Assembly (NCBI RefSeq): GCF_001047675.1 | Contig: NZ_CP011975.1 | Coordinates: forward strand, 2,706,073 to 2,770,072 | Direction of reading: 5' to 3' | DNA length: 64,000 nt | Source: Yersinia aleksiciae | GTDB taxonomy: Bacteria; Pseudomonadota; Gammaproteobacteria; Enterobacterales; Enterobacteriaceae | Part shown: in pieces, positions 1 through 64,000 of the stretch | Layout of the letters: the number at the start of each line of letters is the position of its first letter | Position numbering within the stretch: the stretch's first letter is position 1 | The notes under the pieces: generated by a model | What the model saw: the letters and a program-made list of their open reading frames with translations, nothing else | Told to the model about the DNA's origin: nothing | The model's database searches: none | Program-made: the position numbers and the translations under genes

Positions 1-824
1 AAGACGTTAACCCAGATGAAGCTGTAGCGATTGGTGCGGCAGTGCAGGGTGGTGTTCTGTCTGGTGAAGTGAAAGACGTCCTATTGCTGGACGTAACTCC
101 ACTGTCACTGGGTATTGAAACCATGGGTGGTGTGATGACTCCGCTTATCACCAAAAACACCACTATCCCAACCAAGCACAGCCAGGTGTTCTCTACTGCA
201 GAAGACAACCAGTCTGCGGTAACCATCCATGTGCTACAAGGTGAGCGTAAACGTGCTCAGGATAACAAGTCTCTGGGTCAGTTCAATCTGGACGGTATTC
301 AGGCGGCACCTCGTGGTATGGCGCAAATCGAAGTCACCTTCGATATCGACGCCGACGGTATCTTGCATGTGTCTGCTAAAGACAAAAATACCGGTCGCGA
401 GCAGAAGATCACCATTAAGGCATCTTCTGGTTTGAACGAGGAAGAGATCCAGAAAATGGTACGCGATGCTGAAGCTAACGCAGAAGCTGACCGTAAGTTT
501 GAAGAACTGGTTCAGACCCGTAACCAAGCTGACCATCTGATTCACGGTACACGTAAACAGTTGGAAGAAGCCGGTGACAAACTGCCAGCAGAAGACAAAA
601 CTGCAATCGAAGATGCTTTGAAAGCGCTTGAAGCAGCTCTGAAAAGCGAAGACAAAGCTGAAATCGAAGCAAAAACTCAGGCTCTGGTGCAGGTTTCTGG
701 CAAATTGCTGGAAATGGCTCAGCAGCAGCAAGCTGCCGCAGGCGGTGATGCTGGCGATACCAGTGCCAAGAAAGAAGACGACGTTGTAGACGCCGAATTC
801 GAAGAAGTGAAAGACAAAAAATAA
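1..824 (+). CDS. dnaK: Chaperone DnaK (Hsp70), C-terminal part
   Basis: The gene enters from the left edge, so only about the last 273 codons are present and the true start lies outside. The reading frame is open from base 3 and begins [17 protein letters not shown], the end of the ATPase domain, followed by the interdomain linker [13 protein letters not shown]. Next come the beta-sandwich substrate-binding domain and an alpha-helical lid rich in Lys, Glu and Ala. The Gln/Ala-rich tail ends in EEVKDKK, as in other enterobacterial DnaK. Hsp70 binds exposed hydrophobic segments in an ATP-driven cycle with DnaJ and GrpE. dnaJ follows 112 bases downstream on the same strand, the usual heat-shock operon. 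Confidence 0.98.
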
Positions 825-875
825 TCGCCCTTAAGCGGGCACAGCAGTGGTAGGCCTTACTGTTGCTGGAAACCA

Positions 876-907
876 GCACGGGCGTCGAGGAAACTCTACG
901 CCCGTGC
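876..907 (+). other. Hairpin in dnaK-dnaJ spacer
   Basis: GCACGGGCGT (876-885) and ACGCCCGTGC (898-907) are perfect 10-base complements around a 12-base loop. No T-run follows, so it is unlikely to be a terminator. It could act as an mRNA processing or stability element that adjusts DnaJ levels relative to DnaK. Confidence 0.6.
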
Positions 908-936
908 ACGCATGTTAAGGGTAGGAAAAAAAGAGA

Positions 937-2067
937 ATGGCGAAGAGAGATTATTACGAGGTTCTAGGTGTTCAAAAGAACGCCGATGAACGTGAAATCA
1001 AAAAGGCCTATAAACGCCTGGCAGTAAAGTATCATCCGGACCGTAATCAGGACGAAAACGATACCGGCGAAAACTTTAAAGAAGTTAAAGAAGCCTACGA
1101 AATTCTAACCGACCCACAAAAGCGCGCAGCATATGATCAGTATGGTCATGCCGCCTTCGAACAAGGTGGTATGGGCGGCGGCGGTTTCGGTGGTGGTGGT
1201 GCTGATTTTAGCGATATCTTTGGTGATGTTTTCGGCGATATATTTGGTGGTGGACGTCGTCAACGTGCATCCCGTGGTTCAGATCTGCGCTACAACATGG
1301 ATCTGACACTGGAAGAAGCTGTACGCGGTGTGACTAAAGAGATCCGCATTCCAACGCTGAATGAGTGTGACGTTTGCCACGGTAGCGGTGCTAAACCGGG
1401 AAGTTCTCCTGTCACCTGTTCGACTTGCCGTGGTGCGGGTCAGGTGCATATGCGGCAAGGGTTCTTTACCGTACAGCAGGCATGTCCTACTTGTCATGGC
1501 AGTGGCCAAATCATTAAAGACCCATGCAATAAGTGCCATGGGCATGGCCGCGTCGAGAAATCAAAAACACTGTCGGTTAAGATCCCGGCGGGTGTTGATA
1601 CCGGTGATCGCATTCGCTTAACGGGCGAAGGTGAAGCGGGTGAACACGGCGCACCAGCAGGCGATTTATACGTCCAGGTGCAAGTCAAAGCGCATCCAAT
1701 CTTCGAGCGTGAAGGCAACAATCTCTATTGTGAAGTGCCTATTAACTTTGCAATGGCAGCCTTGGGCGGCGAGATTGAAGTCCCGACGCTGGATGGCCGG
1801 GTTAAGCTGAAAGTGCCTGCAGAAACTCAGACTGGTAAGTTGTTCCGTATGCGTGGCAAGGGTGTTAAATCCGTCCGTGGCGGGAGTCAAGGTGACTTGT
1901 TATGCCGTGTCGTGGTTGAGACGCCAGTTCATCTGAGTGAAAAACAGAAACAGTTACTGCGTGAACTCGAAGAGAGTTTCGTCGGTGCTGCGGGTGAGAA
2001 AAACAGCCCCCGTTCTAAAAGCTTCCTCGATGGCGTGAAAAAATTCTTCGATGATTTAACCCGTTAA
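937..2067 (+). CDS. dnaJ: Co-chaperone DnaJ (Hsp40)
   Basis: A 376-residue protein, the same length as E. coli DnaJ. The N-terminal J domain carries the HPD motif (YHPDRNQ) that stimulates DnaK ATP hydrolysis. A Gly/Phe-rich linker follows at about residues 75-105. Four CxxCxGxG zinc-finger repeats come next ([32 protein letters not shown]), then the C-terminal substrate-binding barrels. The ATG is preceded by a purine-rich stretch with GGGTAGG. It lies downstream of dnaK and probably shares its heat-shock transcript. Confidence 0.98.
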
Positions 2068-2071
2068 TAAA

Positions 2072-2104
2072 TGGCTTAACCTGTAGGTAATGCAGGTTAA
2101 GCCA
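2072..2104 (+). terminator. Hairpin after dnaJ
   Basis: TGGCTTAACCTG and CAGGTTAAGCCA form a perfect 12-bp stem with a 9-base loop, starting five bases after the dnaJ stop codon. There is no T-tract after it. It may end or protect the dnaK-dnaJ message. Confidence 0.5.
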
Positions 2105-2112
2105 CTAACTGT

Positions 2113-2166
2113 ACAATGCCGATCAATTAAGGGTCTGTCCATCGATCCTGAGTTGATCGGCATTGT
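2113..2166. repeat. 14-bp inverted repeat, 26-base loop
   Basis: ACAATGCCGATCAA (2113-2126) is exactly complementary to TTGATCGGCATTGT (2153-2166). It sits beside the dnaJ hairpin at the edge of an AT-rich region with gene remnants. It may be a small palindromic repeat or the end of a lost mobile element. Nothing else identifies it. Confidence 0.5.
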
Positions 2167-2332
2167 GGTTATTAATGTATTTGATATAAATTAAGTTGGC
2201 TTTATTGATAATTAATTCAAATAAATCAATCAAATGATAAAAAAATCAGTATGGTTTTATTTTCAATGTAAATACTAAAATATGGATGTAAATAAAAAAA
2301 CACAACGACCACTTTAATATATCTAATGATAA

Positions 2333-2782
2333 TTGGAGTTATGCTTTGTTTTGGCAATAATTATATGTCGAACACATGTTCTGTCCTATCTGCCGTCAGT
2401 AGATAGAGGTGTTGTCCGGTTATATCTATTATCGCTCTTATTTAATACTTCTTTCTTTGAATCATGCCCACCGGCTGATTTTTATTTACTGAAATATATC
2501 GTCCATGATTGGCCTGATGAAAAAGCGACAGAAATACTTCGAAATTGCCGTAAGGCAATGCTGCCAAATGGGAAAGTATTGATCATGGATAACCTAATTC
2601 AGGAAGATAATAAACCTCATTTCGGCAAGAACATGGATATTCTCATGTTGGGCAGTTTTGACGGCGGGAGAGAACGCACAGAAGCTGAACTGAAATAGTT
2701 GCTAACGAATGCCGATCTGAAAATAAGCCGCATTATCGATACCGGTACTTACCTGACGATTGTCGAGGCTATTGCACGTTAA
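2333..2782 (+). pseudogene. Remnant of SAM-dependent O-methyltransferase
   Basis: From about 2450 the frame reads FFESCPPADFYLLKYIVHDW, then LPNGKVLIMDN and a GRERTEAELK stretch. These are the hallmark C-terminal segments of family-2 (plant/bacterial type) O-methyltransferases: acidic SAM-binding strand, catalytic His-Asp in the HDW motif, and ERTE. An in-frame TAG at 2696-2698 interrupts the gene. The same frame then continues LLTNADLKISRIIDTG...IVEAIAR to TAA at 2780-2782, which completes the family C-terminus. The N-terminal dimerisation domain and most of the Rossmann fold are missing; the sequence before 2450 has no clear homology. It is clearly a decayed gene, AT-rich compared with its neighbours, and no function should be assumed. 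Confidence 0.8.
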
Positions 2783-2868
2783 ATACAGTGATATGTATTT
2801 TAAAATGCTGAGCTTAAATTTATCTTAAGCTCATACTTTATGTATGTGGGCTTGAACTTAAGTCTAAT

Positions 2869-2883
2869 ATGCCAACTTGGCAT
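2869..2883. promoter_or_regulatory. 15-base palindrome (possible operator)
   Basis: ATGCCAACTTGGCAT is perfectly symmetric around its central base and lies in AT-rich DNA between two gene remnants. It has the size and form of a repressor half-site pair. No cognate regulator is visible nearby, so it may be a relic of the lost genes. Confidence 0.3.
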
Positions 2884-2960
2884 TAATATTCTAATATTAA
2901 AAAAACAGCCTAAGATATTATTAATAGGTGTAGTTTTGATAAAACCCTTCATGTATAGCT

Positions 2961-3143
2961 GAAAAAGCAGTCACTGCGGAAAACAAAATTGCGGATCATC
3001 GGACTCATTTTGTTGCCAATGAATTGATGATGCCCATTGTGTCTGTGGTACAAGTCGATAATGTTGATGAAGCCATCGGGCTGACGTTAAAGGGCTTACC
3101 TCAGCACTTTTTTTGCGAGAGCTTGTCGGTGGGTCATGGTTGA
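2961..3143 (+). pseudogene. Fragment resembling acylating aldehyde dehydrogenase
   Basis: A 60-codon frame opens after a TGA at 2958 and reads ...FVANELMMPIVSVVQVDN followed by VDEAIGLTLK. This resembles the ELMMP(V/I)LPVVRV..DEAI segment near the C-terminus of CoA-acylating aldehyde dehydrogenases of the EutE/PduP kind. The segment after it is garbled and stops at 3141. No start codon, catalytic Cys region or nucleotide fold remains. It is too short for a firm family call, and other aldehyde dehydrogenases remain possible. Confidence 0.45.
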
Positions 3144-3298
3144 ATGAAGCCGTGAGCATCCACCAAATTGGTTTTTTTGCTCTTCCATCGAAAGTTAATG
3201 TGATTGATATGACCGATTGATCGGTAATTCCGAGTGTTTGTTGCTATAAAAACGACTTTTTACGAGCTAATAATTAGCCTAGAATTTGTAGATTATTT

Positions 3299-3321
3299 GC
3301 CAGTCACTCTGACTGGCTTTT
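3299..3321 (+). terminator. Hairpin with T-run upstream of nhaA
   Basis: GCCAGTC and GACTGGC pair around ACTCT and are followed by TTTT. It lies 26 bases before the nhaA start. It could end transcription of the decayed upstream genes or act as an attenuator in the nhaA leader. Confidence 0.55.
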
Positions 3322-3346
3322 CTGTCCGATGTAGGGAGTATTCATT

Positions 3347-4525
3347 GTGACAAATATGATTCGTCAATTTTTGCGCCAAGAGGCTGCGGGTGGGCTGATT
3401 TTAATCTTTGCCGCCATCGTGGCCTTATTGATGGCTAACACCCCGCTGCAAGGGATTTATCAATCATTTCTTGATGTGCCAGTATCAGTAAAAGTCGCGT
3501 CGCTGGATATCAGTAAACCGCTATTACTGTGGATTAACGATGGCTTAATGGCAGTATTCTTTCTTGTCGTTGGGCTGGAAGTTAAGCGCGAGTTGATGGA
3601 AGGTTCATTGGCAGGCCGCGATAAAGCGGTTTTCCCCGCCATTGCCGCATTGGGCGGTATGTTAGCACCAGCCCTGATCTATTTGCTGTTTAATGGGGCG
3701 GATGAAGTCACTCGCCAGGGGTGGGCCATTCCAGCCGCCACGGATATTGCTTTTGCCCTTGGGGTCATGGCGTTGTTGGGTAACCGCGTACCAACTGGCC
3801 TGAAAGTATTCTTACTGGCGCTAGCAATTATCGATGATCTGGGTGTCATCATTATTATTGCGCTGTTTTATACCCACGAGGTTTCAGTACAAGCTTTGGG
3901 GATCGCCGCTGCGGCCATTGCGCTGTTGGGCTACATGAACTGGCGTGGCGTCGGGAAAACCTCTGCCTATTTGCTGGTGGGGTTGGTGCTGTGGGTCTGC
4001 ATTCTTAAGTCAGGTGTACATGCAACCTTAGCTGGCGTCATTGTTGGCTTTATGATCCCGCTGCATACCAAAGATAAGCGTTCTCCTTCGGAGTCGCTGG
4101 AACATGGTTTGCATCCGTGGGTTGCCTATTTGATTTTGCCACTGTTTGCTTTTGCCAATGCAGGGGTTTCGTTACAGGGCGTCTCTTTCTCCGGGCTGAC
4201 ATCGTTACTGCCTCTGGGGATAGCGAGCGGTCTGTTTATTGGTAAGCCACTGGGGATTTTCATCTTTAGTTGGCTCGCGGTTAAGTTAGGGATTGCTAAA
4301 CTGCCTGATGCGATAAACTTTAAGCAGATTTTCGCTGTCTCAGTGCTCTGCGGTATCGGCTTTACAATGTCGATATTTATCGCTTCACTGGCATTCGAAG
4401 GCGCTGACCTTGCCCTGACAACCTATTCCAAACTGGGCATATTGCTAGGTTCGACCGCCGCAGCGATTGTGGGTTACAGCCTGTTGCGCTTGGCGTTACC
4501 GGCAAATAAAAAAGCGGCTAACTAG
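3347..4525 (+). CDS. nhaA: Na+/H+ antiporter NhaA
   Basis: A 392-residue inner-membrane protein with about twelve hydrophobic segments; E. coli NhaA has 388. It exchanges cytoplasmic Na+ or Li+ for two protons and protects against salt and alkaline pH. The functional signature is present: [12 protein letters not shown] supplies the conserved Asp equivalent to D133, and AIIDDLGVI supplies the Asp-Asp pair (D163/D164 in E. coli) that binds the ion. The start is GTG at 3347, chosen for the GGGAG about 10 bases upstream and the fit of the N-terminus ([12 protein letters not shown]) to the family. The regulator gene nhaR follows. Confidence 0.97.
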
Positions 4526-4561
4526 TCTAATCGAATGCTGGTTCAAGGTATTACTCACCAT

Positions 4562-4593
4562 TGCCGGTGTCAGACAAAAACACCGGCAGTTTT
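4562..4593 (+). terminator. Terminator between nhaA and nhaR
   Basis: TGCCGGTGT (4562-4570) and ACACCGGCA (4580-4588) form a 9-bp GC-rich stem followed by GTTTTAC. The short T-run suggests partial termination, so some nhaR transcript may read through from nhaA. Confidence 0.65.
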
Positions 4594-4700
4594 ACTTGAT
4601 GGAATTCTTGGCTCACAGGCTGTGAAGTCTAAAACAGGGAATGTTTTATCGTACATGGGGCCCTATATCTGGCTTCGCGATAGGTTAAGGAGATAACGAC

Positions 4701-5600
4701 ATGCGAGTGTCTCATATCAATTTCAATCATCTTTACTATTTTTGGCAGGTCTGCAAAGAAGGCTCCGTCGTGGGTGCCGCTGGAGCATTATTCCTAACCC
4801 CACAAACTATTACCGGCCAAATTAAAGCCTTGGAAGAGCGGCTAGGCGGTAAACTGTTTAAGCGCCAAGGGCGAGGTTTAGTGCCATCGGAACTGGGGCA
4901 GTTGGTCTTTCGTTATGCCGATAAAATGTTCATGCTCAGCCATGAAATGCTGGATATTGTTAACTACCGCAAAGAATCCAATCTGCTCTTTGATGTGGGT
5001 GTTGCCGATGCGCTATCCAAGCGCTTGGTGAGTCAGGTGCTGGAAACAGCGGTAGTCGATAATGAAAAAATTCATCTGCGCTGTTTCGAATCGACCCATG
5101 AGATGCTACTTGAGCAGCTAAGCCAACATAAGCTGGATATGATCCTTTCGGATTGCCCAGTCGACTCCAGCCAGCAAGAAGGGCTGTTCTCGGTCAAACT
5201 GGGTGAATGCAGTGTGAGTTTTTACTGTCGTCAACCCATCCCAGATTCACCTTTCCCTGCTTGTTTGCAACAAAAGCGTTTGTTGATCCCCGGCCGTCGC
5301 TCAATGCTCGGGCGTAAATTGCTGAACTGGATTAACAGCAAAGGGCTACAGGTGGAAATTTTGGGGGAGTTTGATGATGCCGCATTGATGAACGCTTTTG
5401 CTATTTATAACAATGCCATTTTTGTTGCACCAACCATTTACGCGGCTGATACCTACGCTAAAGATGATCAAATTGTCGAAATTGGCCGACTGGATAATGT
5501 GCAAGAAGAGTATTACGTCATTTTTGCCGAGCGAATGATCCAACATCCGGCCGTACAGCGGGTATGTAACAAAGATTTTTCAGCACTTTTTAGCGGTTGA
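4701..5600 (+). CDS. nhaR: LysR-type regulator NhaR
   Basis: A 299-residue LysR-family protein; E. coli NhaR has 301. The N-terminal winged helix spans about residues 5-65 ([37 protein letters not shown]), and the effector-binding domain follows. NhaR activates nhaA in response to Na+. A strong AAGGAG lies 9 bases before the ATG. Its position directly after nhaA and its N-terminal sequence make the assignment firm. Confidence 0.96.
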
Positions 5601-5631
5601 TGGATGACTTCGGCAATTGAGCAGCTGAAAT

Positions 5632-5679
5632 ATGAGCTATTTGGTGATCGGCATCATTGCCCTGCTGCTAGTGGGGTAG
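5632..5679 (+). other. Tiny hydrophobic open frame
   Basis: A 15-codon frame reads MSYLVIGIIALLLVG and stops at TAG. Its length and hydrophobicity recall small membrane peptides of the Ibs type. There is no convincing ribosome-binding site and no visible antisense RNA, and it may be a chance frame behind nhaR. Confidence 0.15.
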
Positions 5680-5713
5680 TGAAAGAAGTGAGATAATCGC
5701 CAAACGATGGACA

Positions 5714-5742
5714 TAAAAAAACCGGCCTAGGCCGGTCTTTTT
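5714..5742. terminator. Bidirectional terminator, nhaR / rpsT
   Basis: ACCGGCCTAGGCCGGT (5721-5736) is a perfect palindrome flanked by seven A on the left and a T-rich run on the right. It can terminate rpsT on the minus strand (T7 tract) and nhaR on the plus strand. Confidence 0.9.
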
Positions 5743-5764
5743 ACTAAGCAACCAACTTAATGCA

Positions 5765-6028
5765 TTACTGCATTGCGTTGATTTGCGCGACTAAGTTTGA
5801 CTTATGACGTGCTGCTTTGTTTTTGTGGATCAGACCTTTACAGGACTGACGATCCACGATTGGTTGCATTTCATTAAATGCTTTTTGCGCTGCGTCTTTA
5901 TCGCCAGCTGCAATTGCCGCATACACCTTCTTAATGAAGGTACGCACCATTGAGCGACGGCTAGCGTTATGCTTGCGGCGTTTCTCAGACTGTACGGCGC
6001 GTTTCTTAGCTGATTTGATATTAGCCAA
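5765..6028 (-). CDS. rpsT: 30S ribosomal protein S20
   Basis: An 87-residue, very basic protein beginning [10 protein letters not shown], the same length as E. coli S20. It binds 16S rRNA early in 30S assembly. The start codon is TTG at 6028, preceded by GGGAG. E. coli rpsT also starts at UUG, and that weak start is part of its translational autoregulation, so the feature appears conserved here. It is monocistronic, with a consensus promoter 49 bases upstream of the start and its own terminator. Confidence 0.98.
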
Positions 6029-6076
6029 GGTCCAACTCCCAAATATATTCTATTGAGGACAATTCAAAGGCCGAGG

Positions 6077-6105
6077 AATATGCCCTTTTAGCCTTCGTTT
6101 GTCAA
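6077..6105 (-). promoter_or_regulatory. rpsT promoter (sigma-70)
   Basis: On the minus strand TTGACA (6105-6100) is followed after exactly 17 bases by CATATT (6082-6077). This near-consensus promoter lies upstream of rpsT and resembles the proximal rpsT promoter of E. coli. The rest of the 413-base gap to ribF (6029-6441) shows no convincing gene; a 74-codon plus-strand frame there has no family resemblance or ribosome-binding site. Confidence 0.8.
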
Positions 6106-6441
6106 TGGATTTGTGCAAATAAGCGCCGTTTGTACGGGCGGCACTTGCTACGTTGTGATGGAGCGGGATTTTACCAGCTTCGCGCTGTGGAATACAGTCT
6201 TTCGAAAGAAAATTCCACAGTTCACTGCCTCGAAGGGATTCGACGGTGGTTCTTGTAAAAATCTCAGCCTGCTTCTGTATTCAACGGCGAGCGTATTCTA
6301 CAGGATAAAGTCAGTAAAAGGGATTTTACCTGCATAAAATTGGCAAAATGGTATGACTTTCGATTAAAGGTGCCAATCGCGGGTTAACCTTAACCGCTGT
6401 ACAAGGTATAATCCGGCGATTTCCACTGTTTTGAGCCAGCT

Positions 6442-7380
6442 ATGGAGCTAATTCGCGGTATACATAATATCCGGGCACGCCACCATGGTTGCGTGCTAAC
6501 TATCGGTAACTTTGATGGTGTCCATCGCGGACATCAAGCCTTATTGGAGCAGTTAAAGCGCGAAGGTCAGCGTTTAGATCTGCCCGTTATGGTAATGATA
6601 TTTGAACCGCAACCACTGGAATTGTTTGCAGCGGACAAAGCACCAGCACGGCTGACGCGCTTGCGTGATAAAGCGCGATATCTGGCCGAAGCGGGTGTTG
6701 ACTATTTATTGTGCGTTAAATTTGATCCGCGTTTTGCAGCAAATACTGCGCAAGCTTTCGTTGCTCAGTTGCTGGTAGAGAAGTTGGGTGTTAAGTTTTT
6801 AACGGTTGGCGATGATTTCCGCTTTGGCGCAGGGCGTCAGGGGGATTTTCAGCTGTTACAGCAGGCGGGTGCTGAATTTGGTTTTGATGTCATCAGCACT
6901 GACAGCTTCTGTGACGGTGGGTTGCGCATTAGCAGCACGGCGATTCGTCAGGCGCTTCACGACGACGATCTGGTGTTGGCTGAGACGCTACTTGGCCACC
7001 CGTACAGTATTTCCGGCCGTGTGGTTCACGGCGATGAACTGGGGCGGACGATTGGCTTCCCCACGGCGAACTTGCCGTTAAAACGTTTAGTCGCTCCGGT
7101 AAAAGGAGTGTATGCGGTTGATGTTTATGGCTTGGGTCCAGAGCCATTGCCCGGTGTCGCCAATATTGGCACCCGGCCTACTGTTGCCGGCGTTCGCCAG
7201 CAACTAGAGGTTCATCTGCTTGATGTAACAATGGATCTTTATGGGCGTCATATTGATGTGGTGCTCCGCGCAAAACTGCGCAATGAACAGCGTTTTGCTT
7301 CGCTCGATGCCCTGAAGCAGCAAATCGCCAATGATGTGGTGACGGCCCGAACATTTTTCGGGCTAAAGACACCGGTTTAA
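6442..7380 (+). CDS. ribF: Bifunctional riboflavin kinase / FAD synthetase
   Basis: A 312-residue cytoplasmic enzyme; E. coli RibF has 313. It phosphorylates riboflavin to FMN and adenylates FMN to FAD. The N-terminal FMN adenylyltransferase domain carries [11 protein letters not shown], a nucleotidyltransferase HxGH-type site, and ISSTAIR. The C-terminal kinase domain carries [11 protein letters not shown]. It heads the ribF-ileS-lspA-fkpB-ispH cluster, with ileS 31 bases downstream. Confidence 0.98.
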
Positions 7381-7411
7381 TATTTCTAGCCGAAACGGAA
7401 CCGAGAATCTA

Positions 7412-10246
7412 ATGAGTGACTACAAGAATACCCTGAATTTACCTGAAACAGGGTTCCCGATGCGCGGCGATCTGGCTAAGCGTGAACCTGACATGCTGAA
7501 ACGTTGGTATGAGCAGGATCTGTACGGGATTGTTCGTACGGCCAAGAAAGGTAAAAAGACCTTTATTCTGCACGACGGCCCTCCTTATGCGAACGGCAAC
7601 ATTCACATTGGTCACTCTGTTAACAAAATTCTCAAAGATATTATTGTTAAATCGAAAGGAATGGCTGGCTACGACTCACCTTATATTCCAGGTTGGGACT
7701 GCCATGGACTGCCGATCGAGTTAAAAGTTGAGCAGCTAATTGGTAAGCCGGGCGAGAAAGTCAGTGCGGCAGAGTTCCGTGCTGCCTGCCGTAAATACGC
7801 CGCTGAACAGGTTGAAGGCCAGAAAGCGGACTTTATCCGCCTGGGCGTATTAGGCGATTGGGACCATCCTTATCTGACGATGGATTTCAAAACCGAAGCC
7901 AATATCATTCGTGCGTTAAGCAAGATCATTGATAACGGTCACCTGCACAAAGGCGCGAAGCCAGTGCATTGGTGTACTGATTGCGGCTCTTCATTGGCTG
8001 AAGCGGAAGTTGAATATTACGATAAAACTTCACCTTCTATTGATGTGCGCTTTAACGCCGTTGATGCTGCTGCAGTGAGCGCAAAATTTGGTGCAAGCCA
8101 TGTTGCTGGTGAAAATAAGGCTAACGGCCCAATTTCACTGGTTATCTGGACCACCACCCCGTGGACCTTGCCAGCCAACCGCGCAATCTCACTGAATGCT
8201 GAGTACATCTATCAACTGGTGCAGGTTGACGGCGAATGCCTGATTCTGGCTGAAGACCTGGTTGAGAGCGTCATGAAGCGCGCCGGTATTGCTGAATGGA
8301 CAGTGTTGGGAAGCTGTAAAGGCGCTGATCTCGAGCTGCTGCGCTTTAACCATCCATTTATGGGCTTTGATGTTCCAGCGATTTTAGGTGACCACGTGAC
8401 ACTGGATGCCGGTACTGGCGCAGTTCACACGGCACCAGGCCATGGCCCAGATGACTTTGTTATCGGTCAAAAATATGGTTTGGAAGTGGCGAACCCGGTT
8501 GGTCCGAACGGCTGCTATCTGGCGGGGACTTATCCAACGCTGGACGGCTTGTTTGTATTTAAAGCCAACGATGTGATCGTTGAGCTGTTGCGCGAAAAAG
8601 GCGCACTGCTGAAAGTTGAAAAACTGGTCCACAGCTACCCATGCTGCTGGCGTCACAAAACACCAATTATCTTCCGTGCTACACCACAATGGTTCATCAG
8701 CATGGATCAGAAAGGCTTGCGTAAGCAGTCACTGGAAGAGATCAAAGGCGTGCAATGGATCCCTGATTGGGGTCAGGCACGTATTGAAACCATGGTTGCT
8801 AATCGCCCAGACTGGTGTATTTCGCGCCAGCGCACTTGGGGCGTGCCGATGTCTCTGTTTGTGCACAAAGAGACCGAAGCGCTTCACCCGCGCAGCACTG
8901 AGCTGATGGAAGAAGTCGCCAAGCGTGTTGAGCAAGACGGTATTCAAGCATGGTGGGATCTGGATCCGGCTGAAATTTTAGGTACCGATGCTGCCGATTA
9001 CGTCAAAGTGCCAGACACGCTAGACGTATGGTTCGATTCGGGTTCAACCCACTCTTCTGTGGTTGACGTGCGCCCAGAGTTTGGTGGTCATAGCCCAGAC
9101 ATGTATCTGGAAGGTTCTGACCAACACCGTGGCTGGTTTATGTCGTCACTGATGATTGCGACCGCGATGAAAGGCAAAGCGCCTTATCGCCAGGTGCTGA
9201 CTCATGGCTTCACCGTTGATGGTCAGGGGCGTAAAATGTCCAAATCCATCGGTAACACTATCAGCCCGCAAGATGTGATGAACAAACTGGGTGGCGACAT
9301 CCTGCGTCTGTGGGTGGCATCGACTGATTACACCGGCGAGATCGCTGTTTCTGACGAAATTCTGAAACGTTCTGCTGACTCCTATCGCCGTATTCGTAAC
9401 ACCGCGCGCTTCTTGCTGGCTAACCTGAATGGCTTCGATCCCGCGCAGCATCAGGTGAAACCTGAAGATATGGTTGTGGTCGATCGCTGGGCGGTGGGCC
9501 GTGCTCAAGCTGCTCAAGCCGAGATCATGGCCGCCTACGAAAATTACGATTTCCACTTGGTGGTGCAGCGGTTGATGCAGTTCTGTTCGGTTGAGATGGG
9601 CTCCTTCTATCTGGATATCATCAAAGATCGTCAGTACACCGCGAAAGGCGACAGCGTTGCCCGCCGTAGCTGCCAGACTGCACTATTCCATATTGCCGAA
9701 GCCTTGGTTCGCTGGATGGCACCAATCATGTCCTTCACCGCAGACGAGATCTGGAATCAATTGCCAGGTGAACGTCCGCAATACGTCTTCACTGAAGAGT
9801 GGTATGACGGTCTGTTCGGGTTGGCGGGCGATGAAAGCATGAACGATACTTTCTGGGCCGAGCTGCTGAAAGTGCGTGGCGAAGTGAACAAAGTGTTAGA
9901 GCAGGCACGTAGCGATAAACGTATCGGTGGTTCTCTGGAAGCCGCTGTGACCTTGTACGCAGAGCCTGAATTGGCTGCGCGTCTAAACAGCTTGCAGGAC
10001 GAATTGCGCTTTGTGTTGCTGACCTCTGCCGCGAAAGTCGCAGATTATGCCGAAGCAGGGGATGATGCACTGCAAAGTGAGCTGATTGCAGGGCTGAAAA
10101 TCACCTTTAATAAGGCTGACGGTGAGAAGTGTCCACGTTGCTGGCATTATACTCAAGACGTCGGTTTGGTAGCGGAACATGCTGAGCTATGCGGCCGCTG
10201 TGTCACTAACGTCGCCGGTGACGGTGAAGAGCGTAAGTTTGCCTAA
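7412..10246 (+). CDS. ileS: Isoleucyl-tRNA synthetase
   Basis: A 944-residue class I aminoacyl-tRNA synthetase; E. coli IleRS has 938. It charges tRNA-Ile and edits misactivated valine. Visible are the HIGH-type motif in [16 protein letters not shown], the editing domain ([24 protein letters not shown]), the KMSKS loop ([10 protein letters not shown]), the anticodon-binding domain, and a C-terminal zinc site with paired cysteines (CPRCW ... CGRC). The stop codon TAA overlaps the lspA ATG by one base, so the two genes are translationally coupled. Confidence 0.99.
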
Positions 10247-10755
10247 TGAGTAAGCCAATTTGTTCGACCGGATTGCGCTGGCTATGGCTAGCGGTACTGG
10301 TGGTGATTTTGGATCTTGGCAGCAAACAGTGGGTCATGACCCACTTTGCGCTGTATGAATCCATGCCACTGATTCCTTTTTTCAATATGACTTACGCACA
10401 GAATTATGGCGCGGCATTTAGCTTCCTGGCGGATAAAAGTGGCTGGCAGCGCTGGTTCTTTGCTGGAATAGCCATCGGTATCTCAGTTGTATTGATGGTG
10501 ATGATGTATCGCTCAACAGCAAAACAACGTCTGATAAACTGTGCATACGCATTGATTATCGGTGGTGCACTCGGGAATTTATTTGACCGCTTAGTGCATG
10601 GCGCAGTAAACGATTTCATCGATTTTTACGTCAATAACTGGCACTTCCCGACGTTCAATCTGGCCGATGTCGCGATCTGTATCGGTGCTGCGTTAGTCAT
10701 ATTTGAAGGCTTCTTGAGTCCGGCTGATAAAACGGCAATTGATAAAGGTGAGTGA
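10246..10755 (+). CDS. lspA: Lipoprotein signal peptidase
   Basis: A 169-residue inner-membrane aspartyl peptidase with four transmembrane segments. It removes the signal peptide of diacylated prolipoproteins. The family signatures are present: [18 protein letters not shown] supplies one catalytic Asp, and [11 protein letters not shown] supplies the other. The start overlaps the ileS stop codon, and fkpB begins one base after the lspA stop. Confidence 0.98.
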
Positions 10756-10756
10756 T

Positions 10757-11242
10757 ATGTCTGAGGGTATTCAAGGCGATCAAGTACAAGATAGCAGCGC
10801 CGTACTAGTGCACTTCACTCTGAAGCTGGAAGATGGCTCAACGGCTGAATCAACCCACATTCACGGGAAGCCAGCGCTGTTTCGTTTAGGTGATGACAGC
10901 CTTTCAGATGCATTGGAGCAGCAGTTGATTGGTTTGAAAGTGGGTGATAAGCACACTTTCACCTTACAACCTGAAGATGCATTTGGCTTGGAAAGTCCTG
11001 ATCTGGTTCAGTATTTCACTCAGCGTGACTTTGCGCTAACCGGGGTGCCAGATGCTGGCACCATCATGCTGTTTACCGCTCGTGATGGCAGTGAAATGCC
11101 AGGTGTGGTGCGAGAGGTCGCAGAAGAGTCCATTACTGTTGATTTTAATCACCCGTTGGCAGGGCATGTCGTCAGCTTTGAAATTGAAGTGCTGGAGATT
11201 GACCCCCAACAGGAGGCTGTCCATGCAGATATTGCTGGCTAA
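10757..11242 (+). CDS. fkpB: FKBP-type peptidyl-prolyl isomerase
   Basis: A 161-residue SlyD-like FKBP; E. coli FkpB has 149, and the C-terminus here is longer. It catalyses cis-trans isomerisation of prolyl bonds and has chaperone activity. Recognisable parts are [15 protein letters not shown], the insert-in-flap region [17 protein letters not shown], and [15 protein letters not shown] at 10757 is preferred over an in-frame TTG at 10739 because AAAGGTGAG lies just upstream and the N-terminus then fits the family. Its 3' end overlaps ispH by 20 bases. Confidence 0.95.
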
Positions 11243-12176
11243 TCCACGCGGCTTTTGCGCTGGCGTTGATCGGGCTATCAGTATTGTTGAGCGCGCGATC
11301 GAGATGTATGGCGCGCCAATTTATGTGCGGCATGAAGTCGTCCATAACCGCTATGTGGTTGATAGCCTGCGTGAGCGCGGGGCTATCTTTATCGAAGAAA
11401 TCTCTGAGGTGCCCGATGGCTCCATTCTGATTTTCTCGGCCCATGGCGTTTCGCAGGCCGTTCGCGCAGAAGCCCGTGAGCGCAAGCTGACGATGCTGTT
11501 TGATGCGACCTGCCCGTTGGTGACTAAAGTGCACATGGAAGTCGCGCGCGCCAGCCGTAAAGGTAAAGAAGCTATCCTGATCGGCCATGCAGGTCATCCG
11601 GAAGTCGAAGGGACGATGGGGCAATACAGCAACCCGAAAGGGGGGATGTATCTGGTTGAGTCACCCGACGATGTCTGGGCGCTGAATGTAAAAGACGAGA
11701 ATAATCTGTGCTTTATGACGCAGACGACCTTGTCCGTGGATGATACTTCTGCGGTTATCGATGCTTTACATAAACGTTTTCCGAAGATTGTCGGCCCGCG
11801 CAAAGATGATATCTGCTATGCCACTACCAATCGGCAGGAAGCGGTGCGGAATTTAGCGAATGATGCCGATCTGGTGTTAGTCGTTGGCTCGAAAAACTCG
11901 TCTAACTCCAACCGTTTAGCCGAACTGGCGCAGCGGATGGGGAAACCAGCCTACCTGATTGATTCTGCGGCTGATATCCAAGAGCCATGGTTGCAGGGCG
12001 CGGCGCGGATTGGTGTGACGGCTGGCGCATCGGCACCGGATGTATTGGTGCAGCAAGTGATTGCACGCCTGCAAGCGCTTGGCGCGGGCGGGGCCGTTGA
12101 ACTTAGTGGCCGTGAAGAGAGTATCGTCTTCGAAGTACCCAAAGAATTACGAGTTGATATTAAGCAGATTGATTGA
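11223..12176 (+). CDS. ispH: HMB-PP reductase, isoprenoid pathway
   Basis: A 317-residue iron-sulfur enzyme (LytB). It performs the last step of the methylerythritol phosphate pathway, reducing HMBPP to IPP and DMAPP. The three cysteines that hold the 4Fe-4S cluster are visible in [20 protein letters not shown] and [11 protein letters not shown]. The ATG at 11223 is placed by AGGAGG upstream and by the family N-terminus [14 protein letters not shown]; the frame is open further upstream, but that part is fkpB in another frame. It is the last gene of the cluster. Confidence 0.98.
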
Positions 12177-12221
12177 TCCTGCGTTTACTCTCTCAGGCAT
12201 ATTTTCGTTATCTGATATCAG

Positions 12222-12246
12222 GCAGCCCTTAGTGGCTGCTTTTTTT
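12222..12246 (+). terminator. Terminator of the ribF-ispH cluster
   Basis: GCAGCC and GGCTGC pair around CTTAGT and are followed by a run of seven T, 45 bases after the ispH stop codon. It is a classical intrinsic terminator. Confidence 0.9.
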
Positions 12247-13397
<1,151 letters not shown>

Positions 13398-13408
13398 AGA
13401 TGTAAAGC

Positions 13409-13433
13409 ACAACCCGTGATGTGGTTGTTTTTA
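13409..13433 (+). terminator. dapB terminator
   Basis: ACAACC (13409-13414) and GGTTGT (13423-13428) form a short stem followed by TTTTT, 11 bases after the dapB stop codon. Confidence 0.7.
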
Positions 13434-13632
13434 TCATAATCATTTGATAATAGGGCAATATTTTATTGTCCTTTTTTATTTGTTTTGTTAAATAACAATG
13501 TTCACTTTGATTTTATTGTTTAGCATTCATTTTTATGTATTTATACACGATTTTTTATCTTTTTTATCCTCTTGCTAAGCGCTAACACTGATTTTCATCT
13601 CTCCAGACAGATATTTTCCAGTCACTTACCCT

Positions 13633-13646
13633 CGCAACCGTTTACT
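13633..13646 (+). promoter_or_regulatory. PurR-box-like site upstream of carA
   Basis: CGCAACCGTTTACT closely matches the PurR operator core CGCAAACGTTTNC. E. coli carAB is repressed by PurR upstream of its pyrimidine-regulated promoter P1, so position and sequence agree. The rest of the 474-base dapB-carA gap is AT-rich leader DNA without a gene. Confidence 0.55.
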
Positions 13647-13822
13647 ATGCTAAGTTAGCCTGTGCTTTTGTCGCTATAACCCGCTATTTTTTATGAGAAC
13701 GGCAAAAAATAGAGAAAAAATGGCACTTTGGCTAGACAAGAGCGTCACTCATCATTAAAATGCGCCCAATTTGCCAAAAATTAGCTTTGAGGGCGGTTTT
13801 TGCATTGATTTAGATCGCTAGA

Positions 13823-13860
13823 TATGAATTAATATGCAAATAATGTGACTGTTTATTCCT
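13823..13860 (+). promoter_or_regulatory. Tandem ARG boxes (ArgR operator) of carAB
   Basis: Two ArgR half-palindrome pairs lie side by side: TATGAATTAATATGCAAA at 13823 and ATGTGACTGTTTATTCCT at 13843, about 20 bases apart. They end just before the carA ribosome-binding site. E. coli carAB has the same arrangement overlapping its arginine-regulated promoter P2, and the first box is nearly identical to the one I recall from E. coli. Confidence 0.75.
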
Positions 13861-13871
13861 TGGAGGGTGTT

Positions 13872-15035
13872 TTGATTAAGTCAGCGCTATTGGTTCTCGA
13901 AGACGGAACCCAATTTCACGGTCGGGCCATCGGGGCAGAGGGTACGGCAGTGGGGGAAGTGGTCTTCAATACGTCGATGACCGGTTATCAAGAAATCCTC
14001 ACTGATCCTTCCTACTCCCGCCAGATCGTTACTCTTACTTATCCTCATATCGGCAATGTCGGCACTAATGCCTCCGATGAAGAATCCTCCGCAGTACACG
14101 CCCAAGGTCTTGTTATTCGTGACCTGCCATTGATCGCCAGCAACTACCGCAGTGAAGAAGGCTTAGCTGAGTATCTCAAGCGTCACAACATTGTGGCGAT
14201 TGCTGATATCGATACCCGCAAGCTGACGCGGTTGCTGCGTGAGAAAGGTGCACAAAACGGCTGCATTATTGTGGGTGACTTATCTGATGCCGCTTTGGCG
14301 TTGGAAAAAGCGAAAGCTTTCCCCGGTTTGAAAGGGATGGATTTGGCGAAAGAAGTGACCACCAAAGATAGCTATCAGTGGCTGCAAGGCAGCTGGACAC
14401 TGGAAGATGATCTGCCTGCAGCGAAACAGCCAGAAGATTTGCCCTTCCATGTGGTGGCTTACGACTACGGCGTGAAACGCAACATCCTGCGTATGTTGGT
14501 GGATCGCGGTTGCCGCCTGACGGTTGTTCCGGCACAAACGCCTGCTGAAGACGTTCTGAAGCTCAATCCAGATGGCATCTTCTTGTCCAACGGCCCAGGG
14601 GACCCGGAGCCATGCGATTATGCAATCGCGGCGATTAAACGTTTCCTGGAAACCGATATCCCAGTGTTTGGTATCTGCTTAGGTCACCAATTACTGGCAC
14701 TGGCCAGTGGTGCCAAAACAGTAAAAATGAAGTTTGGTCACCATGGTGGCAACCATCCAGTGAAAGATTTGGATGCAGATTGCGTGATGATCACTGCACA
14801 GAACCACGGTTTCGCAGTAGATGAAACCACATTGCCATCCAACCTGCGTAAGACACACCTTTCGCTATTTGATGGTTCTCTGCAAGGGATTCACCGCACC
14901 GATAAAGCAGCGTTCAGTTTCCAGGGTCACCCGGAGGCTAGTCCAGGGCCGCATGACGCCGCCCCGTTGTTTGATCACTTCATCGAGCTGATTGAAGCTT
15001 ATCGCGCCACTGCCGCTAGCCATACCCATAAATAA
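13872..15035 (+). CDS. carA: Carbamoyl phosphate synthase, small subunit
   Basis: A 387-residue glutamine amidotransferase subunit. It releases ammonia from glutamine and channels it to CarB. The N-terminal small domain ([20 protein letters not shown]) is followed by a class I amidotransferase domain with catalytic Cys in FGICLGHQ and catalytic His in [11 protein letters not shown]. The start is TTG at 13872, as in E. coli carA, supported by TTGGAGG 6 bases upstream; a GTG frame opening at 13845 would run through the ArgR site. carB follows after 15 bases. Confidence 0.97.
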
Positions 15036-15050
15036 TCAGGAGCGATTACC

Positions 15051-18000
15051 ATGCCAAAACGTACAGATATAAAAAGCATCCTGATTCTGGGCGCAGGCCC
15101 TATCGTTATCGGCCAGGCTTGTGAGTTTGACTACTCCGGCGCCCAGGCTTGTAAAGCGCTGCGTGAAGAGGGTTACCGCGTCATTTTGGTGAACTCCAAC
15201 CCCGCGACCATCATGACTGACCCTGAGATGGCCGATGCGACCTATATCGAGCCGATCCACTGGGAAGTGGTGCGTAAGATCATCGAAAAAGAGCGCCCAG
15301 ACGCTGTTTTGCCAACCATGGGTGGCCAAACCGCACTGAACTGCGCGCTGGAACTCGAACGCCAAGGTGTTCTGGCTGAATTTGGCGTCACCATGATTGG
15401 TGCCACCGCTGATGCCATTGATAAAGCAGAAGACCGTCGTCGCTTTGATATCGCGATGAAGAAAATTGGTCTGGATACCGCCCGCTCCGGTATTGCCCAT
15501 AACATGGAAGAAGCGCTGGCCGTCGCGGCTGATGTGGGCTTCCCTTGTATTATCCGCCCCTCCTTTACCATGGGTGGCACGGGTGGCGGTATCGCCTATA
15601 ACCGCGAAGAGTTTGAAGAGATTTGCGAGCGCGGTCTGGATCTGTCGCCAACCAAAGAGTTACTGATCGATGAGTCACTGATTGGCTGGAAAGAGTATGA
15701 GATGGAAGTTGTGCGCGACAAAAACGACAACTGCATCATCGTCTGTGCCATCGAAAACTTCGATGCGATGGGTATCCATACCGGCGACTCTATCACCGTT
15801 GCACCCGCCCAAACACTGACCGATAAAGAGTATCAAATCATGCGTAATGCCTCGATGGCAGTACTGCGTGAAATCGGCGTAGAAACCGGTGGTTCTAACG
15901 TACAGTTCTCGGTTAACCCGAAGAATGGCCGTTTGATTGTGATTGAAATGAACCCACGTGTCTCTCGCTCCTCCGCGCTGGCCTCGAAAGCAACGGGTTT
16001 CCCGATTGCCAAGATTGCCGCCAAGCTGGCAGTGGGTTATACCTTGGATGAGTTGATGAATGACATCACTGGCGGCCGCACTCCAGCCTCCTTCGAACCA
16101 TCCATTGACTACGTTGTGACCAAGATCCCTCGCTTTAACTTCGAAAAGTTTGCCGGTGCGAATGACCGTCTGACTACGCAGATGAAATCTGTCGGCGAAG
16201 TGATGGCGATTGGCCGCACTTTGCAGGAATCAATGCAAAAAGCACTGCGCGGTTTGGAAGTGGGTGCGACCGGTTTTGATCCGAAAGTGAGTTTGGATGA
16301 TCCCGAAGCGCTGACTAAAATTCGTCGTGAATTGAAAGAAGCAGGTTCTGACCGTATTTGGTATATCGCGGATGCCTTCCGTGCTGGCATGTCGGTTGAT
16401 GGTGTTTTCAACCTGACCAACGTCGATCGCTGGTTCTTGGTGCAGATTGAAGAGCTGGTTCGCCTGGAAGAGAACGTGGCGGAGTGCGGTATCAACGGCC
16501 TGAATGCTGAGTTTATGCGCCAACTGAAACGCAAAGGCTTTGCCGATGCTCGTCTGGCGAAATTGGTCGGCGCGGCAGAAAGCGAAGTGCGTAAACTGCG
16601 CTACAAACATGGCCTGCATCCAGTTTACAAGCGGGTCGACACCTGTGCGGCGGAATTCTCTACTGACACCGCCTACATGTACTCGACCTACGAGGAAGAG
16701 TGTGAATCCAATCCAACCAGCGATCGCCCGAAAGTGATGGTGCTGGGTGGTGGTCCGAACCGTATCGGCCAAGGGATTGAGTTCGATTATTGCTGCGTAC
16801 ACGCCTCACTGGCGCTACGTGAAGATGGTTACGAAACCATCATGGTGAACTGTAACCCAGAAACGGTTTCAACCGACTACGACACCTCTGATCGTCTCTA
16901 CTTTGAGTCAGTGACGCTGGAAGATGTGCTAGAAATCGTGCGTATCGAGAAGCCGCAGGGCGTCATCGTGCAGTACGGTGGTCAGACGCCATTGAAATTG
17001 GCCCGTGAATTGGAAGCGGCTGGTGTGCCAGTGATTGGGACTAGCCCTGATGCTATCGACCGTGCTGAAGACCGCGAACGTTTCCAACAGGCGGTCAATC
17101 GTCTGGGCCTGAAACAGCCGGCAAACGCCACTGTTGCTACCATCGAACAAGCAGTAGAGAAAGCGACTGGTCTGGGTTATCCGCTGGTAGTTCGCCCATC
17201 TTATGTCTTGGGTGGCCGCGCAATGGAGATCGTTTATGACGAAGTTGACCTGCGTCGTTACTTCCAAAATGCGGTGAGTGTCTCGAATGATGCGCCCGTG
17301 TTGCTGGACCGTTTCCTTGATGATGCGGTTGAAGTGGATGTAGATGCCATTTGTGACGGCGAGCGTGTGCTCATCGGCGGCATTATGGAGCACATCGAGC
17401 AAGCAGGGGTTCACTCCGGTGACTCAGCTTGTTCTTTGCCTGCCTACACCCTGAGTAAAGAGATTCAGGATGTGATGCGCCAGCAAGTCGAAAAACTGGC
17501 CTTCGAGTTGTGTGTTCGTGGCCTGATGAACGTGCAGTTCGCGGTCAAGAACAACGAAGTTTACCTGATTGAAGTTAACCCTCGTGCAGCTCGGACCGTG
17601 CCATTCGTCTCTAAAGCGACCGGTATGCCACTGGCAAAAATTGCCGCGCGCGTGATGGTGGGTCAGTCACTGGCTGAGCAAGGTATCACCGAAGAGATTA
17701 TTCCGCCTTATTACTCGGTAAAAGAAGTGGTCTTACCGTTTAATAAATTCCCTGGTGTTGACCCGATTTTAGGGCCAGAAATGCGCTCTACCGGTGAAGT
17801 CATGGGGGTTGGCCGTACCTTCGCAGAAGCTTTCTCTAAAGCGATGCTGGGCAGTCAATCAGGGATGAAAAAGAGTGGTCGTGCGCTGTTATCGGTTCGT
17901 GAGGGCGATAAACATCGGGTGGTTGATCTGGCCGCGAAGCTGCTGAAACAGGGCTTTGAACTGGATGCGACTCACGGTACTGCGGTGGTGTTAGGCGAAG

Positions 18001-18284
18001 CAGGGATAAATCCACGCTTGGTCAACAAGGTGCATGAAGGCCGTCCACACATTCAGGACCGTATTAAGAATGGCGAGTACACCTATATCGTGAATACCAC
18101 GGCAGGGCGTCAGGCGATTGAAGACTCCAAACTGATCCGCCGCAGTGCTTTGCAATATAAGGTGCACTACGACACCACCTTGAATGGCGGTTTCGCCACG
18201 GCTATGGCCTTAAATGCGGACCCAACCGAGCAAGTGATTTCTGTGCAAGAGATGCACGCCAAGATTAAGAATATGAAAGGCTAA
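15051..18284 (+). CDS. carB: Carbamoyl phosphate synthase, large subunit
   Basis: A 1077-residue enzyme; E. coli CarB has 1073. It makes carbamoyl phosphate from bicarbonate, ammonia and two ATP for the arginine and pyrimidine pathways. The internal duplication is plain: each half has a pre-ATP-grasp signature ([36 protein letters not shown]) and an ATP-grasp domain ([23 protein letters not shown]). A C-terminal MGS-like allosteric domain binds UMP and ornithine. AGGAGCG precedes the ATG. Confidence 0.99.
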
Positions 18285-18317
18285 TTTTGGTGGTCATCGA
18301 GAATCAATAAAGCAGCG

Positions 18318-18342
18318 GGGCGATGGAGACATCGCCCTTTTT
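18318..18342 (+). terminator. carAB terminator
   Basis: GGGCGATG and CATCGCCC form a perfect 8-bp stem around GAGA, followed by TTTTT. It is an intrinsic terminator 34 bases after the carB stop codon. Confidence 0.93.
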
Positions 18343-18514
18343 CATGCTGAGAGATTATAAAATCGTGGGTTTTAGCCTGATAAGCAGTATTTGTTATAAA
18401 CAGAAGTATTATTCATAAACGATAGTATTGTTCATAAACAACATTGATCTTCACCAATGTTAACCCCCGCTATATTCCATATTGTGGATAGTTAACGGCT
18501 AACGGCCGGTTCAG

Positions 18515-19129
18515 CTAACTTAACGCCACTTTGATACCCAGGCCGATCAACAGGCCACCTAGCAATTTATCGACCACTTTTTGCGCTTTTGCCAAACCAC
18601 GACGCACTGGCGCACTTTGAATCAGAATCACCAGTAGAGGCCACCAGATCACGGCCAGTACCCAGATGATTGAGGCGTACCACAATTTTTCACCCACGCC
18701 AGAGTTGATCTGCAATATTTGAGTGAAAACAGCGAGGAAGAACAGCGTTGCTTTTGGATTCAATAAGTTGCAAAGGTATCCCTGTAAGAATGCGGCTTTA
18801 AGCGAGATAGGGGACTGTGTCGCGTTATCGATACTGAGCTTACTTTCTCCCCGCGACAGTAGGGCTTGGATACCAATCCAAATCAGATAACAGGCGCCGG
18901 CATATTTCAGCAGATTGAATAGCCAAGGGGTGGTGGTGATAACCACAGCCAGACCCGCCACGCAGTAAGACATATGTGTCGCGACGCCCAAAATAACGCC
19001 GAGTGCCGTCATCATGGCGGCGGGGCGGCGATAGCGGGCGGCATTTTTAATCACCAGAAAAAAATCAGGGCCAGGGGAGAGCATCCCTAAAGTAGCAATA
19101 GTTGCGACGAATAACGACGTTTCAAACAT
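18515..19129 (-). CDS. LysE/RhtB-family amino-acid exporter
   Basis: A 204-residue inner-membrane protein with about six hydrophobic segments. It has the family signature SPGPDFFLVIKNA near the N-terminus and NPKATLFFLAVF in the middle. Members export amino acids such as lysine, threonine or homoserine lactone; the substrate cannot be read from the sequence. ATG at 19129 gives the family N-terminus (MFETSLFVATIATLGMLSPG), while an in-frame upstream ATG at 19192 would add a non-hydrophobic leader. It is monocistronic and faces away from the yjjP-yjjB export genes. This spot between carB and folA holds other genes in E. coli. Confidence 0.85.
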   Translation of the reverse strand: MFETSLFVATIATLGMLSPGPDFFLVIKNAARYRRPAAMMTALGVILGVATHMSYCVAGLAVVITTTPWLFNLLKYAGACYLIWIGIQALLSRGESKLSIDNATQSPISLKAAFLQGYLCNLLNPKATLFFLAVFTQILQINSGVGEKLWYASIIWVLAVIWWPLLVILIQSAPVRRGLAKAQKVVDKLLGGLLIGLGIKVALS

Positions 19130-19286
19130 AAGAATTACCGAGTAAGAGTGATGCGTTCTGGCGATAATAGCGCCACTGGGTTTTCCTTGCATTATCCTTA
19201 TTGGTTATCTGTGATGGTTTGATTGCCGGCAGTGATGATATTGAGCATTTTTCTTTTACTCTTTTGACGGATAGCGATGCACGAAT

Positions 19287-20087
19287 ATGAGCCTGGAGCA
19301 TGTAATAAGCAGTGAGGTGCCGCATCAGCAGCAGCGGGAGATTACACGATTGTGCATCAAATGCGCGTTGCTACTATTGCAACATGGCGCAGAAAGTATG
19401 CTGGTTGAGCAGCTATCGGCCCGCTTGGGTATGGCGTTGGGAATGGACAGTGTCGAAAGCTCCATCTCAGCCAATGCGGTTGTTTTGACCACCATTAGCC
19501 AAGGTAATTGTCTGACGTCTACCCGCAAAAATACTGATCGTGGTATCAATATGCAGGTCGTCACCGAGGTCCAGCATATTGTCATTTTGGTGGAGCACCA
19601 TTTGCTGGATGCGAAGGGGGTAGACAAGCGTTTTGAGAATATCAAACCGCTACGTTATCCACGCTGGCTGGTGGTGGTGATGGTTGCGCTGTCTTGTGGC
19701 TGCTTCAGTAAACTCAATGGCGGCGGTTGGGATGCTTTTTCCATTACCTTTATTGCCAGTGGGTTGGCGATGTTTGTGCGCCAAAGCCTGACGGCTCGCC
19801 ATATGAATCCACTGATTAATTTCTGCATCACGGCATTTGTCGCGACATCGGCATCTGGCTTATTGATGCGGCTACCCTTTTTCCATGAGGCATCCAGTGT
19901 GGCGATGGCCGCCAGTGTATTGCTACTGGTGCCCGGCTTCCCACTGATTAATGCTGTCGCTGATATGTTCAAAGGGCATGTTAATACTGGGTTGGCCCGT
20001 TGGGCGATGGCGAGTTTGCTCACTCTATCCACCTGTATTGGGGTGATATTTGCGATGGCACTTTGGGGATTGCGGGGGTGGTCGTGA
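19287..20087 (+). CDS. yjjP: ThrE-like exporter subunit YjjP
   Basis: A 266-residue protein of the threonine/serine exporter family (large, ThrE N-terminal type). A cytoplasmic N-terminal domain ([29 protein letters not shown]) is followed by about five membrane segments. In E. coli, YjjP and YjjB together have been implicated in succinate export. The last codons overlap yjjB by four bases (GTGA), so the subunits are translationally coupled. In E. coli the pair lies elsewhere on the chromosome, so its place next to folA is a rearrangement. Confidence 0.9.
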
Positions 20088-20548
20088 GTTTACTCTGGGC
20101 GTTACTACAAGATATGGTGCTGGCCGCTATTCCGGCATTGGGTTTTGCGATGGTGTTTAATGTGCCTGTTCGTGCATTGCGCTATTGCGCACTACTGGGG
20201 GCGATTGGTCACGGTTCGCGCATGTTGATGGTTCATTTTGGCATGAATATCGAGCTGGCTTCGTTACTGGCCTCGATTATGATTGGGGTGATTGGGATTA
20301 ACTGGTCGCGCTGGCTGCTGGCGCATCCTAAAGTTTTCACCGTTGCCGCGGTGATCCCAATGTTCCCCGGAATCTCTGCTTATACCGCGATGATATCGGT
20401 GGTGGAGATTTCTCATATGGGTTACACCGAGGCATTGATGTCCACTATGGTGACTAATTTCTTGAAAGCCTCATTTATTGTTGGTGCGTTGTCGATTGGT
20501 TTATCTTTGCCTGGATTATGGCTATATCGCAAACGTCCTGGTGTATAA
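20084..20548 (+). CDS. yjjB: ThrE-like exporter subunit YjjB
   Basis: A 154-residue membrane protein (DUF3815/ThrE_2 type) with four or five hydrophobic helices; E. coli YjjB has 157. The conserved segments [19 protein letters not shown] and [14 protein letters not shown] are present. The GTG start at 20084 overlaps the yjjP stop codon; the frame is open further upstream, but that part overlaps yjjP. It functions with YjjP as a two-part transporter. Confidence 0.9.
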
Positions 20549-20697
20549 GGCTTTTTTTGTTCTCTGTTTTGGTATCGGGCTAAGACCTATCTCATATGTG
20601 TGATTAGCCTGCTTATCGCTATCGACGCTGGTTTCGGCTTTACGTATAGTGTGAGCAATTTTTCGGTACTGGCTCTTGCAGCCTACAGGGTTTAACA

Positions 20698-21180
20698 ATG
20701 ATTATCAGCCTGATCGCTGCACTGGCAGCGGATCGCGTTATTGGTATGGAAAACGCCATGCCATGGCACTTACCTGCGGATTTAGCGTGGTTCAAACGTA
20801 ACACGCTAAATAAGCCAGTTATTATGGGCCGTAAGACTTTCGAATCTATTGGTCGCCCTTTGCCGGGGCGCTTGAATATTGTTATCAGTAGCCAACCCGG
20901 CACTGATGACCGCGTGACTTGGGCAACCTCTATTGACGACGCGCTTTCTCTCGCTGGTGATGCAGAAGAAGTGATGGTCATGGGCGGTGGCCGAGTCTAT
21001 AGCCAGTTTTTAGACCGTGCGAACCGCATGTATCTAACCCATATCGATGCTGAAGTCGGTGGCGACACCCATTTCCCTGACTACGAGCCAGATGAGTGGG
21101 AAAGCACATTCAGCGAGTTCCATGATGCAGATGAAGCCAACTCTCACAGCTATTGCTTCGAGATTCTGGATCGTCGCTAA
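20698..21180 (+). CDS. folA: Dihydrofolate reductase
   Basis: A 160-residue enzyme, about the E. coli length of 159. It reduces dihydrofolate to tetrahydrofolate with NADPH and is the target of trimethoprim. The motifs are clear: [20 protein letters not shown] at the N-terminus, [14 protein letters not shown] containing the active-site Asp, [15 protein letters not shown] for cofactor binding, and [12 protein letters not shown]. It stands alone and converges with apaH across a shared terminator. Confidence 0.98.
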
Positions 21181-21210
21181 AAGCTATTGATCACTATTTA
21201 TACTTTGCAG

Positions 21211-21238
21211 AAAAAAGCCCATTAATAATGGGCCTTTT
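21211..21238. terminator. Bidirectional terminator, folA / apaH
   Basis: GCCCATTA and TAATGGGC form an inverted repeat flanked by AAAAAA on the left and TTTT on the right. It can end folA on the plus strand and the lptD-apaH operon on the minus strand, which gets the longer T-run. Confidence 0.85.
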
Positions 21239-21252
21239 AATATGTATCGATA

Positions 21253-22131
21253 TTATAAGTAGTTTGGCGGGTCTTCCGATGCAGCGGCGGAGTTATCAAC
21301 GTTATCGGTTTCGGCTTCAACTTTGAATGCATGTTGAGTGAAATAGCGTTTATCTTCCCAACGGAGCATGGTTAAGTCACCGCCCCAGCAACAACCCGTA
21401 TCAAGCCCATAAATACCTTCCGGAACACCTTTACCTTCCAGTGATGCCCAGTGACCAAAAATAATCGAATATTCAGGATCAACAAGTCTTGGCAGTTCGA
21501 ACCAAGGTTTAAGTGGGGCAGGGGCATTATCTGGCGTATCTTTGCAGATCATATCCAACTGCCCATTAGGGAAGCAGAAACGCATACGGGTCAGTGCATT
21601 GGTGCTAAAGCGCAAGCGCGCCAGCCCAGTCAATTCGGGTGACCAGTTGTTCGGCATATCGCCGTACATTGCATCAAGGAATAGTGGATAGCTGTCACTG
21701 CTTAAGACTGATTCGACTTCACGAGCACACATCTTGGCGGTTTCGATATCCCATTGTGGTGTGATCCCCGCGTGGGCCATGATCAATTTTAGCTCGTCAT
21801 CAACCTGTAAAACCGGCTGGCGACGTAGCCAATTAATCAATTCGTCAGCATCAGGTGCTTCTAGCAGCGGCGTGATTCGATCTTTAGGTTTATTGCGGCT
21901 GATGCCCGCAAAAACGGCCAGTAAATGCAGATCATGGTTACCCAGAACCATGCGAACGGCTGGTCCTAATGAGCGAACATAACGTAAAACATCCAGTGAA
22001 GCTGGGCCACGGGCGACTAAATCACCGGTTAGCCACAAAGTATCCTGCTGCGGATCGAAGTTGACCTGCGCCAATAGCGCAAGCAACTCATCAAGACAGC
22101 CATGAACATCGCCAATAAGATAAGTAGACAT
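21253..22131 (-). CDS. apaH: Diadenosine tetraphosphatase
   Basis: A 292-residue calcineurin-like phosphoesterase; E. coli ApaH has 280, and the extra residues form a C-terminal tail rich in Asp, Asn, Ala and Ser. It cleaves Ap4A symmetrically to two ADP and also removes Np4 caps from RNA. The metal-site motifs are present in order: [30 protein letters not shown] and MAHAG. It is the last gene of lptD-surA-pdxA-rsmA-apaG-apaH. Confidence 0.97.
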
Positions 22132-22145
22132 AGTTGAGGTCAGGA

Positions 22146-22523
22146 TTAATGGATCAGTGCTGGGATCGCTAAGCGGAACACCGGAATTGCAGTACGGAAA
22201 GCCTGACCAAGGTGGTCAACCATCTCATAGTGCCCTTCCATGGTACCCAGCGGGGTTTCTAAAACAGCGCCGCTGGTATATTGAAACTCATTACCTGGCA
22301 GGATCAGCGGCTGTTCACCGATGACCCCTTCACCCTGAACTTCAGTCTGCCGGCCATTACTATTAGTGATTAACCAATAGCGGCCCATTAGTTGCACATT
22401 TGAACGACCTAAATTACGAATTGTCACGGTATAGGCAAAGACGAAACGTTCTTCATCAGGTATCGATTGGGTTTCCACATAGATACTTTGCACCTGTACA
22501 CAAACGCGAGGCTGTTCAATCAT
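22146..22523 (-). CDS. apaG: ApaG protein
   Basis: A 125-residue protein with a single ApaG/DUF525 fibronectin-like beta-sandwich domain, the same length as in E. coli. Typical segments are [22 protein letters not shown] and [17 protein letters not shown]. Its biochemical role is not firmly settled. It lies between rsmA and apaH in the conserved operon, 14 bases before apaH. Confidence 0.96.
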
Positions 22524-22536
22524 GATGTGCTCCTGC

Positions 22537-23355
22537 TTATTCTTGCGGTGTCGATTGGGCTGAAAGCCAGTTCGCCAGCTTGCAGTACTGTGCTACCGAA
22601 ATGTTCTCTGCCCGCAATATCGGGTCAATGCCTAATTCGATTAACTGCTCAGCAGTGAATAGATCACCTAAGCTGTTACGCACCGTTTTTCTGCGTTGGT
22701 TGAATGCTTGCGTGGTAATACGGGTAAGCATACGCACATCACCCACCGGGTTTGGCATGTTTACATGTGGAATCAAGCGCACCACGGCCGAATCAACTTT
22801 CGGGGCTGGAGTAAATGCAGTTGGCGGTACTTCCAACACGGGGATAACGTTGCAATAGTATTGCGCCATTACGGTCAAACGGCCATAAGCTTTACTGTTA
22901 GGCCCTGCAACCAAGCGGTTAACGACCTCTTTTTGTAACATGAAATGCATGTCACGAATAGCATTAGTATAGCTGAAAAGATGGAACATCAGCGGGGTGG
23001 AGATGTTGTATGGCAAGTTACCAAACACCCGCAATGGCTGCCCAGCAAGCTCTGCCAATTCAGCGAAATTAACCTTCATCGCATCTTGTTGATGGATGGT
23101 GAGCTTGTCTTTCAACTGAGGATGGCTAGCCAGTCGAGCGGCTAAATCACGATCCAGCTCGATCACCGTCATACGATCCATCCGTGCTGCGACTGGCTCG
23201 GTTAGTGCACCTAAACCGGGGCCGATCTCAACCACCGCTTCACCGGGAACGGGGTGGATAGCAGAGACAATGCTGTCGATGACAAACTGATCGTTTAAAA
23301 AGTTTTGTCCAAAGCGTTTGCGGGCAAAATGCCCTTGGTGGACTCTATTATTCAT
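22537..23355 (-). CDS. rsmA: 16S rRNA dimethyladenosine transferase
   Basis: A 272-residue enzyme (KsgA); E. coli has 273. It dimethylates A1518 and A1519 of 16S rRNA late in 30S maturation. The SAM-binding motif is [13 protein letters not shown] and the catalytic motif is NLPYNIS; the N-terminal KRFGQNFL segment contacts RNA. Loss of the E. coli enzyme gives kasugamycin resistance. Its start overlaps the end of pdxA by eight bases. Confidence 0.98.
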
Positions 23356-24343
23356 TGCTGTTATTTATCATTTTAATGGCTAAGTTTAATGCCGTAATGA
23401 AACTGCCGACATCGGCAGATCCAGTTGCGGCGAGTTCTAAAGCGGTACCGTGATCCACCGAGGTACGGATAAAAGGCAAACCGAGAGTGATATTGACGGC
23501 GCGGCCAAATCCTTGATATTTAAGCACCGGTAGCCCCTGATCATGGTACATCGCGAGCACTGCATCGGCGTGTTGCAGATATTTGGGCTGAAATAGAGTA
23601 TCTGCGGGGAGAGGGCCGATAAGGTTTATCCCCTGCTGACGTAATGCATTCAGCGCAGGAATAATAGTATCGATCTCTTCATGGCCCATGTGACCCCCTT
23701 CACCCGCATGAGGATTAAGCCCACAGACATAAATCTGTGGCTGCTTAATGCCAAATTTGGTTTTCAGGTCATGATCAAGAATAGTGATGACTTCGTGCAG
23801 GCTGGCCTGAGTGATGGCTCCAGGTACGGCCAACAAAGGTAGATGAGTGGTTGCCAGAGCAACTCGTAGCTCTTCTGTTGCCAGCATCATCACCACCCGC
23901 GGGCAGAGGCTGCGGTCAGCAAAGAACTCGGTATGCCCGATAAAAGGGATACCGGCGTCATTGATAATGCTTTTTTGTACCGGGCCTGTCACCAGTGCGG
24001 CAAATTCGCCGCTTATCGCGCCATCACAGGCTTTTGCCAAGGTTTCCACAACATAGTGGCTGTTATTGACATCAAGCTGACCTGGTGTCACTTCGGCCGC
24101 TGTTTTCACGGGCAAAATAGTGAGAGTACCCGCTTGTTGTGCCTGCGCTGGCTGACCGTGCTGATACTCACGTAGCTGCAAAGGCAAATTTAGCTGGCTG
24201 GCACGTGCAAGTAGCAAGGCCGGATCAGCGCACACCACTAACTCAACAGGCCAATCCTGTTGAGCCAGGGCGACGACTAAATCCGGCCCAACCCCGGCAG
24301 GCTCGCCGGGGGTAATGACAATACGATTATTGTGGTTGTGCAT
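23348..24343 (-). CDS. pdxA: 4-hydroxythreonine-4-phosphate dehydrogenase
   Basis: A 331-residue enzyme; E. coli PdxA has 329. It oxidises 4-phosphohydroxy-L-threonine in pyridoxal phosphate synthesis. Metal and substrate-binding segments are visible: [34 protein letters not shown] and [16 protein letters not shown]. The ATG at 24343 fits the family N-terminus; another ATG at 24352 is possible and would add three residues. The start lies inside the end of surA, so the genes are coupled. Confidence 0.97.
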
Positions 24344-25631
24344 TACTACCATCAAGAATTTTTACGTAAGCAGCAGCACGCTGCTCTTGCATCCAGGTTT
24401 GCGCTTCTTCAGCGAACTTACGGCTAAAGAGCATACGATACGCACGATCTTTCTGCGCGGCATCAGTTTTATCGACCTGACGGGTATCGACAACCTGAAT
24501 TAAGTGCCAGCCGAAAGAGGAGTGAACCGGTGCGCTGATTTCGCCTTTTTGCAGTTTCATCAATGCATCACGGAACGCAGGATCATAAATGTCTGGTGAT
24601 GCCCAACCCAGGTCACCCCCTTGCACCGCAGAACCTGGGTCCTGAGAGATCTCTTTGGCAATATTGGCGAAGGTTGTTTTTCCGCTTTTAATGTCAGCCG
24701 CTGCAGCGGTTAACTTAGCGCGCGCCTGATCGTCAGTCATGACGGGTGAGGGTTTAAGCAAGATGTGACGCGCGTGAACTTCAGTCACGGAAACCGTTTT
24801 ATCTGCACCGCGGATATCATTCACTTTCAGGATATGGAAGCCAACACCAGAGCGGATAGGGCCAACCACATCACCCTTGTTTGCAGATTGCAATCTTTCA
24901 GCAAACAGTGAAGGCAGTTCCTGCAATTTACCCCAGCCCATCTGGCCGCCTTTCAGCGCTTGAGAGTCAGCGGAGTTGGCGATAGCCAATTTACCAAAAT
25001 CAGCGCCACCTTTAATGTCGGATACCAATTTGTTCGCTAATTCTTCTGCCTGATCAACTTGCTGCTGAGATGGATTCTCTGGCAGCGGGATCAAAATGTG
25101 GCTGAGGTTTAGCTCGGCATCACCACTGGTTTGGTTACCAATCTGTTTGGCCAGCGATTCAACTTCCTGCGGCAGGATGGTGATCCGGCGGCGCACTTCG
25201 TTGTTACGCACTTCGGAAGTCAGCATCTCTTTGCGGATCTGCTCGCGGTAAGTGTCGTAATTCAGACCATCTGCCGCTAAGCGACTGCGCATTTGGGCAG
25301 GTGTCATGCGGTTTTGTGCCGCAATATCCGCAATGGCTTTGTCTAGCGCTTCGTCACTGACGGTAATGCCCATTTTATTAGCCATCTGCAACTGGATACT
25401 ATCCATAATCAGACGTTCAAGAATCTGATGGCGCAGCGTTGCATCGTCCGGAACCTGTTGCCCGGCCTGCTGTGCATTCAGCTTCACTGACTGTAACAGG
25501 CCATCGACGTCACTTTGCAGAACGACGCCGTTATTGACCACGGCGGCAACTTTATTAATTTCTTGTGGTGCTGCGAACGCGGTATTGGCACAGACAACCA
25601 ATCCGAGAATAAGCGTTCTCCAGTTCTTCAT
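24327..25631 (-). CDS. surA: Periplasmic chaperone/isomerase SurA
   Basis: A 434-residue protein with a cleavable signal peptide (hydrophobic core [14 protein letters not shown], residues 7-20). It escorts outer-membrane proteins across the periplasm to BAM. After the N-terminal chaperone domain come two parvulin PPIase domains starting near [11 protein letters not shown] and [10 protein letters not shown], then the short C-terminal helix. It lies immediately downstream of lptD, whose product is one of its clients. Confidence 0.98.
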
Positions 25632-25698
25632 ACCTTTTCCATTTATGTAATCCGCTTTTGCGGGTTAAAATTCACTGTATTCAGTGTGTTACACAGTA

Positions 25699-28062
25699 TC
25701 AGAATGCACTTTGATAAGGCAGAATACCTGAGCGCAGCATTTGTGCAGTCCCCAGGCTATGGTCACTACTCAGACCCCGTAACTCGATGTTAAAACTGAT
25801 TGTGTTATCGTATTTACTGGCTTCATTTTGTGAGTTCCAGCCAGTGATTTTACGCTCATAACCCAAGTTTATCGCCCAACAACAGGTGTTGTATTGTACG
25901 CCAAGGAGCTGGCTGGCGGGCTGATTGGCTTTGGTATCGTAGTAATAAGATCCTACCAACGCCCAGCGGTCGGCAATTGGCCAACTGGCAGTAGCACCAA
26001 CCTGAGATATACCCTGCTGATAACCGGGACTTTTCACGTTAGATACTGCTGCCTGAATATATTCAGGGCTGGCATAGCGATAATTCAATTGAATCATACG
26101 CTCTGAGTCCTTCCTATACTCCATTACCGCGTTACCTAGGGTTAAATTCCCTAAACGAGTATCATACTGCGCACCACCTTTCAGACCAAACTGATCGCTG
26201 ATTCGCCAGAATGTGTCGCCAGCCCAAACAAGGCTACCGGTATCATCACTGTTATCAATCGTTTCGCTATTACCTGTACGCGAACGGCTGAAGTAATAGA
26301 TTTGACCCACAGAAGCATTAAAACGTTCAACCAGTGCATCATCATATATGCGGGTGGTTAAACCGGTGGAGACCTGATTCGCAGACGCGATGCGGTCTAG
26401 TCCACTATAGGTACGGTCACGGAACAGGCCAGAGTAGTCCGACTGCATCAACGTGGTGTCGTAAATATAGATATCATCCTGATTCCGGTAAGGAACGTAG
26501 AGATATTGTACGCGCGGTTCTAGCGTTTGGGTGAAGCCTTCGCTCCAATCCATTGGCCGATCAAATACTACTTTGCCATCAACTTTAAATTGCGGCATCA
26601 CTCGATTTACCGAGTCTTTTAGATCAGGGGCCGTTTCAGCGTTATTCGCACGGGAATAATAGCTGGCGAAACCCGTCGGGATATCTTGCTGGTAATGGGT
26701 CGCCAATAATTTGGCTTCGGTATTCAAGCTACCCCAGCCATTGGACAGTGGCAGGTTAATTGAAGGTTCAATATGGAAACGGCTGGCTTCCGGATTCTCT
26801 GGGTTAACACTGGTGAATTTGGCGGCTTGACCATAGACATGCAGGTCAAACGGGCCGACATCATTTTTGTAGTAGTTCATATCCAGCTGTGGCTGGGCGC
26901 GGTAAGCATTGCTATTACCGGCGTCAGTGAACACCTGGAACTGTTTGGAGGCCAAGGTGGCATCCCAGTTCTGGTCGGCATAGCCAACGCTGAATATTTG
27001 CGTGGCATAGCCATCCGTGGTCGAACCATATCGCGACGTTAAATCGGTGAAGTAATCCGGATCACTCACGCGGGTATAGTTGACGTTGAAACGCCAGACT
27101 TTATCCATCACACCGGAATGGCCCCAGTAGTATAACCAGCGCGTGGAATCGTTATCAGTACCATCAGTGCCATGATATAAACGGTCACTCGGCAACCAAT
27201 CTAACGCCATGGTACCTGAGCCAGGTGCCAGCAAGTAGCGGAACTCATTTTGCCACTGCAACCCACGCCGCTCCATATAGTGCGGGGTAATGGTTGCATC
27301 GAAGTTAGGCGCAATATTCCAGTAGTACGGCAGCATAAATTCGAGGCCGTTGTTACTGGTGTATTTAGCGTTAGGGATCAGAAAACCTGAACGACGTTTG
27401 TCGCCGATCGGCAACTGCATGTACGGGCTGTAGAACACCGGTACTTTGCCAATTTTAAAACGGGCATTCCAGATTTCGGCCACTTCTTCTTCGCGGTCAT
27501 GTATGACTTCTGAACCCACGACGCTCCAGCTATTATCACCCGGCAGGCAGGAGGTAAAAGTCCCGTTTTCCAGAATGGTATAGCGATTCTGACCACGTAA
27601 TTTCATCAAATCTGCATCACCACGCCCCTGACGACCCACCATCTGATATTTACCTTTATCCATATCAGTGTCTTTGGTATTCAGGTTTGACCAGCCTTTC
27701 GGGCCTTTTAGCTTGATTTGCGGATCGTCATAATTAACATCGCCAGTGGCGGTGACAGTACGCACCGGGATAGCTTCACCGGTTTTTTGTACTTGTGTCA
27801 GCTCAACCTGATTGGCGGTTAGCGTGCTATTACCTTGCTGGACAACAACATTGCCAGTGAACAGCGCGCTATCCGGGTAATTAGCTTCGGTTTTATCCGC
27901 ATTAATGCGGACCGGGAGCTGATTCGGATCGCCCGTGACCAATGGCTGATCATAGGTAGGTACACCGAGCATACATTGCTCAGCAAGGTCAGCCAGCGAT
28001 TGCTGGCTATATAGTGCCGTCCATATCAATGTGGCCAGCAGTGTTGGGAATCTTTTTTTCAT
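25699..28062 (-). CDS. lptD: LPS-assembly outer-membrane protein LptD
   Basis: A 787-residue protein; E. coli LptD has 784. It forms the outer-membrane translocon with LptE that inserts lipopolysaccharide into the outer leaflet. A signal peptide ([20 protein letters not shown]) precedes the periplasmic jelly roll and a 26-strand barrel. The four cysteines needed for its disulfides are visible in [16 protein letters not shown] and the adjacent pair [12 protein letters not shown] at 28062 is preferred over one at 28098, which would place charged residues before the signal. It is the first gene of its operon, divergent from djlA. Confidence 0.98.
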
Positions 28063-28246
28063 ACGCGGTTTTGGTGTTCCGTCATCGGGGGGCATCATGC
28101 CGGCAAACGGTCTGAGACTATATTACTCATCACAGTTGCGCTAGTGTTAAATCCGGCCGCTTACACGTCTCGCTGTTAGGCGCTGAGCTGAATGCCGAGT
28201 ATGATAATGCAAATTTTGACTGACGGCATGATGAATTGAGGAGTAT

Positions 28247-29080
28247 ATGCAGTATTGGGGAAAACTGCTCGGTCTGGTACTGGGTTTAATGTCAGGTACT
28301 GGTTTCTGGGGTGTGGTACTGGGGTTGCTTGTCGGCCATATGGTAGACAGGGTGCGAAGCACGAAGCGCCGCGGCTATTTTGCCGATCAACAAACACGAC
28401 AATTAATTTTTTTCCGCGCCACTTTTCAGGTTATGGGACATTTGACCAAGGCCAAAGGGCGAGTGACGGAGGTTGATATTCAGCTTGCCAGTCAATTGAT
28501 GGATAGAATGCAATTGCATGGCGAGGCCCGAGCAGCGGCGCAGCAAGCCTTCCGTGAGGGGAAAGAGAGTGGATTCCCGTTGCGTGAAAGATTGCAGGAG
28601 TTACGTGGCGTATGCTTTGGTCGCTTTGATTTAATTCGGATGTTTCTGGAAATTCAGTTGCAGGCCGCTTTTGCCGATGGTTCATTGCATCCGAATGAGC
28701 GGCAGGTGCTGTATGTCATCGCTGAAGAACTGGGGATCTCCCGTGGTCAGTTTGATCAGTTCCTGAGCATGATTGAGGGTGGTCGCCAGTTTGGTGGACA
28801 CGGCGGATGGCAGGGTCAGCAGGGGGGATACTCTCAAGGTGGCTACCAGCAAGCGTCGAATGGCCCAACACTGGAAGATGCCTGTAAAGTGCTGGGGGTG
28901 AGTAGCACTGACGACAGTGTGGTCATCAAACGTGCTTACCGCAAGTTAATGGGGGAGCATCATCCAGATAAATTGGTGGCGAAAGGTTTGCCGCCAGAAA
29001 TGATGGAGATGGCAAAACAAAAAGCCCAAGAAATTCAAGCTGCGTATGATTTGATTAAGCGCGAGAAGGGATTTAAGTAA
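28247..29080 (+). CDS. djlA: DjlA, membrane-anchored DnaK co-chaperone
   Basis: A 277-residue type III membrane protein. One N-terminal transmembrane segment (about residues 5-32) contains several Gly residues. A TerB-like helical domain and a Gly/Gln-rich linker ([17 protein letters not shown]) follow. The J domain at the C-terminus carries HHPDKL, the HPD motif that engages DnaK. In E. coli DjlA works with DnaK and influences colanic acid synthesis. It is divergent from lptD, as in E. coli. AGGAG precedes the ATG. Confidence 0.96.
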
Positions 29081-29101
29081 GCTTGGCTGATTTCATCTAA
29101 A

Positions 29102-29310
29102 AGATGCCTGTTTTCAGGCATCTGAGCTTATTGACAAAGTGCCAGAGGCGGAGAGAACAGGCAGATCGTAAAGACGCCGTAAAATCATCCCTGATGGCTC
29201 GAGCCGCGCCCTCCCTGGCGCGGACGCTTTACTCTTCCGCCGGTCCTCACCGTTCCCGAGCGAGTCATCGGGGTTTGTCAACGGTCTGAGATGCCTATTT
29301 TCAGGCATCT
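29102..29310. repeat. Palindromic MITE-like element between hairpin copies
   Basis: A 151-base core (29131-29281) is bounded by TTGACAAA and TTTGTCAA and contains further stems, for example CCGCGCC ctccct GGCGCGG. On each side is a near-identical hairpin, AGATGCCTG tttt CAGGCATCT (29102-29123) and AGATGCCT attttc AGGCATCT (29289-29310). The left copy is preceded by AAAA and the right is followed by TTCTCT, so they can serve as terminators for the minus and plus strands. The size and palindromic make-up fit the small palindromic repeats known in yersiniae. Copy number cannot be judged from one window. Confidence 0.65.
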
Positions 29311-29348
29311 TTCTCTCCAGGTAATGATTTAAAAGCACATTAGAATAT

Positions 29349-30344
29349 TTACAATTGAGTTATTATCGCTGGGCTGAGAATCAGTATGGGTTCCGCAATA
29401 TCAAGCCAATTGACATTTATCATGCCATCTTGTGGGGTATAAAAGGTTGCCATTGCCGTAGGCAATGAATTTTGAGCTTCTGAATCAGCTGAACAAACAC
29501 TATTATCTGCTGTTATTAGCGCAGGGACATATTGGTGATGTGCTTCTTTAATATTATCAAAACTGACCTTGGAATCATTTAGCCCCGCTTTATTTTTCTG
29601 CTGTGGGACATAAGCGCCAAGCTTGCTATAAAACGTTTTTGAATCCAAAGCCCCAAAAGATACGTCACGTTGATATATTATATCATCATCAATAGAAATT
29701 TTAATTAAGGGGTGATCGCGATGCATAATTATCTCAATGGTGAGGTGGTAATATTCATCTAACCCGATTCTCTTTAACGATTTCTCCTCATGATTATAAG
29801 ATTTATCACCCAGCTTCGTAGAGTCATAATCAGGATTAACGGTGTTTACTGCCGCGACTAGCATGCCATCTTGTTGGATATGTAGCGAGAATGGGGGGCG
29901 GTCAGCACCCCATGTTTTCATACTGCCACCCAGTTCTCTCACTTGGAATAGAACGAGATCTTTATGTATTGATTTTGCTTTAAAATCAAATTCATATATT
30001 GATTCTGCTGCAACTGTAATGGGTTTGAAGTTAGAGATCTCCGCACGATAGTTACCCTGTTCTTTGGGTAAGTAAAACGTGATGTCATTATCACCTGATT
30101 CGTGCTTTGGCTGGATAGTGATATGTTGTGATTCTAGTGCTTTGGTACTTTCTTTGGTTCTTTCCGTGCTGGTTGTGGTTCTTTTGGGATGCCAGTTTTG
30201 TGTATTAGTGTTCATGCTGACCGAATATCCCGATAATGCCTTTACATTACTTTGATCAAATCTATGTATATGGCTTCTGATTTTTTCTCCTTTAAGGAGG
30301 ACGTTTTTTTCAGGGTTTTCAGTACAGGCTGTTGCAGTAGACAT
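29349..30344 (-). CDS. Jelly-roll protein, polysaccharide-lyase-like
   Basis: A 331-residue protein, not recognised as a named gene. The middle (about residues 85-270) reads like a heparin-lyase/PL14099-type beta jelly roll: ITFYLPKEQGNYRAEISNF, VLFQVRELGG, PPFSLHIQQDGMLVAAVNT, YYHLTIEIIMHRDHPLIKIS and KLGAYVPQQ match the order of conserved strands in that fold. There is no signal peptide or membrane segment. The first 80 residues are polar, rich in Thr, Ser, Lys and Asn, and look disordered. The C-terminal 60 residues are unassigned. AAGGAA lies 9-10 bases upstream of the ATG. The gene is clearly more AT-rich than djlA and rluA on either side, a sign of transfer. The lyase activity is inferred from fold only; it may be just a carbohydrate-binding protein. 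Confidence 0.6.
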   Translation of the reverse strand: MSTATACTENPEKNVLLKGEKIRSHIHRFDQSNVKALSGYSVSMNTNTQNWHPKRTTTSTERTKESTKALESQHITIQPKHESGDNDITFYLPKEQGNYRAEISNFKPITVAAESIYEFDFKAKSIHKDLVLFQVRELGGSMKTWGADRPPFSLHIQQDGMLVAAVNTVNPDYDSTKLGDKSYNHEEKSLKRIGLDEYYHLTIEIIMHRDHPLIKISIDDDIIYQRDVSFGALDSKTFYSKLGAYVPQQKNKAGLNDSKVSFDNIKEAHHQYVPALITADNSVCSADSEAQNSLPTAMATFYTPQDGMINVNWLDIAEPILILSPAIITQL

Positions 30345-30506
30345 AATAATATTCCTTCATTTCATCAGTGTTCGATGGAATATTATTACTCGGCTTACTA
30401 TCTCATTATTGTTTTATGTTCTTAAATATATTATTTCTAATGGTTAACGTCATATTTAAAAGCCATAAGCACAATTAAAAAGAAATATCCTAAAAACTAA
30501 TAAATA

Positions 30507-31160
30507 TCAAAACTCTGCTTCACATTTAAAATGCATCACCGTGCCAAACTCTGGGTGAGTAATACATAATTCCTGTGCATGTAACTGCAACCGAGGTGCC
30601 ATTGCTTTGGCTTCAGGATGGGCATAGAAGCCATCGCCGAGGATCGGATGACCTATCGCCAGCATATGGACCCGTAACTGATGTGAGCGACCTGTGATGG
30701 GGGATAACTTCATTCGAGTGCTGCCATCCGGGTCCCGCGATAGCACCAGATACTCAGTTTGTGCTGACTTCCCAGTTTCATAGCAGACTTTCTGTTTTGG
30801 CCGATTTGGCCAATCGCAGATTAAAGGTAAGTCAATTAGGCCCTCATCTTGTGCCAGATGGCCCCATACTCGAGCGATATACGTTTTTTTCGGCTCACGC
30901 TCACGAAATTGGCGCTTAAGTTCGCGCTCAGCGGCCTTGGTCAACGCCACAATAATCACACCACTGGTTGCCATATCTAGCCGATGAACAGATTCAGCCG
31001 TCGGATAATCGGCCTGAATACGGGTCATGACACTGTCTTTATTCTCTGGCGCGCGACCGGGTACGGAGAGCAATCCGCTCGGTTTGTTGACCACCATAAT
31101 GTGCTCATCTTGATACAGGATATGCAGCCAAGGATCACGTGGGGGATTATAGGGTTCCAT
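30507..31160 (-). CDS. rluA: rRNA/tRNA pseudouridine synthase RluA
   Basis: A 217-residue enzyme; E. coli RluA has 219. It makes pseudouridine at position 746 of 23S rRNA and at position 32 of several tRNAs. The catalytic Asp is in the RluA-family motif VHRLDMATSGVIIVA. Further signatures are VNKPSGLLSVPG and GRSHQLRVHMLAIGHPILGD. It lacks an S4 domain, as is usual for RluA. It lies downstream of rapA; between them is a hairpin at 31230-31251 (AACCGGG / CCCGGTT) without a T-run. Confidence 0.97.
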   Translation of the reverse strand: MEPYNPPRDPWLHILYQDEHIMVVNKPSGLLSVPGRAPENKDSVMTRIQADYPTAESVHRLDMATSGVIIVALTKAAERELKRQFREREPKKTYIARVWGHLAQDEGLIDLPLICDWPNRPKQKVCYETGKSAQTEYLVLSRDPDGSTRMKLSPITGRSHQLRVHMLAIGHPILGDGFYAHPEAKAMAPRLQLHAQELCITHPEFGTVMHFKCEAEF

Positions 31161-31264
31161 TTTTTATTCCAAAAAAATTCCAGAAAGTCATTAATGGGGG
31201 ATCCGTAGAGCAAAACCCCGCTGGAGGAAAACCGGGCGTCCGATCCCGGTTCTCACTCTTGGGA

Positions 31265-34171
31265 TTACTGGTGAGTGACCACCACCAAGCGAATCGCGTC
31301 TAAACGCCAGCCCGCTTGATTTAGACTTTCCAGTACCAATTTACGGTTATGTTCCAGTGCTTCCAGCTCATCATCACGAATATTGGGGTTAACCGCTTTC
31401 AGGGCTTCCAAACGTGCCAGTTCAGCACTCAACTTATCGTCAGCTTCGTGCTTAGCGGCATCAATTAACAGCTGTGCTTGCTCTGCAACCAGTACCTCTG
31501 CCTGCTGCAACATGGTGTGAACCTCTTGCTGCACCGCATTGACCAGCTTGCTGGAGGTGTGGCGGTTAACTGCATTCAACTGGCGGTTAAAGGTTTCGAA
31601 TTCAACCTGTGCCGCCAGATTGGTGCCGTTACGATCCATCAGCATCCGCACCGGAGTCGGTGGCAAGAAACGAGTCAGTTGCAGGTGTTTCGGCGCTTGC
31701 GCTTCGACCACATAAACCAACTCAGCTAGCAAGGTGCCAACAGGCAATGCTTTGTTTTTCAACAAAGAAACGGCGCAGCTGCCGGTGTCGCCAGACAGAA
31801 TCAGATCCAGACCATTGCGGATGATCGGATGTTCCCAACTGACAAACTGAGCATCTTCTCGCGACAGTGCTTGTTCGCGATCAAAGGTGACGGTACAACC
31901 ATCTTGCGGCAGCCCAGGGAAGTCAGGTACCAGCATATGGTCAGATGGCGTCAGCACGATCAGGTTATCACTGCGATCTTCTTGATTGATCCCAACAATA
32001 TCGAACAAGTTAAGGGCAAAACTGACCAAATTGACGTCATTATCTTGATCCGAAATGATCTGCGCCAACTCCTGCCCATGCTCGCCGCCGTTGGAGTGCA
32101 TCTCCAGCAGACGGTCGCGGCCTTGTTCCAACTGAAGTTTCAGCTCTTCATGTTGCTGACGGCAAGTGTGGATAAACTCATCCAGCCCCTCTTGTTCATT
32201 CGGGGTCGCCAGATAGCCAATCAATGTTTGATAGCCGGTGTCATAAATGGTGCGACCCGTCGGGCAGGTGTGCTCGAAAGCATCCAACCCTTCGTGATAC
32301 CAGCGTACCAGCACCGCCTGCGCGGTATTTTCCAGATAGGGCACCATGATTTGGATTTCGCGGTTCTGGCCGATACGATCCAGACGGCCAATACGCTGTT
32401 CCAGCAAGTCTGGGTTGAACGGTAGATCGAACATCACCAACTGGCAGGCGAACTGGAAGTTACGCCCTTCGGAACCGATTTCAGAGCAGAGTAGTACCTG
32501 CGCGCCATCTTCTTCAGAGGCAAAGTAGGCAGCGGCACGGTCGCGTTCAATCAGCGACAAACCTTCATGGAACACTGCGGCGCGGATAGCTTCTCGCTCA
32601 CGCAGCACTTGTTCGAGCTGCAATGCCGTGGCAGCTTGTGCACAGATAACCAGCACTTTCTCGCCACGATTGGCAATCAGATAGTTAAGCAGCCACTCAA
32701 CCCGAGGGTCGAAGTTCCACCAAGTGGCATTTTCACCTTCAAACTCCTGATAGATCTGCTCCGGATAAAGCATATCTTTGGCGCGCGCTTCCAGTGTTTT
32801 CTTGGCACCCATGATGCCCGACACTTTAATCGCTGTTTGGTACTGAGTCGGCAATGGCAGCTTAATCTGATGCAACACGCGGTGCGGGAAGCCCTTCACC
32901 CCATTACGGGTGTTACGGAACAAGATCCGGCTGGTGCCGTGTCTGTCCATCAGCATAGTCACCAACTCTTTACGGGCGGCTTCGCTGTCTTCACTTTGGC
33001 TATTAGCGGCTTTCAGCAGTGGCTCAATATCTTGTTCAGCAATGAGTTCGCCCAACAGATTCAGCTTATCGTCAGCCAAGCGCTCGCCACCCAGCAGCAG
33101 TGTCACGGCATCAGCGATCGGGCGATATTTCTGCTGCTCATTGATGAACTCTTCGTAGTCATGGAAGCGATCAGGATCGAGCAAACGCAAGCGAGCAAAG
33201 TGGCTCTGTTGGCCCAATTGCTCAGGAGTTGCGGTTAACAGCAAGACGCCGGGGATATGTTCAGCCAATTGCTCAATGACCTGATATTCACGGCTCGGCG
33301 CCTCTTCGCTCCACGCCAGATGGTGTGCTTCATCCACCACCAGCAGATCCCAAGCGGCATCCGCCAACTGTTCCAAACGCTGCTTATTGCGGCGTACAAA
33401 ATCCAGTGAGCAGATCACCATTTGTTCGGTTTCAAACGGGTTGGTGCTGTCTTGCAAGGCTTCGGAATAGCGGCTGTCATCAAACAGCGAGAAGCGCAGA
33501 TTGAAGCGGCGCAACATCTCAACTAACCACTGATGTTGCAGGCTTTCTGGCACCACAATCAGTACGCGCTCAGCACGGCCCGCCAGCAGTTGCTGGTTGA
33601 TAATCATCCCAGCTTCGATGGTTTTACCCAAGCCCACTTCATCGGCCAGTAATACGCGCGGTGCATGGCGCTGTCCCACTTCATAAGCGATATGTAGTTG
33701 GTGTGGGATCAGGCTGGCACGGACGCCACGCAGGCCGCTCCATGGCAAGCGGAACTGCTCACTTTGATACTTACGGGCACGGAAACGCAGGGCAAAACGA
33801 TCCATGCGGTCGATTTGGCCAGCAAATAATCGATCCTGTGGTTTGCTAAAAGTCAGTTTGCTATCGAGCAACACTTCACGCATTGAGACGCCGGTCTCTT
33901 CTGTATCCAGACGGGTGCCAATATAGGTAATCAGTCCGTTTTCGTGCGTCACATCTTCCACTTTCAGCTGCCAGCCTTCGTGGTGAGTGATGGTATCGCC
34001 CGGATTGAACATGACGCGGGTGATTGGCGAGTCATTTCTGGCGTAAAGGCGGTTTTCACCGGTTGCGGGGAACAGTAAGGTGATCATGCGTACGTCGATG
34101 GCAACGACAGTACCTAATCCAAGTTCGCTTTCTGTGTCGCTGATCCAGCGTTGACCAAGTGTAAAAGGCAT
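31265..34171 (-). CDS. rapA: RNA polymerase-recycling ATPase RapA
   Basis: A 968-residue Swi2/Snf2 protein, exactly the E. coli length (HepA). It binds RNA polymerase and uses ATP to release stalled post-termination complexes. The N-terminal Tudor-like domains ([17 protein letters not shown]) precede the ATPase lobes with Walker [18 protein letters not shown] box [30 protein letters not shown] and motif [14 protein letters not shown]. rluA follows on the same strand. Confidence 0.98.
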
Positions 34172-34309
34172 AAATTATCGGCTCGATTTTTTTGTTGGAC
34201 AGTTATGAGTAGAAAAGTGTTTGTCTGTGTGATTGATGCGAATTTTGGCAAGGGCGCTATGGTAATGGAAGGAGCGCGCGGCGTCACCTGTAAAACAGCT
34301 GAATTACGA

Positions 34310-36694
34310 TTAAAATAGCCCCATTTGTCCGGTGATCAGCGTTGTGAAGTCATCGTGCATGAACGGAAGTATAGCGTCAGCCACCGGTTGTAGCTGACGG
34401 GTCAGGTAGTGATCGTAATCGATGGGGGATTGGCGGGTTTCCAGTGGCTCGGGACCCGCAGTGGTCATGACGTAACTTATCCAGCCGCCATTTTGATATT
34501 GCAACGGGCGACCCTGCTGGCGGTTAAACTCATCCGCCAGACGTGCTGCTCTGGCGTGTGGCGGCACATTGCGCTGATAGTCGTCGAGCCGCCGACGCAG
34601 GCGTTTGCGGTAGATCAACTGCTCATCCAGCTCACCATTCAGGGTACGCGCCACGTAATCGCGCACATAGTCCTGATAGGGCTGCTGCTGGAAAATCCGC
34701 AGGTATAACTCCCGTTGGAACTGCTGCGCTAGCGGCGTCCAGTCGGTGCGAACGGTCTCCAGCCCCTTGTACACCATCTGATCGCCCGTGGGGGTGGATA
34801 TCAGTCCGGCATAGCGTTTTTTGCTACCTTGCTCCGCGCCACGGATGGTGGGCATCAAAAAGCGCCGATAGTGGGTTTCAAACTCCAGCTCCAATGCGCA
34901 GGGCAAGTTAAAGGTTTGCTGGATATGGTTTTGCCACCATTGATTGACGTGCTGAACCAGTTCTTTGCCGATGCGCGATGCCTGCGCTTCGCTATGGGCA
35001 TTTTTCAGCCAGACAAAGGTTGAGTCGGTATCACCATAAATCACCTGATAGCCCTGTGCTTCAATCAATTCGCGGGTTTGACGCATGATCTCATGGCCGC
35101 GCAGGGTGATGGATGAGGCTAATCTTGGGTCGAAGAAGCGGCAACCGCTGGAGCCAAGTACGCCATAAAAGGCGTTCATGATGATCTTCAATGCTTGCGA
35201 TAACGGCTTGTTTTGCTGACGTTTTGCCGCCTCTCTTCCCTGCCAGATCTGATTGACGATCGCGGGCAGGCAGTGCTTCTCGCGCGCGAACCAGGCCCCG
35301 CGAAAACCCGGTACCGAGTGCTCATCATCAGGCTGCTGCATACCCGCCACCAACCCCACCGGATCAATAAGAAAGGTGCGGATAATCGAGGGATACAGAC
35401 TTTTATAGTCGAGCACCAGCACCGAATCATACAACCCGGGCTGAGAATCCATCACAAAGCCGCCGGGACTGTGCTCCTCCGGTAGCTCACCTAAATTGGG
35501 GGCCACATAGCCGATACGGTGCATCCGTGGCAGATAAAGGTGAGTAAAGGCCGCGACTGAACCGCCGCTGCGATCCGCTGCCAACCCGGTGACAGTTGAG
35601 CGCTCAAGCAAGAAGCTCAGCAGCTCGGTTTTGGCAAAAATCCGCGTCACCAGCTCACAGTCTTTCAGGTTATAGCGGGCCAGTGCAGGTTTATCATTGG
35701 CGAAGCGATGATTGATCTCATCCATGCGTTGATAGGGGTTATCGCTGGCTTTCCCTTCACCCAGCAAGGTTTGCGAGACAGATTCCAGACTGAAAGAGGG
35801 GAAGTTCCAAGTGGCAGATTTCAATGCTTCGATGCCATCGATAATCAGCCGTCCGGCCGCCGAAGCAAAAAAGTGCCCCTGCTTAAAGCCATGTTCACGC
35901 CACTCCAGCAGGTTACCGCCACGGCCAAAGCGCAGCGGGATCTGATAGCGATCCGCGTGTTTTTGCAGCACACGCAGATCAAATTGCACCAGATTCCAAC
36001 CGATAATGGCATCGGGATCATACCGCTCCAGCCATTGATTCAGCTTTTCCAGCAACAGCGGGCGGCTGGCGACATACTCCAGATTGAAATCCAGCACGGC
36101 AGATTTACATGCTTGAGTTACGTCATCGCCATTGGGCGGCCCGAGCATGTAAACCTGCCGCTGACCGCAGCCCTCCAGACCAATGCAATAAAGCTCGCCG
36201 TGTTCGCTGGTTTCGATATCCAGTGACAGCAGTTTTAGCGTCGGTCGATACTCCTCTGCCGGTTTCATCTGGGTATTGAGCAGCGGGCCGTTGCCGTTGT
36301 CATCACCGCTAAACCAAACTGGTGCGGTAATAAAGCGCTCCATTAGAAAACGTTCGGGCGGGCGAATGTCACCTTCATAGACATTTACGCCACTTTCCCT
36401 GAGCAGTTTTTCCAAGCGAATTAACTGGCGATGCTGAGTGCAATACAGCCCCAGTACGGGGCGATGATGGAAGTCAGTCAGCTCAAGGGGGCGCAGTTGC
36501 CAGCGGCGTTCATCACGCAGCAGGGTTTCAGCCCGCTGCCGTTGTTCGGCCGGGATAAAGGCGACCGATGGCTGAGGTGGCAGTCTGACGTGCTGCGGCC
36601 CTTCATCGGTGGCTAACCAGAATTCAACTTCGGTGCCTGCCTGCGTGTCGCGCCAGTGGCGGGTGAGCAGGAAGCCCTGGCGGGAGTGCCCCAT
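34310..36694 (-). CDS. polB: DNA polymerase II (family B)
   Basis: A 794-residue family B polymerase; E. coli Pol II has 783. It works in SOS-induced repair and replication restart. The 3'-5' exonuclease has [16 protein letters not shown], and the polymerase has motif [14 protein letters not shown], motif [15 protein letters not shown] and motif [11 protein letters not shown] with both catalytic Asp residues. E. coli polB is LexA-controlled; no convincing LexA box was found upstream here. The gene lies directly upstream of rapA, as in E. coli. Confidence 0.97.
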
Positions 36695-36804
36695 GATGCT
36701 ACCTTTAATAAAGAGATGAATAATACTTGGTAGGCTAAGTTCTTTAGTATGGGTATTTATACAGTAATTGTCTATTTCAATGATGATTCGCCATTCGACC
36801 TGTA

Positions 36805-36931
36805 TATACCCAAAGTCATTGGCGTTGCAGGTAGGCAGCCAGTGAGCTCATCCCGATGAGCTTACTTAAGTCAGTGATTCGGGTGAGTGGGCGCAGCTAA
36901 CACCCCTGCGGCTTCAAGGAGGAAGGGTATA
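36805..36931. repeat. ERIC (IRU) element, full length
   Basis: The element is 127 bases, exactly the canonical ERIC length, and runs from TATACCC to GGGTATA. Its centre is the typical palindrome (GAGCTCATCCCGATGAGCTTACTTAAGTC region) and its flanks are ERIC-like (TTGCAGGTAGGCAGCCA, GGCTTCAAGGA). It fills much of the 317-base gap between polB and yabI. The rest of the gap holds no gene. Confidence 0.92.
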
Positions 36932-37011
36932 ATTTGTCGATTGACTCATTTCTCAATGGGCCGGACAATCCCTCGCGCCTCAAACCGGGTTGTTAACCAA
37001 CGGAAAAATTT

Positions 37012-37782
37012 ATGGAAGCCTACTTACTACATTTACTGACGCAATCTCTGGCTTTCGCGCTATTTGTCGTCATGATCGTGACTTTTCTCGAATCTTTAGC
37101 GCTGGTGGGGATGCTACTGCCCGGCACCATCATGATGACCACCGTCGGGGCGCTGATTGGCAGCGGGGAGATGGATTTTTATTGGGCTTGGGCCGCCGCG
37201 ACCGTCGGTTGCCTGACGGGGGATTGGCTTTCGTACCTTATTGGCCGCCGTTTCAAAGAGCCGCTGCACCGCTGGTCTTTCCTGAAAAAGCATAAATCGA
37301 TGCTGGCGAAAACCGAACATGCGCTGCATAACCACAGTATGGCCACGGTGCTGCTGGGGCGCTTTATCGGCCCGGCACGGCCTATCGTGCCAATGGTGGC
37401 GGGGATGCTGAATCTGCCGCCGGCAAAATTCGCGCTACCCAATGTGATTGGTTGCCTCACTTGGCCGCCCATCTATTTCTTCCCCGGCATCTTGGCCGGT
37501 GTTGCCATTGATATCCCGCCGAGCACCAACAGCTTTATGTTTAAGTGTCTGCTTGCGGCCGTGGTGCTGCTGATTTGGTTGGCGTGCTGGTTATCATGGC
37601 GCTGGTGGCGTTTTGATAAACGTAGCCCCGATCGCCTGAACAAGTGGCTACCCCTTGCCCGACTGCGTTGGGTGACGGTGTTGGCGATTGTGGTGGCGAT
37701 CGCCAGTTTTGTCTGGCTGCATATGCAGCCGATTATGCCGGTTTATCGGCATCTGCTGTGGAAGGTGCTGGGTGGGGGCTAA
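37012..37782 (+). CDS. yabI: DedA-family membrane protein YabI
   Basis: A 256-residue inner-membrane protein; E. coli YabI has 254. It has the DedA signature in [19 protein letters not shown], the [17 protein letters not shown] segment with the conserved Arg-Pro residues, and about five or six hydrophobic helices. DedA proteins are linked to proton-motive force and to lipid-carrier flipping; the exact substrate of YabI is not known to me. It converges with thiQ and the two coding regions overlap by 50 bases at their 3' ends. Confidence 0.95.
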
Positions 37783-38470
37783 TACCCAGCACACTGGCTT
37801 CGGGTGCGCTGCCATTGACCAGTGCTTGAGTCGGGCCGTCGTAGTAGATGTGGCCATCGACCACTAACAAGGTGCGATCGGCGATGCGCGCGGCATCCTC
37901 GAGGTTGTGTGACACCATCAACAGCGTCAGTTGGCGTTGGCGGCATACCTGATCGACCAATTGCAGCATTTCATTGCGCAATGCGGGGTCTAGCGCAGAA
38001 AATGGCTCATCCAACAGCAAGATCGGCTGGCTGCGCACCAAACAGCGCGCGAGTGCTGCCCGCTGGCGTTGGCCGCCGGAGAGCTGCGCGGGTAGGCGGT
38101 CAAGGCACGACTCCAATCCCACTTGCTGGGCAATCTGGCTGAGTAACTGTTTTTGCTCTTGATTGAGTTTCAGCCCCGGATGCAACCCCAGTCCTATGTT
38201 CTGCTCCACATTGAGGTGCGAGAACAGATTATTCTCCTGAAACAGCATTGATACCGGCCGTTGGGCGGGCGCAGTGGTGGTATGATCGCGATTATTCAGC
38301 CACATACGGCCACTGGCTGGCGTCAAGAAACCGGCAATCAGGCTCAGTAGGGTGCTTTTACCTGCGCCACTCGGGCCAAGGATCGCCACCCGCTCACCGG
38401 GCTGAATGTGCAAATCAAAGCGCATCGGTAAGTGGTCGTATAGATAGGTGATTTTCTCAAGCTTTAACAT
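37733..38470 (-). CDS. thiQ: Thiamine ABC transporter ATPase ThiQ
   Basis: A 245-residue ABC ATPase; E. coli ThiQ has 232. It powers uptake of thiamine and TPP through ThiP. Walker A is [11 protein letters not shown], the signature is [14 protein letters not shown] and Walker B is [16 protein letters not shown] at 38470 fits the family N-terminus ([18 protein letters not shown]) and overlaps the end of thiP by 14 bases. The extra C-terminal residues, rich in Pro and Ala, run into the convergent yabI gene. Confidence 0.97.
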
Positions 38471-40064
38471 GGCGGCTCGGCAGTCTTTCAATCAGGGTAA
38501 ACAGCAGGAAGCAGAGCAGCAGCAGCAGCAAGGCGGTGACTGCGCCATCGTTGCTGCGATAAGAACCTATCTGCTGATAGAGATAAAATGGCAAGGTGCG
38601 GAAGTGCTCGTTACCAAACAGCGCCACCACGCCAAAATCGCCGATAGAGAGCACACTGGCAAAGGCCAGCGCTTGCGCCAGCGGGCGCTTCAGGGCGCTT
38701 AACTCAATATAGCGCAAGCGGTGCCAGCCGCGAATATCCAGAGATAAACAGAGCGGCGTATAGCGCTCCGCCAAGTCGCGCATCGGGTTATCCAGCACTT
38801 TCAAAGCATAAGGCACCGCCATCAGCGCATTGGTCAGGATCACTAGCGCGTAAGGGGATTGCGGTAAGCCCAGCGTATCGTTTAGCAGCAAGAAGAAGCC
38901 GGTCGCCAGCACAATGCCCGGCATCGCCAGAATCACCATGCCGCTCACCTCCAGCGCTTGCCCGTAAGCCATCTGCTGACGTAGTTTCAGCTCACGGCTG
39001 CTCCACAGCAGCATCATGGTCAGGGTCACACAGAGCAATCCAGCGCCAATGGCGATAGTCAATGAGGTGAAAAAGGCTTGCCAGAGCGGCGGTTGCTGCA
39101 ACACGGTCACTATTGTTTGATTGCTGCCATCAATGACGACGGCGAGCAAAGGGGGAACCATCAATAGCAAGGCCGCACCAATCAGCAGGGTATCGCTGAT
39201 GCGCGACCAATAGCTGTCTTGCTGGCTGCGCCAAATCTGGCCGTGGGTATTGCCCACCGCCAGTACCGAACTCAGCCGCTGGCTCAGCACCACCAAGCCA
39301 AGGCAACAGCCCAGTTGGATCAGTGCCAACAAGGCGGCGCGCCCAAGATCATAGTCATAGCTAAGCGCCTGATAAATAGCCAGTTCGATAGTGGTGGCTT
39401 GTGGTCCACCGCCCAGTGACAGCACCGTGGCGAAGCTGGCAAAACAGAGCATAAAAATCAGCGCGGCGGTGGGCAGGATTTGGCGACGCAGATAGGGCCA
39501 CTCAACCCAGCGGAAATGCTGCCAGCCGTTCATCCCCAGTTGCGCGGCGAGCTGACGTTGCTCGACGGCGATGCTCTCCAGTGATTGCAACAGTAAGCGA
39601 GTCGCCAGCGGCATATTAAAGAAAATATGCGCCAGCAAAATGCCCTGTAAACCATAGGGTGAGAAGCGATAATTCATCCCCAGCCAGCTAAATAGCCCCG
39701 CCAGCCAACCTTGACGGCCATAGACCGTCAGGATGCCGAACAGCGCTACCAATACCGGCAACACCAGTGTCATGGCGCATAAACGTAGCATCAGTTGGCG
39801 GCCCGGAAAGCGGCGGCGATACAGGGCGCGGGCCAGAAAAATAGCGGGTGTCACCGACAGCAGCGCAGAGAGAAACGCCTGCCAGAAGGTAAAGCGAATC
39901 ACATGCCACAGATAGCTGTCATGCCAAATACTTTGCCAGTCTGCCGCAGGCGCATGCCGCCAAATCGCGGTGAACGCCAATAAGGCGACACCGACGATCA
40001 GCGCAGCGGCGAGCAGCCCCGGCCACAACCACGGCGGGATTAGCGGCTGACGGCGGATTGCCAT
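38457..40064 (-). CDS. thiP: Thiamine ABC transporter permease ThiP
   Basis: A 535-residue protein with two fused binding-protein-dependent permease domains; E. coli ThiP has 536. Each half has about six transmembrane segments and an EAA-like loop ([20 protein letters not shown] in the first half). ATG at 40064 matches the E. coli start ([12 protein letters not shown]); an in-frame ATG at 40076 would add four residues. The start overlaps the end of thiB. Confidence 0.97.
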
Positions 40065-41029
40065 GCCTGAATCCATTTACCACGGTTATCGGCCACCTCT
40101 TTGGCATCAAACTGCAATGCTTTTTGTGGCACGTTTAGCGTTTCAAAGCCCGCCGGAAGATCCATCTTAATCACCGGATACATCCAGTTGCCGGTGGGAA
40201 TATGATTCTGGAAAGCGGGGGTGACGATAAATTTCATAAAGCGCTGCGCCAGTTCCGGCTGTTTGCTGGACGCCACTTGACCCGCGACCTCTACTTGCAG
40301 GTAGTGGCCCTCGCTGAAATCGGCGGCGGCATAGTTACTTTTCTTCTCTTCAATCAGATGGTAAGCCGGAGAGGTGGTGTAGCTCAGCACCAGATCTCCT
40401 TCACCTTTCAGGAACAGACCGTAAGCTTCGCTCCAGCCTTTGGTGACAGTGACGGTTTTCTTCGCCAGTTCTTGCCACGCCTGCGGGGCTTTATCGCCAT
40501 ACACTTTCTGCATCCACAGCATTAAGCCAAGGCCTGGCGTACTGGTGCGGGGATCTTGATAGATCACTTTCCAGGGTTCTTTGCTGCTAACTAACTCTTG
40601 CAGGCTTTTCGGCGGGTTTTTCAGTTTGTTTTTGTCATACACAAAGGCGAAGTAGCCGTAGTCGTAAGGGACAAAGGTTTTATTCTGCCAAGGCTCAGGC
40701 AGGGTCAACGTGCGGGTATCCACCTGACTTGGCGCGAATAAGCCGGTTTGCTCTGCCGCCTGTACCAGATTGTTATCTAAACCTAAAATGACATCGGCTT
40801 GACTATTTTTACCCTCCATCCGCAGACGGTTCAGCAGTGACACGCCATCTTCCAGCGCCACAAATTTAAGCTGACAATCGCACTCGGCTTCAAAGGCTTT
40901 TTTAATCGCCGGCCCTGGCCCCCAGTCGGCAGCAAAGGAGTCATAGGTGTAAACCGTCAGGGTGGGTTTATCGGCAGCAACAGCGGCAGCTGACAGCAGA
41001 AACAAGCAGAGAATCATACGTTTAAACAC
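40040..41029 (-). CDS. thiB: Thiamine-binding periplasmic protein ThiB
   Basis: A 329-residue solute-binding protein (TbpA); E. coli has 327. It binds thiamine, TMP and TPP in the periplasm for ThiPQ. The signal peptide is MFKRMILCLFLLSAAAVAA, and the mature part begins DKPTLTVYTYDSFAADWGPG. GTG at 41029 is chosen because AAGGAG lies six bases upstream and the resulting signal peptide is of normal length. The operon is preceded by a TPP riboswitch. Confidence 0.96.
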   Translation of the reverse strand: MFKRMILCLFLLSAAAVAADKPTLTVYTYDSFAADWGPGPAIKKAFEAECDCQLKFVALEDGVSLLNRLRMEGKNSQADVILGLDNNLVQAAEQTGLFAPSQVDTRTLTLPEPWQNKTFVPYDYGYFAFVYDKNKLKNPPKSLQELVSSKEPWKVIYQDPRTSTPGLGLMLWMQKVYGDKAPQAWQELAKKTVTVTKGWSEAYGLFLKGEGDLVLSYTTSPAYHLIEEKKSNYAAADFSEGHYLQVEVAGQVASSKQPELAQRFMKFIVTPAFQNHIPTGNWMYPVIKMDLPAGFETLNVPQKALQFDAKEVADNRGKWIQAWQSAVSR

Positions 41030-41111
41030 TTTGCACTCCTTAAGAATAAAGGTGGCAAAGGTATCTGAGGCGGTCAATAACAGCGGTGTCGAGGTGATAC
41101 GGCGTTATTTT

Positions 41112-41346
41112 TCTCAAATCCCTCCGCCGGTTTTAACCGGATCAGGTTCGACGGGTGTACTCTCAGCAAAAACGTGCTGCGCCGTGGTTGATACAGCGTT
41201 GGGCAGTACTCGAAATCCTCACGTACTTCAAGTACGCTCCGGTTTCTCCGTGCTGTCCGCCACTGTCTGAACCCGGCTCGCTGTGTTTTTAACACTTGCG
41301 GCACCGGATTGAACTTGGCTAGCGATGTTCTTGCACCCCGTTGAGA
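41112..41346 (-). ncRNA. TPP riboswitch with enlarged P3 arm
   Basis: Read on the minus strand, all core THI-box parts are present. P1 is TCTCAA (41346-41341) pairing with TTGAGA (41117-41112). CGGGGTGC (41340-41333) starts the pyrimidine-sensing side; CTGAGA is at 41166-41161, ACCCG follows, then AACCTGATCCGG and GGCGGAGGGA. It controls thiBPQ. P3 is formed by GCAAGAAC (41334-41327) and GTTTTTGC (41173-41166), a perfect 8-bp stem with one G-U pair. Between the strands lie 153 bases instead of the usual few. This insert contains its own hairpins, including CGTACTT c AAGTACG (41222-41236). The aptamer is therefore about 235 nt long but keeps every conserved element. Confidence 0.88.
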
Positions 41347-41353
41347 CGGCGCT

Positions 41354-41382
41354 ATTGTAGAGACTAATTCGGACGGGTGAAA
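41354..41382 (-). promoter_or_regulatory. Possible thiBPQ promoter
   Basis: On the minus strand TACAAT (41359-41354) makes a good -10 element eight bases before the riboswitch, with TTTCAC 17 bases upstream as a weak -35. It sits just past the sgrR stop codon, so thiBPQ can be transcribed independently of sgrR. Confidence 0.5.
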
Positions 41383-41388
41383 GTGGGT

Positions 41389-43050
41389 TTATGCCTCCGG
41401 TGGGGTAAACCAGGCGGATTTGAAGTCAAACCAGCCGAGGGTGTTCATTCGCACGCCACGCATACTGTGCTGCCCATATAATTCTAGCCAGTGATGGAAC
41501 AGTGGGTGGAATTGATTTTGGCTAACCAGTCGTTGGCTCCAGTCCGCCATCGGCAGGGTATTATTGCGCCATGATTCTACGTCCTGATGCAGCTCGTCGT
41601 CGAGGCAGTGTTGCAGCAGCGGCAGCTCATACAGGGTGGCAAACAGCGAGAACTCCAGCGGCAGGTAGAAGTTGGCGCTGCCGAGCCAGATGTCGCTCTG
41701 CGCATCCCCTTGATACCAACTGACATAATCCACGGCCTGAATCACCAGCTTGACGCCATGGGCAGCCAGCAAGGTGGTCAGTGTTTGGCTGATGGCATCA
41801 AACTCAGAGTGCTCGCGGTAAAAGGTGAGGGTCAGTTCGGTCAACCCTTCCGGCTTGGGTTCCAGTGTGGTGAGCCGATTGTGGTGCCAGCGCGGCAACA
41901 TACCGTAAGCCGGTGACCAGTAGCGCTGATAGAAGGGGTCGGCATGGCTGAGTAGGGCGACGGGGGTGATCAGCTCACAGAGCCAGCGGCGGATATCGGG
42001 ATGGCGGGTTTGGGCGGATCGCTGGTCAAACAGCAAAAAGTAGCAGCCCTCTTCCAACCGACTCTCCAGCTCATTTTTACTGGTGTCGTCTGCCTGCAAC
42101 TGCACGCCGGAATAGACCAACTCTTCAGACAACTCCGGCAGCACCCAGATATTGACTTCATCAATCAACGCACGGAAACCAAAATAGTTATCAAATGCCT
42201 GAATTTTCAATTGACTATGATGATTGCGCATCACGGAATAAGGGCCCGTGCCGATAGGGTGGCGCTGGAAATCAGGCTGGCTTTCCCACTCTTGCGGCAA
42301 AATCATGGCGTGCACACTGCCCAGCAGCCACGGCAACCAGTGGTCTGGGCTACTGAGATGCACGTCAATGACATAGGGGGTCGGTGAGCGCACCGCGGTG
42401 ATATGGGAGAACAGAGGTTGCGGGATCAGTCGGGTCAGGCTGGTGATGACATCCTCCATCTCCAGTTCGCGGCCATGGTGAAAATGGATAGCGGGGCGCA
42501 AATAAAAGCGCCAATGCAACGGGCTGATGGCTTGCCAGTGATGAGATAAGTCGGGTTCGAGTTCCCCATTTTCCTCATTTATCCGCGTCAGGCCATTAAA
42601 GATCTGCCGAACCATGTGGGTTTCTGAGCGGCGCAGGGCGGTACCGGGGAGCAGGTTAGGCAGTGGGCGGTAATAGAGCACGCGCAGAATATGTTTACCC
42701 TGGCGGAAGCTGCGCCCTAGCTGGGATAGCAGCATTTGGCGCACCGCTTTTTTATCCCCCACCAACTGCACTAACTGATCAATATTGTCCTGTTCCAGTA
42801 ACTCGTCGGCCCGCTGCTGTTGCAGTGCCAGCCCGGAATAAAGGAAGGTCAATTGTGAGCGCTTACCACGCCCCGCTTCCGCTTGCCAACTTAGCCAGCC
42901 CTCGTGCTGCATGCTGCCCAGCAAGGATCTGACATGGCGGCGTGAGCAACAGAGCACGTCAGCCAACTCCTGTAGGGTGGTCTCCGTTGGCTGGCCATTA
43001 AAACGTTGCCAGAGGCGAATAAACTGCTGTTGCAAACGTGAGGCAGACAT
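41389..43050 (-). CDS. sgrR: SgrR, sugar-phosphate stress regulator
   Basis: A 553-residue transcription factor; E. coli SgrR has 551. It activates sgrS when glucose-phosphate analogues accumulate. The N-terminal winged helix ([36 protein letters not shown]) is joined to a C-terminal domain like oligopeptide-binding proteins (SBP family 5: ...[30 protein letters not shown]). ATG at 43050 matches the E. coli start ([10 protein letters not shown]); an in-frame ATG at 43071 adds seven residues. In E. coli the divergent neighbour is sgrS; here it is pflE, so SgrR may also control that promoter. Confidence 0.96.
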
Positions 43051-43175
43051 AAAAGAGGAACTCCACGACAAATTTCATCAATTTTTCTTTCCCTATATTA
43101 CGCAGATACTGGTTGCCATGGAAAGCGGGTTATCGCCGCGATGCCGATGCAGTCACAGCTAATGGGAGGAATAAG

Positions 43176-44066
43176 ATGATTTTTAATTTGCAGCGCTATT
43201 CCACCCATGATGGCCCCGGCATTCGTAGTGTGGTGTTTCTCAAAGGCTGCTCGCTGAGCTGCCGCTGGTGCCAAAACCCAGAGAGTCGTTCACCGAAACC
43301 CGAAGTGTTATTTGACCCACGTCTTTGCCTGGCGGGTTGTGACCTGTGCCACCAGAGCGCCATCCAACGTATTGATGAAAAACTGGTTATCCAGCGCCAG
43401 TTATTGGCGGAAGCGGATATTCAGGCGCTGACCCTGCGCTGCCCCAGTGGCGCGCTGACAGTGTGCGGTAGCCCGATAGATCTCAATGCCACGATGGAAA
43501 CCCTGCTGCGTGACTTACCGTTTTATCGGCGTAGCGGCGGTGGGGTGACCCTATCCGGCGGCGAGCCTTTTATGCAGCCTGAGGTTGCCGCTGAACTGTT
43601 ACAGCGCTGCCATCAACTCGGTATTCATACGGCGGTTGAATCTTGCTTACATACGCCGTGGCGCTATATCACCCCAGCTTTGCCGTGGCTTGACTTGATG
43701 CTGGCGGACCTCAAACATACCGATGAGCGCCGTTTTCAGCAGTGGACCGGCGGTTCGGCCAAGCGGGTGATGGATAACTTCCGCAAGTTAGCTGCCGCGG
43801 GCACTCATATCACGGTGCGGGTACCGCTGATCCCCGACTTCAATGCTGATCGTCACTCGGTGCGAGGGATTGTCGATTTTGCCGCCGATGAGATTGGCGT
43901 GAAAGAGATTCATTTTTTGCCTTACCACACGCTGGGTATCAATAAATATTCGCTGCTGGGTGAAGACTATCTGGCCGCCAATCGCCCTTTGGACGCTCCT
44001 GATCTGCTGGCCTTCGCGGAAAGTTATGCCCGTGACAAGGGCCTGACCGCAATTTTAAGAGGATGA
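43176..44066 (+). CDS. pflE: Glycyl-radical enzyme activase PflE (YbiY)
   Basis: A 296-residue radical-SAM enzyme; E. coli YbiY has about 308. It uses S-adenosylmethionine to place the glycyl radical on its partner, here PflF. The 4Fe-4S site is CSLSCRWC (CxxxCxxC) after [21 protein letters not shown] further cysteine cluster (CLAGCDLC) may hold an auxiliary cluster, and [16 protein letters not shown] is the SAM-binding segment. ATG at 43176 follows GGGAGGAA at ideal spacing; the frame is open further upstream, but without family similarity. pflF begins four bases after its stop codon. The gene is divergent from sgrR. Confidence 0.93.
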
Positions 44067-44070
44067 CGCA

Positions 44071-46503
44071 ATGACCACGCTCGATTTGGTAACCTTAAGC
44101 GAACGGACAAAACAGCACAAAAATGCCCTGATCCACATTGTGAAACCACCGGTATGCACCGAGCGGGCGCGGCATTATACCGAGGCTTATCAGCAACATC
44201 AGGATAAGCCCTTGCCGGTTCGTCGCGCACTGGCGCTGGCCCATCATCTACAGCAGCGCAGGGTTTGGATCAAAAACGATGAGCTGATTATTGGTAATCA
44301 GGCTAGCCAACTGCGCGCCGCCCCGATTTTCCCTGAATACACTGTCGGCTGGATCGAAAGTGAAATCGACGAGCTGGCTGATCGCCCCGGAGCGGGCTTC
44401 TCGGTCAGTGAAGCAGACAAGTCAGTATTGCATCAGCTGTGCCCATGGTGGCGGGGTCAAACCGTGCAGGATCGCTGCTACGGTATGTTTACCGACGAAC
44501 AGAAAGCGCTACTGGCGACCGGCATCATCAAGGCAGAAGGCAATATGACCTCCGGTGATGCCCATCTGGCGGTTAACTTCCCGCTGTTGCTGGAGAAGGG
44601 CTTAGATGGCCTGCGCACCAAAGTCGCCCGTCGCCGCGAGCGCCTGCAACTGACCGACTGGAGTGATCTGCATAAAGAGCAATTTCTGAAGGCGATTGAT
44701 ATCTCACTGGCGGCGCTGAGCGAACATATCGAGCGCTATGCGGCTGTGGCGCGGCAAATGGCGGAAGAGGAGACACGCGAATGGCGGCGTACTGAGCTGC
44801 TGGCGATTGCTGAAAACTGCGCGCTGATTGCTCATCAACCGCCGCAGACCTTCTGGCAAGCTTTGCAGCTGTGCTATTTCATTCAGCTCATTTTGCAAAT
44901 TGAGTCCAATGGTCACTCGGTCTCCTTTGGTCGCCTCGACCAGTATCTCTACCCGTGGTATCGCCGTGATGTGGAGCTGGAAAATACTCTCAGCCGCGAA
45001 CAGGCGATTGAGATGCTGCATAGCTGCTGGCTGAAGTTACTGGAAGTGAACAAAATTCGATCCGGCTCGCACTCCAAGGCGTCGGCGGGTAGCCCGCTCT
45101 ATCAAAACGTCACGATTGGTGGGCAAAAACTGGTGCAAGGCAAGGCCATTGATGCTGTTAACCCGCTCTCTTATGCGGTGCTGGAGTCGTGCGGGCGCTT
45201 AAAATCAACCCAGCCTAACCTCAGTGTCCGCTACCATGCGGGGATCAGCGACGATTTCCTTGATGCCTGTGTGCAGGTCATTCGCTGCGGTTTTGGCATG
45301 CCCGCTTTTAATAATGACGAAATCGTGATTCCTGAATTTATCAAGCTGGGCGTGGAGCCGCAGGATGCCTACGACTATGCGGCGATTGGCTGTATTGAAA
45401 CTGCCGTAGGCGGCAAGTGGGGCTACCGCTGTACTGGCATGAGTTTTATCAACTTTGCTCGTGTGATGCTGGCTGCCCTGGAACAGGGGCGCGATGCCAC
45501 ATCCGGGCAGGTGTTCTTGCCGCAAGAGCAGGGGCTGTCGAAAGGCAACTTTACTGATTTCGCCCAAGTGATGACGCAGTGGGATCAGCAGATCCGCTAC
45601 TACACTCGTAAATCCATCGAAATCGAGTGTGTGGTGGATACCGTGCTGGAAGAGAATGCCCACGATATCGTCTGCTCGGCGCTGGTGGATGATTGCATTG
45701 AGCGCGGTAAAAGCATCAAGCAGGGGGGCGCACGTTACGACTGGGTTTCTGGCTTGCAAGTGGGTATCGCCAATCTGGGTAACAGCTTGGCAGCGGTGCG
45801 AAAACTGGTGTTTGAACAACAGCTTATCGGCCAGAAACAACTGGCAACGGCGCTCACCAATGATTTCACGGGCCTAAACGGCGAGCAGTTGCGCCAACAT
45901 CTGATTAATTCAGCCCCGAAATATGGCAATGATGTTGATGATGTTGACCAACTTCTGGTGCGGGCTTATCAGACCTACATTGATGAGTTGAAGCAATATC
46001 ACAATACTCGTTTTGGTCGCGGACCTATTGGTGGCACCTATTACGCTGGGACGTCATCCATCTCTGCCAACGTGCCATTTGGTGCGGCGACCATGGCAAC
46101 ACCGGATGGTCGCAAGGCGCACAGTCCGTTGGCGGAGGGCGCAAGTCCAGCCTCCGGCACTGACCATCTAGGGCCAACGGCGGTGTTTAACTCACTGTCG
46201 AAACTGCCAACCGCCTCGATTCTGGGTGGGGTGTTGCTGAATCAAAAACTGAATCCGTCTACCTTGGATAACCCCCGCGATCGCGAGAAGTTGATGATGA
46301 TGTTGCGTACTTTCTTCGAGGAGTATCTGGGTTGGCACGTGCAGTACAACATTGTGTCCCGCGAGACGTTAGTGGATGCCAAATTGCATCCGGATCGTTA
46401 CCGCGATTTGGTGGTCAGGGTGGCGGGTTACTCGGCCTTCTTCACCGCACTGTCGCCAGATGCGCAGGACGATATTATCGCCCGCACCGAGCATACCCTA
46501 TGA
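44071..46503 (+). CDS. pflF: Glycyl-radical enzyme PflF (YbiW)
   Basis: An 810-residue glycyl-radical enzyme, exactly the length of E. coli YbiW and very similar throughout (TTLDLVTLSERTKQHKNAL..., FPEYTVGWIE, GNMTSGDAHLAVNFPLLLEK). The catalytic Cys is residue 441 in AAIGCIETAVGG. The radical-bearing Gly is residue 786 in RVAGYSAFF. The GCIE motif places it with the dehydratase/lyase branch, not true pyruvate formate-lyase. I recall published work on E. coli YbiW as 1,5-anhydroglucitol-6-phosphate lyase, yielding 1-deoxyfructose-6-phosphate for an Fsa aldolase; by orthology that is the likely reaction, working only without oxygen. No fsa gene is in this window. The setting between sgrR and sgrS-setA is the notable point. 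Confidence 0.93.
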   Translation: MTTLDLVTLSERTKQHKNALIHIVKPPVCTERARHYTEAYQQHQDKPLPVRRALALAHHLQQRRVWIKNDELIIGNQASQLRAAPIFPEYTVGWIESEIDELADRPGAGFSVSEADKSVLHQLCPWWRGQTVQDRCYGMFTDEQKALLATGIIKAEGNMTSGDAHLAVNFPLLLEKGLDGLRTKVARRRERLQLTDWSDLHKEQFLKAIDISLAALSEHIERYAAVARQMAEEETREWRRTELLAIAENCALIAHQPPQTFWQALQLCYFIQLILQIESNGHSVSFGRLDQYLYPWYRRDVELENTLSREQAIEMLHSCWLKLLEVNKIRSGSHSKASAGSPLYQNVTIGGQKLVQGKAIDAVNPLSYAVLESCGRLKSTQPNLSVRYHAGISDDFLDACVQVIRCGFGMPAFNNDEIVIPEFIKLGVEPQDAYDYAAIGCIETAVGGKWGYRCTGMSFINFARVMLAALEQGRDATSGQVFLPQEQGLSKGNFTDFAQVMTQWDQQIRYYTRKSIEIECVVDTVLEENAHDIVCSALVDDCIERGKSIKQGGARYDWVSGLQVGIANLGNSLAAVRKLVFEQQLIGQKQLATALTNDFTGLNGEQLRQHLINSAPKYGNDVDDVDQLLVRAYQTYIDELKQYHNTRFGRGPIGGTYYAGTSSISANVPFGAATMATPDGRKAHSPLAEGASPASGTDHLGPTAVFNSLSKLPTASILGGVLLNQKLNPSTLDNPRDREKLMMMLRTFFEEYLGWHVQYNIVSRETLVDAKLHPDRYRDLVVRVAGYSAFFTALSPDAQDDIIARTEHTL

Positions 46504-46626
46504 TTAATTGTTCCAGATGATGTCTGTTGAGTGAAATGAGTCCTGCTGTGATATTGAGTCTAAAAATTTTCTGAGTAATGGTGTATTTCACCAGCCAGTA
46601 GGTTATTAACCCGCTGGCTTTTTTTA
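46504..46626 (+). ncRNA. sgrS: SgrS small RNA, 3' conserved part
   Basis: SgrS silences ptsG mRNA with Hfq during sugar-phosphate stress. The conserved core CTGAGTAATGGTG (46571-46583) matches E. coli SgrS CTGAGTATTGGTG, the stretch that pairs with the ptsG translation start region. It is followed by the small stem GGTG tattt CACC and by the terminator stem GCCAG...GGTT...AACC...CTGGC (46594-46618) with eight T, again as in E. coli. The 5' end is not clear. E. coli SgrS is 227 nt, and that length would reach into pflF. No SgrT reading frame or clear promoter was found between the pflF stop and the core. It lies directly upstream of setA, as in E. coli. Confidence 0.82.
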
Positions 46627-46897
46627 TTACCCTTCGTACTTGAAGCTGTGGCGTTGTTAGCTTCACTCGTTACTCGGCCCATCCTTGGGCCTCACCTCTG
46701 CGAGGCCGCTGCAAGCAGCGTTCAAATCTGCTCCAGGCAAATTTGTCACCAGAATCACTTACTTATGTAAGCTCATCGGGATTAATGAGCCTCAAGGATG
46801 AGGCTCCCCCTACGGGCTAGCATAAATGCTGTTCAAATCGGTTCCCGATTTGTCGTTCGCTTGCTGCCTAGCCACAACTCCAATTACTTTGGGTAAT
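46626..46897. repeat. Composite ERIC with two internal insertions
   Basis: The ends (ATTACCC ... GGGTAAT) and the central part (ATCACTTACTTATGTAAGCTC) follow the ERIC consensus, but the element is 272 bases instead of 127. The surplus is two stretches of about 65-70 bases, near 46673-46743 and 46790-46856. They resemble each other (both contain GTTCAAATC followed by ATTTGTC) and lie symmetrically around the centre. It abuts the SgrS terminator and may fold into a long stem in the setA leader. Confidence 0.75.
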
Positions 46898-46906
46898 ATA
46901 TTTTGC

Positions 46907-46936
46907 ACTTGAAGCTGTGGCGTTGTTAGCTTCACT
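46907..46936. repeat. Partial ERIC end, direct repeat
   Basis: These 30 bases are identical to 46638-46667 at the left end of the composite ERIC and lie in the same orientation, 269 bases apart. They look like a truncated second copy, perhaps from insertion of one ERIC beside or into another. Confidence 0.7.
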
Positions 46937-47038
46937 TAGTTATCAGGAAAATGATTTCTCCCATTAAAATTATGCTGCTTTATATAAGAGCTTCTGTAGC
47001 ATAGAGAAATATTGTTATTTCTGGTGCTGGAACCTGAA

Positions 47039-48220
47039 ATGAAATCTGCACTCACCTTTTCCCGTCGCATCAACCCGGTTTTTCTCGCTTTCTTTGTGGT
47101 GGCTTTTCTTTCTGGTATCGCTGGCGCGTTGCAGGCACCGACATTAAGCCTGTTTTTAAGCACCGAAGTAAAAGTTCGCCCACTCTGGGTTGGCCTGTTT
47201 TATACCGTGAATGCCATCGCCGGGATTACGGTCAGCTTTATTCTGGCGAAACGCTCAGATTCACGTGGCGATCGCCGCAAGCTGATCATGGTCTGCTATC
47301 TGATGGCGGTGGGGAACTGCCTGCTGTTTGCCTTTAACCGTGATTATCTGACATTAATCACTGCTGGGGTGTTGCTGGCATCGGTCGCTAATACCGCCAT
47401 GCCGCAGATATTTGCCCTAGCGCGTGAATATGCCGACAGCTCGGCGCGTGAAGTGGTGATGTTCAGCTCTATTATGCGTGCGCAACTTTCATTGGCGTGG
47501 GTTATCGGGCCGCCGCTGTCGTTTATGCTGGCACTGAATTATGGTTTTACCCTGATGTTTAGCATTGCCGCGGGTATCTTTGTGCTGAGTGCGCTGGTGG
47601 TATGGTTTATTCTGCCGTCAGTGCCGCGCGCCGAGTCGGTGGTGGATGCGCCGGAGGTGGCACAGGGTAGCTTGTTTGCTGATAAAAATGTGCGACTGCT
47701 GTTTATTGCCTCGATGCTGATGTGGACTTGCAACACCATGTATATCATTGATATGCCGCTGTATATCACCGCAAGTCTGGGGCTGCCTGAGCGCTTGGCC
47801 GGTTTGTTGATGGGCACCGCCGCTGGGTTGGAAATTCCCATTATGCTGCTGGCAGGCTATTCAGTTCGGCGCTTTGGAAAGCGTAAAATCATGCTATTTG
47901 CCGTGCTGGCTGGCGTGCTGTTTTATACCGGATTGGTGCTGTTTAAATTCAAAACTGCCTTGATGCTGCTACAGATTTTCAACGCCATCTTTATCGGTAT
48001 CGTCGCGGGTATCGGTATGCTCTATTTCCAAGATTTAATGCCGGGCAGGGCGGGCGCTGCTACCACGCTGTTCACCAATAGCATCTCGACTGGCGTGATT
48101 CTGGCAGGGGTGCTGCAAGGGATATTGACCGAAACTTGGGGGCATGATTCGGTGTATGTGGTGGCGATGGTGCTGGCGATTCTGGCATTGGTTACTTTTG
48201 CGCGGGTGCGGGAAGCTTAG
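47039..48220 (+). CDS. setA: Sugar efflux transporter SetA
   Basis: A 393-residue major facilitator protein with twelve predicted membrane segments; E. coli SetA has 392. It exports glucose, lactose and toxic glucose analogues. Family segments are SRRINPVFLAFFVVAFLSG, the loop RSDSRGDRRK after helix 2, and DMPLYITASLGLP. ATG at 47039 fits E. coli SetA; an in-frame ATG at 47012 would add nine residues before the first charged cap. In E. coli setA is co-transcribed with sgrS and helps recovery from sugar-phosphate stress. A composite ERIC lies between the two here. Confidence 0.93.
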   Translation: MKSALTFSRRINPVFLAFFVVAFLSGIAGALQAPTLSLFLSTEVKVRPLWVGLFYTVNAIAGITVSFILAKRSDSRGDRRKLIMVCYLMAVGNCLLFAFNRDYLTLITAGVLLASVANTAMPQIFALAREYADSSAREVVMFSSIMRAQLSLAWVIGPPLSFMLALNYGFTLMFSIAAGIFVLSALVVWFILPSVPRAESVVDAPEVAQGSLFADKNVRLLFIASMLMWTCNTMYIIDMPLYITASLGLPERLAGLLMGTAAGLEIPIMLLAGYSVRRFGKRKIMLFAVLAGVLFYTGLVLFKFKTALMLLQIFNAIFIGIVAGIGMLYFQDLMPGRAGAATTLFTNSISTGVILAGVLQGILTETWGHDSVYVVAMVLAILALVTFARVREA

Positions 48221-48296
48221 CGCCCCTACTGAGGTTAAGTAGGGGGCATTTTACTCACAAAACGGGTTGGCGAAATAGAGCTAACCCCAAAAGTCA

Positions 48297-48899
48297 TTAG
48301 CGTAGAAATTCAGGCTGTTGTTTTTCGTATGCGGAAATATGACTTTCATGCTGCAAGGTTAGACCAATACTGTCCAAGCCATTCATCATGCAATGGCGAC
48401 GGAAGCTATCGATTTCGAAAGCATAACTGTTGCCACCGGCATTCACCGTTTGTGCTTCCAGATCGACAACAAATTGAATGCCTTCATTGCTCTTAACTAA
48501 CTGGAATAACGTATCAATATCGGCTTCGCTTAAGGTGACCGGTAACAGTTGGTTATTGAACGAGTTGCCGTAAAAGATATCGGCAAAACTTGGGGCAATC
48601 ACCACGTGGAAACCGAAATCTGTCAGCGCCCAAGGTGCATGTTCGCGCGATGAACCGCAACCAAAGTTCTCACGGGCCAACAAAATTGTCGCGCCTTGAT
48701 AGCGAGGCTGATTCAGCACAAATTCAGGGTTTGGCACTTGGCCCGCATCATCCAGAAAACGCCAGTCGTTAAACAGGTGTTGACCAAAACCCGTGCGCGT
48801 CACTTTCTGCAAAAACTGCTTTGGGATAATCGCGTCGGTATCGACGTTCGCCGCATCTAAGGGTGCAACCAAACCAATGTGTTGAGTAAATTTAGCCAT
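48297..48899 (-). CDS. leuD: Isopropylmalate isomerase, small subunit
   Basis: A 200-residue aconitase swivel-domain protein; E. coli LeuD has 201. With LeuC it converts 2-isopropylmalate to 3-isopropylmalate. Typical segments are [34 protein letters not shown] and [17 protein letters not shown]. It is the last gene of leuABCD, 14 bases after leuC. Confidence 0.98.
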
Positions 48900-48913
48900 G
48901 GTGGAGTCTCCGG

Positions 48914-52984
<4,071 letters not shown>

Positions 52985-53025
52985 GGGGGGATTCCTTGTC
53001 GTGTTTACATTTGCGCTTAGCGGGT

Positions 53026-53053
53026 AAAAAAAAACCCGCGCATTTGCGCGGGC
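53026..53053 (-). terminator. leu operon attenuator
   Basis: Read on the minus strand, GCCCGCGCAAATGCGCGGGT is a strong stem-loop followed by nine T. It lies between leuL and leuA and is the terminator of leucine attenuation. Confidence 0.92.
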
Positions 53054-53074
53054 TTGTTAATCTTGATGACTGAA

Positions 53075-53158
53075 TCAGTTCTGATTTCCGTCCACCAACA
53101 TACCGCGCAAGTGAGATGCGTTTAGTAGTAGGCTTAGTAGGCGGGTTGTGTAGAACAT
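53075..53158 (-). CDS. leuL: leu operon leader peptide
   Basis: A 27-codon frame with the leucine-rich control stretch RLLSLLLNAS. Five of its six leucine codons form that stretch and all five are CTA, a codon normally rare in enterobacteria; E. coli LeuL has four adjacent Leu codons. Ribosome stalling here when Leu-tRNA is scarce would prevent formation of the downstream terminator. It is too short for routine gene calling but is fixed by its position between the leu promoter and the attenuator. Confidence 0.92.
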   Translation of the reverse strand: MFYTTRLLSLLLNASHLRGMLVDGNQN

Positions 53159-53201
53159 AATTTTTCAGTTTCTCATTGGTTAAAATATTGCGTTGCCTAA
53201 A

Positions 53202-53230
53202 TTGATACGTGAATTTTATGGTTGTGTCAA
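53202..53230 (-). promoter_or_regulatory. leuLABCD promoter
   Basis: On the minus strand TTGACA (53230-53225) is separated by 17 bases from TATCAA (53207-53202). The -35 is a perfect consensus, as in the E. coli leu promoter. The transcript would begin near 53195 and reach the leuL ATG after about 37 bases. Confidence 0.85.
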
Positions 53231-54094
53231 TATTTGTTTGAAATGGTGTCTTCGACTGGTTGCGACAGTTTTGGATTCCTTGTTTTGATATAAAAAACTA
53301 CTAAATAAAATAATTCAGGCTATTAATCTTATTTATGTTGCTTTGTCTTTTTGTTTGTTTGGCATAACCCTTACAATGCGGCTTATTGTGCTTTTCAGAT
53401 TTTTTAAGGTGTTAATCACCTGCATAATCGAGATCACGCCCAATTTTGAATGTTATATTTAGATTTTGAAAGAATGAAGTAAGATGACTAAGAGCAATTT
53501 ATTGATTATTAAGACTGGGAGGGGACACGTAATACCTTATTATAATTTTCTTATATGTTTTTAATATGAATATTTATTTACTTAATGAATGATGCTATTT
53601 ATTTGTTTAAACTGTTATGCCTATGGAGTAAGATATTAATTAAGCTGAGTGAAATTCAATCATAATTAAACATATTCATGACTATAATTAATAACTAATA
53701 AGTTTTCATTGATGAATTTATTATTTATTAATGGCATAGTTGTTAATCATCCCATTTTATGATGTGATCATGCTATTGCTTTTATTATCGGTACTTATGA
53801 TGTGATTGACTTTTATTGCTGAAATGAATTGGTTTTAAATATTATATGGGATACTTTATGTGGATGGCTTATTCACGTATTTATCTATAGGCATTATTAG
53901 CGGAAAATACATGGAGGCAATTCATATCTTTTCATTTATACAAGGATGAGACTCATTTTATCTTACAAGGATAATAATGAGAATATTGGTGTCGTTAATA
54001 GTAAGAATTCAAAGATATTTTAAGGTGGCTATAAATGTCTGCGGAGCTCTTTATATTAATCATGCCATCTGCATAAAGCTTAGTGGAGTTAAGC
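53231..54094. other. AT-rich leu-leuO intergenic region
   Basis: More than 860 bases of strongly AT-rich DNA without a supported gene in any frame. In E. coli the leuO upstream region is silenced by H-NS and involved in transcriptional coupling between leuABCD and ilvIH. The composition here fits a similar nucleoid-protein-bound region. The leuO promoter must lie inside. Confidence 0.6.
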
Positions 54095-55054
54095 ATGTCT
54101 GAACACAACTTAGTAACCAACAGTCAAGCAACTAAAAAAGAGTGTAGTGAAGTTCACTTAAGAAGTGTCGACCTCAATTTATTAACTGTTTTTGATGCAG
54201 TAATGCAAATGCACAATGTTACACGTGCAGCCCAGTCCTTGGGGATGTCCCAGCCTGCGGTGAGTAATGCAGTTGCTCGCTTGAAAGTGATGTTTAATGA
54301 CGAGTTGTTTGTCCGTTATGGTCGAGGTATTCAGCCTACCGCCAGAGCACGCCAGCTTTTTGGGCCGGTAAGGCAGGCACTGCAACTAGTACAAAATGAG
54401 TTGCCCGGTGCCGGTTTTGAAGCCAAAAAAAGTGGGCGAGTATTTAATCTATCTATTTGTAGTCCTTTAGATATCAGGCTGACGGCACAAATAATAGAGC
54501 GCGTTAAGCAATTGGCACCCAATGTTCAGCTCATTATCAAATCTAATCTTAATGAGAATATTGAGCACCAGTTACGATATCAAGAGACTGAGTTTGTTAT
54601 CGGTTATACAAAATTTGAACGTCCCGACTTTCACGATATATCACTGTTTGATGATGAGTCAGTGCTGGTCGTGTCTAAAAATCACCCACGCATTGATAAT
54701 TCAATTACTCAAGAACAACTCATTTCCGAACCACATGCTGTCGTGTCATTAGAAAAAGTGGGTTCATTTAGTGAGCTTTATTATGAGTCTATTGTCAGCG
54801 CCCAAACTATTGCATATGAGAGTACGGATATGAATAGCGTGCTTAATATTGTATCTCAAACATCTTTTGTGGCAATAGCTCCCCGCTGGCTTGTTGAACA
54901 ATACAGTGAAACCCTTAATTTAAAACTTGTCTCTTTACCATGGGGAAATAATATAAGTCGGCCATGTTATCTCACGTGGCATGAGTCTACTGATAGAGAT
55001 AAAGGTCATCAATGGATGAAGGAATTACTCGCTCAGCTTAATACTCCTTTGTAA
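54095..55054 (+). CDS. leuO: LysR-type regulator LeuO
   Basis: A 319-residue regulator; E. coli LeuO has 314. It antagonises H-NS at many loci and controls stress and acquired genes. The DNA-binding domain ([47 protein letters not shown]) is almost identical to E. coli, while the effector domain is less so. ATG at 54095 lies after GGAGTTAAGC; a GTG four codons upstream is possible. The gene is more AT-rich than most in the window, as is usual for leuO. Confidence 0.96.
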
Positions 55055-55384
55055 TCACTCCCGTTAAGCCCTGCTGCTGAGATTATATTTTTATCAGTAG
55101 CAGGCAAGGGGGATATTTAATTTAACCTCGCTTTATTCCGCCTTTCATTACGTCATCCAGTAAAGTGTTCTCGTCTTGCTTAATCGGTGGCGCTGCCAGC
55201 GCCAATTGCTGTTTTTTTTGTCAAATTCAATTTCAGCTCACATTTCTAAGTTGAATTTTATTTGCCATAACCTATGGAGCAGGTAGACTGCGCGGAAAAA
55301 AAGTGAACAGATGTACGCTGAATGCCAACAGGCAAAAAGTTGCGGTACACTTTAATGAATGATTGATTAGCGAGCGGCGATGTT
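55055..55384 (+). other. leuO downstream region with hairpin
   Basis: CCTGCTGCTGA (55070-55080) and TCAGTAGCAGG (55094-55104) form an 11-bp stem with one wobble, 15 bases after leuO. No T-run follows, so it is a doubtful terminator. The remaining 280 bases contain no supported gene. Confidence 0.45.
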
Positions 55385-57184
55385 ATGACCCACACACTAG
55401 AGCAATACCACCTTGTGCGCCGTCTGCGCCAGCAAATCAGTGAGCGTACTGAGCAGATAGCCTTTCGTGAGTGGTCGCCAGAAGGCGAAAAACAGCTAAC
55501 TTGGCGTCAGATTGAGCGGCATGTTACCCAGATTTCTACTGCACTGCTCTCTTTAGACGCAGCAATTCAAGAGCGCATTGGGATTTTTGCCAATAACAGC
55601 ATGGCTTGGTCGTTGGCAGATTTGGCAATTTTGCAATTGCGTGGGGTGAGTGTCCCCTTATATGCCACCAATACCACGGCTCAGGCCGCTTATGTACTCA
55701 ATGATGCCGATGTGCGTATTTTATTCGTGGGTGGGCAAACGCAATTTGATGTCGCTATTACGCTAAAGCCAATGTGCCCGCAATTGACTCAGATTGTCGT
55801 ATTAGAGCCCACCGTCGATTTACGCGGTTGTGAATATGCCCAGCATTTAGCCAATTTTGAGCAGCAACCCGATGCCATACAGCAGCATCTATTGACTACA
55901 CGTATAGACGGTTGCGATTTAGATGACTTGTTCACGCTGATTTATACCTCTGGCACCACGGGTGAACCTAAAGGTGTGATGCTGGATTACCGTAATATGG
56001 CAGCCCAACTTCATCTGCATGATCAGCGCTTAACCCTGACAGTCGATGATGTTTCCCTCAGCTTCTTGCCATTATCTCATGTGTTTGAGCGGGCCTGGAG
56101 CTTCTATGTGATGCATACCGGCGCGCAAAACGTCTATATCAGTGATACGGATTGGGTGCGCGCGGCGATGCAGGCCGTAAAACCCACCGTCATGTGCGCG
56201 GTTCCCCGTTTTTACGAGAAAGTGTTCAGCGCCATCAATGACAAAGTTGCTTTAGCGAAGTGGCACCGCCGAATGCTATTTCGTTGGGCGATAGGCTGTG
56301 GCGAACGTAAATTCCAAAGCTTGCAACGCGGGCAAACAGTATCGCTGCTGTCTGAGCAGATGTATAAGCTGGCGGATCGCTTGGTACTGAGCAAGCTACG
56401 TGGGTTCTTGGGCGGAAGAGTGCGTTTTTTACCGGCGGCGGGTGCGCGATTAGATGATAATATCATTCTGTTTTTCCAAGCTATCGGCATCAATATTAAG
56501 TACGGTTATGGTATGACCGAAACTTGTGCCACGGTCTCATGTTGGGAGGAGAAAAACTTCTGTTTCGGCTCTATCGGTAAGCCATTACCGGGGATTGATG
56601 TCCGCTTAGGTGCTGAAAATGAGATTCAAGTCCGTGGTCCGATTGTCATGCGCGGCTATCTTAATAAGCCGCAAGAGACAGCAGAATCCTTCACCGAAGA
56701 TGGCTGGCTCAAAACCGGTGATGCCGGTGCACTGGATGCTAAAGGTAATCTATTCATCACAGAGCGGCTAAAAGATCTGATGAAAACCTCGGGCGGCAAG
56801 TACATTGCGCCGCAAATGATTGAAGGCACCCTCGGTCAGGACCGTTTTATTGAGCAAGTAGCGATCATTGCGGATACGCGCAAATTTGTCTCGGCGCTGA
56901 TTGTTCCCTGTTTCGAATCACTGGAAGAGTATGCGCGTTCGATAAATCTAAAATATCACGATAGATTGGAACTATTACGCCATAGCCATATTGTCAGTTT
57001 GTTCGAACAACGGCTAAAAGAGATGCAAAAAGAGCTGGCACTGTTTGAGCAGGTTAAGCGCTTTACACTATTGCCGCAGGCATTCACCATGGAAACCGGT
57101 GAGTTGACGCCAACCATGAAATTGCGGCGTAAGATCATTCTTCAGCGTTATCAGAATGAAATTGACTCCATGTACCGTGATTGA
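55385..57184 (+). CDS. Long-chain acyl-CoA synthetase (AMP-forming)
   Basis: A 599-residue adenylate-forming enzyme of the FAA1/long-chain acyl-CoA synthetase type. It activates a carboxylic acid as acyl-AMP and transfers it to CoA. The P-loop motif is LIYTSGTTGEPKGVML. A5-type GYGMTETCATVS, A7/A8-like WLKTGDAGALD and ITERLKDLMKTSGGKYIAPQ follow, and the catalytic Lys is in the C-terminal region (ELTPTMKLRRK). It is distinct from FadD (560 residues) and its physiological substrate cannot be read. It stands alone between leuO and ilvI, a place where E. coli has no such gene. The ribosome-binding site is weak. Confidence 0.85.
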   Translation: MTHTLEQYHLVRRLRQQISERTEQIAFREWSPEGEKQLTWRQIERHVTQISTALLSLDAAIQERIGIFANNSMAWSLADLAILQLRGVSVPLYATNTTAQAAYVLNDADVRILFVGGQTQFDVAITLKPMCPQLTQIVVLEPTVDLRGCEYAQHLANFEQQPDAIQQHLLTTRIDGCDLDDLFTLIYTSGTTGEPKGVMLDYRNMAAQLHLHDQRLTLTVDDVSLSFLPLSHVFERAWSFYVMHTGAQNVYISDTDWVRAAMQAVKPTVMCAVPRFYEKVFSAINDKVALAKWHRRMLFRWAIGCGERKFQSLQRGQTVSLLSEQMYKLADRLVLSKLRGFLGGRVRFLPAAGARLDDNIILFFQAIGINIKYGYGMTETCATVSCWEEKNFCFGSIGKPLPGIDVRLGAENEIQVRGPIVMRGYLNKPQETAESFTEDGWLKTGDAGALDAKGNLFITERLKDLMKTSGGKYIAPQMIEGTLGQDRFIEQVAIIADTRKFVSALIVPCFESLEEYARSINLKYHDRLELLRHSHIVSLFEQRLKEMQKELALFEQVKRFTLLPQAFTMETGELTPTMKLRRKIILQRYQNEIDSMYRD

Positions 57185-57198
57185 TTCATCCTGCTTTT

Positions 57199-57249
57199 AA
57201 CAGCGATAGCCTGTATCACCATGTCGATATGGGCTATCGCTGTTTTTAC
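57199..57249 (+). terminator. Terminator after the acyl-CoA synthetase
   Basis: AACAGCGATAGCC (57199-57211) and GGCTATCGCTGTT (57232-57244) form a perfect 13-bp stem followed by TTT. It separates this gene from ilvIH. Confidence 0.88.
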
Positions 57250-57623
57250 GTTCAATAGCCCTCTTTCTCTACCCATTTCTGTGTAGTACCTATCATTTTA
57301 CCGAATCCAATGCATAAAATTCATCAGCCTGATTTAGTTCTATTATTGGCTATCAATGCGACGTAAAAAACAAGGCGTCAGATATCAAAGCAGTGTTTTA
57401 TCTTTGTAACGAGGATAAATCCAGAGTGTGACTGACGGAATTGTCTTTAGGGCAGAGAATTGCTGTTTGCCTGCCAGAAATTCTGACGTTATGTTAATAA
57501 GTTAGTTACCCTAACAATAACAAACTAAGAATAGGAATAAGGGGCGTTGTGCCTTTCCTACAGGAACCCGTGGAAATGACTTCCCGTTATCCGATGAGCA
57601 AACTAAGCCTGGAGGCAAAACCC
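57250..57623 (+). promoter_or_regulatory. ilvIH leader and control region
   Basis: About 370 bases without a supported gene, AT-rich towards the ilvI side. In E. coli this region carries several Lrp sites that activate ilvIH. I could not delimit sites or a promoter with confidence. The in-frame GTG at 57549 and ATGs at 57576 and 57594 precede the preferred ilvI start. Confidence 0.4.
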
Positions 57624-59351
57624 ATGGAGATGTTGTCAGGAGCCGAGATGGTTGTCCGATCGTTAATCGATCAGGGCGTTAAGCATGTGTTCGGTTATCC
57701 CGGCGGGGCCGTACTTGATATCTACGATGCCCTGCACACGGTCGGTGGCATTGATCACGTGCTGGTGCGCCATGAACAAGGTGCGGTGCACATGGCCGAT
57801 GGTTATGCGCGGGCAACCGGCGAAGTCGGCGTGGTGCTAGTCACTTCCGGCCCCGGTGCAACCAATGCGATTACCGGTATTGCCACAGCTTATATGGATT
57901 CCGTGCCGATGGTGGTGCTTTCTGGTCAGGTGCCTAGCTCGTTGATTGGTTACGACGCTTTCCAAGAGTGCGACATGGTGGGGATCTCCCGCCCAGTGGT
58001 CAAACATAGCTTCTTGGTTAAACGCACGGAAGATATTCCGACTGTACTGAAAAAGGCGTTTTATCTGGCCTCAACAGGTCGCCCAGGCCCGGTGGTTATT
58101 GACCTGCCGAAAGATATTGTCGGGCCGGCGGTCAAAATGCCTTACGCTTACCCTGAACAGGTTAGTCTGCGCTCTTATAATCCGACAGTGCAAGGTCACC
58201 GTGGGCAGATTAAACGTGCGCTGCAAACCATTCTCGCGGCGAAAAGACCCATTATGTATGTGGGTGGCGGGGCGATAAATTCTGCTTGTCACCAAGAGCT
58301 ACTGGCGTTTGCCGAAAAGCTGAATCTTCCGGTCACCAGCTCACTGATGGGGCTGGGGAGTTTTCCTGGTACGCATCGCCAAAGTGTTGGCATGTTGGGG
58401 ATGCACGGGACGTTTGAGGCCAATATGGCCATGCACAATACGGATCTGATTTTCGCCGTTGGCGTGCGCTTTGATGATCGCACAACCAATAATCTGGCGA
58501 AATACTGCCCGGATGCTGCGGTGGTACACATCGATATCGACCCGACCTCAATCTCGAAAACCGTCAACGCAGACATTCCGATTGTCGGTGATGCCAAACA
58601 AGTCTTGGTACAGATGCTGGATCTGTTGCCTCAGATCGATTGCGCACAAGATTTTGATAGCTTACGTGACTGGTGGCAATCCATTGAGCAGTGGCGTGCG
58701 CGCAATTGTCTGGGCTACAACAAAGAGAGCGGCAAAATCAAGCCACAAGCGGTGATTGAAACACTGCACCGTCTGACCAAAGGCGATGCTTATGTCACCT
58801 CTGATGTGGGCCAACACCAGATGTTCGCCGCACTTTACTATCCGTTTGATAAACCACGCCATTGGATCAATTCAGGCGGCTTGGGCACCATGGGCTTCGG
58901 GTTACCGGCTGCCCTTGGGGTTAAACTGGCGCTACCCGATGAAACCGTGGTGTGTGTTACCGGTGATGGCAGCATCCAAATGAATATTCAGGAATTATCC
59001 ACCGCGCTGCAATATAACCTGCCAGTGCTGGTCCTGAATCTGAATAACCGCTACCTCGGCATGGTGAAGCAGTGGCAGGATATGATCTATTCAGGCCGTC
59101 ATTCACAGTCTTATATGGATTCACTGCCTGATTTCGTCAAATTGGCTGAAGCCTATGGGCACATTGGTATTGCGATCCGCACGCCGGATGAGCTGGAGAG
59201 TAAGTTGGCTGATGCCTTGTCACAACTCTCCGAGACCAATCGTCTGGTGTTTGTGGATGTGACTGTCGATGAAACGGAGCATGTTTACCCGATGCAGATT
59301 CGCGGTGGTGGCATGGACGAAATGTGGCTTAGCAAAACGGAGAGGACATAA
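57624..59351 (+). CDS. ilvI: Acetolactate synthase III, catalytic subunit
   Basis: A 575-residue thiamine diphosphate enzyme; E. coli IlvI has 574. It condenses two pyruvates, or pyruvate with 2-oxobutyrate, in branched-chain amino acid synthesis. The catalytic Glu is in [19 protein letters not shown], and the TPP/Mg motif is [12 protein letters not shown]...NNRYLGM. ATG at 57624 reproduces the E. coli start ([11 protein letters not shown]) and has GGAGG 9 bases upstream; three earlier in-frame starts exist. It is coupled to ilvH two bases downstream. Confidence 0.97.
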
Positions 59352-59353
59352 TT

Positions 59354-59848
59354 ATGCGCCGCCGGATTTTATCAGTTCTGCTGGAAAACGAATCAGGTGC
59401 TCTATCACGGGTTGTGGGCCTGTTTTCTCAGCGCGGTTATAACATTGAGAGTTTGACTGTTGCGCCGACCGACGATCCAACGCTGTCCCGAATGACCATC
59501 CAAACCGTGGGTGATGCCAAGGTGCTGGAACAGATCGAAAAACAGCTGCATAAGCTGGTAGACGTCTTGCGGGTCAGTGAGTTGGTTTCCGGCTCACATG
59601 TTGAGCGCGAAATCATGTTGGTGAAGTTACAGGCCAGCGGATACGGGCGCGAAGAAGTGAAGCGTTGCGCTGAAATCTTTCGTGGGCAGATTGTTGATGT
59701 GACTGCCACGCTCTATACCGTCCAGCTTGCCGGGACTAGCGATAAACTGGATGCATTTTTAAATGCTGTGCGGGAAGTCGCCGAGATTGTTGAGGTTGCT
59801 CGCTCCGGTATTGTCGGCGTGTCCCGTGGTGACAAGATCATGCGTTAA
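59354..59848 (+). CDS. ilvH: Acetolactate synthase III, regulatory subunit
   Basis: A 164-residue subunit; E. coli IlvH has 163. The N-terminal ACT domain ([32 protein letters not shown]) binds valine for feedback inhibition, and the C-terminal domain activates IlvI. AGAGGA lies 8 bases before the ATG. Confidence 0.98.
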
Positions 59849-59875
59849 TCATGGTGATTAATACTTATTATTAGG

Positions 59876-59903
59876 CTCGGCAGAGATGCTGAGCTTTTTT
59901 TTT
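59876..59903 (+). terminator. ilvIH terminator
   Basis: GCTCGGCA and TGCTGAGC pair around GAGA, with one G-U pair, and are followed by nine T. Confidence 0.93.
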
Positions 59904-59979
59904 CTTATTATTTAACCAAGGTAGCGTTATATGGCGGTTAAAGCGGTTGCTCAATAGCGAGTTCTGCGGTTAGATCTAC

Positions 59980-60091
59980 AGAGCGAAATATCCGTAGTTA
60001 AACTATGTCTATAGATCTCATGGTTTAGCCATAACGCTCCGGTTTATCGACGGATTGAGAGATTCCGAGAGATTCTGAGGTATTTCGCTCT
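59980..60091. repeat. Inverted repeats in the cra leader
   Basis: AGAGCGAAATA (59980-59990) is exactly complementary to TATTTCGCTCT (60081-60091), 90 bases apart. Between them a second pair, TAAAC(t)ATG and CAT(g)GTTTA, lies around 60000-60030. Together they could fold into a long leader structure 50 bases before cra, or be a small palindromic repeat. Confidence 0.45.
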
Positions 60092-60140
60092 GGCAGACAT
60101 CATGCCTTTCATTATTTTATTGGGTTTATAAGGGGTCAAT

Positions 60141-61145
60141 GTGAAACTGGATGAAATCGCGCGTCTTGCGGGCGTTTCGCGCACAACCGCCAGTTATGTC
60201 ATTAATGGCAAAGCGAAACAGTACCGGGTCAGCGATAAAACAGTAGATAAAGTTATGGCTGTTGTCAGGGAACATAACTATCACCCAAATGCCGTTGCGG
60301 CAGGATTGCGCGCGGGCAGAACCCGCTCGATCGGTCTGGTGATCCCGGATCTGGAAAATACCAGCTATACCCGCATCGCAAACTATCTGGAGCGTCAGGC
60401 TCGCCAGCGTGGCTACCAATTGTTGATCGCCTGTTCTGAGGATCAGCCCGATAATGAAATGCGTTGCATTGAGCATCTGTTGCAGCGTCAGGTTGATGCC
60501 ATCATTGTTTCAACGGCTCTACCACCAGAGCACCCTTTTTATCAGCGCTGGGCAAATGACCCATTGCCGATAATCGCCCTTGATCGCGCCCTTGATCGGG
60601 AGCATTTCATTAGCGTGGTGGGGGCAGATCAAGAAGATGCACTGATGTTGGCGCAAGAATTACGAACTTTCCCCGCGGAATCGGTGCTGTACCTTGGCGC
60701 GTTACCTGAGTTGTCGGTCAGCTTCCTGCGAGAAATGGGTTTTCGTGAAGCGTGGAAGGATGATCCCCGTAAGGTCGATTACCTCTATGCCAACAGCTAC
60801 GAACGCGAAGCAGCCGGTGTGCTGTTTGCCGAGTGGCTAAAGACCCACCCGATGCCACAGGCGCTGTTTACCACCTCATTCCAGCTGTTACAGGGCGTTA
60901 TGGACGTTACTTTAAAGCAGAGTGGGCGCTTACCTAGCAATCTGGCGATCGCCACTTTTGGTGATAACGAACTGCTCGATTTCCTTGAATGTCCGGTACT
61001 GGCGGTCGCACAGCGTCACCGAGATGTGGCTGAGCGGGTGTTGGAATTGGTATTAGCCAGTTTGGACGAGCCGCATAAGCCGAAGCCGGGCTTAACGCGG
61101 ATCCGCCGTAATTTGTTCCGCCGTGGCAGTTTGAGTCGTAAATAA
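60141..61145 (+). CDS. cra: Catabolite repressor/activator Cra (FruR)
   Basis: A 334-residue LacI-family regulator; E. coli Cra also has 334. It controls glycolysis and gluconeogenesis genes in response to fructose 1-phosphate and fructose 1,6-bisphosphate. The helix-turn-helix is [20 protein letters not shown], followed by the hinge region and a periplasmic-binding-protein-like domain ([19 protein letters not shown]). It starts at GTG, as I recall for E. coli, with AAGGGG upstream. Confidence 0.97.
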
Positions 61146-61157
61146 CCTGTTATCACA

Positions 61158-61184
61158 AATCAGGGTGTCGAGTGCACCCTGATT
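61158..61184 (+). terminator. Hairpin after cra
   Basis: AATCAGGGTG and CACCCTGATT form a perfect 10-bp stem with a 7-base loop, followed by GCTGTTTA. The T-run is poor, but its position 13 bases after the cra stop suggests termination. Confidence 0.6.
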
Positions 61185-61212
61185 GCTGTTTACTTGTGTA
61201 ATTCACCCGTCA

Positions 61213-61653
61213 TTAGACGTAGCCGGCAACGCGGAACAACCTCCGGCAATACTCCAAAAAGTAGCCATACGCTACCCCCATTGCCATGGAAACTAACGCG
61301 TTACTGGTCACTGCCGTGGTGATTTGCTCTAAATCAGCCCCTACTGACCACAAAATCAGCGCATAGACCGGTGACTGGAAACTGACGTATGCCAGTAGGT
61401 CTGCCAGATTTTTCGCCCAAAAATGTTCCCCAGCATACCGATGCGCAAAGCGGATAAAGGCATCCCGATACACACCATAAGGCCAGGCGATAAGGATATT
61501 GACCGGTATTGAAACCAAGCGAGAAGAGAGCGACTGCTGGAAGGTCATTCCCGAGATCACTATTTCAATTATCATGCCGATGACAAAGCAATACACCACG
61601 AGAGCGAAAGTATCGGCTGCGGCACTACGCAGACGGGACCCAGTTGAAAACAT
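61213..61653 (-). CDS. alaE: L-alanine exporter AlaE
   Basis: A 146-residue inner-membrane protein with four hydrophobic segments; E. coli AlaE (YgaW) has 149. It exports L-alanine, and the E. coli gene responds to alanine through Lrp. The sequence matches the family end to end ([56 protein letters not shown]). ATG at 61653 gives the family start; ATG at 61659 is closer to the GGGAG site and is an alternative. It lies between cra and mraZ, which are adjacent in E. coli, so it is a local insertion or relocation. Confidence 0.93.
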
Positions 61654-62485
61654 TGTCATTAACTCCCTACTTGGGGTAAAAATCTGCCAAAACGCCAATC
61701 AATAAGATTATTAGCAGGGTTTATGTGTTGCTCATCATTTGAATACTAGTCGATTGTATTGTGTTTTTGCTTTTTGTGTAGTTTACAGTGCTATTGTTGG
61801 TAATATAACCAGCTCAAAATTTTTATTTTTAACATTTGACTGATTTTTATACTTTCTACTGCGAGGAATAGGGCTTTCGGTGGTTTTTAAAATGGTGATG
61901 AATCTGTTTCCTATTTAAAAACAAAAAGTTATGATTTTGCTTTGGTGGTGAGAAAAAAGCATGCAATCTAAGTCAAATTTAAAATAATCGATGAGAAAAA
62001 AACTATTTTGCGCTATTTCCCTAATTTAAGATTTATCTGTCTGAAGACATTCATATTTCAGCGATGCCCCAAAATATGTACCCATAATTTATTTCAAAAT
62101 AGATTAATCCTTGCGGCTTAATTGAAGTAAAATGCAGCGCCGATAACACTTGTTGTTTTCAAGGGTATTATTGTTTTGTCGTGTATTTTGCCGCCGATTT
62201 CCGTTGTTTTTCCTTAGAGAAGCCAGCAGACGCGGGTTTTGTACTCAGGCTGTCGAATTTTAGACCGTACGCTTTTCATACTGAAAATGAGACATTCCTT
62301 GCAGAAGGAAATAATGAGACAATTAATCGACAATTAATTATTTATTTAAGTAGCTGGAATTACTGGCGGAAAAATAGCCCGTTAATCATGACGTTAATTT
62401 CTATTTCAAGCCCTAAAATAGCCCCTTCTACGAGATATATCTCAAAAACGGCCCATAAATATTGTCAAAGCGCCTTGGCTCTGGC
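61654..62485. other. AT-rich alaE-mraZ intergenic region
   Basis: About 830 bases without a supported gene. A 102-codon plus-strand frame (62181-62489) has no family resemblance or ribosome-binding site and an unnatural composition, so it is not called. The region carries the promoters of alaE on the minus strand and leads into the mra promoter. Confidence 0.5.
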
Positions 62486-62515
62486 TTGACAAGGTTTTCA
62501 TACCATCCGTAAACT
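62486..62515 (+). promoter_or_regulatory. mra (division and cell wall) promoter
   Basis: TTGACA (62486-62491) is followed after 18 bases by TAAACT (62510-62515). It would start the long transcript of the mraZ-rsmH-... cluster about 55 bases before mraZ. Confidence 0.65.
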
Positions 62516-62523
62516 CTTTAATG

Positions 62524-62556
62524 TGGGGATTTGTGGGGTAAAGTGGCGAATTGGGT
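62524..62556 (+). promoter_or_regulatory. MraZ-box repeats
   Basis: TGGGG at 62524 and 62534 and TGGCG at 62544 are spaced exactly 10 bases apart, followed by TGGGT at 62552. MraZ proteins bind such TGGGN repeats in the initial transcribed region of their own operon, so autoregulation is likely. Confidence 0.8.
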
Positions 62557-62576
62557 CATGAAGGGGTAACTCAGTC

Positions 62577-63035
62577 ATGTTTCGTGGGGCAACGATGGTT
62601 AACCTCGACAGCAAAGGGCGGCTCGCCGTACCTACCCGTTATCGGGATTTGCTGAACGAGGAATCGCAGGGCCAGATGGTCTGTACCATAGACCTTCACC
62701 AACCATGCCTGTTGCTTTATCCACTCCCTGAATGGGAAATCATAGAACAAAAATTATCTCGTCTGTCGAGCATGAACCCGGCTGAGCGTCGGGTTCAACG
62801 TTTGCTGTTAGGGCATGCCAGTGAATGTCAGATGGATGGCGCTGGGCGCTTACTGATTGCAGGAACATTGCGTCAGCACGCCGGGCTGAATAAAGAAGTG
62901 ATGCTGGTTGGGCAGTTCAATAAGTTTGAGCTGTGGGATGAACAGACCTGGTATCAACAAGTCAAGGATGACATCGACGCAGAACAGTCCACTCAGGAAC
63001 CACTGTCTGAGCGGCTACAGGACTTATCGCTATAA
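62577..63035 (+). CDS. mraZ: Transcriptional regulator MraZ
   Basis: A 152-residue protein, the same length as in E. coli. It has two AbrB/SpoVT-like repeats ([20 protein letters not shown] and [20 protein letters not shown]) and forms a ring that binds the repeats upstream of its own operon. It is the first gene of the division and cell wall cluster. Confidence 0.97.
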
Positions 63036-63037
63036 GC

Positions 63038-64000
63038 ATGGTAGATAACAAAAAAATTGTAGATAACAACTACAAGCACACCAGCGTATTGCTGGATGAG
63101 GCCGTAAATGGCCTGAATATCCGCGATAACGGCATCTATATTGACGGAACTTTTGGCCGTGGTGGCCATTCGCGTCTTATTTTGTCCCAACTTGGGCCAG
63201 AAGGGCGCTTGATAGCGATCGATCGTGACCCACAAGCGATTGAAGCAGCAAAATCTATTACTGATCCACGTTTCTCTATCGTACACGGTCCTTTTTCCGA
63301 ATTGGCGCATTATGTGCGGGAATTGGATTTAGTTGGCCGGATTGACGGCATTTTGCTGGATCTCGGTGTGTCATCCCCGCAACTGGATGATCCCGAACGC
63401 GGTTTCTCTTTCATGCGTGACGGGCCGCTGGATATGCGGATGGACCCTACCCGTGGATTATCTGCCGCCGAATGGCTGATGAAAGCCAGCGCCGATGATA
63501 TCGCTTGGGTGCTAAAAACTTTTGGCGAAGAGCGTTTCGCCAAGCGTCTGGCCAAGGCCATTGTTGAGCGTAACCTCACGCAGCCGATGACTCGCACTAA
63601 AGAGTTGGCTGATTTGATTGCTAACGCCAGCCCATTCCGCGAAAAGCATAAACACCCGGCGACCCGCAGTTTCCAGGCTATCCGCATCTATATCAACAGT
63701 GAGTTAGAAGAGATTGAGCGCGCACTGGATGGTGCCCATGAAGTGCTGGCACCTGAAGGCCGTTTGTCAGTGATTAGCTTCCACTCTCTTGAAGACCGCA
63801 TTGTGAAGAACTTTATTCGTCAGCGCAGTCGTGGGCCACAGGTTCCAGCCGGATTGCCATTGACGGAAGCACAGTTACGCAGCATGGGTGGGCGCACAAT
63901 GAAATCCATTGGCAAGATGATGCCAGCGGATGCCGAAGTGGCTGAAAACCCACGGGCACGTAGCTCAGTATTACGCTTTGCCGAGAGGATTAAAGAGTGA
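63038..64000 (+). CDS. rsmH: 16S rRNA m4C1402 methyltransferase
   Basis: A 320-residue enzyme (MraW); E. coli RsmH has 313. It methylates N4 of C1402 in the ribosomal P-site. Conserved segments are [30 protein letters not shown] (SAM site), [18 protein letters not shown] and [15 protein letters not shown]. The stop codon TGA is the last codon of the window. It begins two bases after mraZ. Confidence 0.98.

Follow-up and report, generated by a model that had tools for sequence, protein, structure and literature searches.

A glycyl-radical lyase operon in the place of sgrT at the Yersinia sgrR locus, with SgrS as its probable 3' end

The SgrS transcript of E. coli has a coding half, which specifies SgrT, a blocker of the transporter PtsG. 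SgrS was discovered using laboratory analogues such as alpha-methylglucoside, and to our knowledge the natural phosphosugar behind the SgrR/SgrS response is not settled. In the Yersinia aleksiciae DNA examined here (a stretch of 64,000 nucleotides, hereafter the window), sgrR is encoded divergently from a series of genes in the order pflE-pflF-SgrS-setA (Table 1). We consider it likely that SgrR drives pflEF and that the pflEF transcript has SgrS at its 3' end.

Table 1. Positions of the sgrR-pflEF-SgrS-setA features in the window
Feature	Position	Strand	Description
sgrR	41389-43050	-	sugar-phosphate stress activator; HTH + SBP_bac_5 domains
Former sgrS promoter, now 5' of pflE	43048-43118	+	CATAAAAGAGGAACTCC...TTTCCCTATATTACGCAGATACT
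Candidate -10 GATACT	43105-43110	+	within former sgrS promoter
pflE leader	43119-43175	+	ribosome-binding sequence GGGAGGAATAAG
pflE (ybiY)	43176-44066	+	radical-SAM activating enzyme; TIGR02494 330 bits, cut-off 174
pflF (ybiW)	44071-46503	+	glycyl-radical enzyme; TIGR01774 1258 bits, cut-off 678
Spacer, pflF stop to seed	46504-46570	+	67 nt
SgrS RNA (RF00534)	46535-46625	+	seed CTGAGTAATGGTG from 46571; hairpin GGTG-TATTT-CACC; terminator hairpin from 46591 + T run
Repeat-rich insert between SgrS and setA	46638-46940	.	two 50-nt copies, 82% identical, 269 nt apart
setA-type sugar efflux transporter	47039-48220	+	TIGR00899 531.5 bits, cut-off 522.3

Gene identities, like promoter conservation, the sgrT of basal species, the SgrS seed and the remnant of the old pflEF site treated below, were read from the sequence. 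The sgrR product scored 1052 bits against the SgrR equivalog model NF010149 (cut-off 476) and contains SgrR_N and SBP_bac_5 domains (PF12793 and PF00496). PflE is 64% identical to E. coli YbiY. Over 810 aa, PflF and E. coli YbiW share 84% identity, which supports the identity given to PflF in a preliminary description of the locus. Among PDB chains, PflF matches best those named YbiW, and its RVAGYSA and GCIE stretches, which we take to be the glycyl loop and the cysteine motif of a glycyl-radical enzyme, are both identical to those of YbiW. The SetB equivalog model gave the efflux gene 452.9, short of that model's cut-off of 693. For sgrR, pflE and setA the open reading frame list begins at an upstream TTG; ATG starts, chosen from the sequence and from an alignment of PflE with its E. 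coli counterpart, were adopted instead. The gap between sgrR and pflE is 125 bp (43051-43175), exactly the interval of the preliminary description.

The linkage of sgrR to pflEF was found in 21 of 25 Yersinia species with identical order in all 21 loci, and is thus not the peculiarity of one isolate that would have undone the preliminary description. Because it is present in so many of the species, we count the arrangement against chance. Outside Yersinia, pflF was never near sgrR in 45 genera with both genes, and pflE was present at none of the 40 sgrR loci examined (from 76). In Y. massiliensis (L145/L032) pflE is split over two frames. Three basal Yersinia retain the E. coli layout, with the sgrS promoter, an sgrT-like ORF and the 3' part of SgrS, whereas no sgrT ORF was found in the window, in the other 20 linked loci or in a further Yersinia genome, G169. 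Judged from these sequences, the pflEF arrangement is a replacement of the sgrT-bearing part of SgrS. Locus comparison bears out the earlier placement of pflE in the divergent position that sgrS holds in E. coli; the order sgrR-pflEF-sgrS also stands, but pflEF do not lie just between the two, since they replace the sgrT-bearing 5' part of SgrS. G169 has both the promoter and a short SgrS but neither pflEF nor sgrT, so that a short SgrS can occur in the absence of pflEF, and short SgrS RNAs are found in some other genera too. Placement of G169 by an sgrR tree was dropped because the deciding split had a support of 45; with this support, both loss of pflEF and a state preceding the insertion are possible.

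The promoter that precedes sgrS in E. coli lies directly 5' of pflE in all 21 linked loci. Window and E. coli sgrR-sgrS share 47 of 66 promoter bases (2000 shuffles reach at most 30), 59-60 of 66 are shared with the three Yersinia that have sgrT behind this promoter, and 54 of the 66 columns are invariant across the 21 pflE-type loci. From alignment to the annotated 5' end of E. coli sgrS, transcription of pflE would start near 43117. No FNR-like site with two or fewer mismatches was found in the sgrR-pflE gap; 5' of pflE in the 21 loci the best FNR-like boxes have 3-4 mismatches, and YciT-type boxes, at 3-6 mismatches, are absent. Because neither kind of box is present there, we see in the sgrS promoter the candidate for control of pflEF. 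Its conservation from E. coli through every linked locus lends support at the sequence level to the earlier proposal that pflEF is under SgrR control, and suggests that the divergently encoded SgrR would activate this old sgrS promoter.

Such a promoter was not found between pflE and fsa in E. coli or at four other loci. With an sgrS-promoter matrix, six pflE/fsa regions outside Yersinia scored -13 to -19 bits at best, compared with a mean of -14.8 and a best of -1.9 bits for 30 random 500-mers; the E. coli sgrS promoter scored +30.9 bits, though it is itself part of the matrix. An sgrS-like promoter 5' of pflE/fsa outside Yersinia was rejected since the six regions score at random level, and control of pflEF by SgrR would therefore be specific to Yersinia. 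A scan for consensus promoters and terminators returned three promoter-like sites where 6.0 were expected, each of them on the minus strand. As it detects neither the sgrS promoter nor the terminator of SgrS, it was dropped as evidence, and its silence on the spacer behind pflF says little.

Elsewhere, pflEF occurs in clusters in which fsaA diverges from pflE-pflF, in some cases followed by yciT, with FNR-like and CTTTCATTCGAAAG boxes. The old-type cluster of Serratia has the order cstA-like, fsa, pflEF, yciT-like and aldolase-like gene, and the seven sgr-linked Yersinia that we inspected keep this order minus pflEF, with a CTTTCATTCGAAAG box of at most one mismatch at the old site. Compared with E. 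coli YciT, the product of the YciT-like gene shows 61% identity in Yersinia and 69% in Serratia, and PflF from sgr loci clusters with Serratia PflF. The best explanation of these sequence comparisons is that pflEF came from the fsaA-yciT cluster, trading FNR-like/CTTTCATTCGAAAG control for SgrR control. The idea that the pflE leader derives from the old site was rejected, as the leader had no match to the Serratia region. The preliminary description thus held for PflF as YbiW, for conservation across the genus and, as far as promoters indicate, for SgrR control, but it had missed the replacement of sgrT, SgrS as the probable 3' end of the pflEF message and the origin from an fsaA-yciT cluster.

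SgrS lies between sgrR and setA. Its RF00534 match in the window (29.1 bits, E = 5.8e-6 in 801 bases) does not reach the gathering score of 37 and is thus missing from a gathering-level scan; 7 of the 25 Yersinia SgrS matches pass this score. The seed CTGAGTAATGG is invariant in all 25 Yersinia, and in all 25 the small hairpin and the intrinsic terminator fold. Two-sided changes occur in 3 of 14 consensus pairs, two of which also have non-pairing rows. The duplex predicted for SgrS with the ptsG leader of the same genome has -30.1 kcal/mol, the best among 300 mononucleotide shuffles being -26.9. RF02902-like and BsrF matches beside SgrS, the RF02902-like one at the repeat-rich insert, were under the gathering score.

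The seed and terminator trail the pflF stop by 32-104 nt in the 21 linked loci, the spacer being just 32 nt in five species. No terminator-like hairpin stronger than -2.4 kcal/mol precedes a T run in the spacer, and the SgrS terminator (46591-46625) is the first terminator-like structure found 3' of pflF. Dependence on SgrR, a single transcript, its processing and the substrate of PflF are inferred. RNA polymerase would transcribe pflE-pflF and continue to the SgrS terminator, and one message would yield PflE and PflF with the SgrS seed and terminator as its 3' end. The spacer is probably 3' UTR, and SgrS would be cut out of it; an RNase acting at or close to the A/U-rich stretch 5' of the seed would probably free SgrS, and the released RNA would repress ptsG with Hfq. 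The distance from the pflF stop to the end of the T run (84-156 nt) is near the 85-140 nt given for Yersinia SgrS in the published text available to us, which we count for one transcript.

Alternatively, the old sgrS promoter might drive pflEF while SgrS has its own promoter in the end of pflF or in the spacer, giving two transcripts with a shared terminator. The accessible parts of reviews describe a separate Yersinia sRNA of this size from deep sequencing, but size alone fits a processed 3' end equally. In the spacers of some species there are AT-rich stretches that resemble a -10 element (in the window, for example, TGTGATATT), yet these are not common to the species, and the 32-nt spacers also argue against a promoter of this kind. 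A search of the 500 nt 5' of SgrS in all 21 loci found no further copy of the sgrS promoter (best score -33 bits versus 70-81 at the true site, with a matrix drawn from the same loci), although pflF may contain a new promoter that is dissimilar to the sgrS type. Synonymous variation at the 3' end of pflF is not depressed, averaging 1.03 of the gene mean over the last 60 codons (20 of 21 genes). We therefore regard a separate SgrS promoter as rather unlikely. Far less plausible still is that pflEF landed once and was inherited without SgrR control: a single event in the ancestor would leave the linkage in these same species, and the SgrR operator before pflE is putative, but the promoter and a ribosome-binding sequence are kept before pflE in all 21 loci, from which the former FNR-like and YciT-type boxes have gone.

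The activity of PflF can be presumed from its ortholog. According to the available text of PMC12441222, E. coli YbiW cleaves 1,5-anhydroglucitol-6-phosphate (pathway credited to Ma et al. 2024), which matches the statement in the preliminary description. By analogy, PflF, an oxygen-sensitive enzyme, is presumed to be a 1,5-anhydroglucitol-6-phosphate lyase, and PflE-PflF would cleave this substrate anaerobically. PflF might instead act on another phosphate, such as the 1,5-anhydromannitol compound attributed to PflD, or its function might have drifted. We know of no measurement of Yersinia PflF activity, and Fsa is absent from the genome of the window, both of which count for another substrate; but the full-length identity to YbiW, compared with 39% to PflD-like homologs, and the 95-98% identity of PflF in 20 relatives make this improbable. 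An Fsa-type aldolase over the model cut-off is present in 24 of the 25 Yersinia, while the genome of the window has only a transaldolase-like match. Loss of the single gene was abandoned as an explanation because the surrounding region has gone as well: 7.6 kb around fsa are missing as a whole, and the absence may come from a large deletion or from a gap in the assembly. The earlier idea of a catabolic arm with its next step encoded elsewhere is uncertain for this genome.

What SgrR senses bears on the purpose of the arrangement. We suggest tentatively, as a possibility short of an even chance, that 1,5-anhydroglucitol-6-phosphate naturally triggers SgrR, and that in most Yersinia one SgrR-activated RNA encodes both the destroyer of this compound and, in its 3' end, the sRNA that stops import of the compound, SgrT having been swapped for PflEF through relocation of an operon. 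Nearly evenly balanced is the case that SgrR controls pflEF but senses a general phosphosugar imbalance or another metabolite, PflEF being one output among several. In the parts of the literature available, reviews name glucose-6-phosphate build-up and analogues as triggers, E. coli SgrR responds to accumulation of glucose-6-phosphate and alpha-methylglucoside-6-phosphate and is reported to bind glutamate in vitro, and E. coli-type pflEF clusters, which lack an sgrS-like promoter, are reported to have their own regulator, YciT. A lyase in the sgrT slot across most of the genus is nevertheless explained most easily by formation of its substrate under SgrR-type stress, with which general sensing remains compatible.

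Compared with E. coli sgrR-sgrS/sgrT-setA, the Yersinia locus has the same regulator, divergent promoter, seed and terminator design and downstream setA, but pflE-pflF stand for the SgrT ORF, and SgrS, near the promoter in E. coli, begins 67 nt after the pflF stop. The E. coli fsaA/ybiY-ybiW-ybiV cluster contains the orthologous lyase and activase in equal order; it differs in having fsaA, YciT control (YciT is reported, in the text available, to bind at fsaA, ybiY and ybiV) and a CTTTCATTCGAAAG box (0 mismatches between fsaA and ybiY, 1 mismatch 5' of ybiV), whereas the 21 linked Yersinia have pflEF without fsa or this box and behind the sgrS promoter. The "truncated" Yersinia SgrS (Ysr150) is the same RNA, lacking sgrT and retaining the ptsG-pairing part; the accessible literature on it speaks of truncation alone and does not mention pflEF, although Horler and Vanderpool (2009), in the original paper, may have remarked on the adjacent genes. 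SdhX and GlnZ, as far as the texts available describe them, are Hfq sRNAs derived from 3' ends of metabolic mRNAs, as proposed here for SgrS, but in Yersinia an ancestral sRNA that stood alone and had a dual function would have turned into a 3' UTR when an operon was gained upstream. In the open-licence literature we found no link between SgrS, Yersinia and pyruvate formate lyase, nothing connecting SgrS or SgrR to anhydroglucitol and, in the texts examined, no report linking SgrS to a glycyl radical or to pflE, pflF, YbiW or YbiY.

If SgrS is indeed cut from the pflEF message, the "truncated" Yersinia SgrS would have to be seen as the tail of a metabolic mRNA. A presumed lyase for one specific non-glycolytic phosphosugar in the SgrR transcript across the genus names a testable natural trigger, and suggests an alarm that now also destroys the poison. 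The locus is also a clean example of regulatory rewiring through gene relocation, in that the old site, the leftover boxes, the new promoter and the displaced ORF can all be seen. The repeat-rich insert between SgrS and setA is not thought to be part of this mechanism.

Gene and RNA order at the sgr locus of the window (G000:C1:2706073-2770072 in G000, the window's own genome, a single 4.0-Mb contig of the genus Yersinia) bears out the layout claimed in the preliminary description, with pflE and pflF lying between sgrR and SgrS-setA. The SgrS match scores 29.1 bits, below the Rfam gathering score of 37. We accept the call despite this score because the seed is identical and the hairpins fold in all 25 Yersinia, and because pairing is predicted between the seed of the window and the ptsG leader in the same genome. 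Covariation in the structure is modest, with two-sided changes in 3 of 14 pairs, two of which also have non-pairing rows.

Features of the window, the SgrR paralogue and the second SgrS-like RNA
Feature	Sequence	Position	Strand	Remark
sgrR, then pflE, pflF, SgrS, setA-type gene	window	41389-48220	sgrR -, others +	
TPP riboswitch	window	41102-41196	-	54.6 against gathering 54.3; upstream of a thiamine-binding-protein-like gene
Repeat-rich segment resembling RF02228	window	41221-41294	+	just above gathering; probably a dispersed repeat rather than that RNA
Repeat-rich segment resembling RF02902	window	46653-46754	-	below gathering; probably a dispersed repeat rather than that RNA
SgrR paralogue, 603 aa	L168 (G000:C1:3865319-3867130)	3320-5131	-	NF010149, 562 bits
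Second SgrS-like RNA, inspected loci	L122 (G153), L138 (G150), L139 (G159), L140 (G165), L141 (G157), L130 (G154)			
Second SgrS-like RNA, further matches	G164, G040, G158, G156, G149			

The sgr-pfl linkage is not confined to one isolate. All 25 Yersinia species genomes carry sgrR, 22 carry pflF at 82% identity or more, and in 21 species the two genes lie within 5 kb of each other, with the order sgrR, pflE, pflF, setA common to all 21 linked loci read in detail. The seven Yersinia loci (L032-L038) among the 80 named loci are all linked. In Y. massiliensis (L145/L032) the pflE matches are split over two reading frames, possibly by a frameshift or a sequencing error, a point against the main reading. 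Three basal species (G155, G163 and G168; sgrR 81-83% identical) yielded no pflF match at E <= 1e-100, and a fourth, unlinked genome, G169, has a pflF of 82% identity on a contig other than that of sgrR. A family-wide draw of 149 genomes contained 45 from outside Yersinia with pflF at 81% or more, and sgrR was present in every one of these; 18 of these pairs share a contig (nearest 228 kb) and 27 are on separate contigs, some of them in drafts. No sgrR match was found in the flanks of the 73 non-Yersinia named loci (at most 5 kb each side, some ended by contig ends), nor pflE at sgrR in the 40 non-Yersinia loci read, from 76 such genomes with sgrR.

One and the same promoter stands before sgrS in E. 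coli K-12 and before pflE in the 21 linked loci. The window segment is identical to those of the three basal species at 59-60 of 66 bases and to that of E. coli at 47 (2000 shuffles: mean 18, maximum 30), and 48 of the 66 columns are invariant across 25 Yersinia. Of the 40 non-Yersinia sgrR loci, 28 have the promoter start in its strict form and every one has a loose form at some point; an SgrS-like seed occurs in 34, at a distance of 107-340 nt from the start of sgrR. In the three basal species the promoter after sgrR is followed by a 58-codon ORF (MMKK.LT.QFYQ.YF...) resembling E. coli SgrT, and then by the SgrS seed and terminator. Reviews describe Yersinia SgrS as 5'-truncated, 85-140 nt long and without sgrT, which, given this ORF, does not fit the whole genus. 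Judging from sequence, relocated pflEF have probably taken the place of SgrT in the SgrR transcript, with SgrR control predicted. Counting against this reading, the short SgrS stands alone in G169, where pflEF is absent from sgr. In L153 (G167) the pflE leader downstream of the promoter is ~130 nt longer than in relatives and includes an array of tandem GATTGTTTATCAAAGTC-like units.

SgrS is probably made with pflEF rather than from a start of its own. In the 21 linked loci the seed begins 32-104 nt, and the T-run ends 84-156 nt, after the pflF stop, and the best terminator-like hairpin before runs of at least four T in these spacers reaches only -2.4 kcal/mol; a polymerase that has made pflEF should therefore run on into SgrS. 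On the plus strand, a matrix built from these same loci found no second sgrS promoter copy within 500 nt upstream of the seed. Codons at the 3' end of pflF show ordinary synonymous variation in 20 of the 21 genes, the remaining one having been dropped because its length differed; the least variable part of pflF is its first 20 codons. Nothing in these sequences points to a conserved start for SgrS, and a different, lineage-specific promoter is possible.

Outside Yersinia, fsa adjoins pflE in 62 of the 73 named loci, divergently in those inspected; a YciT-like DeoR-type gene lies within the flank covered in 28 of the 62, and 11 of the 73 have neither. The Serratia loci inspected run cstA-like, fsa, pflE, pflF and then what we take to be yciT-like and aldolase-like genes, with fsa and pflE divergent. 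The fsa-pflE gap contains the box CTTTCATTCGAAAG with at most two mismatches in 61 of 62 loci and an FNR-like site with at most one in 47 (300 random 170-mers: 1 and 6, respectively). Eleven Fsa loci of Yersinia were read. In seven of them, each belonging to an sgr-linked species, a gap of 0.2-0.4 kb separates fsa from the yciT-like gene; it lacks pflEF and retains the box (at most one mismatch) and a weakened FNR-like site (1-2 mismatches). Both motifs are absent from the 21 sgr-linked pflE regions (FNR-like site 3-4 mismatches, box 3-6). The three basal species have fsa without the box and without a YciT-like gene within the 1.5-kb flank. E. coli YciT is reported to bind at fsaA, ybiY and ybiV and alter their expression, and activity of ybiYW is reported under anaerobic conditions, with YciT close to its start. 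As the box matches with no mismatch in fsaA-ybiY and with one before ybiV, we propose it as a candidate YciT site.

In a tree of 44 PflF proteins (22 of the 73 named loci, hand-chosen), sgr-locus PflF groups with that of Serratia, split from the rest with support 0.99, and the G169 copy groups with Citrobacter (0.73). G169 (L166, L167) has no pflEF at sgr and carries an E. coli-like, Citrobacter-related fsaA-pflE-pflF-yciT cluster elsewhere, one Fsa adjoining its own pflEF. Either the same function was lost and regained in this genome or pflEF never moved.

We suggest that an operon for 1,5-anhydroglucitol-6-phosphate breakdown left YciT/oxygen control and became part of the SgrR transcript. 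According to PMC12441222, citing Ma et al. 2024, 1,5-anhydroglucitol is taken up by a PTS and YbiW cleavage gives 1-deoxyfructose-6-phosphate. E. coli SgrR is reported to bind glutamate, so that its signal may be something else, and SetA is reported not to export alpha-methylglucoside, which counts against the main reading. Background literature is cited jointly (PMC4021124, PMC12441222, PMC6232918, PMC4585118, PMC3493969, PMC4202721, PMC4376681, PMC6775132, PMC4072538, PMC13060122, PMC8464067, PMC12132413, PMC6393394, PMC10729762).

No Fsa was found in G000, whose completeness is given as 94%. A 7.6-kb region around fsa (L253), present in the relative G162, is missing from G000, where only a dispersed repeat matches, 58 times. 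The region's genes are presumably fsa, CstA-like and RNase II-like, as named by appearance. Since the whole region has only repeat matches, its absence is likely to reflect a deletion or a gap in the assembly. Should Fsa really be lacking, the action of PflF would amount to detoxification, with catabolism left incomplete.

A second SgrS-like RNA (22-34 bits) occurs away from sgrR in 11 Yersinia genomes, G000 not among them. At all six inspected loci, genes for an MFS transporter and a Cof-type HAD phosphatase flank it on the same strand, and its seed, GUGACUGAGUAUGGU, is closer to E. coli SgrS. In the vicinity of the SgrR paralogue of G000 are a secretion-type gene and one for an XyeB-type radical-SAM peptide maturase (TIGR04496); the paralogue is possibly an SgrR-family regulator of a peptide cluster.
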